A DNA stretch of 64,000 nucleotides from Actinomycetales bacterium (GTDB lineage Bacteria > Actinomycetota > Actinomycetes > S36-B12): positions 1 through 64,000 of the forward strand of contig JAGWXF010000006.1 of NCBI GenBank assembly GCA_018970025.1, written 5' to 3'. Numbering within the stretch: the stretch's first letter is position 1; every line of letters starts with the position of its first letter. Shown here piece after piece: positions 1-64,000 of this stretch. Below the pieces are notes generated by a model, which saw only the letters and a program-made list of their open reading frames with translations, was not told the origin of the DNA and did not search any database. The position numbers and the translations under genes are program-made.

Positions 1-14
1 TGCGGTCAGCAGCC

Positions 15-1016
15 TCAGCCCGCGTATGCCGAGTACGGTCCGGTACCCAGCTCCTTGCAACCGGTGTAGACGAACGGCTTGCCGGTCGTGTTCAGGTTCT
101 CCCGAGTGACCAGGCCACCGGTGGTGAACACCTGCTTCTGCGGATTGCGATTCTTGCCGCTGATGTACTCGGAGATCGTCTTCACCGACTGAAGCCCGAT
201 GTTGTACGGCGACTGGCCGACCAGGCCGTCGTACACCCCGGCCTTGAGGTCCGCGATAGCCGCGGCGCCGGTGTCGTACCCGTATACCTTGACCTTGCCC
301 TGGAGCCCGGCCGCCTTGACTGCCGACGAGACACCGGCCGCGTCATTGGTGTCGGTGCCGAAGAACCCGTTGAGGTCCGGGTACCGCTGCAGGATCGCAG
401 CAGCCTTCTGCGCTGCCTTCGCCGAGTCGGCGCCGCCGAAGTCCTCGGCGACGATCGTGATGCCCGGGTACTTCGCCAGCCCCTTCTTGAATCCGGCCAC
501 GCGCTCGGCCTGGGCGGGAACATCGGCCGCGAAGGAGATCACTGCGACCTTGCCCTTGCCGCCGAGGTCCTTGCCCATGGCGTCGCCTGCGGCGAAGCCG
601 GCGAGGTCATTGCCCGTGCGGATGTTCTGGACCTCGACCATCTTCTCGTTCGAGCCGTCCACGGTGACGACCGGGATGCCCGCCTTCATCGCCTTCTGGA
701 TCGGCGCGATGAATGCCGTCGGGCTGAACGGCGCGGTGATGATGCCCTTGGGCTTCAACGTCACGGCCGCATTGAATGCCGTGAGCTCCGGCTGCCAGTC
801 GACGCCCTCGGTACCCGTCCAGACGAGGTTGACGTTGTACTTCTTGGCACCGGCGATCATCCCGCAGTGCATCGCCTGGTAGAAGGGATCGCCGATGTCG
901 GCGCCCACCATGATGACGGTCGGCTTGCTGGGTGCCGCCTGGGCGCCCGTCGCCGAGAACGTCGCGCCAAGGGCCAAGGCGAGCCCTACGGACAGGACTT
1001 TCACTGACTTCTTCAC
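15..1016 (-). CDS. ABC transporter sugar-type substrate-binding protein
   Basis: Extracytoplasmic solute-binding protein of the ribose-type family (Peripla_BP_4), 333 aa. It should capture a small solute outside the cell and deliver it to the permease encoded just upstream. Residues 1-27 form a clear signal peptide: KK, a hydrophobic core, then AQA before the cut. No cysteine lies near the cleavage site, so it is not an obvious lipoprotein, which is unusual for a monoderm. The body shows the family pattern: a GADIGDPFYQAM start, a VVTVDGS strand and a late VYGYDTG segment. The GTG start has AAGGAG 5 nt upstream. It is the last gene of an ATPase-permease-binding protein operon. The ligand cannot be read from the sequence. 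Confidence 0.85.
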   Translation of the reverse strand: MKKSVKVLSVGLALALGATFSATGAQAAPSKPTVIMVGADIGDPFYQAMHCGMIAGAKKYNVNLVWTGTEGVDWQPELTAFNAAVTLKPKGIITAPFSPTAFIAPIQKAMKAGIPVVTVDGSNEKMVEVQNIRTGNDLAGFAAGDAMGKDLGGKGKVAVISFAADVPAQAERVAGFKKGLAKYPGITIVAEDFGGADSAKAAQKAAAILQRYPDLNGFFGTDTNDAAGVSSAVKAAGLQGKVKVYGYDTGAAAIADLKAGVYDGLVGQSPYNIGLQSVKTISEYISGKNRNPQKQVFTTGGLVTRENLNTTGKPFVYTGCKELGTGPYSAYAG

Positions 1017-1120
1017 TCGTTCTCCTTACGGATTTGGATTGACAACCATTTATGAGACGCTCGGCCGGCCCAGGTCGGGACGGGATGAGCACACCTCCTC
1101 ATTTGCCCAATCGCCCCTCC

Positions 1121-2182
1121 TTAGGTCTGATTCCTCAGGGCCCAGGATCGGGCCCGCACGAACACCGCGATGATCAGGACGACGCCGATGGTGATCGACT
1201 GGAAGTAGGGCGGGAATCCCAGGATGACCAGGCCGGTGAGCAGGATCACGGCGAGCAGGGAGCCGAAGAAGGCGCCGGTGATCGAGGCCTTGCCGCCGAA
1301 CAATGCCGTGCCGCCGATCACAGCGCCGGCGATCGCCGCCAGGGCGTCGGTCTCGTGGCCACCGACATTCGTCGAGGTGAACCGGGCGAGATCAAGCACC
1401 GCTGCGATACCCGCGACGAATCCGACCATCACGAACAGGACGAGCACGTTCCGCTCGATCTTGATCCCGGCGCGCCGAGCGGCTTCCCTCGATGAGCCGA
1501 TTGCCAGGCCGTGGATGCCGAACTTCGTCTTGTTGACCAGCCACCAGATGATGGCGATGAGCACCAGGCTCACGATGAACGGGATGGGGATCCCGGCCCA
1601 CGTGTTGATGCCGTATCCCTCCTGGAACTCGAATGGGATGCCCTGGACGTTCCCGCCGCCGGTGATGACCAGGGCCGCGCCCGTCCCGATACCGAGCGTG
1701 CCCAGCGTGGTGATGAAGGAGTTGACCTTCATCTTCGTGACGATGAGGCCATTGACCAGGCCGAAGAGCGCCCCGCACACCAGCGTGGTGACGACGCCCA
1801 GGGCGATGCCCTTCGGCAGGTCGGTGAAGACGCCGAAGTTCTCCTCCGACCCTCCGGCGGCCGCGAACATCACCTTGCCGCCGATGACCGACGACAGGAT
1901 GATGTTCGCCCCGATCGAGATGTCGAGCTCGCCAGCCCCGAGCAGCACGGCGACGCCAGCGGCCAGCAGCGTGATGGCGGCCGAGTCCAGGGCGATATTC
2001 GTCAGGTTCTGGCTGTTGAAGAAGACATGATCGGGAGACAGGGCCCCGAAGATCAGGATGACGACGATGTCGATCAGGAAGACCCACAGCGCGGTGTTGG
2101 CCCGCCACGGCGCCCAGCGCGACTGTGCCGGGGCCTCGTCCTCGTCGGTCTCATCAGCGATAGTGGACTCATTCACGGTCAT
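1121..2182 (-). CDS. ABC transporter permease, RbsC-like
   Basis: Inner-membrane permease of the ribose/branched-chain type (BPD_transp_2), 353 aa with about nine or ten hydrophobic segments after an acidic, charged N-terminal 25 residues. The cytoplasmic loop GLAIGSSREAARRAGI matches the conserved coupling loop of this family. It forms the channel for the ligand bound by the downstream binding protein and is powered by the upstream ATPase. Its ATG overlaps the ATPase stop codon by 4 nt, so the two are translationally coupled. The substrate is unknown; a sugar, polyol or nucleoside are all possible. Confidence 0.88.
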   Translation of the reverse strand: MTVNESTIADETDEDEAPAQSRWAPWRANTALWVFLIDIVVILIFGALSPDHVFFNSQNLTNIALDSAAITLLAAGVAVLLGAGELDISIGANIILSSVIGGKVMFAAAGGSEENFGVFTDLPKGIALGVVTTLVCGALFGLVNGLIVTKMKVNSFITTLGTLGIGTGAALVITGGGNVQGIPFEFQEGYGINTWAGIPIPFIVSLVLIAIIWWLVNKTKFGIHGLAIGSSREAARRAGIKIERNVLVLFVMVGFVAGIAAVLDLARFTSTNVGGHETDALAAIAGAVIGGTALFGGKASITGAFFGSLLAVILLTGLVILGFPPYFQSITIGVVLIIAVFVRARSWALRNQT

Positions 2183-2913
2183 GCCTGCACCGTCTCTCCG
2201 AGCATGGCTCCCACGATTTGATTGATGGATGTCTCGCCGGCCCGGTACTGGGCCACGTCGCGGCCGTGCCGCAGCACGATGATGCGGTCGGCCAGCTCGA
2301 GCATGCGCGGCATGTCATGCGAGATGATCAGGACCCCGAGCCCGCGTGCTGCCGCGTTTCGGATGGTGTCCAGGACGATGCGGGTCTGGCGGGTGCCCAG
2401 GGCAGCCGTCGGCTCGTCGAGCAGGATGGCCACGGTGGCCCAGCGGACAGCGCGGGCGATTGCCACCGCCTGGCGCTGGCCGCCGGAGAGCCGCTCGACC
2501 GAGATGGAGACGGACTTGAGGTTGATGCCCAGGGCCTGCAGGGCCTCATTCGACTCGGTGGCCATCGTCGGCCGATCCAGCATGCCGAGCCGGCCGCGAA
2601 TGCCCTGGTAGACGATCTCCCGACCGAGGAAGACGTTATCCGCCACGGTGAGGTCGGGAGCCAGGGAGAGATCCTGGTACACCGCCTCGATGCCGAGATC
2701 CTTCGCGGTCTCGATCGAGGAGAGGTCGACCGGCTGGCCGTCGATCTCGATCAGGCCGGAGTCGAGCCGGACGGCACCGCACAGTGACTTCAGCAGGGTC
2801 GACTTGCCGGCGCCGTTGTCACCGACCAGGGCCAGGATCTCCCCTCGGTGCAGGGTCAGGCTGGCACCCTGGAGGGCACGGACGTGGCCGTACTCCTTGC
2901 GTGCATCCCGCAC
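2179..2913 (-). CDS. ABC transporter ATP-binding protein, single domain; 5' end broken or shortened
   Basis: ATPase of a ribose-type importer. It has Walker A GDNGAGKS (about residues 31-38), the signature LSGGQRQ, Walker B ILLDEPTAAL and switch histidine IISHD. It has one nucleotide-binding domain (244 aa), whereas RbsA normally has two, so it should act as a homodimer. The only open start is the GTG at 2913, which drops part of the first beta strand. An ATG at 2946 with a strong GAGGGAG site lies in frame, but a TAA at 2932-2934 interrupts it after four codons (M-V-E-E-stop). Either translation begins at GTG or CTG after the stop, or the gene carries a recent nonsense change or a sequencing error. 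Confidence 0.8.
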   Translation of the reverse strand: MRDARKEYGHVRALQGASLTLHRGEILALVGDNGAGKSTLLKSLCGAVRLDSGLIEIDGQPVDLSSIETAKDLGIEAVYQDLSLAPDLTVADNVFLGREIVYQGIRGRLGMLDRPTMATESNEALQALGINLKSVSISVERLSGGQRQAVAIARAVRWATVAILLDEPTAALGTRQTRIVLDTIRNAAARGLGVLIISHDMPRMLELADRIIVLRHGRDVAQYRAGETSINQIVGAMLGETVQA

Positions 2914-2962
2914 CGACAGGACGACCTTCGGTTATTCCTCGACCATTCGCCCACTCCCTCAC

Positions 2963-2979
2963 ATTCCGCATAGCGGAAT
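2963..2979. promoter_or_regulatory. Palindromic operator of the ABC transporter operon
   Basis: Perfect inverted repeat ATTCCGC-ATA-GCGGAAT (7-bp arms, 3-nt spacer). It lies between the putative promoter and the first gene of the transporter operon, in the expected 5' untranslated region. A repressor bound here would block transcription. The TTCCGC/GCGGAA half-sites resemble operators reported for some IclR-family regulators, but no such regulator is encoded in this window, so the cognate protein is unknown. Confidence 0.55.
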
Positions 2980-2999
2980 TTGATTTCGTAATCGGGCGA

Positions 3000-3028
3000 A
3001 CGCTATGAGTCTGCGACCAGCCTGTCAA
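3000..3028 (-). promoter_or_regulatory. Putative sigma-70-type promoter of the ABC transporter operon
   Basis: On the minus strand TTGACA (3023-3028) and TAGCGT (3000-3005) are separated by exactly 17 nt. The start of transcription would fall near 2993, so the palindrome at 2963-2979 would be about 15-30 nt into the transcript. A second TTGACT lies a few bases further upstream. Confidence 0.5.
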
Positions 3029-3138
3029 GGACTTCAGTCAAGGAACCGGTATGCGGTCGAGATTGACGCGATGACAGTCGTGAACCAGCGGCCGGCATCA
3101 GAGCCGACACTGCTCCGTGGCTGCTCAGCGCTGCGGCC

Positions 3139-3486
3139 CTACCAGAGGACGGCGATGACCACGTTCGCCAGCGTGAGTGCCCCGATGATGCCCCACAGGG
3201 CAACCTGCGGCGGCTGCCGTCGGCGTCCGATCAAGGCAAGGGCCGTGATCACCAGGACGATGACCAGCTTCACGCCGATCTTCGACATGCTGAGGTCCTC
3301 GTCCACCGCACCCGACTCGACCAGGCCCACCATGAGCACGCCGGTGACCAGCTGGGTCAGGGCACCATGGAGCATGGCTGGGTTGACGCCCTTGTCGGGA
3401 CTGGACATCTGCACCAGGAACCCGCCCAGCAGGCTGGCCAGGCCGATGAAGTGCAGGATGACGATCAGGTTGTAGACGAACTCCAT
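3139..3486 (-). CDS. Small integral membrane protein, four TM segments
   Basis: 115-aa hydrophobic protein with four predicted membrane helices: about residues 5-25, 38-58 (amphipathic, GALTQLVTGVLMVGL), 70-85 and 95-113. A basic RRRQPP loop separates the last two. Proteins of this size and pattern are common in actinobacteria near guaA, but no function is established and I do not recognise a catalytic motif. It lies downstream of guaA on the same strand, separated from it by a hairpin terminator, so it probably has its own promoter. Confidence 0.7.
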   Translation of the reverse strand: MEFVYNLIVILHFIGLASLLGGFLVQMSSPDKGVNPAMLHGALTQLVTGVLMVGLVESGAVDEDLSMSKIGVKLVIVLVITALALIGRRRQPPQVALWGIIGALTLANVVIAVLW

Positions 3487-3527
3487 GGTCTTCCCTTCGC
3501 CGATGCCCCGTGCGGATCAACCTCGAA

Positions 3528-3552
3528 GCGCCGGGCCTGCCCCGCCCGGCGC
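3528..3552 (-). terminator. guaA terminator hairpin
   Basis: Perfect 9-bp inverted repeat GCGCCGGGC / GCCCGGCGC with a 7-nt loop, starting 18 nt after the guaA stop. There is no U tract, which is usual for actinobacterial terminators. Confidence 0.6.
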
Positions 3553-3569
3553 GCCATTCCATTCACGCG

Positions 3570-5132
3570 CTACTCCCACTCAATCGTGCCAGGCGGCTTG
3601 CTGGTGACGTCCAGCACCACGCGGTTCACCTCGGACACCTCGTTGGTGATCCGGGTGGAGATGCGGGCGATGACGTCGTACGGCAGTCGGCTCCAGTCCG
3701 CAGTCATGGCGTCCTCGCTGGAGACCGGCCTCAGCACCACTGGATGGCCGTAGGTGCGGCCGTCCCCCTGCACCCCGACGGAGCGCACGTCCGCCAGCAG
3801 CACCACCGGGAACTGCCAGACCTCCCGATCCAGGCCGGCTGCGGTGAGCTCCTCGCGGGCGATGGCATCAGCCTCACGGAGGATGGCCAGCCGGTCGGCG
3901 TCGACCGCCCCGATGATGCGGATCGCCAGGCCCGGCCCCGGGAATGGATGGCGCCACACGATCTCCGCAGGGAGCCCGAGGTCCAGGCCGACCTGGCGGA
4001 CCTCGTCCTTGAACAGGGTCCGCAGCGGCTCGACCAGGGTGAACTGCAGGTCCTGCGGCAGGCCGCCGACGTTGTGATGGCTCTTGATGTTGGCCGTCCC
4101 GGTGCCGCCACCGGATTCGACGACGTCCGGGTAGAGGGTGCCCTGCACCAGGAACTCGATCGATGCGCCCGCCGCGCCTGCCTGGGCCACGAGCTGCCGC
4201 TCGGCGTCCTCGAAGACCCGGATGAACTCCCTGCCGATGATCTTGCGCTTGGCCTCCGGGTCGCTGACCCCGGCCAGGGCGTCCAGGAAGCGCTGCTGGG
4301 CGTCGACGACCATCAGGTTGATGCCGGTCGCGGCGACATAGTCGCGGGCCACCTGCTCGGCCTCGCCCGCGCGCAGCAGCCCATGGTCGACGAAGACGCA
4401 GGTGAGCCGGTCGCCGATGGCCCGCTGCACCAGGGCCGCCGCAACGGCCGAGTCCACGCCACCGGAGAGCCCGCAGATCGCGCGCCCGTCGCCGACCTGG
4501 GCCCGGATCGCCTCGACCTGCTCGGCGATGACATTGGCCATCGTCCAGGTGGGCGTGATCCCGGCGAGGTCGTGCAGGAAGCGCTCGATAACGGCCTGGC
4601 CATGCGGGCTGTGCCGCACCTCGGGGTGGTACTGCACGCCGGCAAGCCGCCGGTCAACATCCTCGAAGGCCGCGATGGGGGCACCGTCCGACTCGGCCAA
4701 GACCGCGAAGCCCGGCGGGGCGGTCACCACCCGATCGCCATGCGACATCCACACCTGCTGCTCGGCCGGTGACCCGGCCAGCACGCAGCCCGGGCTCAGC
4801 ACGCGCAGGGGCGTCCCGCCGAACTCGCGATAGCCGTCATGGGCCACCGATCCCCCGAGCGCCTGGGCCATCGCCTGGAATCCGTAGCAGATGCCCAGCA
4901 CCGGGATGCCCAGGCCCAGGATCATGGGGTCCAGTTGCGGGGCGCCCGGCTCGTAGACGCTGGACGGCCCGCCGCTGAGGATGATCGCCGCGGGCTGGCG
5001 AGCCGCGATCTCCTCGGCAGTGATCGTGTGCGGGACGATCTCGGAATAGACCCGGGCCTCGCGGACCCGGCGGGCGATCAGCTGGGCGTACTGGGCCCCG
5101 AAGTCCACCACGAGGACGGTCGGCTGGTCCAC
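3570..5132 (-). CDS. guaA: GMP synthase (glutamine-hydrolysing)
   Basis: Converts XMP, ATP and glutamine to GMP, the last step of guanylate synthesis. The 520 aa show a class I glutamine amidotransferase domain with the nucleophile Cys82 in GICYGF and the partner His in GVQYHPEV. The ATP pyrophosphatase domain follows with the P-loop LSGGVDS, and then the C-terminal dimerisation domain ending in PPGTIEWE. Length and motifs are those of a complete enzyme. The start is a GTG at 5132 ([12 protein letters not shown]). IMP dehydrogenase (guaB), the preceding enzyme, is encoded 9 kb away in the same window. Confidence 0.98.
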
Positions 5133-5340
5133 GTCCGAACCCTAGGCCCAACGCCCCGGCCCTTGGGTCCCGGGCGCGGGTGCCCTCCCCTAGGCGTCAG
5201 CTGCAGCAGCCGCCTGAGCGCTGTCCCTGGGGCACTCGCTCGTGGACGATTTCCTTCGCCAGCTGCGGGGAACGTCATGATCGCCGCTCCTGCCCGGGCA
5301 TGAGCGGACTGCGATTGGCGTCTCCTGGCCGGTAACGGCC

Positions 5341-5676
5341 TCACGATCCGGCGAATGCCCCCAGCAGCATCAGGACGGCCATGATCAGCAGGTCGACCGC
5401 GAGACCGACCACGATGGCCCAGATCACCCAGCGCCGGGCCACCCGCCAGCATCGGTCGGCCCGATCGAGGTCGCCGCGGCCCATCGCGGCCACTGCCCGC
5501 AGGCTGTAGACGACCGCGAAGACGCCCAGCGGCAGGAAGCACAGGGCCATGGTGACCACCGACCACCACAGCACCCCCACCCCGAGCATGGTGGCCGGAT
5601 CCCTGGGCGCGCGCTCCCGGCGGCCCGCGGGCGGGGCGGGCAGGTCGGCGTCGGGGGCCGGGGCGTCATTCGACAT
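5341..5676 (-). CDS. CD225/dispanin-like small membrane protein
   Basis: About 111 aa, starting at MSNDAPAP; a longer in-frame start exists at 5694. A Pro/Ala-rich N-terminal third is followed by two membrane segments. Between and around them is the pattern CFLPLGVFAVVYSLRA...GDLDRADRCWRVARRWVIW. This matches the CD225/dispanin layout: a re-entrant hydrophobic stretch, a G-D/A-R segment of small helices, then a TM helix. Bacterial members have no settled function; some are thought to influence membrane curvature or accompany other membrane systems. It stands alone, with about 200 nt on either side. Confidence 0.65.
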   Translation of the reverse strand: MSNDAPAPDADLPAPPAGRRERAPRDPATMLGVGVLWWSVVTMALCFLPLGVFAVVYSLRAVAAMGRGDLDRADRCWRVARRWVIWAIVVGLAVDLLIMAVLMLLGAFAGS

Positions 5677-5861
5677 TTCCCGCACCCTACCCAAGGTCCG
5701 GGCGTGCCAGTTTCGGATTTCGGCCGCATGAGCTGCGCTGTCGTCCTACCGTTCCCCTACTACCTGCTCCTGGTCACCTGACCCCCGGAGCGACATGACG
5801 CATCCAAGGAACGTCCGGACCGAAGCGAAACGGCTCACTCAAGCGAAAGGGCACGGTTTCA

Positions 5862-6335
5862 ATGCGCATATCAGTATCGGTCGACGGCACCGTCTATGAG
5901 GACGATGTCGAACCCCGCACCCTGCTGGTGCACTGGCTTCGCCAGGGCATCGGCAAGGTGGGCACCGTCGTCGGCTGCGACACCTCCAACTGCGGTGCCT
6001 GCACCGTGCTGCTGGACGGCCGCAGCGTGAAGTCCTGCAGCGTGCTCGCGGTGCAGGCCGACGGCAGCACCGTCACCACCATCCAGGGCCTGTCCACCGG
6101 GGAGGAATGGCACCCGGTGCAGACCGCCTTCAAGGAGTGCCACGGACTGCAGTGCGGGTACTGCACCCCGGGCATGGTCATGTCGACGGTCGACCTGCTC
6201 TCGGAGAACCCCAGCCCGTCCGAGGCCGAGATCCGCGAGGGCCTCGAGGGCAACCTATGCCGGTGCACCGGCTATCACAACATCGTCAAGTCGGTCGCCT
6301 ACGCGGCTGAGCTCATGGGAGGTGGGTCCAGGTGA
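5862..6335 (+). CDS. CoxS-like 2Fe-2S small subunit of a molybdenum hydroxylase
   Basis: Iron-sulfur subunit (157 aa) of a xanthine oxidase-family enzyme. It passes electrons from the molybdenum site in the large subunit to FAD in the medium subunit. The plant-type 2Fe-2S motif is present (Cys39, Cys44, Cys47, Cys59). The second cluster is C-terminal: Cys98 and Cys101 in CGYC, then Cys133 and Cys135 in CRCTGYHN. The start is an ATG with AAAGGG about 9 nt upstream. It opens a three-gene operon in S-L-M order and overlaps the next gene by GTGA. Confidence 0.93.
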
Positions 6336-8701
6336 CCGAGGTCCTCGATACCGGCACGGCCCTGGGCCGTCCCATCCGCCGCAAGGAGGATGCCAAGCTG
6401 CTGCACGGCCGCACCAACTGGACTGACAACATCCAGCTGCCCGGCACCTTGCACATGGCGATCCTGCGCAGCCCGGTCGCGCACGGGCGCATCACCAAGC
6501 TGGACGTCTCCGGCGCGCTGTCACGCCCGAATGTGGTGGCCGCCTACGGAGCCAAGGAGCTCGGCGACCTGAACGGGTCGATCCCCTGCGTCTGGCCGGT
6601 CACCGATGACATCTTCATGCCCGGCTTCCCGGCCCTCGCGGTCGACAAGGTGCGCCATGTGGGCGACTGCGTCGCGGTCGTGCTGGCAACCGATGCCAAG
6701 CACGCGGTGGATGCCCTCGAGGCCATCGAGGTGGAGTACGACACCCTGCCGGCGGTGGTCGACATGGAGGCCGCCATCGCGGCTGGCAGCCCGCTGGTTC
6801 ACGACGACGGGTCGAACACCTGCTACGTCTACAACCTCGGCGGCGGCTACGAGGAGGCGGCCGCGCAGGCCGATGTCGTGGTCAAGCGCCGGTTCATCAA
6901 CCAGCGGCTCATCCCGGCGTTCATGGAGCCGCGGGCGGTCGTCGCGGCCCCGATGGGCATGAGCGATGAGATCACCCTCTGGTCGGCCACCCAGATCCCG
7001 CACGTGCTGCGCGTGCTGCTGGCCCTGGTGACCGGCATCCCGGAGAACAACCTGCGCGTGGTCGCCCCCGATGTCGGCGGCGGCTTCGGCGGCAAGCTGC
7101 AGTGCTATCGCGAGGAGATCCTGGTCACCCAGCTGGCCCGCAAGCTCGGCCGGCCGGTGAAGTGGACGGAGACCCGCAGCGAGGACATGGTCGCCACCCA
7201 CCACGGCCGCGACCAGATCCAGGACATCGAGATCGCGGCGAAGTCCGATGGCACCTTCCTGGGCCTGAAGGTCACCCTGCTGGCCAACATGGGCGCCTAC
7301 CTGCAGATCATCACCCCGGGCGTGCCGCTGCTGGGCATGTTCATGTACCCGGGGATCTACAAGATGGACAAGTACTCCTTCACCTGCACCGGCGTGTTCA
7401 CCAACACGACCCCGACCGACGCCTACCGGGGCGCGGGCCGGCCGGAGGCGACCTACGCCATCGAACGCATCGTCGATGAGCTGGCCGCCGAGCTGGGCAT
7501 GGACCCGATGGAGCTGCGCCGGAAGAACTGGATCGCCCACGAGGAGTTCCCGTACACCACCGTCGCCGGCCTCACGTACGACACCGGCAACTACGAGGCG
7601 GCCACGGCTCGTGCACTGGAGCTCTTCGGCTACGACGAGCTGCGGGCCGAGCAGGCACAGCGCCGGGCGTCCGGTGACCCGGTACAGCTGGGCATCGGCA
7701 TCTCGACCTTCACCGAGATGTGCGGCCTGGCACCATCGCGGACCCTGGGCGCACTGAAGTACGTCGCAGGCGGCTGGGAGCACTGCACGGTGCGCCTGCT
7801 GCCGACGGGCAAGGTCGAGGTGGTCACGGGTACCTCGCCCCATGGGCAGGGCCATGAGACGGCCTGGAGCCAGATTGCCAGCAGCATCCTGGGCGTGCCC
7901 GTGGAGGACATCGAGGTCATCCACAGCGACACCGGCCGGGCGCCGTACGGCATGGACACGTACGGCTCCCGCTCGCTGGCGGTCGGCGGCCAGGCGATCA
8001 AGCTGGCCTCTGAGCGGCTGGTCGAGAAGGCACGGATCATCGCAGCGCACCAGCTCGAGTGCAGCGCGGATGACCTGGAGTTCGTCGAGGGCACCTTCCG
8101 GGTCAAGGGCGATGCCGAGAAGGCGCAGCCCCTCGGTGCGGTCGCCTTCGCGGCCTTCACCGCGCACAACCTCCCGGACGGCGTCGAGCCGACCCTGCAG
8201 GCAGAGGCCACCGTCGATCCGGAGGACTTCTCCTACCCGCACGGCACCCACCTCGCGGCGATGGAGGTCGACACCGAGACCGGCAAGGTGCGCCTGCGCA
8301 CGTATGTCGCGGTCGACGATGTCGGGGTGCAGGTGAACCCGATGATCGTCGAGGGGCAGGTCCATGGCGGCCTGGCCCAGGGGATCGCCCAGGCCCTGTA
8401 CGAGGGTGCCTTCTACGACGAGGACGGCAATCCGCAGAACGCCAGCCTCGCCGACTACCTCATCCCGAGCGCGGCGGACCTGCCGAGCTTCGTCACCGAT
8501 CGCACCGTCACCCCGTCGACGACCCACCCCCTGGGGACCAAGGGCGTCGGCGAGGCAGGGGCGATCGCATCCACCCCAGCGATCATCAACGGCATCGTCG
8601 ATGCACTGCGCCCGCTGGGCATCACGGACATCAACATGCCCGCCGCGCCGATGACGGTGTGGCGCGCGATCCAGGCAGCGAAGGCAGGAGGTGCCGCATG
8701 A
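6332..8701 (+). CDS. CoxL-like form II molybdopterin-binding large subunit
   Basis: Catalytic subunit (789 aa) of a xanthine oxidase-family hydroxylase. It shows GGGFGGK at about 249-255 for the molybdopterin site and the late GVGEAG with the conserved catalytic Glu. The active-site loop is AYRGAGR (364-370). True aerobic CO dehydrogenases (form I) have AYxCSFR here with a Cu-binding Cys, so this is the form II type, whose substrates are mostly unknown and may be aldehydes, purines or other N-heterocycles. The GTG start overlaps the coxS stop and the stop overlaps the next ATG, so S, L and M are coupled. No accessory (CoxD/E/F/G or XdhC-like) gene is nearby. Confidence 0.92.
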
Positions 8702-9549
8702 TTCCCGTCGCATTCGACTACGTCCGGCCGACATCGGTGGACGAGGCCGTGGCCGCCCTGGTGGCCGGCGGCGAGGATGCCAAGGTGCTGGCGGGCGGGC
8801 AGTCGCTCATGCCCGTGCTGCGCCTGCGCATGGCGGCGCCGTCCGTCGTGGTGGACTGCTCGCGCATCGATGAGATACGCGGGATCCGCGAGGAGGGGGA
8901 TGCCATCGTCATCGGCGCCGGCACGACCCACCACGCGGTGATGTCCAGTGCGCTGGTCCAGCAGCACCTGAGCCTGCTGGCCAAGGCGACGGCGTCGGTG
9001 GCGGATCCGCAGATCCGCCACCGCGGCACCCTCGGCGGGGCACTGGCCCATGCCGATCCGGCGGGCGACCAGCCCGCGGCCGCCGCTGCCCTGGATGCCT
9101 CCTTCACCATCGCCGGCCCGGGCGGCCGGCGCACGGTGGGGGCGTCCGACTTCTTCGTCGACTACTTCACCACGGCCGTGGGGCCGGATGAGGTGCTCGT
9201 CGACGTCCGCCTGCCGAAGCGGACGGGCTGGGGTGCCCACTACGAGAAGTTCAACCGGACGGCCCAGGCCTGGGCGATCGTCGGGGTCGCGGCGACCGTC
9301 CGGATGGACGGCGGGCGCATCGCCGAGGCGCGCATCGGCCTGACGAACGTCGCCCCCACCCCGGTGCGGGCACGCTCGGTCGAGGCGGCCCTCGTCGGCG
9401 CCGGCGATGCGGCAGCCATCGCAGCCGCAGCGCAGTCAGCGGCCGATGGCACGTCGCCGACCTCGGACCAGCATGCCGACGCCGAGTACCGGCAGCATCT
9501 GGCCCGGGTGCTGACCGCACGGGCCGTGCAGAAGGCGGCAGGCCTGTAG
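8698..9549 (+). CDS. CoxM-like FAD-binding medium subunit
   Basis: FAD subunit (283 aa) of the molybdenum hydroxylase. It carries the AGGQSLMP motif near residue 33 and a second FAD segment DPQIRHRGTLGGALAHADP, both typical of CoxM/XdhB-type FAD_binding_5 domains, followed by the CO_deh_flav_C domain. I chose the ATG at 8698 because it has AGGAGG 6 nt upstream and forms an ATGA overlap with the end of coxL. Electrons from the 2Fe-2S clusters leave the enzyme through this flavin. The operon ends here at a strong bidirectional hairpin. Confidence 0.92.
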   Translation: MIPVAFDYVRPTSVDEAVAALVAGGEDAKVLAGGQSLMPVLRLRMAAPSVVVDCSRIDEIRGIREEGDAIVIGAGTTHHAVMSSALVQQHLSLLAKATASVADPQIRHRGTLGGALAHADPAGDQPAAAAALDASFTIAGPGGRRTVGASDFFVDYFTTAVGPDEVLVDVRLPKRTGWGAHYEKFNRTAQAWAIVGVAATVRMDGGRIAEARIGLTNVAPTPVRARSVEAALVGAGDAAAIAAAAQSAADGTSPTSDQHADAEYRQHLARVLTARAVQKAAGL

Positions 9550-9568
9550 CCGCGCATCCGTCATGCAT

Positions 9569-9614
9569 GACGTGGCCCCCTGAGCCGGTGCAAGCCGGGT
9601 CAGGGGGCCACGTC
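9569..9614. terminator. Bidirectional terminator between cox operon and GMC oxidoreductase gene
   Basis: Perfect 15-bp inverted repeat (arms 9569-9583 and 9600-9614, GACGTGGCCCCCTGA and its complement) with a 16-nt loop. It sits between two convergent genes, 19 nt after the coxM stop and 11 nt after the GMC gene stop, so it can serve both directions. Confidence 0.85.
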
Positions 9615-9625
9615 TGTGCCTGGGG

Positions 9626-11338
9626 TCAGTCAGCGATCCGGGAATGGACCACTGAGACGATCGGCAGGCGCAGGGCGCCGGGAGCGTCGGCCGGCACGAC
9701 CGGTTGCGCCGGTGCAATCGGAGCGACCCGCTGATAGGGCTGGCCGATGGCCGGGCGAGGATCCGGCTCGCCCTTGTTCGGCCACAGGGCCATCGCGCGC
9801 TCCGCCTGGGCAGTGATCGTCAGCGATGGGTTCACCCCGAGGTTCGCCGTGATTGCTGAGCCGTCCACGATGTGCAGGCCCTGATGGCCGTACACCCGGT
9901 GATAGGGATCGATCACCCCGGAGTCCTCGTCCTTGCCGATGACGCAGCCGCCGACGAAATGGGCCGTCATGGCCGCGTCGAAGTTCTCGAAGACATTGCT
10001 GCCCGCGACTCCGTCGATCTTGGCCGCGATGCGATGGACGACATCCTGGGCGACCGGGATGTACGTGGGCGCCGGATTCGACTCGTCCTTCTTGGTGGTC
10101 AGCTTCCAGCGGCCGAGGCGGTTGCGCGATCCGGTCAGGGTCAGCGAGTTGTCGACCGGCTGCATGACCAGCGAGATGACCGCGCGCTCGCTCCACTTTC
10201 GGACGTTCAACAGCTGGGCTGCCGCCCGTCGCTGGCGGATGAGCTCCCTGCTCCAGGTACGCCAGCGGGGCGTGCCCGGGACGGGCACGGTGAGCACGGA
10301 CTGCAGCAGGCCCATCGAGTTCGAGCCCTTGCCGTAGCGCACCGGCTCCACATGGGTGCTCGGATCGGGGTAGAAGCTCGAGGTGATCGCCACCCCCTGG
10401 GTGTAGTCGGCGTCGGCGGACTTGGCGACGGCACCGAGGATCGACTCGGAGTTCGTGCGCGACAGGCGGCCGAGGGCCTTGGACAGCCGCGGCAGGCGGC
10501 CCTCATCGCGCATCCGGTGCAGCAGTCGCTGGGTGTTGTAGGTGCCGGCCGCCACGATGACGTGGTCGGCCGTGAAGGTGCGGGTACGTCGGCCGAGCGA
10601 GGCCGTACGCCGGGTCGTCACCCGATAGCCGCCGTCGGGGTGCTCGTCGATGGCGGTCACCGTGGTGAGCGGATGCACCACGGCACCGGCGCGCTCGGCA
10701 AGGGCCAGGTAGTTCTTGACCAGGGTGTTCTTGGCGTTGTGCCGGCAGCCGGTCATGCATTCCCCGCAGTGGGTGCACCCGACCCGATCCGGGCCGACGC
10801 CGCCGAAGTACGGATCCGGGCTCGGCACACCTGGCCCGTCACCGAAATGCACGCCGACCGGGGTGAGCCGGAAGGTGTGCCCGACCCCCATGTCGTCGGC
10901 GATCGCCCGCATGATCTGGTCACTGCGGGTCATGAGCGGGTTCTCCTCGACGCCGAGCATGCGCGAGGCCTGGTCGTAGTAGGGAGCCAGTTCCTCGGCC
11001 CAGTCGGTGATGTCGCCCCATTGCGGGTCGGTGAAGAACCGCGCCGGTGGCACGTAGAGGGTGTTCGCGTAGACCAGGGAGCCACCGCCCACGCCCGCCC
11101 CGGCGAGGACGACGACATCGCGCAGCACATGGATTCGCTGCAGTCCCTTCATGCCGAGCGCAGGTGCCCACAGGAAGGACGGCAGTCGCCAGGAGGTCGC
11201 AGGGAAGTCCGCGTCCGCGAACCGCCGACCGGCCTCCATGACGCCGACGCGGTACCCCTTCTCGGTCAGCCGCAGGGCCGCCACCGACCCCCCGAACCCG
11301 GATCCGATGACCAGGACGTCGAAATCCCGACCCGCCAT
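9626..11338 (-). CDS. GMC-family FAD oxidoreductase (ChoD-like) with ferredoxin-spaced cysteines
   Basis: FAD-dependent GMC oxidoreductase of about 570 aa. It has the Rossmann motif IGSGFGGS (11-18), GAGVGGGS near residue 80, and the C-terminal active-site region HFVGGC...GLHIVDGS...LGVNPSLTITA. It is closest to the mycobacterial ChoD-type proteins that sit beside guaB3, whose physiological substrate is unsettled. Oddly, Cys188, Cys191, Cys194 and Cys198 (CTHCGECMTGC) have the C-x2-C-x2-C-x3-C spacing of a 4Fe-4S ferredoxin site, hinting at a dehydrogenase rather than an oxidase. The start at 11338 is chosen for GGAGGAAGG about 8 nt upstream. It lies 99 nt downstream of the aldehyde dehydrogenase on the same strand. 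Confidence 0.85.
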   Translation of the reverse strand: MAGRDFDVLVIGSGFGGSVAALRLTEKGYRVGVMEAGRRFADADFPATSWRLPSFLWAPALGMKGLQRIHVLRDVVVLAGAGVGGGSLVYANTLYVPPARFFTDPQWGDITDWAEELAPYYDQASRMLGVEENPLMTRSDQIMRAIADDMGVGHTFRLTPVGVHFGDGPGVPSPDPYFGGVGPDRVGCTHCGECMTGCRHNAKNTLVKNYLALAERAGAVVHPLTTVTAIDEHPDGGYRVTTRRTASLGRRTRTFTADHVIVAAGTYNTQRLLHRMRDEGRLPRLSKALGRLSRTNSESILGAVAKSADADYTQGVAITSSFYPDPSTHVEPVRYGKGSNSMGLLQSVLTVPVPGTPRWRTWSRELIRQRRAAAQLLNVRKWSERAVISLVMQPVDNSLTLTGSRNRLGRWKLTTKKDESNPAPTYIPVAQDVVHRIAAKIDGVAGSNVFENFDAAMTAHFVGGCVIGKDEDSGVIDPYHRVYGHQGLHIVDGSAITANLGVNPSLTITAQAERAMALWPNKGEPDPRPAIGQPYQRVAPIAPAQPVVPADAPGALRLPIVSVVHSRIAD

Positions 11339-11437
11339 GAACACCCCTTCCTCCTGCACTCAGTTCCCATGCCACGGCCGCTGCCGATGTCGCTGCCGAC
11401 GAGCCTGCTGACGCGGCGACTGCTGACAGCGTCCGGC

Positions 11438-13009
11438 CTACTTCAGCCGCAGGCGCTTCATCGCGCCTACGGCCCAGGCGAGGGTCTCACCCCAGCGTCG
11501 ATCTGACCACCCGAATGGCGCACCGAAGCCCAGTAACCGCTGGGTGGCAACCGTCTGAGCCTCGGTGTACTTCAGCAGCCCATCCGCGCCATGCCGACGG
11601 CCCAGGCCAGAGTCGCCCATCCCGCCCATCGGCGCCCTCGTGCTCCCCCACGCGGGGGCGTAGCCCTCGTTCACGTTCGCGGTGCCGGCCCGGAGCCGGG
11701 CGGCGATCCGCTGCCCGGCCGTCACGTCGGCGGTGATGACGGATGCGTTCAGCCCGTAGGGGGTGTCATTGGCAAGGCGGATGGCCTCCTCGTCGTCGCG
11801 GACCGCGTAGACCGCCACGACTGGGCCGAAGGTCTCCTCATCGCACAGGATCATGTCCTCGGTCACATCCGCCAGGATCGTGGGCTCAACCACGTACGGC
11901 CCCAGGTCCGGCCGGGGCCTGGCCCCGGCCAGCACGGTTGCTCCCTTGCCGACCGCGTCGTCGATATGCGCCAGGACGCGGTCGCGCTGCCGGGCGGAGA
12001 TGAGCGAGCCCATGTCGGAGCCCCATCCCACGCCCGGGATGAGGCGCATGGCCTCAGCTCGCTCGACGAATGCGTCGACGAACGCCGCATAGGCCGCCTG
12101 GTGAACGTAGATCCGCTCCATCGAGATGCACAGCTGGCCGCAGTTCGAGAAGGACGCGCGCACCGCGATGTCGGCAGCCCGGGCGATGCTCGCGTCGGCT
12201 CGCACGATCATCGCGTTCTTGCCGCCGAGCTCGAGCGAGCAGCCAATCAGTCGCTCACCGCACCGTGCCGCCACCTCGCGGCCGACCCGGGTGGAGCCGG
12301 TGAACATCACGAAGTCGCTCCGGTCGATCACCATCGGCCCCGCGACCGGCCCCTCGCCCGTGACGACCGCGAACAGGCCCGCCGGCAGCCCCGCCTCGGC
12401 CAGCCTCTCGGAGATCCACAGGGCGGCCAGGGTGGTCTGCGGGTCAGGCTTGAGCACGACCGCGTTACCGGCGAGCAGGGCCGGCACGGCATCGCTGGCA
12501 GCCAGCGTGAGCGGGTAGTTCCAGGGAGCGATGATCCCGACGACCCCGCGCGGGTGACGCAGCTCGCGTACCCCGACCATGAGCGGGAAGACTCCGCGAT
12601 GGCGCACCGGGCGCAGCAGCCGATGCGCATCGCGGGCGTAGTGCCGGGTGGTCACCGCGATGTCGAGGACCTCCTCCATCGCATCCTTGCGCGCCTTGCC
12701 GGTCTCCAGCTGGACCAGGTCGAGGGCCTCATCGCGGCGCCGCAGCAGCAGGTCGTGGAAGGCGAGCATGATGCGCGCCCGCTGGCGGACGGGCACCTGC
12801 GCCCACGTCTCCTGCGCCGCTCTCGCCCGCCCGAAGGCGTCCTCGATAGCGGGCTCATCCGACAGGGGCAGGTCGTAGAGCCGCTGGCCGGTGAACGGGG
12901 CGATGACCGCCCGGCTGGCGCAGCCGGTCGTGATCGATGCATGTGCCAGCAGCCGCTCCACGACTCGCGGGTCCGCCGCGACGACCTGGGCCGACTGCTG
13001 CAGGGTCAT
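11438..13009 (-). CDS. gabD2: Succinate-semialdehyde dehydrogenase (GabD2-type aldehyde dehydrogenase)
   Basis: NAD(P)+-dependent aldehyde dehydrogenase, 523 aa. It shows APWNYPLTLA (161-170), FTGSTRVG, the general base Glu260 in ELGGKN and the nucleophile Cys294 in NCGQLC. Overall it is most like the actinobacterial succinic semialdehyde dehydrogenases, but family members share motifs, so the natural aldehyde is not certain. Its ATG overlaps the guaB3 stop as ATGA, so it is translated together with the guanylate genes. A GMC alcohol-type oxidoreductase follows, which would fit an alcohol to aldehyde to acid pathway. Confidence 0.85.
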   Translation of the reverse strand: MTLQQSAQVVAADPRVVERLLAHASITTGCASRAVIAPFTGQRLYDLPLSDEPAIEDAFGRARAAQETWAQVPVRQRARIMLAFHDLLLRRRDEALDLVQLETGKARKDAMEEVLDIAVTTRHYARDAHRLLRPVRHRGVFPLMVGVRELRHPRGVVGIIAPWNYPLTLAASDAVPALLAGNAVVLKPDPQTTLAALWISERLAEAGLPAGLFAVVTGEGPVAGPMVIDRSDFVMFTGSTRVGREVAARCGERLIGCSLELGGKNAMIVRADASIARAADIAVRASFSNCGQLCISMERIYVHQAAYAAFVDAFVERAEAMRLIPGVGWGSDMGSLISARQRDRVLAHIDDAVGKGATVLAGARPRPDLGPYVVEPTILADVTEDMILCDEETFGPVVAVYAVRDDEEAIRLANDTPYGLNASVITADVTAGQRIAARLRAGTANVNEGYAPAWGSTRAPMGGMGDSGLGRRHGADGLLKYTEAQTVATQRLLGFGAPFGWSDRRWGETLAWAVGAMKRLRLK

Positions 13010-14118
13010 GTGGTGACCACCATCTCCACCCGCTGGAACTCCTTGATATCGCTGTAGCCTGTCGTCGCCATCGCCTTGCGCAGCGCTCCCACGATGTTCA
13101 TCGTGCCCTGGGCATTGCGCGATGGCCCGTGCAGGATCTCGGCGAAGGTGCCGACCTGGTCGAGGGCATTGCGCTGGCCGCGGGGCAGGGCCGCATGCCA
13201 GGCCTCGGCGCCCCAGTGCGCGCCGCCGCCGGGCGCATCGGTGGCCCGTGCGAGCACCGAGCCGAGCATCGCGGCATCCGCCCCGCAGGCGAAGGCCTTG
13301 ACGATGTCACCGCTGCGCCCCATGGCCCCATCGGCGATCACGTGCACATAGCGGCCACCGGACTCGTCGAGGTAGTCGCGGCGAGCGGCGGCCACGTCGG
13401 CGATCGCGCTGGCCATGGGCACCCGGACCCCGATCACGTCCGAGGTCGTATGCGCCGACCCGCCGCCGAAGCCGACGAGCACACCCGCGGCGCCCGTGCG
13501 CATCAGGTGCAGGGCGGCCTGATGAGTCGCGCAGCCGCCCACGATCACCGGGGCATCGAGCTCGTAGATGAACTTCTTCAGGTTGAGCGGCTCGCCAGAT
13601 CCGGACACGTGCTCAGCGGAGACCGTCGTCCCGCGGATCACCACCAAGTCCGCCCCTGCCGCGACCACCCGTGGCGCCAGCTCGGCGGTTCGCTGCGGGC
13701 TCAGTGCCGCGACGACGGTAATGCCCGCAGCGCGCAGCTCGCTGATTCGCTCGGCCACCAGGCCGTGATCGACCGGGCGGGCGGCGTAGATGGCCTGCAG
13801 TCGGGCAGTGACACCGCTGCCGTGCAGCGCGCTGATCTCCCTGAGCACGGGGACGGGATCCTCATAGCGTCCCCACAACCCCTCGACATTGAGGGCTGCC
13901 GGCATGCCCATGCCTGCCAGGGCGACCGCGCTCCCCGGGCTGACGATGGAATCCATCGGCGCGGCGATGAACGGCAGGTCGAAGCGGAAGGCATCAATAC
14001 TCCAGGCCGTCGAGACCTCCTGCGGGTCACGGGTCCGTCGGCTGGGCGCGATCGCGATCTCGTCGAGGGAGTAGCCACGGCGGGCGCGCTTGGCCCCGCC
14101 GATCTGGATGTCGGTCAC
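13006..14118 (-). CDS. guaB3: GuaB3-type IMP dehydrogenase-related protein
   Basis: TIM-barrel protein of the IMPDH/GMP reductase family, 370 aa, without CBS domains. It begins MTDIQIGGAKRARRGYSLDE, typical of the actinobacterial GuaB3 subfamily, and keeps IAAPMDSIVSP and the ADGAMGRSGDIVKA phosphate-binding segment. In the active-site loop it reads GGGSAHTT (218-225) where GuaB has GPGSICTT, so the catalytic Cys is replaced by His. It therefore cannot use the classical E-XMP thioester route unless another residue takes part. It starts 8 nt after guaB and overlaps the aldehyde dehydrogenase gene. Confidence 0.92.
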   Translation of the reverse strand: MTDIQIGGAKRARRGYSLDEIAIAPSRRTRDPQEVSTAWSIDAFRFDLPFIAAPMDSIVSPGSAVALAGMGMPAALNVEGLWGRYEDPVPVLREISALHGSGVTARLQAIYAARPVDHGLVAERISELRAAGITVVAALSPQRTAELAPRVVAAGADLVVIRGTTVSAEHVSGSGEPLNLKKFIYELDAPVIVGGCATHQAALHLMRTGAAGVLVGFGGGSAHTTSDVIGVRVPMASAIADVAAARRDYLDESGGRYVHVIADGAMGRSGDIVKAFACGADAAMLGSVLARATDAPGGGAHWGAEAWHAALPRGQRNALDQVGTFAEILHGPSRNAQGTMNIVGALRKAMATTGYSDIKEFQRVEMVVTT

Positions 14119-14126
14119 GCGTGCCC

Positions 14127-16456
<2,330 letters not shown>

Positions 16457-17446
16457 CCTCCAGGCTGGACACTGCCGTCACCCCGGCGGGCAGGCTGCCG
16501 AACCAGCCAGGCCCGCCGATCAGGATGGTCGGCGTCGGCCGATAGTTCGGCAGGCCGGCGAGGCTGGCGGCATCGGCAGAGCCGGGGATCTGCGCCCACA
16601 GGAGCACCGCTGCCGGCCCAGTGCGCCGGACGGCCTCCTCCAGGGCGGTCAGCGGCAGTCGCTCCCCGAGCAGGCGGGCCGAGACCCCCTCCTCGGCGAG
16701 GGCAGCGGCGACCGCCACCAGGGGGAGCATGTGCAGCTCCTCCTGGGCACAGGCCAGGAGCACTGCGCGCGAGCTCACCGGGGCCTGAAGGTTTCTCGCG
16801 GCGGCACTGAGCGAGGCCGTCACAGCGCCACTGAGGAGATGCTCGACCTCGATCCCGTTCCCGCTCGCCTCCCAGCGCTCCCCAACGCCGACGAGGACGG
16901 GGACGATGAGGTGATCCCACGTCCAGATCACCCCATGCCTGCTGATGCTGTCGTCCATGATCGCCGAGCAGGCATGGGCGTCCAGGCTCAAGGCAGCCCG
17001 GCCAAGGCCCCGGACCGCTGGCTCGGCGCCCGGCAGGGCGATCACCCGGCCCCCGCCGTGGCGCGGCTCTGCTGCGTCGGCGGTGGACGTCTCAGCGGTG
17101 GGACGGAGAAAGGAGACGGGCACCAGCGGCTCGCGTCCCTCAACCGGATCCGCGGCCAGGGCTTGACGGGCGGCATCAGCCGGTGGGACCCCCTCGATCA
17201 CCAGGCGGCGCATGTGGTGCAGTCGGGCGAGATCCTCGTGGGTATAGCGCCGATGGCTGCCGCTGGGGTGCTCAGAGGGCCCGAGGCCGTACCGGCGGTC
17301 CCACGTCCGCAGCGTCGCGGGCGCGACGCCCAGTTGCCGGGCCACCGCGGACACCGTGAGCCCGATGGGGCTGGCGGGATCGGGGGTGGCTGGCATTGCG
17401 ACATTGTGGGGGTCTGGGCGCTTGAACGCATTTCGACCGCTGGGTA

Positions 17447-17476
17447 TTGACCAATCTATGAAACGTTTTGTAGTGT
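17447..17476 (+). promoter_or_regulatory. Putative whiD promoter with MerR-style dyad in the spacer
   Basis: TTGACC (17447-17452), an 18-nt spacer, then TAGTGT (17471-17476), ending 29 nt before the whiD start. Between the boxes lies the dyad CTA-NN-AAACGTTT-NN-TAG at 17456-17473, with only two of nine base pairs broken. A dyad centred between -35 and -10 with a long spacer is the geometry of MerR-regulated promoters, and a MerR-type gene diverges from this spot. AATCTA at 17453-17458 could be the -10 (TAGATT) of the opposite promoter. Confidence 0.5.
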
Positions 17477-17505
17477 TCGGGAAGTACGCACATCGGAGGT
17501 CAGTC

Positions 17506-17814
17506 ATGGCAGATGTATCGCGACTCCCCGGCCCCAACGCCGACTTCTGGGACTGGCAGCTCGACGCTGCCTGCCGCGGCGAGGATCCGAATGCCTTCTT
17601 CCACCCAGAGGGCGAGCGCGGCCCCGCCCGAGCGGCCCGCGAGAAGGCCGCCAAGGCCATCTGCGCCGCCTGCCCGGTCGTGCGCGAGTGCGCCCTGCAT
17701 GCACTCGCCGTACGCGAGCCGTACGGCATCTGGGGCGGCCTCTCCGAGGATGATCGCGAGGCGATCTACCGCCGTGATCGCAAGGCAAACCGGGTCATAG
17801 CCGCCGTCTCCTAA
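17506..17814 (+). CDS. whiD: WhiD/WhiB3-type iron-sulfur transcription factor
   Basis: 102-aa Wbl-family protein. Four cysteines (23, 53, 56, 62) are placed to hold a 4Fe-4S cluster, followed by the turn GIWGG (74-78) and a basic C-terminal stretch RRDRKANR. The N-terminus MADVSRLPGPNADFWDWQL matches the WhiD/WhiB3 subfamily. These proteins bind the primary sigma factor and act in sporulation (Streptomyces WhiD) or redox and nutrient responses (mycobacterial WhiB3). The ATG at 17506 is chosen for GGAGGT 5 nt upstream and because it gives the conserved N-terminus. It is divergent from the MerR/B12 regulator, with a shared control region. Confidence 0.95.
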   Translation: MADVSRLPGPNADFWDWQLDAACRGEDPNAFFHPEGERGPARAAREKAAKAICAACPVVRECALHALAVREPYGIWGGLSEDDREAIYRRDRKANRVIAAVS

Positions 17815-17842
17815 CGGGGCACCCCCCTGGCCTGATCCAACA

Positions 17843-17856
17843 GGACGGATCCGTCC
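17843..17856. promoter_or_regulatory. 14-bp perfect palindrome, candidate operator of the double-TetR gene
   Basis: GGACGGATCCGTCC is a perfect, loopless palindrome between the whiD stop and the start of the TetR-type gene. A loopless dyad suits a dimeric DNA-binding protein better than a terminator. TetR genes are often autoregulated by such sites, but the link here rests on position alone. Confidence 0.4.
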
Positions 17857-17957
17857 AGCTCATGGCACGTTTGCCCGAACCCCTGCGCCGAGTGCCTCAC
17901 TCTCCTGTGGCACGGACTATGGCAGGCTCTTCCGTGCTTCCAGGGAGAGTCGAGGAC

Positions 17958-19208
17958 ATGGCAGAGCCGGCCGACCATGCGGCAGCCCCACGAAGGGCAC
18001 GCCGTCGCAGCCGACCGTCGCACGCCATTCGCAACGACGCGCTGATGCAGGCGCGGGCGCTGGAGGTGCTCAGTGCCATCGGGTGGGATGCACTGTCCAT
18101 CAACCGCGTCGCGAAGGCGTCCGGCCTGACCAGCGGGCCCGTGCTGAACCGCTATCCCGACAAGGGTGCCCTCGCCCTGGACCTGTGGCAGCGGGAGGGC
18201 TTGCCGGCCCTCACCGACGCTCTCGAGGCGTGCCTGACGGCCGCCCTATCGCCCGAACCGTCGGCCCGGAGCGAGGCCGTCTTCACCGAAGCCATGCGTC
18301 GATTCGTGCAGCCGTCGATGCAGATCTCCGCCGGCGTCGAGCTCGCCCTCGGATGCCGCTTCGACCCAGTGCTCGGCCCGCAGGTCACCGATGCCCTGTC
18401 AGCCTGGCTGGCGGATCGCTGCCTGCCCGACCGCCACGGCCGGGAGGAGACCGGCGCGAGCCAGGCCGCCGCCATCATCGTCTGGGCGATGGGCCTGGTG
18501 ATGTTCGCCAACCGCCCATGGATTGACGAGATGGACATCACCCCCGCCCTCAGCCGGGCCTTCCAGGCGCTCCAGCGGCCGGCTCCCATCCGGCCCGTCC
18601 CAGTGCGCGATGCCGCCTACCTGCGTGCGTCACCGTTCGACACCGGAGATCCTCGACTGGACGAGATCATGGACGCGGTGCTGGAGACCGTTGCCCGAGT
18701 CGGCTACCAGCGCACCAGGCTGCGCGATGTGGCCCAGGCTGGTGGGATGAGCGAGGGCTTCCTCTTCTCCAGGTTTCCTACCAAGCTCGATCTCTTCCTC
18801 GCCGTGACCGAGAGCTACTACGCCCAGGCCTATCAGGATTCCCTGGCCTACCAGCAGGCCGTAGCAGACGAGCACGGGCAGGCCATAGCCGAGGCCGCGA
18901 TGTGGCGGGAGTACCTGAATCCGGCGATCGCAGACCGGCAGTCCCTCGGCGTCGAGACCGACCGGCTGAGCCGGTACGACCAGCGCATGCAGGACTTCAC
19001 GTTCGACCAGGACTCGACGGTGCTGCAGGCGCAGCTCGCCGGCACCGATCCGATGCACCGGCCACGCCAGATCGGGTACGTGCACCTGGACTTCGCCACC
19101 GGGCACGGGCTTGCGATCGTCGGACTGCTCCTGCCGAAGGCGTGGGACTTGCCCTTCAACGTCGTCACGGAGCCGTACCTGCAAGCCCTGCCGGAAGGCC
19201 CGCCATGA
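17958..19208 (+). CDS. Regulator with two TetR-type DNA-binding domains
   Basis: 416 aa, about twice the usual TetR length. A first TetR_N helix-turn-helix is at about 24-76 (MQARALEVLSAIGWDALSINRVAKASGLTSGPV...RYPDKGAL). An all-helical middle follows, then a second TetR_N unit at about 232-283 (LDEIMDAVLETVARVGYQRTRLRDVAQAGGMSEGFLFSRFPTKLDLF) and another ligand-type helical region. So it looks like a tandem duplication or fusion of two regulators. A longer in-frame start at 17862 exists; ATG 17958 is preferred because GAGG precedes it and the upstream residues look non-conserved. Ligand and targets are unknown. It converges on groEL across a strong terminator. Confidence 0.8.
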   Translation: MAEPADHAAAPRRARRRSRPSHAIRNDALMQARALEVLSAIGWDALSINRVAKASGLTSGPVLNRYPDKGALALDLWQREGLPALTDALEACLTAALSPEPSARSEAVFTEAMRRFVQPSMQISAGVELALGCRFDPVLGPQVTDALSAWLADRCLPDRHGREETGASQAAAIIVWAMGLVMFANRPWIDEMDITPALSRAFQALQRPAPIRPVPVRDAAYLRASPFDTGDPRLDEIMDAVLETVARVGYQRTRLRDVAQAGGMSEGFLFSRFPTKLDLFLAVTESYYAQAYQDSLAYQQAVADEHGQAIAEAAMWREYLNPAIADRQSLGVETDRLSRYDQRMQDFTFDQDSTVLQAQLAGTDPMHRPRQIGYVHLDFATGHGLAIVGLLLPKAWDLPFNVVTEPYLQALPEGPP

Positions 19209-19236
19209 GGCGTGCTGCTCGGCCATCGATGCCGCT

Positions 19237-19283
19237 CATGCGAGGAGCCGCCCAGGCCTGACGGCCGGGCGGCTCCTCGCATG
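19237..19283. terminator. Bidirectional terminator between double-TetR gene and groEL
   Basis: Perfect 17-bp inverted repeat (arms 19237-19253 and 19267-19283, beginning CATGCGAGGAGCC) with a 13-nt loop. It lies 28 nt past the TetR-type stop and 7 nt past the groEL stop, serving both convergent genes. Confidence 0.88.
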
Positions 19284-19290
19284 CGGGCTG

Positions 19291-21387
<2,097 letters not shown>

Positions 21388-21396
21388 TTACGTCAG

Positions 21397-21423
21397 TTAG
21401 CAGTCCCAGGGTGGGAGTGCCAG
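21397..21423. promoter_or_regulatory. CIRCE element 2 (HrcA operator)
   Basis: TTAGCAGTC-N9-GAGTGCCAG, an imperfect copy of the CIRCE consensus TTAGCACTC-N9-GAGTGCTAA. It begins directly downstream of the groES -10 box, over the expected transcription start. Confidence 0.85.
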
Positions 21424-21428
21424 AGGAA

Positions 21429-21457
21429 ACCATACGGACTCGTTAGCACTCCGTCAA
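21429..21457 (-). promoter_or_regulatory. groES-groEL promoter
   Basis: On the minus strand TTGACG (21452-21457), a 17-nt spacer and TATGGT (21429-21434). The -35 box and spacer are covered by CIRCE 1 and the start site by CIRCE 2, a tight arrangement for HrcA repression. Confidence 0.8.
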
Positions 21458-21469
21458 GTCGAGTGCCAG
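21443..21469. promoter_or_regulatory. CIRCE element 1 (HrcA operator)
   Basis: TTAGCACTC-N9-GAGTGCCAG. The left arm is a perfect CIRCE half-site and the right arm differs only in its last bases. It overlaps the -35 region of the groES promoter. Confidence 0.9.
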
Positions 21470-21694
21470 TCAGCGGGCCATGCGCCTCGGCCGTCACCTG
21501 CTATTGAGGCAACTTGAGATGAATTCCTTATCTTCGACCTCTCCAATCCCAGATCCCTTTCCGATGTCGCTCACCGTCGCTAGTCTCTGGCGGTCTGCTG
21601 CGTTGTCGCTGAGATCCTGCGGATCCCATGGGCAAGGCGGGCAGCAGAGCGCGGACTGGGCACGACTCAACAGGGGAATCAGGGGGAAGGCGCC
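21470..21694. other. Gene-free stretch between groES control region and coiled-coil gene
   Basis: Together with the CIRCE region this makes a 353-nt gap (21342-21694). Apart from the promoter and the two CIRCE boxes I see no supported gene. It must hold the promoter of the rightward coiled-coil gene. A TAGTCT near 21590 could be its -10, but no convincing -35 is present. GGGGGAAGG precedes the gene start. Confidence 0.4.
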
Positions 21695-22177
21695 ATGCAG
21701 CCTGCACCACGCTTCGACACCATGGGCCTCGGGCTCGACACCGAGCAACTGCGGCTCGTTCTCGCCGATCTGCGAGCCGGCCACCAAGCGATGATCGATG
21801 AGCTGACGCAGCGTCTGAAGGCGGCCGAGCTGACGCGTGACCTCCTTCGGGCCGAGCTCGACCGGCTCAAGGCCGAGCAGCTCGAGAGCCAGATCGCCCG
21901 CGCCATCGCGGAGGACCACGACCTTCGCACCTTCCGGGAGAAGGAAGCGGCGGCGAAGGAGGCCGAGCAGGCCACCCTCCGTCAGCGGGCCACCGACCTG
22001 CAGAGCCAGAACACCACCCTGCTCAACGAGAAGAGCGCACTGGCCAAGAAGGTTGCCCAGCAGGAGCAGTGGATCAAGGCGCTCGAACGGGCCATCCGTG
22101 AGTCGCCCTGGCTGGGCAAGGCGCAGATGCCGGCAGCGGTCAAGGAGCCCAAGGAAGTCCAGCAGGTGACCGCCTGA
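21695..22177 (+). CDS. Coiled-coil protein of unknown function
   Basis: 160 aa, almost entirely charged helix. Heptad-like patterns run from about residue 18 to 145 (for example MIDELTQRLKAAELTRDLLRAELDRL and LLNEKSALAKKVAQQEQWIKAL). No signal peptide, membrane segment or cysteine is present. The C-terminus (LGKAQMPAAVKEPKEVQQ) is likely disordered. The start is an ATG with GGGGGAAGG about 6 nt upstream. It is a probable cytoplasmic oligomer or scaffold; I do not recognise a family. It lies 48 nt before the methyltransferase gene on the same strand. Confidence 0.65.
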   Translation: MQPAPRFDTMGLGLDTEQLRLVLADLRAGHQAMIDELTQRLKAAELTRDLLRAELDRLKAEQLESQIARAIAEDHDLRTFREKEAAAKEAEQATLRQRATDLQSQNTTLLNEKSALAKKVAQQEQWIKALERAIRESPWLGKAQMPAAVKEPKEVQQVTA

Positions 22178-22225
22178 CCTGAGGCCGGCCCGGCTGAGGA
22201 ACGCCCCCGGCGCCACAATCTGGGC

Positions 22226-23464
22226 GTGGGATTACCAGGCGTCGATGCAGGCTGGCTTGGGTCAGCGGCCGGAGCCGAGGCCATCGCGCTCGCGGCGCGA
22301 GTCCGTGCCGAGCATGGCGATCGAGCCACGGCAGCGGCGGCGGCCATGCAGCGGCAGGCCCCCCTGCTGACCCCAGGCCAGCGAGCAGCGGCCCTGGCCC
22401 AGTCGGCGCTGCGCAGCCACGCCTGCGACAGGTACGGGATCGACGCCAGCGGGCTTCTGCTCACCCGCGAGGGCCTGGAGCAGGCCACCCGACCCGAGAT
22501 CAGCGCCGAGCGCCTCCGCATCCTTGGCCTGACGGCCGGGACTCCGATCGTCGACGCAACGGCTGGCCTCGGATTCGACGCCCGGGCCTTCCTGGCAGCC
22601 GGCCTGCAGGTCACCGCCGTCGAGCAGGATCCCGCCATCGTCGAGCTGCTGCGGGTGAATGCCCCTGGCGCACGGGTCATCAACGCAGACATCACCGATC
22701 AGGAGGTCCTCGACGTCGCGACGTCAGGCCTGGGATCGCAGGACGTGGTCTTCCTCGACCCGGCCCGGAGGGATGGCAGCCGGGCCGCCGACGGGTCCCG
22801 GGCCCGGCCCGAGCGCGATCCCGAGCGTTGGTCACCGCCCTGGTCCTTCATCCTGGGCCTGGCCAGCCGGTTCCGGGTGTGCGTGAAGGCCGCGCCAGGA
22901 TTCTCGCCGGGTCGGGTGCCGGCCGGGTGGTGCGCGGCCTGGATCGGCACCCGGCAGGGCCCAGCCGAGGCCTTCCTGTGCAGCTGGCCAGCGCTGCCGA
23001 CCTCCCGACGCGCCTGCCTGGTCAGCCACGGGGCGGCTTCGTCTCTGGACGACGACGGGCGCGGAGCCGCGCCATCGAGCTACCTGGGTGCCTATCTGCA
23101 CGAGCCGGACCGGGTGGTCGTCAACGCCGACCTCGTCGACGCACTCGCGCGCAGGGCTGGCATCGACCGTCTCGCCTCGGAAACCCACTGGCTCACCTCG
23201 GCCGAGCCCATCGACCCATCCCGAACGACGGCCCTGCTGGCCAGCTACCGGATCCGAGATGAGCTGCCAACCGCACCCAAGGCCATGCGCGCAGCCCTGC
23301 GCGCGCTCGGGATCACGGACGTCACGATCAAGTCCCGGGGCAGCCGGGTCGACGCGTACGCCTGGCGAGCGCGGCTGCACCTGCCCGAAGGCCCATCGGC
23401 GACCGTGGCGATCTGGGAGGCCAATGGCTCGACCCGCGCATGCATCGTCGATAGGTGCCGGTGA
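22226..23464 (+). CDS. THUMP-like class I SAM-dependent methyltransferase
   Basis: 412 aa. A helical N-terminal region of about 105 residues precedes a Rossmann methyltransferase core. The core has the SAM motif VDATAGLGFDARAFLAAG (about 111-128), the acidic end of beta 2 in AVEQDP and a VVFLDPARR motif IV-like segment. The C-terminal quarter resembles the THUMP-like domain found at the end of actinobacterial members of this family. By analogy the substrate may be a structured RNA, but this is unproven. The GTG start at 22226 lacks a strong ribosome site. Its last codons lie inside a 30-bp tandem repeat that runs into the next gene. Confidence 0.8.
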   Translation: MGLPGVDAGWLGSAAGAEAIALAARVRAEHGDRATAAAAAMQRQAPLLTPGQRAAALAQSALRSHACDRYGIDASGLLLTREGLEQATRPEISAERLRILGLTAGTPIVDATAGLGFDARAFLAAGLQVTAVEQDPAIVELLRVNAPGARVINADITDQEVLDVATSGLGSQDVVFLDPARRDGSRAADGSRARPERDPERWSPPWSFILGLASRFRVCVKAAPGFSPGRVPAGWCAAWIGTRQGPAEAFLCSWPALPTSRRACLVSHGAASSLDDDGRGAAPSSYLGAYLHEPDRVVVNADLVDALARRAGIDRLASETHWLTSAEPIDPSRTTALLASYRIRDELPTAPKAMRAALRALGITDVTIKSRGSRVDAYAWRARLHLPEGPSATVAIWEANGSTRACIVDRCR

Positions 23465-23514
23465 GTCGGGCACGGTCCATAGTCGTGCCGGTGAGCCGGG
23501 CACGGTCTATGGTC
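23455..23514. repeat. 30-bp tandem repeat, two copies, bridging two genes
   Basis: Two adjacent 30-bp copies (23455-23484 and 23485-23514) differing at three positions, followed by the first five bases of a third. Each begins GTGCCGGTGAG. The first copy contains the stop codon of the methyltransferase gene; in the decarboxylase frame each copy reads PVSRARS-I/M-VV. Confidence 0.9.
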
Positions 23515-23523
23515 GTGCCTGCG

Positions 23524-24921
23524 ATGGACGAGGACCCCGGGCTTGCCGTGCCGGCCGACGTGCTGGCGGTCGACCCCGAGCGCATGCGAGCCCTCGGATA
23601 CGCCATGGTCGATCGCACCATCGCACACCTGAGCGGGATCGAGAGCCTGCCCGCCATCCGCGAGGCGGACGCCTCAGACCTTCGGCTGGCACTGGACGGG
23701 CCCGTCCCCCTGCAGCCGCATGATCTCGCGGCCGACCTCGCCACCCTCGCCGATACCGCCCTGGCGTACCAGCAGCATGGCGATCACCCCCGCTACTTCG
23801 CCCGCGTGCCCGGGCCGTCATCCTTTCCGGGCATCCTCGCCGACTGGCTGGGCACCGGGCTGCAGTCCGTGGCGTCCTCATGGGGTGGAGGCTCCGGGCC
23901 GACCACGGTCGAGCTCGTCGCGCTGGCATGGATGCGCGATGCGCTGGGCCTGGCCCCGGACTGCGAGGGGATCCTGCTCTCCGGCGGATCGATGGCGAAC
24001 ATCAACGCGCTGGTCGCCGCCCGTCATCTCCACGGCGACGGCGTCGTCTACCTGAGCGATCAGGCCCATGCGTCCATCGCCCGGGGCCTGCGGGCGATGG
24101 GGACTCCTGCCGAGTCGATCAGGATGGTGGCGACCGATGCGCACCTGCGGCTGGACCCGGATGAGGTCCGACGGGCAGTCGCGGCCGACCGCGCCTCGGG
24201 ACGGCGACCGGCCGTCGTCGTCGCAACTGCTGGAACCACGAACACCGGCGCTGTGGATGACCTGCCCGCGCTGAGCGCCATCTGCCGCGCCGAGGGGCTG
24301 TGGCTGCACGTGGACGGGGCCTACGGCGGCGCCGCCGCGCTATCGCCACGGGGTCGCGCGGCGATGCCGGGACTGGACCTGGCCGACTCCTTCGTCACCG
24401 ACCCCCATAAGTGGCTCTTCCAGCCATACGACATCGCCTGCCTGTTCGTCCGCGGCGAGGGCTCGCTGGAGCGGACGTTCGCCATGCACCCGGAGTACCT
24501 CGCCGACCTCCACGGTGCCGAGGTCGACCTGCATAACCGCAGCATGGAGCTCACCCGGCGCAGCCGGGCCCTGAAGCTGTGGCTCACCTTCCGCGCCTAC
24601 GGCCTGCCGACCCTGCAGCGGGCCATCGACCGCGGCATCGCCCTGGCCGAGTACGCCGAGCGGGTGATCCGTGCCCACCCACGACTCGAAGTGGTGACCC
24701 CGGCGCAGCTGGGCATCATCACCTTCGCCGGCGTCGGGAACTCCGACGACGACCATCGCACCGCCATCGCGCAGCTCAATGCCGAGGGCTTCGCGGCAGC
24801 CTCGAGCACCGTCCTGCGCGGACGCACGGTGCTGCGCCTGTGCATCATCAACCCGCGCACCACCACCGACGACCTCGAGCAGACCATCGAGCGACTGGCC
24901 GGCTTTCTGCCTCGTGCATGA
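23524..24921 (+). CDS. Pyridoxal-phosphate-dependent group II decarboxylase
   Basis: Amino-acid decarboxylase-like protein of fold type I, about 465 aa from the ATG at 23524. It shows the cofactor-stacking region LLSGGSMANINAL, HVDGAYGGAAAL with the pyridine-binding Asp, and the Schiff-base Lys296 in DPHKWLFQPYD. The family covers aromatic amino acid, glutamate, histidine and diaminobutyrate decarboxylases, and motif content alone does not settle the substrate. An in-frame start at 23455 would add residues encoded by the 30-bp repeat (PVSRARS twice), which do not look conserved. It converges with tsaD, with only 33 nt between the stops. Confidence 0.85.
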   Translation: MDEDPGLAVPADVLAVDPERMRALGYAMVDRTIAHLSGIESLPAIREADASDLRLALDGPVPLQPHDLAADLATLADTALAYQQHGDHPRYFARVPGPSSFPGILADWLGTGLQSVASSWGGGSGPTTVELVALAWMRDALGLAPDCEGILLSGGSMANINALVAARHLHGDGVVYLSDQAHASIARGLRAMGTPAESIRMVATDAHLRLDPDEVRRAVAADRASGRRPAVVVATAGTTNTGAVDDLPALSAICRAEGLWLHVDGAYGGAAALSPRGRAAMPGLDLADSFVTDPHKWLFQPYDIACLFVRGEGSLERTFAMHPEYLADLHGAEVDLHNRSMELTRRSRALKLWLTFRAYGLPTLQRAIDRGIALAEYAERVIRAHPRLEVVTPAQLGIITFAGVGNSDDDHRTAIAQLNAEGFAAASSTVLRGRTVLRLCIINPRTTTDDLEQTIERLAGFLPRA

Positions 24922-24954
24922 CGACCAGCGCCATGCACGCGACGGCCGGGGCTC

Positions 24955-26124
24955 TCACTGCGAGGACGACACCCCAGATGGTGCAGGCTCGTCGGACACC
25001 ACGGTCGACAGAGCCAGTGTCGAGGTGGTCGGGAAGCCGAGCCCCGAGGGGGGCATGCCATTCGAGACCAGCTTGGCTCCCAGGGCCGCGATCATCGCCC
25101 CGTTGTCGGTGCACAGGCCCGGTCGCGGGATGCGCAGCTCGATGCCCTGCTCCGCGCATCGCTCCTCGGCAAGGGCCCGCAGCCGGCTGTTGGCCGCCAC
25201 CCCGCCCCCGAGGACCAGGTGATCGATGCCGTGGTCACGGCAGGCCGCGATCGCCTTGCGCGTCAGCACGTCGACCACCGCCTCCTGGAAGGATGCGGCG
25301 ACATCCGGCACGCTGATGGCAGCACCTTCGGACTGCTGCTTGCGGATCCAGCGCAGCACCGCGCTCTTCACGCCGGAGAAGGAGAAGTCGTAGGGGTACC
25401 GGGCGGCGTCGTTGCCGATCATCAGGCCCCGGGGGAAGTCGATCGCGTCCGCAGCGCCCTCGCGGGCCGCTCGGTCGATCCATGGCCCGCCGGGGAACGG
25501 CAGGTCCAGCAGCCTGGCAACCTTGTCGAAGGCCTCGCCAGCAGCATCGTCGAGCGTGGCCCCCAGCGGGTGCAGGTCCGTGCCCTGCCCGCGGACGAGG
25601 ACGAGCGAGGTGTGCCCGCCAGAGACCAGCAGCGCGATGCATCCATCCGGCAGCGGCCCATGCTCGAGCTCGTCCACGACCACATGCCCGGCGAGATGGT
25701 TCACCCCGTACAGCGGGATGCCCAGGCCCAGGGCCAGGGCCTTGGCCGTTGCCGTCCCAACCAGCAGGGAGCCGACCAGCCCCGGGCCGGCGGTCACCGC
25801 GATCGCGTCGAGGTCGCCGAGCCGGATGCCAGCCTGGCCGCAGGCCCGTTCGATCGTCGGGGCCATGGCCTCCAGGTGCGCCCGGCTGGCGACCTCGGGC
25901 ACCACCCCGCCGAACCGGGCATGCTCATCAACGCTCGAGGCAACGGCATCGGAGAGCAGGGTCCGGCCCCGGACGACGCCGATGCCAGTCTCATCGCAGG
26001 AGGTCTCGATGCCGAGCACGAGCGGCTCGTGCGTTGGCGGATGCGCAGACGATGGCAGGTGCGCGGGCGCTTGCACGCTCAGGCGCGTTTGCACGGTCAC
26101 GGGGCTCGCCTGGTCACGCGTCAT
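24955..26124 (-). CDS. tsaD: tRNA t6A37 threonylcarbamoyltransferase
   Basis: Transfers threonylcarbamoyl to A37 of ANN-decoding tRNAs, together with TsaB and TsaE. About 389 aa from the ATG at 26124, with an ASKHA fold. It has [11 protein letters not shown], the metal-binding [29 protein letters not shown] and [11 protein letters not shown]. The start overlaps the rimI stop by 11 nt. About 25 residues precede the [12 protein letters not shown] start, longer than usual. It is the last gene of the long rplM-tsaD operon. Essential in most bacteria. Confidence 0.96.
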
Positions 26125-26629
26125 TATCGGATGGAACCGGATGCAAGGCTTCGGTGGGCAGCGGGCGCAGGCGCATGACGTATGCATCGACCCCGGGGGC
26201 GTAGTAGTCACGCCGGGTGCTGATGCGCTCGAAGCCCAGGCGCTCATAGAGCCCGATCGCACCCTCGTTGTCGGATCGCACCTCGAGCATGAGCTGCACG
26301 GCCCCGCGCTCGCGGGCCAGGTCGATCAGCCGGTGCATCAGGGTCCGGCCGATACCGCCGCCCTGCGCATCGGCCGCCACGGCGATGGTCTGCACATCGG
26401 CATCTGCTCCCAGGACGAACAGTCCCGCGTAGCCGATGATGCGCGGGCCGGCGTCACCGCTCCTCTCGGCCACCAGGAACCAGCGCGTCGGCTGCGCCAG
26501 CTCCGACCAGAACTGCTCGGCGGACCAGCGATCCACCGGGAACAGCACTGCCTCGAGCGCGCAGACGGCGTCGATATCCCACCAGCGCATCGGCCTGATG
26601 CGCACCTGCCCGATGCGCACCGGCCCCAT
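26114..26629 (-). CDS. rimI: Ribosomal protein S18-alanine N-acetyltransferase
   Basis: GNAT acetyltransferase, 171 aa. Residues [25 protein letters not shown] form the usual N-terminal GNAT strand and helix. The acetyl-CoA loop is [11 protein letters not shown] and the end of the fold is [22 protein letters not shown]. Its position between tsaB and tsaD is the standard place for RimI in actinobacteria. It abuts tsaB as TGATG. Some actinobacterial RimI enzymes have broader substrates than S18. Confidence 0.9.
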
Positions 26630-27330
26630 CAGCCGCCCATCGCATCCGGCCGCCGCACGTACAGGGGCACGGGCGGCAGCAGCCGATGGCCGGCGAGCCG
26701 GGCTGCGGTGCTCCCGTCGTCAGTGCCATGGGCAGCGAGGGACTCGACCACTGGGCCGACGGGCTCCCCCTGGCTGACCAGCCGCTGCACGAGGCGGGCG
26801 ACATCGACGGCCGTTGGCCGCGTCGCATCGCCGGTGAAGGCAACAGCCTCACCGGCCAGCGCTGCGCCCTCCCCCGACCACGGCCAGTCGCGGATGTCCG
26901 GGTCAATGTCCCGAGCCCGGCAGACGAACGGCCCGTCGAGCCGCGTGCCATCCGCGGTGTACTGCGCCCAGTAGACCTCCCCGCGACGGGCATCGGAGGC
27001 CAGCACGAAGGCCGTGCGCGCGGTGGATGCCAGGCTCGCGGCCCTGGCATCCAATGAGCAGGCCCCATGCACCGGCACCTGCCAGGCCAGGCCGAGGGCG
27101 ACGGCCGTCGCGATCCCGACCCGCAGCCCGGTGTACGGACCAGGACCGACACCGCAGGCGATGCGGTCAATCGACGGATGGCCCGCGTCGGCGAGCACCT
27201 GCTGCACGAGCCCGGCGAGCACCTCGCCATGACGTCGCGGGTCATCATGCTCGGCGTAGGCAACGACGCGATCGGCGTCCAGCACTGCAGTCGAGGTGCG
27301 CGCCGAGGACGTGTCGATGCCCAGGATCAT
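26629..27330 (-). CDS. tsaB: tRNA t6A biosynthesis protein TsaB
   Basis: Partner of TsaD in the t6A complex, 233 aa. It has an ASKHA-type N-terminal half (MILGIDTSSARTSTAVLD) and the segment CGVGPGPYTGLRVGIATA typical of TsaB. It lacks the metal-binding histidines of TsaD, as expected for the inactive paralogue that scaffolds the complex. Four-nt overlap with tsaE upstream and one-nt overlap with rimI downstream. Confidence 0.94.
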   Translation of the reverse strand: MILGIDTSSARTSTAVLDADRVVAYAEHDDPRRHGEVLAGLVQQVLADAGHPSIDRIACGVGPGPYTGLRVGIATAVALGLAWQVPVHGACSLDARAASLASTARTAFVLASDARRGEVYWAQYTADGTRLDGPFVCRARDIDPDIRDWPWSGEGAALAGEAVAFTGDATRPTAVDVARLVQRLVSQGEPVGPVVESLAAHGTDDGSTAARLAGHRLLPPVPLYVRRPDAMGG

Positions 27331-27782
27331 GCGGCCGTCTCGAGTGCGGCCAGGTCGGCGCTTGCCCAGCGCTCCCCGACGGCCCGCAGGCTCACCTGCC
27401 GTGCCTCGTCCTCGACTCGTGCGATCGTGACGATCAGCCGGTCCGGCGCCAGGCGCTCGGCATGGCCCTCACCCCACTCGACCACGGTGATGCCTGAGCT
27501 CACGTCCGCATCGAGATCGAGGTCGTCGAGCTCCACGGCGCTGCCCAGCCGGTAGGCGTCGACATGCAGCAGGTGCCCACCCGATCCCTGGTGGGCTCTG
27601 GCAATGACGAAGGTCGGGCTCGTGATCGGCTCGCGAATGCCCAGCGCGGCTCCCATGCCCTGGACCAGGGTGGTCTTGCCGGCCCCGAGCTCGCCGGTGA
27701 GCACCACGACATCCCCGGGCCGGCAGGCGCGAGCGATGCGTGCACCGAGGTCCCGCATCTGTGCAGCCGTCCGGATGATCAT
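27327..27782 (-). CDS. tsaE: tRNA t6A biosynthesis ATPase TsaE
   Basis: Small P-loop ATPase (151 aa) that binds the TsaB-TsaD complex and resets it between catalytic cycles. Walker A is GELGAGKT (30-37). The switch-like SPTFVIARAH and the LHVDAYRL motif, with the Asp needed for Mg, are present. Coupled by 4-nt overlaps to the hydrolase gene before it and tsaB after it. Confidence 0.95.
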   Translation of the reverse strand: MIIRTAAQMRDLGARIARACRPGDVVVLTGELGAGKTTLVQGMGAALGIREPITSPTFVIARAHQGSGGHLLHVDAYRLGSAVELDDLDLDADVSSGITVVEWGEGHAERLAPDRLIVTIARVEDEARQVSLRAVGERWASADLAALETAA

Positions 27783-28843
27783 GCGGCGCCGCGGATATTG
27801 CGCTCGACCCGGCCGATCAGCTGCACCAGTGCGTCGTCGACCTGCTGATGGAACTCGATATTCGCCATGTGACCGCCGTCGCGGATCACGATGAACTCGG
27901 CTCCCGGGATCTGCCGGACGATGGCCTCGCTGTGCTCCTTCGGCGTGAGCCGGTCGGCATCGCCGACGATGACGACCACCTCGACTCGCTGCAGCACCGG
28001 CAGGGCGCTGAACTTGTCGTGCTCCTGCAGGGCCGGCAGGAACTCGGCCAGGACATCGATCGGGGTGGCATCGATCATGCCCGCGACGAACTGCCCGGCC
28101 TCATCGGATGCCAGCGAGCCGAAGGAGAGCAGTCTCGTCAGGATCAGCGACAGGTCGCTGCTCGACCGCCTTCCGCGCTCGACGATGTCCTTCTGCCTGG
28201 CCAGGGCCAGGGCCACGCGCGGCGCGAAGCGATGGAAGGCCTGCCTGGCGATCGGCGGCAGCCCCAGCGAGACATCGGTGATGCTGCCTGCCGTCGTGGA
28301 GATCAGCGCTACTCCGCGCACCCGTTCGCCGAAGATCTCCGGATGCTGCTCGGCGAGTGCCATGATCGACATGCCGCCCATCGAATGGCCGACCAGAACC
28401 AGCGGCCCGGTCGGCGCGAACGCGTCGATGACCGCCATCAGGTCAGTGCCGAGCTGGTCGATGTGATGGGTCTCGAACTCCGCCCGGCCCGAGCGGCCAT
28501 GACTGCGCTGGTCGTACAGGATGATCCGGGCACGGCCCTGCAGCGCTCGACGCTGGAAGGCGAAGGAGGACGAGCTCAGCGCGTAGCCATGGCTGAAGAT
28601 GACGGTGAGCGGCGCATTGCCCGGGTCGTCGATCTCCACGTGCAGGCTGGTGCCATCAGCGAGCGGCAGCAGGTGCACCTCGGGCGAGAAGGCGTGGACA
28701 TGCCAGTCGGGGTCTGGCCGGGCGGTGCGGGCAACCAGGGCACGCTCCGCCGCGGCACCGATGGCGGCACCGGCCGCGAGTGCGCCAGCCGCCAGCAGGC
28801 CACCGCCTGCCACCCGCAGGGCCCCGGTCAGGTCGCGGCTCAT
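27779..28843 (-). CDS. Alpha/beta hydrolase with N-terminal membrane-anchor-like segment
   Basis: 354 aa. A hydrophobic Ala/Gly-rich stretch (about 11-31) may anchor the protein or act as an uncleaved signal. The alpha/beta hydrolase core then carries FSHGYALSS (oxyanion region), the nucleophile in GHSMGG, VVIVGDADRLTPKEHSEA (acid) and RDGGHMANIE (His). The order fits lipase/esterase or peptidase-type members, and the substrate is unknown. The same gene sits between alr and tsaE in other actinobacteria, so it is a conserved passenger. Overlaps both neighbours by 4 nt. Confidence 0.85.
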   Translation of the reverse strand: MSRDLTGALRVAGGGLLAAGALAAGAAIGAAAERALVARTARPDPDWHVHAFSPEVHLLPLADGTSLHVEIDDPGNAPLTVIFSHGYALSSSSFAFQRRALQGRARIILYDQRSHGRSGRAEFETHHIDQLGTDLMAVIDAFAPTGPLVLVGHSMGGMSIMALAEQHPEIFGERVRGVALISTTAGSITDVSLGLPPIARQAFHRFAPRVALALARQKDIVERGRRSSSDLSLILTRLLSFGSLASDEAGQFVAGMIDATPIDVLAEFLPALQEHDKFSALPVLQRVEVVVIVGDADRLTPKEHSEAIVRQIPGAEFIVIRDGGHMANIEFHQQVDDALVQLIGRVERNIRGAA

Positions 28844-29964
28844 GCGAGCCCCGCATAGCGTCGCGGCAGTCGCGGACCCATGCGGGTCACGATCTCATAT
28901 CCGATCGTGTCGACGGCCGCGGCCAGCTCATCCGCGGACGGACCCTGCAGCCCCAGCACGATGATGTCGTCACCCGGCTGGACGTCGGCGGCGACGTCCG
29001 TGACATCGATGACGAACTGATCCATGGCCACGCGTCCGACGATAGGCGCCCGGGCGCCGTGGATGCCGACCCAGGCGCGATTGCCGGCCGCCCGCGGCAT
29101 GCCGTCCGCGTAGCCCATCGGGACCAGGGCAACCCGGGTAGGCCGGCTCGCCTGCCAGGTCGCGCCATAGGAGACCGCGGCTCCGACGGGAAGTGCCTTG
29201 ACCAGGGCAACCCGCGCCCGGACGGTCATCGCAGGCTGCAGCCCAAGGCTGGCGGCCTCCCGGTCCTGGAGCGGCGACACGCCGTAGGTAGCAATGCCTG
29301 CCCGAACCAGGTCGTAGTGCAGATCCGGGCGGGTGAGGGTCGCCGCGCTGTTGGCCAGATGACGCCATCGCACGTCCAGGCCGACGTCGGATGCCGCCTG
29401 GCAGGCAGCCTCGAAGGCCAGGCGCTGGGCGTTGACCGAGGGATGCCCGGGCTCATCGGCGCAGGCCAGGTGCGACCAGATACCCGTCACCTCCACCCGA
29501 CCCTGCCGCTGGGCAGCCGCAGCCAGCTCGAGCAGTTCGCTCCAGTCGGCTGGGCTCGCCCCATTGCGCGACAGGCCCGTATCGATCTTGAGGTGGATAT
29601 GGGCGGTCATGCCGGCACGCCGCGCAGCCTGCTCCGCCTCGTGCAGGGCCCAGGCGGACGACACTGCGAGGTCGACTCGGGAGGCGATGCAGGACGGCAG
29701 GTGCTCATCCCCCGGCGCCCAGAGCCAGGCCAGCAGGGGGCCCCGGTCGCCGGACTCGCGCAGGGCACGGGCCTCGGAGGGCAGGGCCACCCCGAGCCAG
29801 GCCACGCCCGCCTCCCGCGCGCGCCGGGCGACCTGGACGGCACCATGGCCGTACCCGTCCGCCTTCACTACGGCCATCACCGGGGTGCCAGCAGCCGCCT
29901 CGGTGATCCGGGCGAGATTGCTGCTGATGGCCCCGAGGTCGATGACTGCCTCAGCGCGGACCAT
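28840..29964 (-). CDS. alr: Alanine racemase
   Basis: PLP enzyme making D-alanine for peptidoglycan. About 374 aa from the ATG at 29964. The PLP-binding Lys34 lies in AVVKADGYGHGA. Other family motifs are HLKIDTGLSRNG, ATYGVSPL and MGYADGMPRAAGN; VAMDQFVIDVTD near the C-terminal beta domain holds the region around the catalytic Tyr loop. The start overlaps the nnrD stop by 14 nt. The longer upstream frame has no family similarity. Confidence 0.95.
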   Translation of the reverse strand: MVRAEAVIDLGAISSNLARITEAAAGTPVMAVVKADGYGHGAVQVARRAREAGVAWLGVALPSEARALRESGDRGPLLAWLWAPGDEHLPSCIASRVDLAVSSAWALHEAEQAARRAGMTAHIHLKIDTGLSRNGASPADWSELLELAAAAQRQGRVEVTGIWSHLACADEPGHPSVNAQRLAFEAACQAASDVGLDVRWRHLANSAATLTRPDLHYDLVRAGIATYGVSPLQDREAASLGLQPAMTVRARVALVKALPVGAAVSYGATWQASRPTRVALVPMGYADGMPRAAGNRAWVGIHGARAPIVGRVAMDQFVIDVTDVAADVQPGDDIIVLGLQGPSADELAAAVDTIGYEIVTRMGPRLPRRYAGLA

Positions 29965-31489
29965 GACCCGATTGTCCCCGACTGGGATGACCTCCCTGGA
30001 CCCGGTACAGCGCACGGGCGATTGCCGAGGCTGTGACGGTGCCCCTGCCCTGGGCCAGCCGCCCGGCCATGCCATGCAGCCAGCATGCCGCGGCCACTGC
30101 CTCGGCTACATCTGCGTCAGCGATCAGTGCCCCTCGAGCCTGGGCGGCTGCCAGCAGGCTGGCGATGCAGCCGGTGAGGACATCCCCGCTGCCCGCCGTC
30201 GCGAGCGCCGGAGTCCCGGCCCGGTCGATCAGGCAGGTGCCATCAGGCGCGCTGACGATCGTGCCCGGGCCCTTGCGGACGACCACGGCATTGAGCCGGG
30301 CACTGAGCTCCCTCGCGCCGGCCAGCCGATCAGGGCCGCTCGCGCCGGCCAGCCGATCAGGGCCGCTCGCGCCGCCAAGCCGGGCGAACTCGCCCTCGTG
30401 CGGGGTGATCACGGTCGGCGCTGATCGGGCGTGCAGCATTGCGCGCAGGTCCGCTGCCTGGGCCAGGACGGTCAGGGCACCTGCATCCAGGACGACCGGC
30501 AGGGGTGCTCCCAGGATGGCCGCCACGGTTGCGTGGTCCTCGTCCGTGCCGGCGAAGCCCGGGCCGCAGGCCCAGGCGGTGACCCGCTCGTGGGGGATTC
30601 GATCCGTCCGGACGACCTCCGGGTGCTGTCGGACGACCTCGCCCGCGACCCCGTCGCCTCGGTCGAGCAGGACGGTCATCCCCGTCGGCCCGGCAAGGGC
30701 TGCTGCTGCGCACAGCAGGCCGGCACCGGGGTACTGCGCGCTGCCGGCGGCGATGCCGGTGACGCCGCGCCGGTACTTGTAGTCGGCGAACTGCGCCGGT
30801 CGACACAGGCGGTCGGCATCGGCAGCATCGATGGTGCGCGCAACCGGGGGGCCGAGGGCATCGTCGATGCCGATGTCGATCACCGAGATACGGCCTGCGT
30901 ACTCCTTGCCCGGGGCGATCAGCAGCCCCGGCTTGAGGGCCGCGAACGTCACCGTGGTGTCGGCACGAAAGGCCTCGGCACCGACGTCGCCGGTATCGGC
31001 ATCCACGCCCGTCGGCATGTCGACCGAGACTCGCCACGCCGCTGCTCGATTGGCCATGGCGACGATCGTCCCGACTGGCTCACGCAGCTGACCGCTTGAC
31101 CCGATGCCCAGGATGCCATCGACGATGACATCGGCGCGGGCCAGGAGGGCTCGAGCCTGGTCATCCCACGGGCGGATCAAACCGCCGGCTCGGCGCAGCG
31201 CCTGGCCGCCGGCGGCGTGATGACGACTGCCGGTCGTCAGCGCCCGGACCTCGGCCCCGCGATCGGCCAGCAGGGCGCCGGCATGCAGGGCATCGCCGCC
31301 GTTGTTGCCGGGGCCGGCCAGGATGACCACCCGTCGGCCCACCACGCCGGCGAGTCGTGCGCGCATCCCGCGAGCGATCTCGACCGTCAGGCCGTTGCTG
31401 GCCCGCATCATCAGGGTGCCGTCGGCGAGCTCGCGGCCATGGGCGTGCTCGGCCCGGCGGATCTGCTCGCACCCGTGCACGGGCCTCAC
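29951..31489 (-). CDS. nnrD: Bifunctional NAD(P)H-hydrate epimerase / dehydratase
   Basis: Repairs hydrated NAD(P)H. About 512 aa: an N-terminal YjeF epimerase domain (RRAEHAHG...ILAGPGNNGGDALHAGALLADRG...VSVDMPTGVDADTG) and a C-terminal ADP-dependent dehydratase domain (YKYRRGVTGIAAGSAQYPGA, TPHEGEFARL, ATAGSGDVLTGCIASLLA). I chose the GTG at 31489 because it forms a GTGA overlap with the acpS stop and gives the usual RPVxxxxQIRRAE start. Between the TPHEGEFARL motif and the next helix is a 9-residue duplication, ASGPDRLAG twice, from a 27-bp tandem repeat. Confidence 0.94.
   Translation of the reverse strand: MRPVHGCEQIRRAEHAHGRELADGTLMMRASNGLTVEIARGMRARLAGVVGRRVVILAGPGNNGGDALHAGALLADRGAEVRALTTGSRHHAAGGQALRRAGGLIRPWDDQARALLARADVIVDGILGIGSSGQLREPVGTIVAMANRAAAWRVSVDMPTGVDADTGDVGAEAFRADTTVTFAALKPGLLIAPGKEYAGRISVIDIGIDDALGPPVARTIDAADADRLCRPAQFADYKYRRGVTGIAAGSAQYPGAGLLCAAAALAGPTGMTVLLDRGDGVAGEVVRQHPEVVRTDRIPHERVTAWACGPGFAGTDEDHATVAAILGAPLPVVLDAGALTVLAQAADLRAMLHARSAPTVITPHEGEFARLGGASGPDRLAGASGPDRLAGARELSARLNAVVVRKGPGTIVSAPDGTCLIDRAGTPALATAGSGDVLTGCIASLLAAAQARGALIADADVAEAVAAACWLHGMAGRLAQGRGTVTASAIARALYRVQGGHPSRGQSGHGPR
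30312..30367. repeat. 27-bp tandem duplication inside nnrD
   Basis: Two identical 27-bp copies, 30314-30340 and 30341-30367, preceded by two matching bases. In frame, they add one extra ASGPDRLAG unit to the dehydratase domain. Confidence 0.92.
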
Positions 31490-31887
31490 GAATCGGCCCT
31501 TGCTCCCTGCGCCACCACGTAGGCGATCGCATGGCAGGCGTCGTGGCTGAGGGACAGGTGCCAGGCGTCGATGCCGCGCTCCTGCGCGGCCGCCGCGACC
31601 GTCCCGGTGAGCCGCAGCCGCGGATTGCCATGCTCCTCGACGATCACCTCGCAGTGGTGCCACTGCAGGCCGTGGGTCTGCACGAGCACCTTGGCAACAG
31701 CCTCCTTCGCGGCGAAGCGGGCCGCGAGCGAGGCGGCACTGCGCCGGGTGCCATCGAGGTGGTGGGACTCCGCTCGCGTGAAGACTCGATCGACCAGGCG
31801 AGGAGTCCGCTCGATCACGCCGGCGAATCGCTGCAGGTCGACGATGTCGACGCCGATGCCGACCACCGCTGCTGGTACCCCATGCAT
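31486..31887 (-). CDS. acpS: Holo-[acyl-carrier-protein] synthase
   Basis: Transfers phosphopantetheine from CoA to the acyl carrier protein. 133 aa from the ATG at 31887: VVGIGVDIVDLQRF with the Mg-binding Asp, FTRAE, and LAARFAAKEAVAKVL with the Glu/Lys signature, all standard for AcpS. Frame upstream of 31887 is antisense overlap with glmS and is ignored. It lies 22 nt after glmS and is coupled to nnrD by GTGA. Confidence 0.95.
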   Translation of the reverse strand: MHGVPAAVVGIGVDIVDLQRFAGVIERTPRLVDRVFTRAESHHLDGTRRSAASLAARFAAKEAVAKVLVQTHGLQWHHCEVIVEEHGNPRLRLTGTVAAAAQERGIDAWHLSLSHDACHAIAYVVAQGARADS

Positions 31888-31909
31888 CTGCCGGTGCCCC
31901 TCGGCGCCG

Positions 31910-33760
<1,851 letters not shown>

Positions 33761-33796
33761 GGCCGCAGCCTACGCCGACAACGGGCGATGACCGGG

Positions 33797-35149
33797 CTAC
33801 GCACGCAGGGGCAAGGCGGCCTGCACCACCGAGGCGAGGTCGCGTGCCACCTGGTCGGCCACTGCGGAGGTCGGTGCCTCCACCATCACGCGGATCACCG
33901 GCTCGGTGCCCGAGGGGCGCAGCAGGACCCGTCCGGTATCGCCGAGCTCGGCCTGCGCTGCCGCGACCGCCTGCGCAACGACGTCGGAGTCCGCCAGGGC
34001 CGCGCGGTCGACGTCGGTGACGTTCAGCAGGACCTGCGGAAGCTTGGCCACCGCCTGTGCCAGCTCGGCCAGGCTGCGGCCGCTGGCGCGAACCCGGGCA
34101 AGCAGGTGCAGTGCCGTCAGCAGGCCGTCACCGGTCGTGGCGTGGTCGAGCAGCACCACGTGCCCGCTCTGCTCGCCGCCGAGTGCGTGGCCGCCGGCCT
34201 TCATGGCCTCCAGGACATATCGATCCCCGACGGCCGTCTCCACCACGGCGATGCCCGCATCGCGCATCGCGATGCGAAAGCCCAGATTGGCCATGACCGT
34301 CGCGACGACGGTGTCGCCCGGCAGCCGGCCGGCATCGCGCATCGACGTAGCGAGGATGGCAAGGATGTGATCTCCGTCGATCACGCTGCCCTGCGCGTCG
34401 ACGGCCAGGCAGCGGTCGGCATCGCCGTCATGGGCGATCCCGGCATCCGCGCCATGGGCACGCACGGCCGCGATGAGATCACCCAGGTGCGTGCTCCCGC
34501 ACCCATCGTTGATGTTCACCCCGTCGGGGTCGGCATGGATCGCGATCACCGTCGCGCCTGCGCGCTCGTAGACCCCAGGCGCGACCGACGACGCCGCGCC
34601 GTTGGCGCAGTCGACGACGATCCGCAGGCCGTCGAGCCCATTGGGCAGGCCCTGGAGCAGATGTTGCTCGTACCGGCCCACGGCAGCCACCTGTGCGTGC
34701 ACGCGGCCCACGGCAGCGCCGACGGGGCGCGCCCACTGCTCGCCGAGGCGCTGCTCGATCGCATCCTCATGGTCATCGCCGAGCTTGTGGCCGCCCCGGG
34801 CGAAGAACTTGATGCCGTTATCCGGCATCGGGTTGTGGGACGCCGACAGCATCACGCCCAGGTCGGCCTGCAGGGCGTCAGTCAGGTAGGCCACCGCTGG
34901 GGTCGGGACGACGCCCACCCCGACCACGTCGACCCCGGCACTTGCCAGGCCGGCGACCACCGCCGCCTCGAGGAACTCCCCGCTGGCACGGGTATCGCGC
35001 CCGACGACCGCGGTTGGGCGATGGCCGTCGAACGCTCCGGCCTCTGCCAGCACCCTGGCAGCCGAAACGGCGAGGTCCAGCGCCAGCTCGGCCGTGAGAT
35101 CGCGGTTCGCGAGCCCCCGAACCCCATCCGTGCCGAAGAGCCGCCCCAA
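33797..35149 (-). CDS. glmM: Phosphoglucosamine mutase
   Basis: Interconverts glucosamine-6- and 1-phosphate, the step after GlmS. 450 aa with the phospho-serine Ser104 in MLSASHNP, the Mg loop DGDADRCL, the sugar-binding GGEQSGH and the phosphate-binding [15 protein letters not shown]. The N-terminus [12 protein letters not shown] is typical. It starts 4 nt after the rpsI stop; this coupling of ribosomal protein and amino-sugar genes is common in actinobacteria. Confidence 0.97.
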
Positions 35150-35153
35150 GGGA

Positions 35154-35651
35154 CTAGCGCTTGCTGTACTGCGGAGCCTTGCGGGCCTTCTTCAGGCCGT
35201 ACTTCTTGCGCTCCTTGGCGCGCGGGTCCCGGGTGAGGAAGCCTGCCTTCTTCAGGGCCGGCCGGTTGCCCTCCGGGTCGATCCCATTGAGGGCCCGGGC
35301 AACGCCCAGTCGCAGCGCACCTGCCTGGCCCGAGACGCCCCCGCCGCTGAGCCGGGCGATGACATCGAACTTGCCCTCAGCGCCGAGGGTCACGAATGGC
35401 TCGTTGACTTCCTGCTGGTGCACCTTGTTCGGGAAGTAGGCCTCCAGGGTGCGGCCGTTGATGGTCCAGTTGCCGGTGCCAGGCACCAGGCGAACGCGGG
35501 CCACCGCCTCCTTGCGACGGCCGGTCGCCGCGCCAGGGGCCTGGACGATCTCCCGGGTTGCTGCCGGGCGGGAAGCCGGCGTCTGGGAGGTGTACTCCGA
35601 CGGGATCTCGTCGGAGTCGACGTCCTCAATAGTGGCCTCGGACACTGCCAC
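35154..35651 (-). CDS. rpsI: 30S ribosomal protein S9
   Basis: 165 aa. The conserved core begins at about residue 42 ([25 protein letters not shown]) and ends [17 protein letters not shown], the tail that reaches the P-site tRNA. The first 40 residues are an acidic, Ser/Thr/Pro-rich extension seen in several actinobacteria. Follows rplM with a 48-nt gap, the universal L13-S9 pair. Confidence 0.97.
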
Positions 35652-35699
35652 GTCCTCTCGTTCGTTCCTGCGTCGGGTTGGTCGCCGCCGGCGGGGCGG

Positions 35700-36143
35700 C
35701 TACTGGGCGATCTGGGTGATCGCGAAGGGCTGCGGCTGCTGGGCCGCATGCGGGTGGTCGGAGCCGGCATAGACCTTCAGCTTCTTGATCTGCTGACGGC
35801 CGAGCTTGTTGTGGGGCAGCATCCCCTTAACCGCCTTCTCGATGGCGCGGCGGGGGTTGGACTCGAGCAGTTCGGTGTAGGACGTAGCCCGCAGGCCGCC
35901 CGGAAAGCCCGAGTGGCGGTAGTCCATCTTCTGCTGCTTCTTCGATCCGGTGAGCGCGACCTTGTCGGCGTTGATCACGATCACGAAGTCACCAGTATCG
36001 ACATGCGGGGCGAACATGGTCTTGTGCTTGCCTCGGAGCAGGCTCGCTGCCTGGCTGGCCAGGCGACCGAGGACGACGTCCGTCGCATCGATGACATGCC
36101 AGGTGCGGGAGATCTCACCGGCCTTGGGGCTGTACGTGCGCAC
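35700..36143 (-). CDS. rplM: 50S ribosomal protein L13
   Basis: 147 aa from the GTG at 36143, the normal family length. It has [47 protein letters not shown] and the [16 protein letters not shown] end. An ATG at 36158 would add five residues; the GTG is preferred because AAGGTGG lies 5 nt before it and it gives the conserved start. First gene of the long rplM-rpsI-glmM ... tsaD operon. Confidence 0.96.
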
Positions 36144-36244
36144 GGAAGCCACCTTCATGAACTCGTCGGAACCTCGGAACCGTCGCGTGTCGTGGCCACG
36201 GACAGCCAGCCGGGACACTTGGGGAAGCACCTCAGCGACCGCCA

Positions 36245-36274
36245 AGACTACTCACGGGACGGCGAAAGGGCCAA
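36245..36274 (-). promoter_or_regulatory. Possible rplM promoter
   Basis: On the minus strand TTGGCC (36269-36274), 18-nt spacer, TAGTCT (36245-36250), giving a leader of roughly 95 nt before the rplM GTG. The match is moderate. It lies in the 202-nt gap between the ABC-F stop and rplM. Confidence 0.35.
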
Positions 36275-36345
36275 ATCGTCACTCGTGCGAACGAGGAGAT
36301 GCAGTATGCACGATTTGCGGCTTTGGTCCCATTGAGCTGCCCGGT

Positions 36346-38007
36346 CTACCAGGATGACCAGACCGGCTCGTCGGTCTCGACCACGGAACCATCGAGCCGG
36401 AACACCCAATACCGGTCGAATCCTCGCGTGAACCACCGGTCGTGGGTCACCGCCAGCACCGTGCCCTCGAAGGCCGCCAGGCCAGCCTCCAGCGCCTCCG
36501 CGCTGGCAAGGTCGAGGTTGTCGGTCGGCTCGTCCAGCAGCAGCAGGGTCGCGCCGGAGAGCTCCAGCAGCAGGATCTGCAGCCGCGCCTGCTGGCCCCC
36601 GGAGAGCGTCTCGAACCGCTGCTCCGCGGCAGGGGTGAGCTCATACCGACTCAGCACGCCGCTGGCCTGCTCACGGCCCATCCCTGCGCGGTGGCCGTCT
36701 CCCCGATGCAGGATCTCCAGCAAGGTCCGTCCCGCGAGGTCCGGGCGGGCATGGGTCTGGGCGAACCAGCCCGGACGCACCCGCGAGCCAAGGCGGGCGA
36801 TGCCGGCATGCCGCACCGGCTCGACCCGGGCCTCGCCGACGGGCAGGTGCTCTGGCTCGGGATCCGTCCCGCCACCGGCCAGCAGGCGAAGCAGGTGGGA
36901 CTTCCCCGAGCCGTTCGGGCCGAGCACCGCGACCCGCTCCCCGAACCAGACCACCTGGTCGACCGGCTTGGTCAGCCCGTCGAGGGCCAGCTGCTCCAGG
37001 ACGATGGCCCGCTTGGCCGTCCGGCCGCCTGTCAGCCGCATGCGCACTCGCTGCTCACGGGGCACGGCGATCGGGGGTCCGGCTTCCTGGAACTTCTGCA
37101 GCCTGGTCTGGGCCGCCTGGTATCGGGAGGCCATCCCGTCGTTGTAGGTCGCCTTGACCTTCAGGGCCTGGACGAGCGCCCGCAGCCGCGCATGCTCTTC
37201 GTCCCAGCGTCGACGGAGCTCCTCCAGGCGGGCGAATCGCTCCGATCGAGCCTGCTGGAAGCTGCCGAAGGAGCCGCCGTGCACCCACGCCGTGCTGCCA
37301 GCAGCCCCCAGCTCGAGGCCGACCACATGACTGGCAGCCCGATCGAGGAGCTCGCGATCGTGGGAGATGAGCAGCACGGTCTTGGGGGTGCTTCGCAGCT
37401 GCTCCTCGAGCCACTCCTTCGCCGGCACGTCGAGGTAGTTGTCCGGCTCGTCGAGGAGCAGGACGTCATCGGGGCCGCGGAGCAGGTACTCCAGGACCAG
37501 GCGCTTCTGCTCCCCGCCTGACAGGGTGCCGACCGGGCGCCACCGGACCTGCTCGTAGGGCAGGCCGAGGGCGGCCATGGTGACCTCGTCCCAGCGCACC
37601 TGGGCCTCGTAGCCGCCGGCATCGGCATAGTCGGCCAGTGCATGGGCGTAGGCCATCTGGGTATCCACCTCGTCGGAGTCCATGAGTGCCAACTCGCAGG
37701 CGTCTACCGCCTCGCAGGCCTGTCGCAGCCGCTCCGGCCCTACTGACAGCAGCAGGTCCCGGACACTGCCGTCCGTCATGTGCCCGATGAACTGGCGCAT
37801 GAACGACATCGAGCCGCCACAGGCGATCGAGCCCTCCATCGGAGCGATATCCCCGGCGATCAGCCGGAGCAGGGTCGTCTTGCCCGCGCCATTGGCCCCG
37901 ACCAGGGCAGCCGTGGCGCCCTCGGGAATCCGGAAGGACACGTCTGCCAGCAGCGGGCGACCGTCGGGCAGGGCGAAGCTCACGTGCTGGACGTCGATAT
38001 GGCTCAT
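36346..38007 (-). CDS. ABC-F family ATPase
   Basis: Soluble protein with two ATP-binding cassettes and no membrane domain, about 553 aa from the ATG at 38007. Cassette 1 has GANGAGKTT, LSGGEQKR and LLDEPDNYLD. The linker of about 80 residues is rich in charged helix (ERFARLEELRRRWDEEHARL), as in ABC-F proteins that enter the ribosomal E site. Cassette 2 has GPNGSGKS, LSGGQQAR and LLDEPTDNLDL. Members act as translation factors or protect ribosomes from antibiotics; which applies here is not visible. Its ATG overlaps the truA stop, so it is part of the alpha-operon transcript. Confidence 0.9.
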   Translation of the reverse strand: MSHIDVQHVSFALPDGRPLLADVSFRIPEGATAALVGANGAGKTTLLRLIAGDIAPMEGSIACGGSMSFMRQFIGHMTDGSVRDLLLSVGPERLRQACEAVDACELALMDSDEVDTQMAYAHALADYADAGGYEAQVRWDEVTMAALGLPYEQVRWRPVGTLSGGEQKRLVLEYLLRGPDDVLLLDEPDNYLDVPAKEWLEEQLRSTPKTVLLISHDRELLDRAASHVVGLELGAAGSTAWVHGGSFGSFQQARSERFARLEELRRRWDEEHARLRALVQALKVKATYNDGMASRYQAAQTRLQKFQEAGPPIAVPREQRVRMRLTGGRTAKRAIVLEQLALDGLTKPVDQVVWFGERVAVLGPNGSGKSHLLRLLAGGGTDPEPEHLPVGEARVEPVRHAGIARLGSRVRPGWFAQTHARPDLAGRTLLEILHRGDGHRAGMGREQASGVLSRYELTPAAEQRFETLSGGQQARLQILLLELSGATLLLLDEPTDNLDLASAEALEAGLAAFEGTVLAVTHDRWFTRGFDRYWVFRLDGSVVETDEPVWSSW

Positions 38008-38867
38008 CCGGGATCCGTCCTCCCCGGTGTGCGCAGCGACCGGGTGACCGCCTGGCGCTGCGCCAGGCCGTCTGGCCCCGGGTAGCCGACCTCCTCCAGG
38101 ATCAGGGCATAGGCAGGCATGACCATCGCGGCTGGGTGACGCCTGCCGGAGGCGAGCACGGCGCCTGGCCAGTCGGGTCCGCGGCGGCCGTCGCCGACCG
38201 GCAGCAGGGCTCCCACCAGAGACCTGACCATGGAGTGGCAGAACGCGTCCGCCCGTATTCGCAGGGCAGCCGTCCCCGTGGCATCGCGCTGCCATGCGCA
38301 CTCCAGCAAGGCCCGGATGGTCGATGCGAATGGCCGCTGCTTGCAGAAGGCCGCGAAGTCGTGCTCGCCGAGGAGCGCCGCAGCGGCTTGGTTCATCGCC
38401 TCGAGATCCAGCGGGCGGGGCCAGGCCAGCACATGATGCCGTTCCAGCGGATCGGGCCCGTTCGGTGCGTCGCTGACCCGATAGGAGTAGCGGCGCCACA
38501 GCGCCGAGAATCGGGCATCGAATCCGCTCGGTGCGTGGCACAGCCCGACGACTCGGATATCGGCGGGCAGTGCCCGGTTCATCCGCTCCATGGTGAGCCC
38601 TGCGGTGTCCACCGGGACGTCGACGTGCGCGACCTGGCCTCGGGCATGGACTCCGGCATCCGTGCGGCCGGCGCAGGTCAGGGCCACCGGGATGCGGACC
38701 AGATGGGCCAGTACTGCCTCGAGCTCTCCCTGCACCGTTCGCAGGCCAGCCTGGCGGGCCAAGCCCGCGAAGTCCCGGCCGTCATAGGCCAGGTCCAGGC
38801 GCAGACGGATCAGCCCGTCGCCCGGCGAGCCGGGGACGGGCTGACCAACGCTGGATCCTTGGCTCAG
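38004..38867 (-). CDS. truA: tRNA pseudouridine(38-40) synthase, probable CTG start
   Basis: Makes pseudouridine at tRNA positions 38-40. It has the catalytic Asp in [18 protein letters not shown], later RRYSYR and a C-terminal [18 protein letters not shown]. The nearest standard start, TTG at 38762, would delete the conserved N-terminus [14 protein letters not shown]. The frame is open further upstream but has no ATG, GTG or TTG. A CTG at 38867 overlaps the rplQ stop as CTGA and has AAGGA 6 nt upstream; it gives 287 aa, close to other actinobacterial TruA lengths. I therefore annotate CTG as the likely start. The stop overlaps the ABC-F ATG. Confidence 0.85.
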
Positions 38868-39445
38868 GACTCGTCCTTGGGCGCCTCGGCGTCATCCGCG
38901 CCCGTCGAGTCGACCTCGGCCGCGTTGGCCTCGGTCGCGTTGGCCTCGGTCGCGTCGGCCTCAGGGGCACTGGCCTCAACTGCTGCCGCCGTTGGCTCCA
39001 CGGGTGCCGCGGGCGCTGCAGGCACTGCGGCCGCTTCCTTGGCCGCGCGCCTGGTCGCAGCGGACGCCTCGGCGACCACCTGCTCGGCCAGCGGCTCGAC
39101 CAGCTCGATCACCGCCATGGGCGCGTTATCGCCCTTGCGGGGGCCGATCTTCGTGATCCGGGTGTACCCGCCGGCCCGGGTCGCGTAGTTCGGGCCGATC
39201 TCGGTGAACAGCGTGTGCACCACCGACTTGTCGCGCACCACCGTCAGCACCCGACGCCGCGCGTGCAGGTCACCCCGCTTGGCGAAGGTGATGAGCCGCT
39301 CGGCCAGCGGACGCAGCCGCTTGGCCTTGGCCTCGGTCGTCGTGATCCGGCCATGCTCGAAGAGGGCCGTAGCCAGGTTGGCCAGCATCAGCCGCTCGTG
39401 GGCTGGTCCGCCGCCCAGACGGGGGCCCTTGGTTGGCGTTGGCAT
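38864..39445 (-). CDS. rplQ: 50S ribosomal protein L17 with acidic Ala-rich tail
   Basis: 193 aa. The L17 core (about 1-120) begins [20 protein letters not shown] and includes [25 protein letters not shown]. The remaining 70 residues are a low-complexity tail rich in Ala, Pro and acidic residues (for example [18 protein letters not shown]), probably disordered. Longer L17 with such tails occurs in actinobacteria. It lies 68 nt after rpoA across a small hairpin and overlaps truA. Confidence 0.96.
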
Positions 39446-39474
39446 CGTCGTTCTCCTGTCGAGTCGTCCTGGGC

Positions 39475-39500
39475 CAGCGGGCGCACCATGGCACCCGCTG
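39475..39500 (-). other. Hairpin between rpoA and rplQ
   Basis: CAGCGGG / CCCGCTG arms with further TGC/GCG pairing inside, about 10 bp in all around a 6-nt loop, in the 68-nt gap. It could slow or process the transcript, or partly terminate it; without a U tract its role is open. Confidence 0.4.
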
Positions 39501-39513
39501 ATCGGGTCGGGTC

Positions 39514-40530
39514 CTAGAGCTGCTCGTCCTCGGCATAGGCGAGGTCGTCGTCATCGTCCTCGTAGTACACCGCGGCACCTGGGTCGAATCCGGGCGGGCT
39601 GTCCTTCAGCGCCAGGCCCAGGCTGGCCAGCTTGACCTTCACCTCGTCGATGGACTTGGCGCCGAAGTTGCGGATATCCAGCAGGTCGGCCTCGCTGCGC
39701 GTGATCAGCTCACCGACCGTGTGGATACCCTCCCGCTTGAGGCAGTTGTACGAGCGCACCGTCATGTCGAGCTGCTCGATCGGGGTCGACAGCTGCTCGG
39801 CCACGTAGGCATCGGTCGGCGACGGGCCGATGTCGATCCCCTCGGCATCGACGTTCAGCTCCCGGGCCAGGCCGAAGAGCTCCACCAGCGTCTTGCCGGC
39901 CGAGGCGAGGGCGTCGCGCGGCCGCATGGCCGGCTTGGTCTCCACGTCGAGGACCAGCTTGTCGAAGTCGGTCCGCTGCTCCACGCGGGTGGCCTCGACC
40001 TTGTAGGTCACCTTGAGCACCGGCGAGTAGATGGAGTCGACCGGGATGCGGCCGATCTCCTGCCCGGCCTGCTTGTTCAGCGTTGCGGATACGTATCCCC
40101 GGCCACGCTCGACGACGAGCTCGATCTCGAGCTTGCCCTTGGCATTCAGCTCGGCGATATGCAGGTCGGGGTTGTGGACCTCGACGCCCGCCGGCGGCTG
40201 GATGTCGCTCGCCGTGACCTTCCCGGGCCCCTGCTTGCGCAGGTACATCACGATCGGCTCGTCGTGCTCCGAGGAGACCACGAGCTGCTTGATGTTCAGG
40301 ATGAGCTCAGTGACGTCCTCCTTCACCCCGGGGACGGTCGTGAACTCGTGCAGCACGCCGTCGATGCGGATGCTGGTGACCGCGGCTCCCGGGATCGAGG
40401 ACAGCAGGGTCCGCCGAAGCGAGTTGCCAAGCGTGTAGCCGAAGCCCGGCTCAAGCGGCTCGAGGACGAACCTCGAGCGGAACTCGCTGATGGGCTCTTC
40501 GGTGAGCATGGGGCGCTGGCTGATCAGCAC
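39514..40530 (-). CDS. rpoA: RNA polymerase alpha subunit
   Basis: 338 aa. The N-terminal domain dimerises and nucleates polymerase assembly ([31 protein letters not shown]). The C-terminal domain contacts UP elements and activators ([26 protein letters not shown]...[20 protein letters not shown]). It ends in an acidic tail [15 protein letters not shown]. The GTG start at 40530 gives [12 protein letters not shown], as in other actinobacteria. It follows rpsD in the alpha operon. Confidence 0.98.
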
Positions 40531-40586
40531 GTTGTGACTTCCTTCCCACGATGACCGCTATCTGACATCGCGATTGACTGTCGGTA

Positions 40587-40604
40587 GCCGGGAGCGGACC
40601 CGGC
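40587..40604 (-). other. Short hairpin between rpsD and rpoA
   Basis: GCCGGG-agcgga-CCCGGC, 6-bp stem, 9 nt after the rpsD stop within an 83-nt gap. May be an RNA processing or partial termination site; weak evidence. Confidence 0.3.
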
Positions 40605-40613
40605 CACCGGGCG

Positions 40614-41240
40614 TTACTTGGAGTAGAGCTCGACGATCAACTGCTCGTTGACCTGGGTATCGATGACCTGGCGTGCCGGCAGGGAGTGCACCAGGATGCG
40701 CATCTTCGACGGGATGACCTCCAGCCACGCCGGCACCGTGCGCTCGCCGATCTCGGCGTGAGCGACGATGAACGGGGTCAGCTCGCGCGAGCCGGGCCGC
40801 ACCTCGACGATGTCGTTCGGGGAGACTCGGTAGGACGGGATGTTCACCTTGTGCCCGTTGACCATGAAGTGCCCATGGGTGACCAGCTGGCGTGCCATGT
40901 CGCGCGACTTGGCGAACCCGGCCCGGAACACGACGTTGTCCAGGCGGGACTCAAGGATCTGCAGCAGGTTCTCGCCCGTCTTGCCGGCCTGCCGCTGGGC
41001 CTCCTTGTAGTAGTTCGAGAACTGCTTCTCGAGCACCCCGTACATCCGGGTGGCCTTCTGCTTCTCACGCAGCTGCAGCAGGTACTCGCTGTCCTTCGAC
41101 CGCCCGCGGCCATGCTGTCCGGGCGGATAGGGACGCTTCTCGAACGGGCACTTCGGCGACTCGCACTTGGAGCCCTTGAGGAACAGCTTCATCTTCTCGC
41201 GGCGACACCGCTTGCAGTCTGCGTCTACGTAACGCGCCAT
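40614..41240 (-). CDS. rpsD: 30S ribosomal protein S4 (zinc-binding form)
   Basis: 208 aa from the ATG at 41240. Cys9, Cys12, Cys26 and Cys31 (DCKRC...CESPKC) mark the zinc-binding C+ type. The S4 RNA-binding domain (LESRLDNVVFRAGFAKSRDMARQLVTHGH) follows, and the end is QVNEQLIVELYSK. It is a primary assembly protein of the 30S body and a translation accuracy factor. Frame upstream of 41240 is antisense overlap with rpsK and not coding. Confidence 0.97.
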   Translation of the reverse strand: MARYVDADCKRCRREKMKLFLKGSKCESPKCPFEKRPYPPGQHGRGRSKDSEYLLQLREKQKATRMYGVLEKQFSNYYKEAQRQAGKTGENLLQILESRLDNVVFRAGFAKSRDMARQLVTHGHFMVNGHKVNIPSYRVSPNDIVEVRPGSRELTPFIVAHAEIGERTVPAWLEVIPSKMRILVHSLPARQVIDTQVNEQLIVELYSK

Positions 41241-41271
41241 GGCTGGGATTCTCCTGTTGTTGCTCGCGCGA

Positions 41272-41685
41272 TCAGACGCGACGACGCTTGGGTGGACGGG
41301 TGCCGTTGTGCGGCATGGGCGTGACATCGGCGATGGAGCCGACCTCGAGCCCGGTGGCCTGCAGCGATCGGATCGCGGTCTCGCGCCCGGAGCCTGGGCC
41401 CTTGACGAACACGTCGACCTTGCGCATCCCGTGCTCCATCGCCCGGCGAGCCGCTGCCTCCGCTGCCAGCTGGGCGGCAAAGGGGGTGGACTTTCGGCTG
41501 CCCTTGAAGCCGACCTGACCGGCGCTGGCCCAGGAGATCACGGCCCCTGTCGGGTCGGTGATCGACACGATCGTGTTGTTGAAGGTGCTCTTGATGTGCG
41601 CATGACCGTGCGCGACGTTCTTCTTCTCCTTGCGGCGGACCTTCTTGGCGGCTGCCGCCTTGGAGCCTTGCTTGGGTGCTGCCAT
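41272..41685 (-). CDS. rpsK: 30S ribosomal protein S11
   Basis: 137 aa. Basic N-terminus ([10 protein letters not shown]) followed by the conserved [42 protein letters not shown] and a C-terminus [13 protein letters not shown]-type (here ending PKRRRV). It lies on the 30S platform near the E site. Between rpsM (38-nt gap) and rpsD (31-nt gap). Confidence 0.97.
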
Positions 41686-41723
41686 GACGTCTGTCTCCTA
41701 CGGTTCGAGTCTGGATGGGCCGG

Positions 41724-42101
41724 CTACTTGCCGGCCTTCTTCTTGCCAGCGACGGTCTTGCGGGGACCCTTGCGGGTGCGCGCGTTGGTATGCGTCCGCT
41801 GACCCCGAACCGGCAGGCCCTTGCGGTGCCGAAGCCCCTGATAGCAGCCGATCTCGACCTTGCGGCGCACGTCGGCCGCGACCTCGCGGCGCAGGTCGCC
41901 CTCGACCTTCAGATTCGCGTCGATCCAGTCGCGCAGGGCAATGAGGTGGTCATCGGTGAGGTCCTTGGACCTCATGTCCGGGCTGATGCCGGTCGCCTCG
42001 AGGGCCCGAGCAGCCTGGGATCGGCCGATACCGTAGATGTAGGTGAGCGCGACTGCCATGCGCTTATCGCGCGGCAGGTCGACACCGACGAGTCGTGCCA
42101 T
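41724..42101 (-). CDS. rpsM: 30S ribosomal protein S13
   Basis: 125 aa. [20 protein letters not shown], the helix-two-turn-helix region [34 protein letters not shown] and a Lys-rich end ([11 protein letters not shown]) that contacts the P-site tRNA. It is preceded by an 84-nt region predicted to fold into a four-way junction, a candidate autoregulatory leader. Confidence 0.97.
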
Positions 42102-42139
42102 GTGGCGTTCTCTCTATCTGTGAGCACAGGGTTCGTGGA

Positions 42140-42223
42140 GGAGTGCCATTCCTGCCCGCCAAGGCAGGTCTTCGGCCCTGTGACCGAAGGTGGCGTCCCG
42201 CGAAGCGGGGGGTCGGGCACTCC
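42140..42223 (-). ncRNA. Candidate rpsM leader RNA, four-way junction
   Basis: An outer stem pairs GGAGTGCC (42140-42147) with GGCACTCC (42216-42223). Inside are three hairpins: CCTGCC/GGCAGG (42151-42156 with 42163-42168), CTTCGG/CCGAAG (42170-42175 with 42184-42189) and CCCGC-GAA-GCGGG (42197-42209). All arms are perfect. The element ends 38 nt before the rpsM start on the transcribed strand, where ribosomal operons often carry autoregulatory leaders. It is not a tRNA: there is no T-loop consensus and the loop sizes are wrong. I do not recognise it as a described motif. Confidence 0.5.
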
Positions 42224-42262
42224 ATTGACGACCGTCTCGGGTTGTCTCCCCGATCCCGGTTC

Positions 42263-42277
42263 GCGGCCGATGGCCGC
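42263..42277 (-). other. Hairpin after rpmJ
   Basis: GCGGCC-GAT-GGCCGC, 6-bp stem with a 3-nt loop, 5 nt after the rpmJ stop and before the rpsM leader. Could attenuate read-through from infA-rpmJ into rpsM. Confidence 0.4.
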
Positions 42278-42282
42278 TGCTT

Positions 42283-42396
42283 CTAGCCTTGACGCTGCTT
42301 GTGACGGGTGTTCTCGCAGATCACCATGACGCGTCCGTGCCGACGGATCACCTTGCACTTGTCGCAGATCGGCTTGACGCTCGGCTTGACCTTCAT
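42283..42396 (-). CDS. rpmJ: 50S ribosomal protein L36 (zinc-binding form)
   Basis: 37 aa, [20 protein letters not shown] then [11 protein letters not shown]. Two CxxC-type cysteines (11, 14), Cys27 and a late His form the zinc knot of the C+ type. It is the smallest gene here. It starts 43 nt after infA with a Shine-Dalgarno-like AGGACA and is followed by a hairpin. Confidence 0.97.
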
Positions 42397-42439
42397 CGTG
42401 GTGTCCTTGACTGATCGGTGGTTGGCTCGTGGTCCGGGG

Positions 42440-42661
42440 TCACTTGTAGCGGTAGACGATGCGCCCGCGCGTGAGGTCATACGGCGACAGCTCCACAACG
42501 ACGCGATCATCCGGCAGGATCCGGATGTAGTGCATCCGCATCTTTCCGCTGATGTGCGCGAGGACCTTGTGGCCGTTGTCCAACTCCACGCGGAACATGG
42601 CATTGGGGAGGGACTCGGTGATCGTGCCTTCCAGCTCGATCGCGCCGTCCTTCTTGCCCAT
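42440..42661 (-). CDS. infA: Translation initiation factor IF-1
   Basis: 73 aa from the ATG at 42661, the exact family length. OB fold with [40 protein letters not shown] and [14 protein letters not shown]. It occupies the ribosomal A site during initiation. A 215-nt gap with a likely promoter separates it from map. Confidence 0.98.
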
Positions 42662-42794
42662 GTGATCGCCTTCGTCCGCCTCGGTGATGACTCGTACCGC
42701 CGATGCGTGCCAGATTTCGGCGTGGATTCCCGCGCACGCCAGGCTCCGGTCGAACCGGGAGACCAGCGGGAGGGGAAGCCGCATCAGCCCCAGA

Positions 42795-42824
42795 AGTGTA
42801 CGGTGTTGCCCGGATTCTTCCTAA
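42795..42824 (-). promoter_or_regulatory. Putative infA promoter
   Basis: On the minus strand TTAGGA (42819-42824), 18-nt spacer, TACACT (42795-42800). The -10 is good and the -35 moderate. It would give infA-rpmJ-rpsM and the alpha genes a transcript separate from secY-adk-map. Confidence 0.45.
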
Positions 42825-42836
42825 TCGGCCCTTGCC

Positions 42837-42872
42837 GGGGCCAGCGTCACCGGTCAAGTCCGGTCCGGCCCC
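42837..42872 (-). terminator. Possible terminator after map
   Basis: Outer arms GGGGCC (42837-42842) and GGCCCC (42867-42872) with an inner ACCGG/CCGGT stem (42849-42864), just past the map stop at 42877. Imperfect stacked hairpin without U tract. Confidence 0.4.
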
Positions 42873-42876
42873 CTGG

Positions 42877-43659
42877 TCAGAGCCGGACCTCGTCCAGGGC
42901 CGTCAGGACCCAGGGCCCCTCCTCGGTCACCGCCACCGTGTGCTCCCAATGGGCCGCCCACCGATGATCCTCGGTCACCACCGTCCAGCCGTCCGACAGC
43001 ACGCCGACATCCGCCGAGCCCATCGTCACCATCGGCTCGACGGCCAGGGCCATGCCCGGCCGCAGCACCGGTCCTCGCCCCGGAGAGCCGAAGTTGGGGA
43101 TGGACGGGCTCATGTGCATGCTCGATCCGATGCCGTGCCCCACGTACTCCTCCACGATCCCGAAGGGCCCGGCCGCCCGGACGACCTCCTCGATCGCGTG
43201 GCTGATGTCCGACAGGCGGGCACCGACCCGGGCCATGCCCAGGCCCGCCCACAGTGCACGCTCAGTAACCGACGACAGCTCCGCGACTGCCGCCGATCCG
43301 GTGCCGACGATCAGGCTGACCGCGGCATCACCATGCCATCCGTCCACGATCGCCCCGCAGTCGACCGAGAGCAGGTCCCCCTCCTCCAGGATCCGGGTCC
43401 CTGGGATGCCATGCACGACCTCGTCGTTCACCGAGGTGCAGATAACCGCCGGGAAGCCGTGGTAGCCCAGGAAGGACGGCGTCGCACCCTGCTCCCGCAG
43501 GCTGTCGTGGGCCACCTCATTGAGCTCGCCGGTGGTGACACCGTGCGCAGCGACCCCGACCACCTGCTGCAGGGTGCGTGCCACGACCAGACCGGCCTGC
43601 CGCATCAGCTGCAGCTGATCGCCGGACTTGATCTCAATCTGCTGCCTGCGCGAGAACAT
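42877..43659 (-). CDS. map: Methionine aminopeptidase type I
   Basis: 260 aa. Removes the initiator Met from nascent proteins. The pita-bread fold has the metal ligands in SVDCGAIVDGWHGDAA (two Asp), GHGIGSSMHMSP (His) and the later Glu residues in VEPMVTMG and VTEEGPWVLT. It follows adk by 19 nt in the usual secY-adk-map order. Confidence 0.96.
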   Translation of the reverse strand: MFSRRQQIEIKSGDQLQLMRQAGLVVARTLQQVVGVAAHGVTTGELNEVAHDSLREQGATPSFLGYHGFPAVICTSVNDEVVHGIPGTRILEEGDLLSVDCGAIVDGWHGDAAVSLIVGTGSAAVAELSSVTERALWAGLGMARVGARLSDISHAIEEVVRAAGPFGIVEEYVGHGIGSSMHMSPSIPNFGSPGRGPVLRPGMALAVEPMVTMGSADVGVLSDGWTVVTEDHRWAAHWEHTVAVTEEGPWVLTALDEVRL

Positions 43660-43678
43660 CGTCAGCCGGGCGCGGCCG

Positions 43679-44248
43679 TCAGTTCCGGTCCGCGATCACC
43701 GACGCGAGCCGCTGCGTGACGTCCGCCACGGCGCCCATGCCGTCGATCCGAACCAGGATGCCCCGGGACTCATACGACTCGATCAGCGGCGCCGTCTGCT
43801 CGAAGTAGACCGCCAGCCGACGACGGATCACCTCCTCGGTGTCATCCGAGCGACCCTGCTCCGCGGCACGCCGCACCAGTCGCTGAACCACCTCATCGAG
43901 GTCGACGGTGAGCTCGGCGACGAGGTCGAGCCGGGTGCCGGTCTCGCCCAGGACGGAATCGAGGTAGGCCACCTGATCGAGGGTCCGCGGGTAGCCGTCC
44001 AGCAGGAACCCGGTCGCACAGTCCGAGGCGGCCAGCCGGTCCCGGACCATCGCGTTGGTGACGTCATCGGGGACGTACTCGCCGGCGTCCATGTAGCGCT
44101 TCGCCTCGACACCGAGAGGGGTCCCCTGGCCCACATTGGCCCGGAAGATATCGCCCGTCGAGATGTGCGGGACGCCGAGCTGGCCAGCGAGCACGATCGC
44201 CTGGGTGCCCTTGCCGGCACCGGGGGGACCCATGAGCAGCAGTCTCAT
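43679..44248 (-). CDS. adk: Adenylate kinase
   Basis: 189 aa. Balances ATP, ADP and AMP. P-loop GPPGAGKGT (7-15), AMP-binding region [21 protein letters not shown] and a short lid ([11 protein letters not shown]) without zinc cysteines, the short-lid type of actinobacteria. It lies 12 nt after secY. Confidence 0.97.
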
Positions 44249-44260
44249 CGACGCACCTCC

Positions 44261-45559
44261 CTAGCGGAGGAACCCCTCGTAGTTGCGCTGCTGGAGCTGC
44301 GACTGAATCTGCTTCACGGTGTCCAGCCCGACGCCGACCATGATGAGCAGGCTGGTGCCGCCGAAGATGAACCGAGATGCAACGCCGAGCAGGTCGAAGG
44401 CGAAGACCGGCATGATCGCGATGAGCCCGAGGTAGAGCGACCCGGGCGCGGTCAGTCGAGTCAGCACGTAGTCCAGGTAGTCGGCCGTCGGCTTCCCGGC
44501 CCGGATGCCCGGGATGAAGCCGCCGTACTTCTTCATGTTGTCGGCCACCTCAGTTGGATTGAAGGTGATCGATACGTAGAAGTAGCAGAAGAAGACGATG
44601 AGCACGAAATAGGTGAGCAGGTACCAGGTGCCGGTGCCCTTCGCGAAATGCTGCTCGACCCAGATGGCCCAGCCTGCCTGGCTGCCGGTCAGCTGCACCA
44701 GCAGCGTGGGCAGGAAGAGCAGGGATGAGGCGAAGATGACCGGAATGACGCCGGCCATGTTCACCTTCAGTGGGATGTAGGTGGACGTCCCGCCGTACAT
44801 TCGCCGGCCGACCATGCGCTTGGCGTACTGCACCGGGATTCGCCGCTGGGCCTGCTCGACGAACACCACCAGGGCGATCACCACCAGGCCGACCAGCAGC
44901 GTCAGCGTGAACGTGAACGCCCCCCGACTGCCGAAGATCGAGGCGAACTGGCTGGGGATCGTCGCGATGATCGAGGTGAAGATGAGCAGCGACATGCCGT
45001 TGCCGATGCCTCGCTCGGTGATGAGCTCGCCGAACCACATGATGACCGAGGTGCCGGCCGTCATCACGACGATCATGACCAGGATCACCCAGACGGCATC
45101 ATCGGGAATGATGCGCTCGTTGCAGCCCTGGAACAGGGCACCGGGCGTGCGGGCAAGCGACAGGATGGCCGTCGACTGCAGGATGGCCAGCCCGATCGTC
45201 AGGTACCGGGTGTACTGCGTGATCTTTGCCTGGCCGGCCTGTCCGTCCTTCTTCAGCGTCTCCAGCCGAGGGATCACGACCGTCAGGAGCTGCAGGATGA
45301 TGCTGGCGGTGATGTACGGCATGATGCCGAGGGCGAAGACCGACAGCTGCAGCAGTGCCCCACCGCTGAACAGGTTCACCAGTGCGTAAACGGAGTTGTC
45401 CTGGACGACGTCGATACACCGCTGGATGGCGGAGTAGTCGACCCCAGGGGTGGGCAGCACAGACCCCAGCCGGAACAACGCCAGCAGCCCCAGGGTGAAC
45501 AGGATCTTCTTGCGAAGATCCGGTGTTCGCAGGGCGGCCCCGAACGCACTGATGTGCAC
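44261..45559 (-). CDS. secY: Protein translocase channel subunit SecY
   Basis: 432 aa with ten membrane segments. It forms the Sec export channel. Conserved parts include RIPVQYAKRM-type loop residues after TM6, GTSTYIPLKVNMAGVIPVIFASS before TM7 and NPTEVADNMKKYGGFIPGIRAG between TM8 and TM9, the loops that bind SecA and the ribosome. It starts 12 nt after rplO at the end of the spc cluster. Confidence 0.98.
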   Translation of the reverse strand: MHISAFGAALRTPDLRKKILFTLGLLALFRLGSVLPTPGVDYSAIQRCIDVVQDNSVYALVNLFSGGALLQLSVFALGIMPYITASIILQLLTVVIPRLETLKKDGQAGQAKITQYTRYLTIGLAILQSTAILSLARTPGALFQGCNERIIPDDAVWVILVMIVVMTAGTSVIMWFGELITERGIGNGMSLLIFTSIIATIPSQFASIFGSRGAFTFTLTLLVGLVVIALVVFVEQAQRRIPVQYAKRMVGRRMYGGTSTYIPLKVNMAGVIPVIFASSLLFLPTLLVQLTGSQAGWAIWVEQHFAKGTGTWYLLTYFVLIVFFCYFYVSITFNPTEVADNMKKYGGFIPGIRAGKPTADYLDYVLTRLTAPGSLYLGLIAIMPVFAFDLLGVASRFIFGGTSLLIMVGVGLDTVKQIQSQLQQRNYEGFLR

Positions 45560-45571
45560 TGTGCCTCCCGA

Positions 45572-46012
45572 CTAGAGTTCGGTCGCCGAACCGCCTGCGG
45601 CAAGGATCTTCTCACGTGCGCTGTCGGAGAACGCGTCGGCGCTCACCGATACCGCCACGGAGATCTCGCCCTGGCCGAGCACCTTGACCTTCTCGCCCCG
45701 GCGCACTGCGCCCTTGTCGACGAGATCGGCCACGGTGACCTCGCCGCCGCCCGGATACAGGCGCGCGAGGGTTGCGACGTTCACGACCTGGAACTCGACC
45801 TTGTTGGGGTTCTTGAACCCCTTCAGCTTGGGCAGCCGCATATGCAAGGGCATCTGTCCGCCCTCGAAGCGCGCCGGAACCTGATAGCGGGCCTTGGTTC
45901 CCTTGGTACCGCGACCCGCGGTCTTGCCCTTGGACGCCTCGCCGCGGCCCTTGCGGGTCTTCTCGGTCTTGGCTCCCGGTGCCGGACGCAGGTGATGGAC
46001 CTTCAACGTCAT
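45572..46012 (-). CDS. rplO: 50S ribosomal protein L15
   Basis: 146 aa from the ATG at 46012. The Gly/Lys/Arg-rich N-terminus ([19 protein letters not shown]) penetrates 23S rRNA, and the globular part begins near [15 protein letters not shown] longer in-frame stretch upstream is antisense-like and overlaps rpmD. It starts 2 nt after rpmD. Confidence 0.97.
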
Positions 46013-46014
46013 CG

Positions 46015-46197
46015 CTACTCGACCTCCTCGACGACCACCAGGTGGGAGACCGTCTTCACCATGCCCCGGATCTCCGGACGATCCTCCTTGACCACTGAAT
46101 CGCCGATGCGCTTCAGCCCCAGGGAGCGCAGCGTATTGCGCTGGCTCGACGTCCCACCGATCTCTGACTTCTTCTGGGTGACCTTCAGCCGCGCCAT
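46015..46197 (-). CDS. rpmD: 50S ribosomal protein L30
   Basis: 60 aa, starting [19 protein letters not shown] and ending [11 protein letters not shown]. Typical short bacterial L30. Its ATG overlaps the rpsE stop by one base (TGATG), showing coupling. Confidence 0.96.
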
Positions 46198-46790
46198 CAG
46201 GCACCTGCTCCCGCCGCGCGCGCACGAAGCAGGGATGCCGGAGCGACATCCTCCAGCGGCAGGCCACGACGCGCCGCCACCGCTTCCGGTCGCTCCAGGC
46301 CCTTCAGGGCGGCGACCGTCGCGTGCACGATATTGATGGCGTTGTCGGAGCCCATCGACTTGCTCAGGATGTCGTGCACGCCGGCGCACTCGAGCACCGC
46401 CCGGACGGGGCCGCCCGCGATGACGCCGGTGCCTGGCGCGGCCGGACGCAGCATGACGACACCCGCGGCTGCCTCGCCGGTGATGGGGTGCGGGATCGTC
46501 CCCTGGATCCGGGGCACCTTGAAGAAGTGCTTCTTGGCCTCTTCGACCCCCTTGGCGATCGCTGCCGGCACCTCCTTGGCCTTGCCGTATCCAACGCCTA
46601 CCGTGCCCTCGCCATCGCCGACGACCACGAGCGCGGTGAAGCTGAAGCGCCGGCCGCCCTTGACCACCTTGGCGACCCGATTGATCGCGACGACCCGCTC
46701 GACGTATGCGGACTTCTCCTCACGAGGAGCGCGCTCCTTGCGGTCCTTGCGCTCGCCTGCGCCACCACCGCGACGCTGCGTTGCTGCCAT
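46197..46790 (-). CDS. rpsE: 30S ribosomal protein S5
   Basis: 197 aa from the ATG at 46790. A Gly/Arg-rich N-terminus precedes the double-stranded RNA-binding-like domain ([23 protein letters not shown]) and the S5 C-terminal domain ([23 protein letters not shown]). Located near the mRNA entry site and important for accuracy. It follows rplR after 38 nt. Confidence 0.97.
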
Positions 46791-46828
46791 GGGTTTCCCT
46801 CTCCTGCTTCCTGATCGTCCGGATGCGC

Positions 46829-47212
46829 CTAGAAGTCCAGGCCGCCTTCGCGGGCACCCTCGGCGAGGGCGGCCACGCGACCGTGGTACTTGTTGCCGCC
46901 GCGGTCGAAGACCACGGCTTGGATGCCTGCCTGCTTCGCGCGATCGGCGATGACCTTGCCCACCGTTCGGGCCTTGGCGGTCTTGTCGGCAGTGGCCTGG
47001 CGGACGTCGGACTCCATCGTGGACGCCGACACCAAGGTCCGGCCCACGGTATCGTCGACGACCTGGGCAACCATGTGCCTGGCTGAGCGGGTGACGACCA
47101 GGCGCGGGCGCTCTGGGGTCCCGGAGACCTTCTTGCGAACCCTGATGTGGCGACGCTTGCGACCCACGGCAACCTTGTTGCCTGAGCCGAGCTTGATGCC
47201 GAAGGAGCTCAC
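46829..47212 (-). CDS. rplR: 50S ribosomal protein L18
   Basis: 127 aa. Binds 5S rRNA. Basic start ([22 protein letters not shown]), then [15 protein letters not shown] and the end [30 protein letters not shown] overlap with rplF. Confidence 0.97.
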
Positions 47213-47748
47213 TTCTTGCCTGCCTTCCCTGCCTTGCGGCGGATGACCTCACCCTCGTACCGCACGCCCTTGCCCTTATAGGGCTCCGGCTTGCGGATCT
47301 TGCGGATGTTGGCCGCGACCTCGCCGACCTTCTGCTTGTCGATCCCCTGCACCTTGAACTTCACCGGGCTGTCGACCTGGAAGCTGATGCCCTCCGGCGC
47401 GGTGACGACAACCGGGTGGCTGAAGCCCAGCTGGAACTCCAGGTCCGTGCCCTTTGCGGCGACTCGGTAGCCGGTACCAACGATCTCCAGGGTCTTCTCG
47501 AACCCCGAGGTCACCCCTGTGACCATGTTCGCGACGAGGGTCCGGGTGAGCCCGTGCAGCGAGCGCGAGCCGCGCTCGTCGTCCGGCCTGGTCACGACCA
47601 GGGTGTCGTCGACCTGGGAAACGACGATCGGCTCGGCCACGGCGAGGCTCAGCGAGCCCTTGGGGCCGGTGATCGTGATACGGCTGCCGGCGATTTCCGC
47701 CGTCACTCCGGCAGGTACGGAAATCGGCATTCGTCCGATGCGAGACAT
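47209..47748 (-). CDS. rplF: 50S ribosomal protein L6
   Basis: 179 aa with the two repeated L6 folds. [15 protein letters not shown] at the start and the rRNA-contacting signature [22 protein letters not shown] near the end. It sits by the sarcin-ricin loop where elongation factors dock. Confidence 0.98.
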
Positions 47749-47766
47749 GTCAAGGCTCCCTTACCG

Positions 47767-48165
47767 CTACCAGACGTAGGCGAGGACTTCCCCGCCTACG
47801 CCCTTCTGCTGTGCCTGTCGATCCGTGAGCAGGCCGCTGGATGTCGACAGGATCGCGATCCCGAGCCCGCCGAGCACCCTCGGCAGGGCCGTGCTCTTCG
47901 CGTAGACGCGCAGACCCGGCTTGGAAACCCGGCGAAGCCCAGCGATGGAGCGCTCCCGGCTGGGCCCGTACTTCAGCTGCAGGGTGAGCGTGCGACCCAC
48001 CGTGTCGTCGGACACGGAGTAGCCGCCGATGTAGCCCTCGCGCTTGAGGATCTCCGCGATAGCCACCTTCATCTTCGAATGGGGCATCGTCACGGACTCG
48101 TGGTACGCGGAGTTCGCATTGCGCAGCCGCGCAAGCATGTCCGCGATCGGGTCAGTCATTGTCAT
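47767..48165 (-). CDS. rpsH: 30S ribosomal protein S8
   Basis: 132 aa, [20 protein letters not shown] through to [12 protein letters not shown]. Binds helix 21 of 16S rRNA early in assembly. In other bacteria S8 represses the spc operon; no S8-like target was identified here. The start 6 nt upstream of a second ATG is kept because other actinobacteria also begin MTMTDP. Confidence 0.97.
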
Positions 48166-48219
48166 GTCTTGGCCTGTGGCCTTCCTCGCTGTGGTTTCCG
48201 TGGACCTGCAGCGTCGTGG

Positions 48220-48405
48220 TTACCAGCTGCTCTTGGTGACACCGGGCAGTTCGCCTGCGTGCGCCATCTGGCGCACGCACACGCGGCACAGCCCGAACTT
48301 GCGGTATACCGAGTGCGGCCGCCCGCACTTGGTGCACCGGGTGTACGCCCGGACCTTGAACTTCGGCTTCTTCTGCTGCTTCTGGATCAGCGCCTTCTTC
48401 GCCAT
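48220..48405 (-). CDS. rpsZ: 30S ribosomal protein S14, type Z
   Basis: 61 aa, the short zinc-binding form, with [25 protein letters not shown] carrying two CxxC pairs. Ends PGVTKSSW. It follows rplE with 2 nt between. The long zinc-independent S14 paralogue is not in this window. Confidence 0.97.
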
Positions 48406-48407
48406 GC

Positions 48408-48977
48408 TCAGGCCTCCTTGAACGGGAATCCGAGGAGACGCAGCAGTGCGCGTCCCTCGTCATCGTTCGCTGCGGTGGTCACGATCGTGATGTCCATTCC
48501 GCGGACCCGATCGATTCGGTCCTGGTCGATCTCATGGAACATGGACTGCTCATTGAGGCCGAATGTGTAGTTGCCACGGCCGTCGAACTGCTTCGGCGAC
48601 AGGCCTCGGAAGTCCCGGATGCGCGGGAGCGCCACCGAGAGCAGCCGGTCGAGGAACTCCCACATCCGGTCATTGCGCAGCGTGACATGCGCACCGATCG
48701 GCTGGCCCTCGCGCAGCTTGAACTGGGCTATGGACTTGCGCGCCTTGGTGACCTGGGGCTTTTGGCCGGTGATGTCAGCGAGGTCGCGGATCGCGCCCTC
48801 GATCAACTTGGAGTCCCTGGCTGCCTCGCCAACGCCCATGTTCACGACGACCTTGGTCACCGTGGGCACCTGCATGACATTGCTGAAGGAGAACTCAGCC
48901 AGCAGCGCTGGCACGATCTCCTCGCGATAGCGCCTCTTGAGCCGAGGAATGTCGCGCGACTGGGTTGCCGTTGCCAT
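48408..48977 (-). CDS. rplE: 50S ribosomal protein L5
   Basis: 189 aa from the ATG at 48977. Binds 5S rRNA and contacts the P-site tRNA. Typical parts are [38 protein letters not shown] and the end GFPF. Frame further upstream is antisense overlap with rplX. Starts 1 nt after rplX. Confidence 0.97.
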
Positions 48978-48978
48978 G

Positions 48979-49341
48979 TCAGATGTCCTTACCCGAGCGA
49001 CGAGAGACCCGAACGCTGCGCTCGGCATCGTAGGTAGAGCCATCAGGGCGCCGCTTCTCGACCTTCTCCCTGCGGTACCCAGTCCGGGTGGGCCGGCCGT
49101 CATCAGGGTCGACGACCATCACGTTCGAGACGTGAATCGGCGCCTCCGTCGTGATGATGCCGCCTGTCTTCGCGCCTCGCGCATTCTGCCCGACACGCGT
49201 GTGCTTCTTGATCCGGTTCACGCCCTCGACGATGATCCGGTCTGCCTCCGGCAGCACCTCGATCACCTTGCCCTTGACTCCGCGGTCCTTGCCGGTGATG
49301 ACCTGCACCGTGTCGCCCTTGCGGATACGCAGCTTCGCCAT
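48979..49341 (-). CDS. rplX: 50S ribosomal protein L24
   Basis: 120 aa. KOW motif [25 protein letters not shown] at the start, then [20 protein letters not shown]. Initiates 50S assembly near the exit tunnel. Two nt after rplN. Confidence 0.97.
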
Positions 49342-49343
49342 GG

Positions 49344-49712
49344 CTACAGCACCTCCGGAGCCAGCGAGATGATCTTCATGAAGCGCTTCTCCCGCAACTC
49401 ACGTCCCACCGGGCCGAAGATGCGCGTGCCGCGCGGCTCCCCATCGCCCTTGAGGATGACAGCGGCATTCTCGTCGAAGCGGATGTACGAGCCATCGGGG
49501 CGGCGGCGCTCCTTGCGCGTCCGGACGATGACGGCCTTCACCACCTCGCCCTTCTTCACCCCGCCCCCTGGGATCGCATCCTTGACCGTCGCGACGATGA
49601 TGTCGCCGATCCCTGCGTAGCGCCGACCCGAGCCACCGAGCACGCGGATGCACAGCAACTCCTTGGCACCCGTGTTGTCGGCGACTCGTAGTCGCGACTC
49701 CTGCTGAATCAC
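49344..49712 (-). CDS. rplN: 50S ribosomal protein L14
   Basis: 122 aa, the standard length, from the GTG at 49712 ([26 protein letters not shown]). Ends [15 protein letters not shown]. Longer frame upstream lies antisense to nothing real but overlaps rpsQ and is excluded. 52 nt after rpsQ. Confidence 0.97.
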
Positions 49713-49764
49713 TGCCTTCTCCTGATCGTCTGCCGGTTCTCGCGCCAGAGCCTGGCGGAACTGC

Positions 49765-50049
49765 CTACTTGGCCTTCTCGAGGATCTCCACCACGCGCCA
49801 CCGCTTGGTAGCCGATAGCGGACGAGTCTCCATGAGGAGCACTCGATCACCGATGCCCGCCGAATTCGCCTCGTCGTGGGCCTTGAGCTTGCTCGTGCGG
49901 CGAACGACCTTGCCGTACATCGGGTGCTTAAAGCGGTCCTCAACGGCCACGACGACCGTCTTGTCCATCTTGTCGCTCACCACCAGGCCCTCTCGGGTCT
50001 TGCGGTACCCGCGCTTCGCATCGCTCACGCCATCCTCTTTCGCACTCAT
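49765..50049 (-). CDS. rpsQ: 30S ribosomal protein S17
   Basis: 94 aa. OB fold with [29 protein letters not shown] and [24 protein letters not shown]. About 12 extra N-terminal residues. The start overlaps the rpmC stop by 4 nt. Confidence 0.97.
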
Positions 50050-50276
50050 GCCGTACCGCCCTCGAACGAGGTGATTCCGAGCTCACGCTCACGCAGGATC
50101 GTGTAGATCCGTGCGATGTCCTTGCGGACGGCACGCAGCCGTCCGTGGCTCTCCAGCTGGCCGGTCGCACCCTGGAAGCGCAGGTTGAACAGCTCTTCCT
50201 TCGCCTCGCGCAGCTTGGTCGCGAGCTCTGCGTCGTCCAGATTCCTCAGCTCGCCGACCTGTGTCCCTGCCGCCAT
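50046..50276 (-). CDS. rpmC: 50S ribosomal protein L29
   Basis: 76 aa helical hairpin, [27 protein letters not shown], then [20 protein letters not shown]. Lies at the tunnel exit. It begins directly after the rplP stop with no gap. Confidence 0.96.
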
Positions 50277-50699
50277 CTAGTCCTCACCTGCTTCGTCGCG
50301 CCGAACGATGCGGCACTTCATGGGGAGCTTGTGCATCGCCCGGGTCAGGGCCGCCGTCGCGATCTTCTCGTCCGGGTAGGAGAGCTCGAACATCACGCGA
50401 CCAGGCTTGACGTTTGCGATCCACCACTCCGGGGAGCCCTTGCCAGAGCCCATTCGCGTCTCAGCGGGCTTCTTGGTCAGCGGGCGATCCGGATAGATAT
50501 TGATCCACACCTTGCCACCGCGACGGATGTGCCGGGTGATGGCGATACGAGCCGACTCGATCTGTCGGTTCGTGACGTAGGCCGGCTCGAGGGCCTGCAG
50601 GCCCAGGGTGCCGAAGGTCACCTTCGTGCCGCCCTTCGCCACGCCCCTGCGAGTGGGGTGGTGCTGCTTGCGGTGCTTGACGCGCCGTGGAATGAGCAT
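50277..50699 (-). CDS. rplP: 50S ribosomal protein L16
   Basis: 140 aa. [19 protein letters not shown] start, then GRVMFELS-type core and [13 protein letters not shown]. Contacts the A-site tRNA elbow. 3 nt after rpsC. Confidence 0.97.
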
Positions 50700-50702
50700 C
50701 GA

Positions 50703-51503
50703 TCAGCCCTCCTGCTCAGTCGCTGTCTCGGTCGACGGCACGGCCACCGAATCCTCGACGGCCTGCTCGGCGGCGTCCCCGCGGGCACGCCTCGGACGGC
50801 CTGCCACCGGTGCGCGCTGGCCGAGCCGGGCGGCGGCCGCGGCGGCCTCGCGCTCAGCTCGGCTGCTGAGCGCCTCGCCCTTGTAAATCCAGACCTTCAC
50901 GCCGATGCGACCGAAGGTGGTTCGGGCCTCGTAGAAGCCGTAGTCGATATCCGCCCGAAGCGTGTGCAGGGGCACGCGGCCCTCGCGGTAGAACTCCGTT
51001 CGGGACATCTCCGCGCCGCCGAGTCGTCCGGATACCTGTACCCGGATCCCCTTGGCTCCGGCCTTCATCGTGCTCTGCATCCCCTTGCGCATGGCACGGC
51101 GGAATGACACCCGGCTGCTGAGCTGCTCGGCGATGCCCTGCGCAACGAGCTGCGCATCGATCTCCGGGTTCTTGACCTCGAGGATGTTCAGCTGCACCTG
51201 CTTGCCGGTCAGCTGCTCCAGATCTCCGCGGATGCGATCGGCCTCGGCACCGCGACGACCGATCACGATCCCCGGACGAGCCGTGTGGATGTCGACCCGC
51301 ACCCGCTCACGAGTGCGCTCGATCTCCACCTTGGAGATGCCAGCCCGCTCCATGCCCTTGGACAGCAGGTTGCGGATCTTGACGTCCTCCTCGACGTAAT
51401 CGCGGTAGCGCTGGCCGGACTTCGCGGAGTCAGCGAACCAGCGCGAGGTGAAGTCCGTGGTGATGCCCAGGCGGAAGCCGTGCGGGTTTACTTTCTGTCC
51501 CAC
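50703..51503 (-). CDS. rpsC: 30S ribosomal protein S3
   Basis: 266 aa from the GTG at 51503 ([14 protein letters not shown]). KH domain with the GxxG-type loop in [15 protein letters not shown], then the C-terminal S3 domain ending near WIYKGEAL. A further 55 residues form a charged, Ala-rich and probably disordered tail. Part of the mRNA entry channel. 7 nt after rplV. Confidence 0.97.
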
Positions 51504-51510
51504 GATCGGT

Positions 51511-52119
51511 TCACCCCTCCTTCTCAGCGGCCGAAGCCTTCTTCGCGGTGGCCTTCTTCGCTGGCGCCTTCTTCGCGGGCGCCTGCGCCGCCTCGGCCTG
51601 CTTGGTCGGAGCCTTCTTCGCTGGCGCCTTCTTCGCGGCCGCCTGCTTCGCCGGCGCCTGCGCTGCCTCGGCCTGCTTGGCCGGAGCCTTCTTCGCCGGG
51701 GCCTGCTCGGCCGGAGCCTTGGGTGCCGTGTCATCAGCGGGCTGAGCCGCCCTTTTCGCCGGGGCCGGCTTCGCCACCACAGGCGCCCGGCCATCGGAGA
51801 CCACGACCGTTATGTGGCTGCTCCGCTTGCGGATGCGGTACGCGCGGCCCTGGGCACGCGGACGAATGCGCTTCATCGTCGGGCCCTCGTCGACGAAGGC
51901 CTCGCTCACCACCAGCGACCGGGCATCCATGGCGTGGTTGTTCGTCGCGTTGGCAATGGCACTGGCGAGCACCTTGCCCACGGGCTCGCTCGCGGCCTGC
52001 GGCGCGAAGGTCAGCACGGCCTGGGCGTCGGTCGCGCTCATCCCGCGGATGAGATCGATGACACGGCGCGCCTTCATGGGCGTGACGCGGACATACCGCG
52101 CTTGGGCCCTGGCTTCCAT
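51511..52119 (-). CDS. rplV: 50S ribosomal protein L22 with long Lys/Ala tail
   Basis: About 202 aa. The L22 core (1-115) shows [20 protein letters not shown], the tunnel-lining hairpin and [24 protein letters not shown]. It is followed by some 85 residues of [17 protein letters not shown]-type repeats, strongly basic and histone H1-like. Tails of this kind occur in actinobacterial L22 but this is long. Two adjacent ATGs (52122, 52119) exist; the second has better spacing from AAGGGG. Confidence 0.95.
51538..51720. repeat. Imperfect coding repeats in the rplV tail
   Basis: Two long imperfect copies of a block of about 60-75 bp, each built from shorter GCC-TTC-TTC-GC units. They encode the repeated [14 protein letters not shown] segments of L22. 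Confidence 0.7.
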
Positions 52120-52165
52120 CATTTCCCCTTGCTGTCGAATGCTCTGTGGCGTGACCAGGCGGCGC

Positions 52166-52447
52166 CTAGCGGCGCTTCGCCTTCCGGTCTTCCTTGATAT
52201 GGCCCTTGAAAGTCCGCGTCGGGGCGAACTCGCCCAGCTTGTGCCCGACCATGTTCTCCGACACGAAGACAGGCACATGCTTGCGACCGTCGTGCACTGC
52301 GATCGTGTGCCCGAGCATGGCCGGGATGATCATCGACCGCCGTGACCAGGTCTTGATCACGTTCTTGGTCCCGGCGTCGTTCTGGGCATCCACCTTCTTG
52401 AGCAGGTGGCCGTCCACGAATGGACCCTTCTTCAGGCTGCGTGGCAT
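52166..52447 (-). CDS. rpsS: 30S ribosomal protein S19
   Basis: 93 aa, [20 protein letters not shown] through to [22 protein letters not shown]. Sits on the 30S head near the A site. Between rplB (11-nt gap) and rplV. Confidence 0.98.
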
Positions 52448-52458
52448 GGTGTCTTCCC

Positions 52459-53295
52459 TCAGCGCTTCTTGCCGGTCTTGCGGCGTCGGACGATGAACTT
52501 GTCACTGGCCTTGTTGGCCTTGCGGGTACGACCCTCAGGCCGACCTGCCGGGTTGACCGGGTGCCTGCCGCCGGAGGTCTTACCCTCGCCACCGCCGTGC
52601 GGGTGGTCGACCGGGTTCATGGCAACGCCACGCACCGTGGGCCGCTTGCCCTTCCAGCGCATCCGACCGGCCTTGCCCCAGTTGATGTTCGACTGCTCGG
52701 CATTGCCGACCTCGCCGACCGTCGCCCTCGACCGAAGGTCCACGTTCCGGATCTCGCCTGACGGCATCCGCAGCTGCGCGTATGGACCGTCCTTGGCGAC
52801 GAGCTGCACGCTCGTGCCAGCGGAGCGGGCGATCTTGGCCCCGCCACCCGGACGGATCTCGACGGCGTGGATCACGGTGCCGACCGGGATGTTGCGCAAC
52901 GGCAGGTTGTTGCCCGGCTTGATGTCGGCGCCCGGCCCCGTCTCGATCGGATCACCCTGCTTGAGCCGGTTCGGCGCCAGGATGTAGCGCTTCTCGCCGT
53001 CCGCGAAGTGCAGCAGGGCGATTCGAGCCGTCCGGTTGGGGTCGTACTCGATGTGCGCGACCCGTGCCGGCACGCCATCCTTATCGGCGCGCCTGAAATC
53101 GATCAGTCGATAGGCACGCTTGTGGCCACCGCCCTGGTGCCTGGTAGTGATCTTGCCTGAGTTGTTGCGTCCGCCCTTCTTGGGCAGCGGGCGCACGAGT
53201 GACTTCTCCGGCTCCGACCGCGTGATCTCGACGAAGTCGGCCACGCTGGAGCCACGACGGCCCGGTGTGGTCGGCTTGTACTTGCGGATTCCCAT
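52459..53295 (-). CDS. rplB: 50S ribosomal protein L2
   Basis: 278 aa from the ATG at 53295. Needed for peptidyl transfer and subunit joining. [20 protein letters not shown] start and the conserved [25 protein letters not shown] loop with the key His. Confidence 0.98.
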
Positions 53296-53323
53296 GTTCT
53301 TCGTCCTTTGGTCGTCGACCCGG

Positions 53324-53623
53324 TCAGGAGACCGGTCCTCCGAAGATGTCGATGCGGTCGCCTGCCTGCACGGAGACGATGGCGCGCTTGGTGGCGGCGC
53401 GCCGGCCATAGCCGAACTTCGTGCGGATGCGCTTGCCTTCACGGTTGCTGGTGTTCACCGCGGTGACCTTCACGCCGAAGACCCGCTCGACCGCGATCTT
53501 GATCTGCGTCTTATTGGCGTCCGGTGCCACGATGAAGGTGTACTTGTTCTCGTCGAGCAGGCCATAGCTCTTCTCCGAGATGACCGGCGCGAGCAGGATG
53601 TCCCGTGGGTCTGCGATTCTCAT
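53324..53623 (-). CDS. rplW: 50S ribosomal protein L23
   Basis: 99 aa. [23 protein letters not shown] and [20 protein letters not shown]. Docking site for trigger factor and the signal recognition particle at the exit tunnel. 4-nt overlap with rplD. Confidence 0.97.
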
Positions 53624-54294
53624 GCGGAGGCCTCACTCTCGGACGCGACTGCCTTGAGGGCCTTGCCCTTCGGCGGCCCGGCCAGGAATGCATCCAGGGC
53701 AGTCTTGGTGAACACGACGTCGTCACTCACCAGCACGTCGTAGGTGTTGAGCTGGTCGACGAACATCACGTGCACGGCGGCTGCATTCCGCAGGCTCAGG
53801 CCAGCGGTGTCCTCGCCTCGGGCGATCACCACGAGGATGCGCTCGCGCAGCCCGAGGCTGGCAAGGGCGGCGAGTGCCTGCTTGGTCGAGGGGACGTCTC
53901 CGGTGACCACCTCAGAGAGGACATGGATCCGGCCATCGCGGGCCCGATCCGAGAGCGCGCCCCGCAGGGCCGCCGCCTTCATCTTCTTCGGGGTCCGCTG
54001 CGTGTAGTCGCGGGGCGTCGGGCCGTGCACCACTCCGCCGCCGGTGAACTGCGGCGCACGGATCGAGCCCTGACGCGCCCGGCCGGTGCCCTTCTGCTTG
54101 TAGGGCTTCCTGCCCCCGCCGCTGACCTCGCCGCGGTTCTTCGTGTCGTGGGTGCCCTGGCGCGCGGCAGCGAGCTGGGCAACGACCACCTGATGCATCA
54201 AGGGAACGTTCACCTGCACGTCGAAGATCTCGGCCGGCAGGTCGACCGAGCCCGCGGAGGCGCCCGCGGGCGTTCGAATCTCGATGGCGGTCAT
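53620..54294 (-). CDS. rplD: 50S ribosomal protein L4
   Basis: 224 aa. The extended tunnel loop [24 protein letters not shown] is intact. In E. coli L4 represses its own operon; no comparable leader could be identified before rpsJ here. Overlaps rplC and rplW by 4 nt each. Confidence 0.97.
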
Positions 54295-54941
54295 CGGACG
54301 TTCTCCTTTGCTGCCGTGCGCACGAACACCAGGCCGCCCTTCGGGCCCGGAACGGCGCCCTTGATCAGAATCAGGCCCTGCTCGGCATCAACGCCCTGCA
54401 CCTGCAGGTTCTGGGTCGTCTGACGCTCGCTGCCCATGCGACCGGCCATCTTCATCCCGGGGAACACCCGACCGGGTGTCGCGCAGCCTCCGATCGAGCC
54501 CGGCGACCGATGCTTGCGCTCCACGCCGTGCGATGCACGCAAACCGGAGAACCCGTGGCGCTTCATGACGCCGGCGAATCCCTTGCCCTTGGTCGTGCCG
54601 ATCACGTCGACGACCTGCCCGGCCTCGAACGTGTCGGCGCCTACCTCCTGGCCGAGGGCGTACTCGGAGGCATCGTCAGTCCGGATCTCCACCAGGTGTC
54701 GCCGCGGTGTGACGCCAGCCTTGGCGAAGTGGCCGGTCAGCGGCTTGGTGACCTTGCGCGGGTCGATCGCCCCGAAGGCGATCTGCACGGCTGAGTAGCC
54801 GTCCTTCTCCGGGGTGCGCACCTGGGTCACCACGCAGGGCCCGGCCTGAACCACGGTCACGGGAACGACCTTGTTGTTGTCGTCCCAGACCTGGGTCATG
54901 CCGAGCTTGGTGCCCAGGACTGCCTTCACGTTGCTGCCCAT
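54291..54941 (-). CDS. rplC: 50S ribosomal protein L3
   Basis: 216 aa from the ATG at 54941. [23 protein letters not shown] at the start and the central finger [22 protein letters not shown] reaching the peptidyl transferase centre. 13 nt after rpsJ. Confidence 0.97.
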
Positions 54942-54954
54942 CGTCAGTTCGTCC

Positions 54955-55263
54955 TTACAGCTTGATCTCGATGTCGACGCCGGCGGGCAAGTCCAGCCGC
55001 ATGAGCGAGTCGACAGTCTTGGGCGTGGGGTCGAGGATGTCGATGAGGCGCTTGTGCGTCCGCATCTCGAAGTGCTCGCGGCTGTCCTTGTACTTGTGGG
55101 GCGAGCGGATGACGCAGTAGACGTTCTTCTCCGTCGGCAGCGGCACCGGGCCCGCAACCTGCGCACCAGTTCGCGTCACCGTCTCGACGATCTTGCGCGC
55201 CGATGAGTCGATGACCTCGTGGTCGTAGGCCTTGAGCCTGATGCGGATCTTCTGTCCCGCCAT
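54955..55263 (-). CDS. rpsJ: 30S ribosomal protein S10
   Basis: 102 aa, [25 protein letters not shown] through [31 protein letters not shown]. Also NusE, the antitermination partner of NusB and NusG. First gene of the S10 cluster, 87 nt after tuf across a strong terminator. Confidence 0.98.
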
Positions 55264-55312
55264 GGTGGCTGGTGTCCTTACTTCTCGTGTGCCGATGCTT
55301 CGATGGAGTCGT

Positions 55313-55344
55313 GCCGGGGGCAGCGGTGAGCGGCTGCCCCCGGC
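55313..55344 (-). terminator. tuf terminator
   Basis: Perfect 12-bp stem (arms 55313-55324 and 55333-55344, GCCGGGGGCAGC and its complement) with an 8-nt loop, 6 nt after the tuf stop. It separates the str transcript from the S10 cluster. Confidence 0.85.
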
Positions 55345-55350
55345 AGCTGA

Positions 55351-56547
<1,197 letters not shown>

Positions 56548-56581
56548 TTGAGTTCTCCTTCTTCCTGCCGTCCGGCGTTAT

Positions 56582-56631
56582 CGCGGATCGGTTTCTTGAT
56601 TCGTTTCTTCGGCTGTGCTTCGTGATCCGCG
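56582..56631 (-). other. Long-range inverted repeat between fusA and tuf
   Basis: CGCGGATC (56582-56589) and GATCCGCG (56624-56631), 8-bp stem around a 34-nt pyrimidine-rich (on +) loop, filling most of the fusA-tuf gap and starting 1 nt after the fusA stop. Possible processing or stability element giving tuf a separate mRNA end. Confidence 0.4.
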
Positions 56632-56632
56632 A

Positions 56633-58732
<2,100 letters not shown>

Positions 58733-58770
58733 GGTGTTCTCCGTTGCTTTCGTAGGTTCGGTGGTGCCGG

Positions 58771-59240
58771 TTACCAGCGATAGTGGGCGAAGGCCTTGTT
58801 GGACTCCGCCATCTTGTGGGTGTCCTCGCGCTTCTTCACGGCAGCGCCGAGGCCATTGGACGCGTCGAGGATCTCGTTCATCAGCCGCTCGGTCATCGTC
58901 TTCTCTCGACGCTGCCGCGAGTAGCCGATGAGCCAGCGCAGGGCCAGGGTGGTGCTGCGCCCGGCCTTCACCTCGACCGGAACCTGGTACGTCGCACCGC
59001 CCACGCGCCGGGAGCGCACCTCGAGGGTGGGCTTGACGTTGTCAAGGGCGCGCTTGAGGGTCTGCACCGGGTCGGTGCCGGTCTTGTCGCGGCACCCCTC
59101 GAGGGCGCCGTAGACGATGCGCTCGGCCACCGAGCGCTTGCCGTCGAGCAGCACCTTGTTGATCAGCTGGGTCACCAGGGGTGAGCTATACACCGGGTCG
59201 ATGACCACGGCCCGCTTGGCAGCTGGTCCCTTGCGAGGCA

Positions 59241-59241
<1 letters not shown>
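58771..59241 (-). CDS. rpsG: 30S ribosomal protein S7
   Basis: 156 aa from the ATG at 59241. [25 protein letters not shown]-type start, [23 protein letters not shown] and the C-terminal [14 protein letters not shown]. Nucleates the 30S head. TGATG overlap with rpsL. Confidence 0.98.
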
Positions 59242-59615
<374 letters not shown>

Positions 59616-59831
59616 TCGAAGCCTTCCTTACGTGCGTCCTGCTGCCGAAAGTCCGCTGCGGCCGCGTCCGCCCGGACTCCGACCCACGCGGTCGGGCGTG
59701 TCGCAGCGCCTCTGGGCGCGCACAACCGCCAGATCGTGGGTGGATCCCGGGATCATGTGATCGGCCCGTGCGCTTCTCATGGGGAAGCCGCGCACGACGG
59801 GATGTACCTGAGGTCTCAGGCACGGGGGGGA
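59616..59831. other. rpsL leader region
   Basis: About 210 nt from the likely transcription start to rpsL. It holds an imperfect hairpin (59768-59795: GTGCGCTTC paired with GAA..GCGCAC, 3-nt bulge). No gene is supported here. A leader this long could host regulation by a ribosomal protein, but nothing specific is recognised. Confidence 0.4.
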
Positions 59832-59860
59832 AATCTACCGGGCGGGCTCGCCTACGTCAA
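59832..59860 (-). promoter_or_regulatory. Promoter of the str cluster (rpsL)
   Basis: On the minus strand TTGACG (59855-59860), a 17-nt spacer and TAGATT (59832-59837). Both boxes are good. It lies right after the stop of the repeat-containing membrane protein gene. Confidence 0.7.
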
Positions 59861-59903
59861 AACGGCCTCCGGACGCCCGCGAATCGGACGTCGTCCCGGC
59901 TCG

Positions 59904-60644
59904 TCAGACGCTCCCCGATGACGCATCAAGGGCGCCGATCGCGACAGCGACCACGACGAACACCAGCGACATGAGCAGGATCGCGGCATACAGGCCGATG
60001 TTGATCCAGGACACGACCTTGGCCGCCATCGACAGCCCGCCGCCCTGCACGGCGCCGCCGGAGGCGCGGATCTCGCGGTCAGCCCGGGCCGCGAACACCA
60101 GGGCGATGATGGCCGGCACGATCGGGCACACCAGCCAGGAGGCCACGGCCAGGATCAGCGCGACGATCGCGCTGCTGGAGGTGGCAGGGCTCGAGCTCGC
60201 CGGGAAGGCGTTCGGCGGCTGCCCGTACGGCTGCGGATAGCCAGCAGGATAGGCCGGCGGGTAGCCGCCGTAGGCCTGGGGCTGGGCAGTTCCACCGGGC
60301 GTCGGATAGCCGGGGGCCTGGGGATAGCCGATGGGAGGGTACCCAGGGGACGGATAGCCCGGGGACGGATAGCCCGGGGACGGATAGCCCGGGGACGGAT
60401 AGCCAGGGGACGGATAGCCAGGGGACGGGACATAGCCAGCAGCGGGATAGGCCTGCGTCGTTGCCGCAGGGGCTGGCTCGGGCGCGCTCGGCTCGGATGA
60501 CACCACGGCCTGGTCAGGCGCCGGTGACGCAGCCGATGCCCGCCACGGTTCGGTCCCCCCGGTGCCTGAGGTCGCTGCCTCGTCTGAGACCGGCTGCGGT
60601 ACGCCGGTGGAATCGTCCGAATGCTGGGGAATCTGCTCGCTCAT
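59904..60644 (-). CDS. DUF4190-like membrane protein with PSPGY repeats
   Basis: About 246 aa from the ATG at 60644 (MSEQIPQHSDDSTG). A disordered Ala/Ser/Glu region is followed by six exact PSPGY units and more GYPxxxGY variants, up to about residue 150. Two membrane helices follow (VALILAVASWLVCPIVPAIIALVF and a final one near 205-230) with a short basic loop ADREIRASGG between. This is the usual DUF4190 layout in actinobacteria: a Pro/Tyr/Gly-rich cytoplasmic tail on a two-TM anchor. Function unknown. It sits between rpoC and rpsL, an unusual place. Confidence 0.75.
   Translation of the reverse strand: MSEQIPQHSDDSTGVPQPVSDEAATSGTGGTEPWRASAASPAPDQAVVSSEPSAPEPAPAATTQAYPAAGYVPSPGYPSPGYPSPGYPSPGYPSPGYPSPGYPPIGYPQAPGYPTPGGTAQPQAYGGYPPAYPAGYPQPYGQPPNAFPASSSPATSSSAIVALILAVASWLVCPIVPAIIALVFAARADREIRASGGAVQGGGLSMAAKVVSWINIGLYAAILLMSLVFVVVAVAIGALDASSGSV
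60339..60428. repeat. 15-bp tandem repeat, six copies
   Basis: Six near-identical 15-bp units (90 bp) encoding PSPGY in frame; variation is confined to a C/A at the proline-glycine codon junction. Length changes by slippage would keep the reading frame. Confidence 0.93.
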
Positions 60645-60676
60645 GACCGCACTGTAATCCGCTCCCCTGAATGCGA

Positions 60677-60711
60677 CAGGGCCAGCCATCGGATGACGAT
60701 GACTGGCCCTG
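60677..60711 (-). terminator. rpoC terminator
   Basis: Stem CAGGGCCAG/CTGGCCCTG continued, after one mismatch, by CATCG/CGATG around a 5-nt loop, 11 nt past the rpoC stop. No U tract. Confidence 0.75.
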
Positions 60712-60722
60712 CCGCGGCTGCC

Positions 60723-64000
<3,278 letters not shown>

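Follow-up and report, generated by a model that had tools for sequence, protein, structure and literature searches.

Classical MerR operators are dyads centred in an over-long promoter spacer of 19–20 bp. CarH and class I LitR are the closest described regulators to the one considered here, and two reports give their signature and operator rules (PMC9304148, PMC8156234): CarH operators are tandem 11 bp repeats that include the -35 hexamer, and the B12-binding motif of CarH/class I LitR proteins is D/ExHx2G/P-x41-SxT/V-x22-27-GG. The CarH proteins of Thermus, Bacillus and Myxococcus, which are repressors and use adenosylcobalamin as photoreceptor, combine a MerR domain that carries RxWxRRY, a four-helix bundle with GxxWx9EH and a B12-binding fold with an axial-ligand histidine, and their targets are carotenoid genes. 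In Streptomyces the gene of the B12/MerR regulator LitR lies next to one that encodes a transcription-initiation factor, LitS, which is an ECF sigma factor. Proteins of the Wbl class are described as binding sigma region 4 at the -35 (PMC6282962), and those of the WhiD class as binding the principal sigma factor (PMC6282962, PMC7363131). Heterotrophic freshwater actinobacteria are described as altering gene expression in light (PMC8591293). Among the titles and abstracts listed in literature searches for such a link, whose coverage excludes most subscription journals, none ties a B12/MerR regulator to a whiB-type gene.

Organization of the whiD promoter region

The window (the whole stretch of 64,000 nucleotides analysed) carries a whiD orthologue and, divergent from it, a gene for a CarH/LitR-like MerR regulator (Table 1). 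The encoded WhiD has the Whib domain, four cysteines and the G[VI]WGG motif (here GIWGG) of the Wbl class, and is of the same Fe-S protein class as WhiB3/WhiD of Mycobacterium and Streptomyces. Its ATG is conserved, relatives share a MADxSRLPG start, and groEL and guaB are neighbours of whiD in many relatives as they are at the window locus. The interval between whiD and groEL holds a gene (17958-19208, + strand) for a 416 amino acid protein with two TetR_N matches, like a fused TetR pair. When whiD loci are compared, the -35 hexamer is kept and a TATAGT/TAGAGT-like -10 follows after a spacer of 17–18 nt; the recurrence of both hexamers in relatives supports the reading of TTGACC/TAGTGT as a promoter.

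Table 1. Features of the whiD control region (positions in the window)
Feature	Position	Strand	Basis or remark
CarH/LitR-like MerR regulator (325 aa) that includes a B12-binding region	16419..17396	-	Pfam, profile, predicted fold, motifs
Divergent intergenic region common to both genes, 109 nt	17397..17505	.	Sequence
22 bp box TTGAMCAACYTWTGRMGCGNTT, proposed CarH/LitR-type operator	17447..17468	+	-35 plus most of spacer; conserved
-35 hexamer TTGACC	17447..17452	+	Read from sequence; conserved in relatives
Repeat unit 1, TTGACCAATCT, contains -35 TTGACC	17447..17457	+	Unit matrix p = 0.0014, partly circular
Spacer, 18 nt	17453-17470	+	Read from sequence
Dyad of the original prediction, CTATGAAACGTTTTGTAG	17456..17473	.	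Exact letters; judged chance symmetry of box
Repeat unit 2, ATGAAACGTTT	17458..17468	+	Unit matrix p = 0.0011, partly circular; offset-11 similarity P = 0.007
-10 hexamer TAGTGT	17471..17476	+	Sequence; similar hexamers at 17-18 nt in relatives
GGAGG, whiD ribosome-binding sequence	17495..17499	+	Sequence
whiD orthologue, 102 aa, Wbl Fe-S regulator	17506..17814	+	Pfam Whib E 5.5e-26; ATG at 17506

A conserved 22 bp box spans the -35 and most of the spacer

The comparison started from 29 whiD loci of the window's family and order, 28 of which fit a loose box pattern (L015 is the exception) and were used to train a box matrix. In the profile of these 28 loci, 22 positions are strongly conserved from the -35 into the spacer and the upstream sequence is nearly flat, with a weaker conserved element, TTGTTCA. 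Many relatives have that element 10 nt before the -35, and in some it is the box repeated in inverted orientation on the side of the MerR gene; no inverted copy on that side is evident in the window. Pooling the order loci, the 80 named loci (the best of 452 candidates) and 38 class loci (n = 147, some loci being met twice) gave a site score of at least 10 in 140, from which 106 distinct 28-mers were obtained. A second box in direct orientation occurs downstream of the first, near the whiD start codon, upstream of whiD at L109 and L111, and likewise in G041 and G050, where the two are 37 nt apart.

The original prediction was of an 18 bp dyad exactly between the two hexamers, in the arrangement used by MerR regulators; in the classical mechanism a MerR dimer, bound at such a dyad in an over-long spacer, activates by untwisting the promoter. 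The letters pair as claimed and the positions are correct, but the dyad's last three bases fall inside the -10. CTATGAAACGTTTTGTAG has no second match in the genome at up to 2 mismatches, and its axis (self-similarity 0.369) is the best inverted axis among those with at least 9 pairs. As a symmetry, however, it is not beyond chance: the window holds 10 18-mers of the same geometry (3+4 pairs, 2 nt gaps), and ten simulated windows average 8.8. Full 3+4 pairing is found in 1/106 distinct homologous sites, that one being the window's own, and mean pairing across the homologous sites is 3.02 of 7 against 2.98 after column shuffling. Column permutation gives P = 0.077 for the dyad axis and P = 0.745 over all inverted axes tested, and no covariation was found among the 106 sites at the dyad axis or at an offset of 11. 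The spacers, moreover, are of ordinary length (17–18 nt), the box starts at the -35, and self-similarity peaks at a direct offset of 11 bp, none of which is the long-spacer arrangement of a classical MerR promoter. We consider that mechanism very improbable and reject a classical MerR dyad, because relatives do not share the symmetry, because of the permutation P and because such pairings are as common in the window as chance predicts. At loci with whiD and the MerR gene likewise divergent, the site is conserved and the dyad is not; by this comparison the conserved unit is the 22 bp box. The palindromic core AAACGTTT is one variant beside AAGCGGTT, GGCGCGGTT and similar sequences. A LacI-like interpretation of this core was set aside because the AAGCG and GGCGCG variants are commoner.

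The box occurs with whiD and an adjacent MerR gene

A MerR gene lies within 1.5 kb of whiD in 27 of the 29 order loci and 1.7 kb away in a 28th; the remaining locus (G026) has neither a MerR match at E 1e-30 nor a box. Among the 39 genomes of the order set, eight lack a MerR gene at E 1e-30 and seven of these also lack a whiD orthologue, absence being judged by matches no better than those of paralogs. In G017 and G037 the MerR gene is at a contig end and no whiD was found. A class sample of 148 genomes, searched with a whiD match threshold of about 121 bits, yielded 73 genomes with a match; the MerR gene is within 3 kb in 41 of the 73, and divergent in all 41.

The upstream regions of 70 genes were then scored: 66 of the 73 class loci, the other seven having been covered in the order, together with four weaker whiD-like genes that have the MerR gene beside them. 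A box scoring above 10 is present in 32/38 whiD genes with an adjacent MerR gene and in 0/32 without one (highest score 6.6), counts that are not independent events, the genomes being related. The 32 non-adjacent genes include those of genomes with good whiD orthologues, and the six other MerR-adjacent loci have no box by score. This distribution supports the part of the original prediction that put a regulatory site in the spacer.

A profile search of genome contigs gave 452 confirmed candidates among named relatives, of which the best 80 were kept. Each of these loci has a whiD match in the fetched DNA, and 74 have at least one box by the strict pattern. The strict box is missing at L091, L098, L109, L110, L136 and L141, five of which show near-matches by eye, that of L141 being weaker. 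These 80 loci are mostly from uncultured actinobacteria, many labelled Candidatus Nanopelagicales, and the cultured genera among them are Motilibacter, Pseudonocardia, Saccharothrix, Umezawaea and Kineosporia. At L091 whiD and the MerR gene are 3.8 kb apart, and it is whiD that the near-match box accompanies. In family f14, loci from seven of the eight genomes with a MerR match were fetched (L242-L248); 7/7 retain the MerR gene next to groEL but lack whiD, and their site scores do not exceed 1.0. The protein must therefore have other sites there. Judged from all these loci, the presence of the box depends on whiD and the MerR gene together.

Such a pattern bears on who binds the box. It is unlikely, in our estimate, that the box serves another factor, or results from the action of WhiD, together with the housekeeping sigma factor, at the whiD promoter, and that the MerR gene is just a frequent neighbour. 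The loss of the box with whiD in f14 although the MerR gene stays would fit that account, as would the binding of Wbl proteins to sigma region 4 at the -35 described in PMC6282962. The account has difficulty with the absence of the box from the class-sample whiD genes that lack an adjacent MerR gene, which disfavours WhiD autoregulation in particular. Conservation also runs downstream of the -35 into the spacer, and the same kind of 11 bp repeat precedes an ECF sigma gene in family f22, where the best whiD match is weak.

The neighbouring protein resembles CarH

The window's MerR protein exceeds the Pfam cut-offs for MerR_1 (E 4.3e-16) and B12-binding_2 and falls below that for B12-binding (27.7 vs 32.1). 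A profile built from 20 of the 27 order proteins has CarH 5c8d as its best PDB sequence match (E 2.6e-30), and the best PDB fold matches of an AlphaFold model (mean pLDDT 86, pTM 0.64, linker disordered) are CarH 5c8d/5c8e; the whole-chain rmsd to CarH is large because the domains are oriented differently. The NCBIfam CarH equivalog cut-off is not reached (78.5 vs 400 bits), so that on sequence the protein is CarH-like but falls outside that curated equivalog. By a loose pattern, an RxWxRRY-like recognition helix is present in 27/27 order proteins and in 80/80 named proteins (the best 80 of 452). In the B12-binding motif of the window protein the D/ExHx2G/P part reads ELHMLP with H222, and the SxT/V part reads LLWAQ; the pattern ExHxxG/P occurs in 23/27 order proteins and 67/80 named ones (best 80 of 452). 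The genome also encodes a PduO-type cobalamin adenosyltransferase.

The four-helix bundle signature of the window protein is W175...E185 H186, with a glutamate after the tryptophan where many CarH proteins have histidine. GxxWx9EH is intact in 27/27 order proteins, the window's included, and in 71/80 named proteins (best 80 of 452); most loci of the nine named proteins without the intact signature keep the box. In the divergent pairs at L123, L129, L130, L139, L146, L151, L152 and L154 it is the tryptophan or the glutamate that is missing. Some of these deficient members may no longer sense light, with the box still in place. The same protein on the same operator could be a B12 sensor without light sensing or, alternatively, a light-triggered activator of whiD, a pair of readings that we regard together as rather improbable; the nine deficient proteins favour the light-blind form, against which stands the unbroken signature of the order.

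Proposed direct 11 bp repeats within the box

Across the 106 distinct sites the direct offset of 11 gives the highest self-similarity (0.380) of offsets 3–18, with a permutation P of 0.007 when the offset is preset and 0.097 if any offset from 8 to 15 may win. Clearer repeats are seen in relatives. Three loci of one genus (L180, L183, L184) have TTGCACAASTT-WTGAACAAGTT before whiD, with a period scan that puts 11 on top in two of them and not in L184. In family f22, 4/4 fetched loci have the repeat ATGAATARNTT-TTGAATARRTT in front of an ECF sigma gene that neighbours the MerR gene; a matrix-free scan puts period 11 on top in all four, tied with 12 in one, and the single-locus shuffle P values are 0.04, 0.14, 0.18 and 0.00. 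Periods other than 11 came top at L259 and L260. A unit matrix built from the f22 sites and those of L180/L183/L184 gives good scores on the 106 boxes in registers 0 and 11 only, a test that is partly circular because the whiD matrix had served to choose the sites it was trained on.

Taken with the published operator rules, the box is best read, by sequence comparison, as two tandem 11 bp direct repeats. So read, it would share with CarH operators 11 bp direct repeats that include the -35; it differs in having two clear units, the second (WTGRMGCGNTT) deviating from the published TnnACA core. At the core position L180/L183/L184 have TGCACA/TGAACA, many first units in relatives have TGAACA, and the window units have TGACCA and TGAAAC.

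Proposed control of whiD

We think it likely that the box is a CarH/LitR-type operator in the whiD promoter, bound by the neighbouring MerR/B12 protein, with repression in the dark and relief by light or by lack of adenosylcobalamin (AdoCbl). Comparison shows that the box is conserved and depends on whiD and the MerR gene together, that the protein is CarH-like in its sequence and in its predicted fold, and that the repeat units resemble those beside another clade member. We infer that the protein binds the box directly, carries B12, responds to light and acts as a repressor, not as an activator triggered by light. The operator would sit in a housekeeping-sigma promoter, where in the dark an AdoCbl-bound MerR/B12 oligomer would read two (perhaps three) tandem 11 bp direct repeats and, lying over the -35 and the spacer, would keep RNA polymerase out. 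Its release, by light or when adenosylcobalamin is lacking, would allow whiD to be made. WhiD would then relay the signal in the place held by the ECF sigma factor LitS in Streptomyces. The WhiD class binds the principal sigma factor, and WhiD may therefore be a functional parallel of LitS. The tie between whiD and the divergent MerR/B12 protein, also part of the original prediction, is probably real, given how the box follows the adjacent gene and given that a clade relative (in f22) is linked to a repeat of this kind in front of a different gene.

Repression in the dark is the most likely mode because CarH works in this way and the position of the box fits. Activation keeps some likelihood because Streptomyces LitR is described as promoting litS transcription in light (PMC12705666), but the overlap of the box with the -35 and the spacer is a blocking position. 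The arrangement resembles LitR-LitS in the adjoining of a B12/MerR regulator and a gene for a transcription-initiation factor, and departs from it in that the neighbour here is a divergent Wbl Fe-S gene and the repeats overlap the -35. From CarH it departs in its target, which here would be whiD.

A wider formulation, to which we give somewhat less than even weight, is that a B12 photoreceptor directly controls WhiD through 11 bp promoter repeats across many actinobacterial families, uncultured lake bacteria, Motilibacter and Saccharothrix among them, with a fasciclin lipoprotein and a transporter perhaps included in one family, and that WhiD replaces LitS as the amplifier and adds a redox/NO gate. 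If whiD is indeed wired to a photoreceptor-type regulator, the pair would supply a sensor-operator-output chain for the light response, join light sensing to the redox/developmental network of actinobacterial Wbl proteins and place a major actinobacterial regulator, WhiD, under light or B12 control. Cultured relatives in which such a chain would be directly testable include Motilibacter, Saccharothrix, Pseudonocardia and Kineosporia.

Other sites in the genome and in relatives

A scan of the window's own genome with up to 3 mismatches found the whiD box only, and a wider regulon there was set aside on that result. Among 20 fetched sites, those outside whiD promoters are mostly in coding frames.

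At the f22 loci (L249-L252) a CarH-like gene is followed by an ECF sigma gene, a LitR-LitS-like pair; the near-perfect 11 bp direct repeat lies 39–52 nt before the sigma start, and the ECF gene product has sigma-70 domains in the one locus tested.

Boxes also precede genes for fasciclin-domain lipoproteins at L235 and L236 (family f10) and at L267, L268 and L288 (genus g5). When 30 fasciclin loci in relatives were scanned, box-like upstream sites were found in three, all of one genus and in a variant form; at L271 a fourth site also exceeds 10, but it is far off and in the opposite orientation. The g5 fasciclin form has TTGAAGAA and GCGATTGCATCC as common elements and may represent another promoter class. 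The strong boxes of f10 are those of the two fasciclin genes and three MFS transporter copies (L232, L233, L234), the latter being an identical 30 nt box at the transporter gene start with flanks that differ.

Follow-up and report, generated by a model that had tools for sequence, protein, structure and literature searches.

The alpha operon encodes the ribosomal proteins S13, S11 and S4 together with RNA polymerase alpha, and for E. coli its control is understood. How is the same operon controlled in the Actinomycetes, a very large class of soil, water and host-associated bacteria that includes the mycobacteria and the antibiotic-producing Streptomyces? The question was raised by a 64,000-nucleotide stretch of an Actinomycetota genome assembly, called here the window, in which a structured RNA lies in front of rpsM (of the named records found for its relatives, the closest is L039, a 'Candidatus Nanopelagicales' MAG). 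A 2020 survey of ribosomal leaders reports rpsM-operon leaders in Clostridia and Fusobacteriales, and in its table the only leaders given for Actinobacteria are those of L17 and L31 (PMC7247131). A 2024 review describes only E. coli and Bacillus cases, and calls alpha-operon control in Bacilli unknown (PMC10931766). In the open-access papers searched we found no description of a regulator of the Actinomycetes alpha operon, and neither these papers nor Rfam 15 describe an actinobacterial rpsM leader.

A four-way junction between rpmJ and rpsM

On the minus strand of the window, the list of open reading frames gives the gene order infA, rpmJ, rpsM, rpsK, rpsD, rpoA, rplQ. The rpmJ gene (L36; 42283..42396, identified from its translation) ends an spc-like cluster upstream of the leader, and rpsM (S13; 41724..42101, also recognised by Pfam PF00416) is the first gene of a unit that continues with rpsK (S11), rpsD (S4), rpoA and rplQ. 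The gap between rpmJ and rpsM is 181 nt long (42282-42102) and contains the four-way-junction RNA.

When folded as an isolated RNA, the 84 nt at 42223-42140 (-) form an 8-bp stem that closes three hairpins, with an energy of -46.7 kcal/mol, as compared with -33.1 +/- 3.5 for shuffled sequences (z -3.86; 0 of 200 shuffles equalled it), and this junction fold was retained when the entire rpmJ-rpsM gap was folded. This bears out the sequence-only reading, which had described a closing stem and three hairpins in 84 nt between rpmJ and rpsM, 38 nt 5' of the rpsM start codon, and had placed them correctly. The closing stem, P1, pairs GGAGTGCC (42216..42223) with GGCACTCC (42140..42147), and several of its pairs covary at E<0.05 under a phylogenetic null. 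Within it, and likewise defined by fold and covariation on the minus strand, lie hairpin A (CCCGC-TTC-GCGGG, 42197..42209), which varies in sequence and length among relatives and whose stem contains the pair with the strongest covariation anywhere in the alignment; hairpin B (CTTCGG...CCGAAG, 42170..42189), the most conserved portion of the leader; and hairpin C (CCTGCC...GGCAGG, 42151..42168). Further downstream, a purine-rich AGAGAG (42110..42115, (-)) is the probable, if weak, Shine-Dalgarno sequence of rpsM, judged from sequence only.

No intrinsic terminator was found near the leader on its strand, which is without a terminator-like T run. A dispersed repeat was ruled out, as the source genome has a single copy of the leader. 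Scanning with all 4227 families of Rfam 15 (cmscan) yielded no match to the element, whether the window or any of 20 representative relatives was scanned, the outcome on which the claim of novelty had been made to depend, and relaxed scans returned sub-threshold matches only, which were inconsistent between relatives. A riboswitch was likewise rejected: the candidates, c-di-GMP-II-GCG (17.9 bits), sul1 (on the opposite strand), terC and sR4, were far below threshold and incoherent.

Covariation and distribution across the Actinomycetes

In a survey of 38 relatives with rpsM and 80 loci from genome contigs, the rpmJ-rpsM gap measured 130-260 nt in nearly all sampled members of the Actinomycetes, while the Acidimicrobiia and Coriobacteriia that were sampled have gaps of just 1-50 nt. 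Folding the gap of each relative revealed a common architecture with differing sequence. A first covariance model, R1, was built on 28 order-level relatives and retrieved the leaders of Streptomyces, Frankia, Cellulomonas and Mycobacterium at the same position. Among its 28 sequences, two-sided changes were seen at 21 of 29 pairs, and the covariation score was 0.509, against 0.178 for shuffled and at most 0.136 for slid versions; on every measure the real alignment beat each of the 500 shuffles and each slid version.

We then aligned 98 sequences from across the class, built a FastTree tree and compared an APC-corrected G statistic with a null in which the parsimony changes of each column were replaced on random branches, using code of our own that follows the principle of R-scape and is not R-scape itself. 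Sixteen column pairs reached E<0.05, all of them model base pairs and none outside the model, and the 23 top-ranked column pairs were all inside it as well, in alignments whose structure-fitted covariance models favour model pairs (the pseudoknot described below is not in the model). The compensatory changes that the sequence-only reading had asked for in relatives are abundant. G-U pairs outnumber A-C mismatches by 147 to 52, as fits an RNA made from the transcribed strand.

With a second covariance model, R2, matches came from 144 of the 198 Actinomycetes genomes searched, one match each in 143 and two in the remaining genome; E-values of the model searches come from shortened calibrations. 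Among 110 fetched matches, 108 precede rpsM and the other two are weak; the rpsM start was located in 107 of the 108, and in the last (L145) rpsM is present with its start unparsed. Outside the class, about 225 genomes gave three weak matches, around chance level and none near an S13 gene. We inspected 13 class members that lacked a model match, and in most of them the fold or the pseudoknot can still be recognised; the model is thus a strict one, and the leader occurs in at least 144 of the 198 genomes. Two of the 13 (L255, L261), with gaps of 12 and 81 nt, are clearly without the element. It is also missing from the Geodermatophilaceae (L054, L060, L062, L069), with gaps under 60 nt, and these lineages are useful natural null mutants in which the leader has been lost. 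Across the genomes covered, the leader is restricted to the class Actinomycetes and is present in nearly the whole of it. An RNA that covaries this strongly and is found nearly class-wide offers a concrete object for studies of regulation.

A pseudoknot upstream of the ribosome-binding site

In nearly all members, the final 6-7 nt of the hairpin B loop are complementary to a stretch 3' of P1. In the window these strands are CACAGGG (42176..42182, (-)) and CCCTGTG (42125..42131, (-)), supported by both complementarity and covariation. In most relatives the 3' strand follows P1 at a distance of about 6-8 nt, and in 90 of 92 sequences its first nucleotide lies 24-34 nt upstream of the rpsM initiation codon (~30 nt in the window). 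For the test of this pairing, the downstream strand was anchored by ACC alone, so that complementarity was left unused beyond the first two pairs, in an alignment whose covariance model does not contain the pseudoknot. Pairs 3, 4, 5 and 6 form in 89, 91, 89 and 87 of the 92 sequences (81, 79, 58 and 60 after shuffling), and pairs 4, 5 and 6 covary with E of 0.02, 0.00 and 0.02 under the phylogenetic null. The pseudoknot is conserved across the class. It ends 5' of the Shine-Dalgarno sequence, which stays outside the structure. As the 3' strand belongs to the element, the element ends at 42125 rather than 42140, the sequence-only reading having overlooked this strand.

The element resembles ribosomal-protein leaders in general, in that a covarying structure keeps a steady position upstream of a ribosomal-protein gene on the transcribed strand. 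Like Alpha_RBS of E. coli, it precedes the rpsM gene that heads the alpha operon and has a pseudoknot near the ribosome-binding site. The E. coli pseudoknot, however, takes in the rpsM ribosome-binding site (PMC10931766), whereas the actinomycete RNA is a four-way junction with a pseudoknot ending 5' of the Shine-Dalgarno sequence; its 3' strand lies too consistently upstream for an Alpha_RBS-type pseudoknot over the ribosome-binding site, and the Alpha_RBS covariance model did not match the element in the Rfam scans, even at relaxed E. The S4-Clostridia and S4-Fusobacteriales leaders (Eckert & Weinberg 2020, PMC7247131) were also predicted through covariation, before rpsM-rpsK-rpsD-rpoA-rplQ, but belong to different lineages, and their Rfam models are unmatched in the window and the 20 relatives. 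The L17-Actino-Proteobacteria leader (RF03132) serves the same operon in Actinomycetes, and we located it before rplQ in Streptomyces netropsis (L072); it differs in being short (56 nt), in its position, and in having no match in the window. Finally, the mycobacterial rpsO (S15) leader (PMC8470358) shares a 5' UTR pseudoknot and is a case of autogenous ribosomal-protein control in Actinomycetes, although for another gene and another protein, and with no resemblance to be expected. The earlier suggestion of an unreported actinobacterial leader is supported for the leader itself, through its covariation and its place at rpsM, and for its novelty within the sources covered: as far as Rfam 15 and the searched open-access literature go, a class-wide leader that combines a four-way junction with a pseudoknot is previously undescribed.

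Candidate ligands and proposed mode of control

Which protein might bind this RNA? We moderately favour the view, drawn from comparative sequence analysis, that the element is a cis-acting leader of the Actinomycetes alpha operon (rpsM-rpsK-(rpsD)-rpoA-rplQ) under autogenous control by S13 or S11, and as such it would probably act as a feedback valve on ribosome production. The lineages that have lost rpsD from the operon provide a natural experiment that can separate S4 from S13 and S11 as ligand. Most genomes have rpsD in the operon, but of 105 genomes from outside the order examined, 19 have a unit that lacks it. The order S13-S11-RpoA-L17, without S4, is seen in Streptomycetaceae and in several Micrococcales/Actinomycetales. 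The S4 of such genomes is a divergent, unlinked paralogue, 42-46% identical. In the class-wide sample, the leader was present in 16 of 19 genomes whose sole S4 is unlinked, spread over at least five families, and in 64 of 86 genomes with operon-type S4. Across fifteen leaders from rpsD-less operons, 92.4% of pairs are intact and two-sided changes affect 22 pairs; 14 of the 15 have the whole pseudoknot. The unlinked rpsD genes have no leader match, which rules out a leader that travels as a companion of rpsD. Because the leader is kept at rpsM when rpsD is unlinked and does not appear at the unlinked rpsD, it tracks rpsM-rpsK.

By the logic of autogenous control, we infer from the persistence of the leader without rpsD in cis that S13 or S11 is the better candidate ligand. 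The alpha operon of the Actinomycetes would then be under a different protein than that of E. coli, acting through a class-wide, undescribed leader, a proposal that we make tentatively and to which we give close to an even chance. Against it stands that S13 and S11, unlike S4, are not known as established autogenous regulators or as primary rRNA binders; if the proposal is true, proteins not known for autogenous regulation would control the alpha operon.

The S4 protein is itself a primary rRNA binder, which counts for it as the ligand of the same leader. It would act in cis in genomes that keep rpsD in the operon and in trans in those from whose operon rpsD has moved, and the leader would be a structurally unrelated counterpart of the E. 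coli alpha-operon leader. Apart from its continued place in the operon of most genomes, S4 is the proven regulator of the E. coli alpha operon (PMC10931766), and in Clostridia and Fusobacteriales the rpsM leaders are assumed to have it as their ligand (PMC7247131). We nevertheless regard S4 as a rather unlikely ligand, given that the leader is intact in genomes having only the divergent, unlinked S4 and that the latter genes are without a copy of it; the hint towards S4 in the sequence-only reading is weakened on the same grounds.

Two observations concern the fate of rpsD itself. In Streptomyces zagrosensis (L095 / L250), a remnant of an operon-type rpsD lies between rpsK and rpoA, covering the C-terminal part with 73% identity and one stop; it is a relic of the replacement of the operon rpsD by the unlinked S4 paralogue. 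The unlinked rpsD genes of Micrococcales (L239, L242, L246) are preceded by the motif CTGGGGTCTnnGCC and then a GC hairpin, and those of Streptomyces by different conserved segments; these upstream motifs are possible separate S4 leaders.

For control by S13 or S11, the proposed course of events is as follows. The hairpin B loop docks, as a pseudoknot, on mRNA immediately upstream of the ribosome-binding site. When S13 (or S11), the products of the first two genes, is in excess over free rRNA sites, it would bind the leader and stabilise the junction and pseudoknot, which border the 30S landing site on its 5' side. Initiation of translation would thereby fall for rpsM and for the genes coupled to it. 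Because the Shine-Dalgarno sequence stays outside the structure, we infer that repression would operate by steric blocking or by trapping of the 30S subunit, and not by Shine-Dalgarno sequestration.

Strongly folded mRNA 5' ends can be protective, and a structure at the spc/alpha boundary, without a terminator-like T run, could mainly serve mRNA processing or stability, dividing the transcript into its spc and alpha portions and shielding the 5' end of the rpsM mRNA. Yet protection alone needs no conserved pseudoknot at a near-constant distance from the start codon, and we consider this role improbable. More improbable still is a translation switch based on alternative pairing between the 3' strand of the pseudoknot (CCUCC) and the Shine-Dalgarno sequence (GGAGG). 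Many members do have a CCUCC strand with AGGAG a few nucleotides downstream, and sequestration is attractive in Streptomyces (CCUCC/GGAGG), but complementarity was no better inside a strand's own sequence (4.24) than across different sequences (4.19), so the pairing is not maintained; 35 members with a changed strand scored worse (3.88) than swapped ones (3.96 and 4.04), and with co-variation absent class-wide this form of sequestration was ruled out. Chance folding of a GC-rich spacer has a negligible probability, despite the GC-richness of the region, in view of the covariation against the phylogenetic null, the constant place across the class and the one copy per genome.

The rpmJ-rpsM gap holds further conserved segments upstream of the leader. 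At 42238-42252 (-), a second hairpin with a changing stem and a nearly invariant core, GGRGAGACAACC, lies between rpmJ and the leader in nearly all fetched members of the window's family; it occurs once in the source genome, was not seen outside the family, and is possibly a family-specific additional binding site. In Mycobacterium and related loci (L043, L045, L047, L048, L256, L258, L259, L265), the 5' part of the gap shares the motif ACAACTGAAT/C, which could mark a promoter or transcript start.
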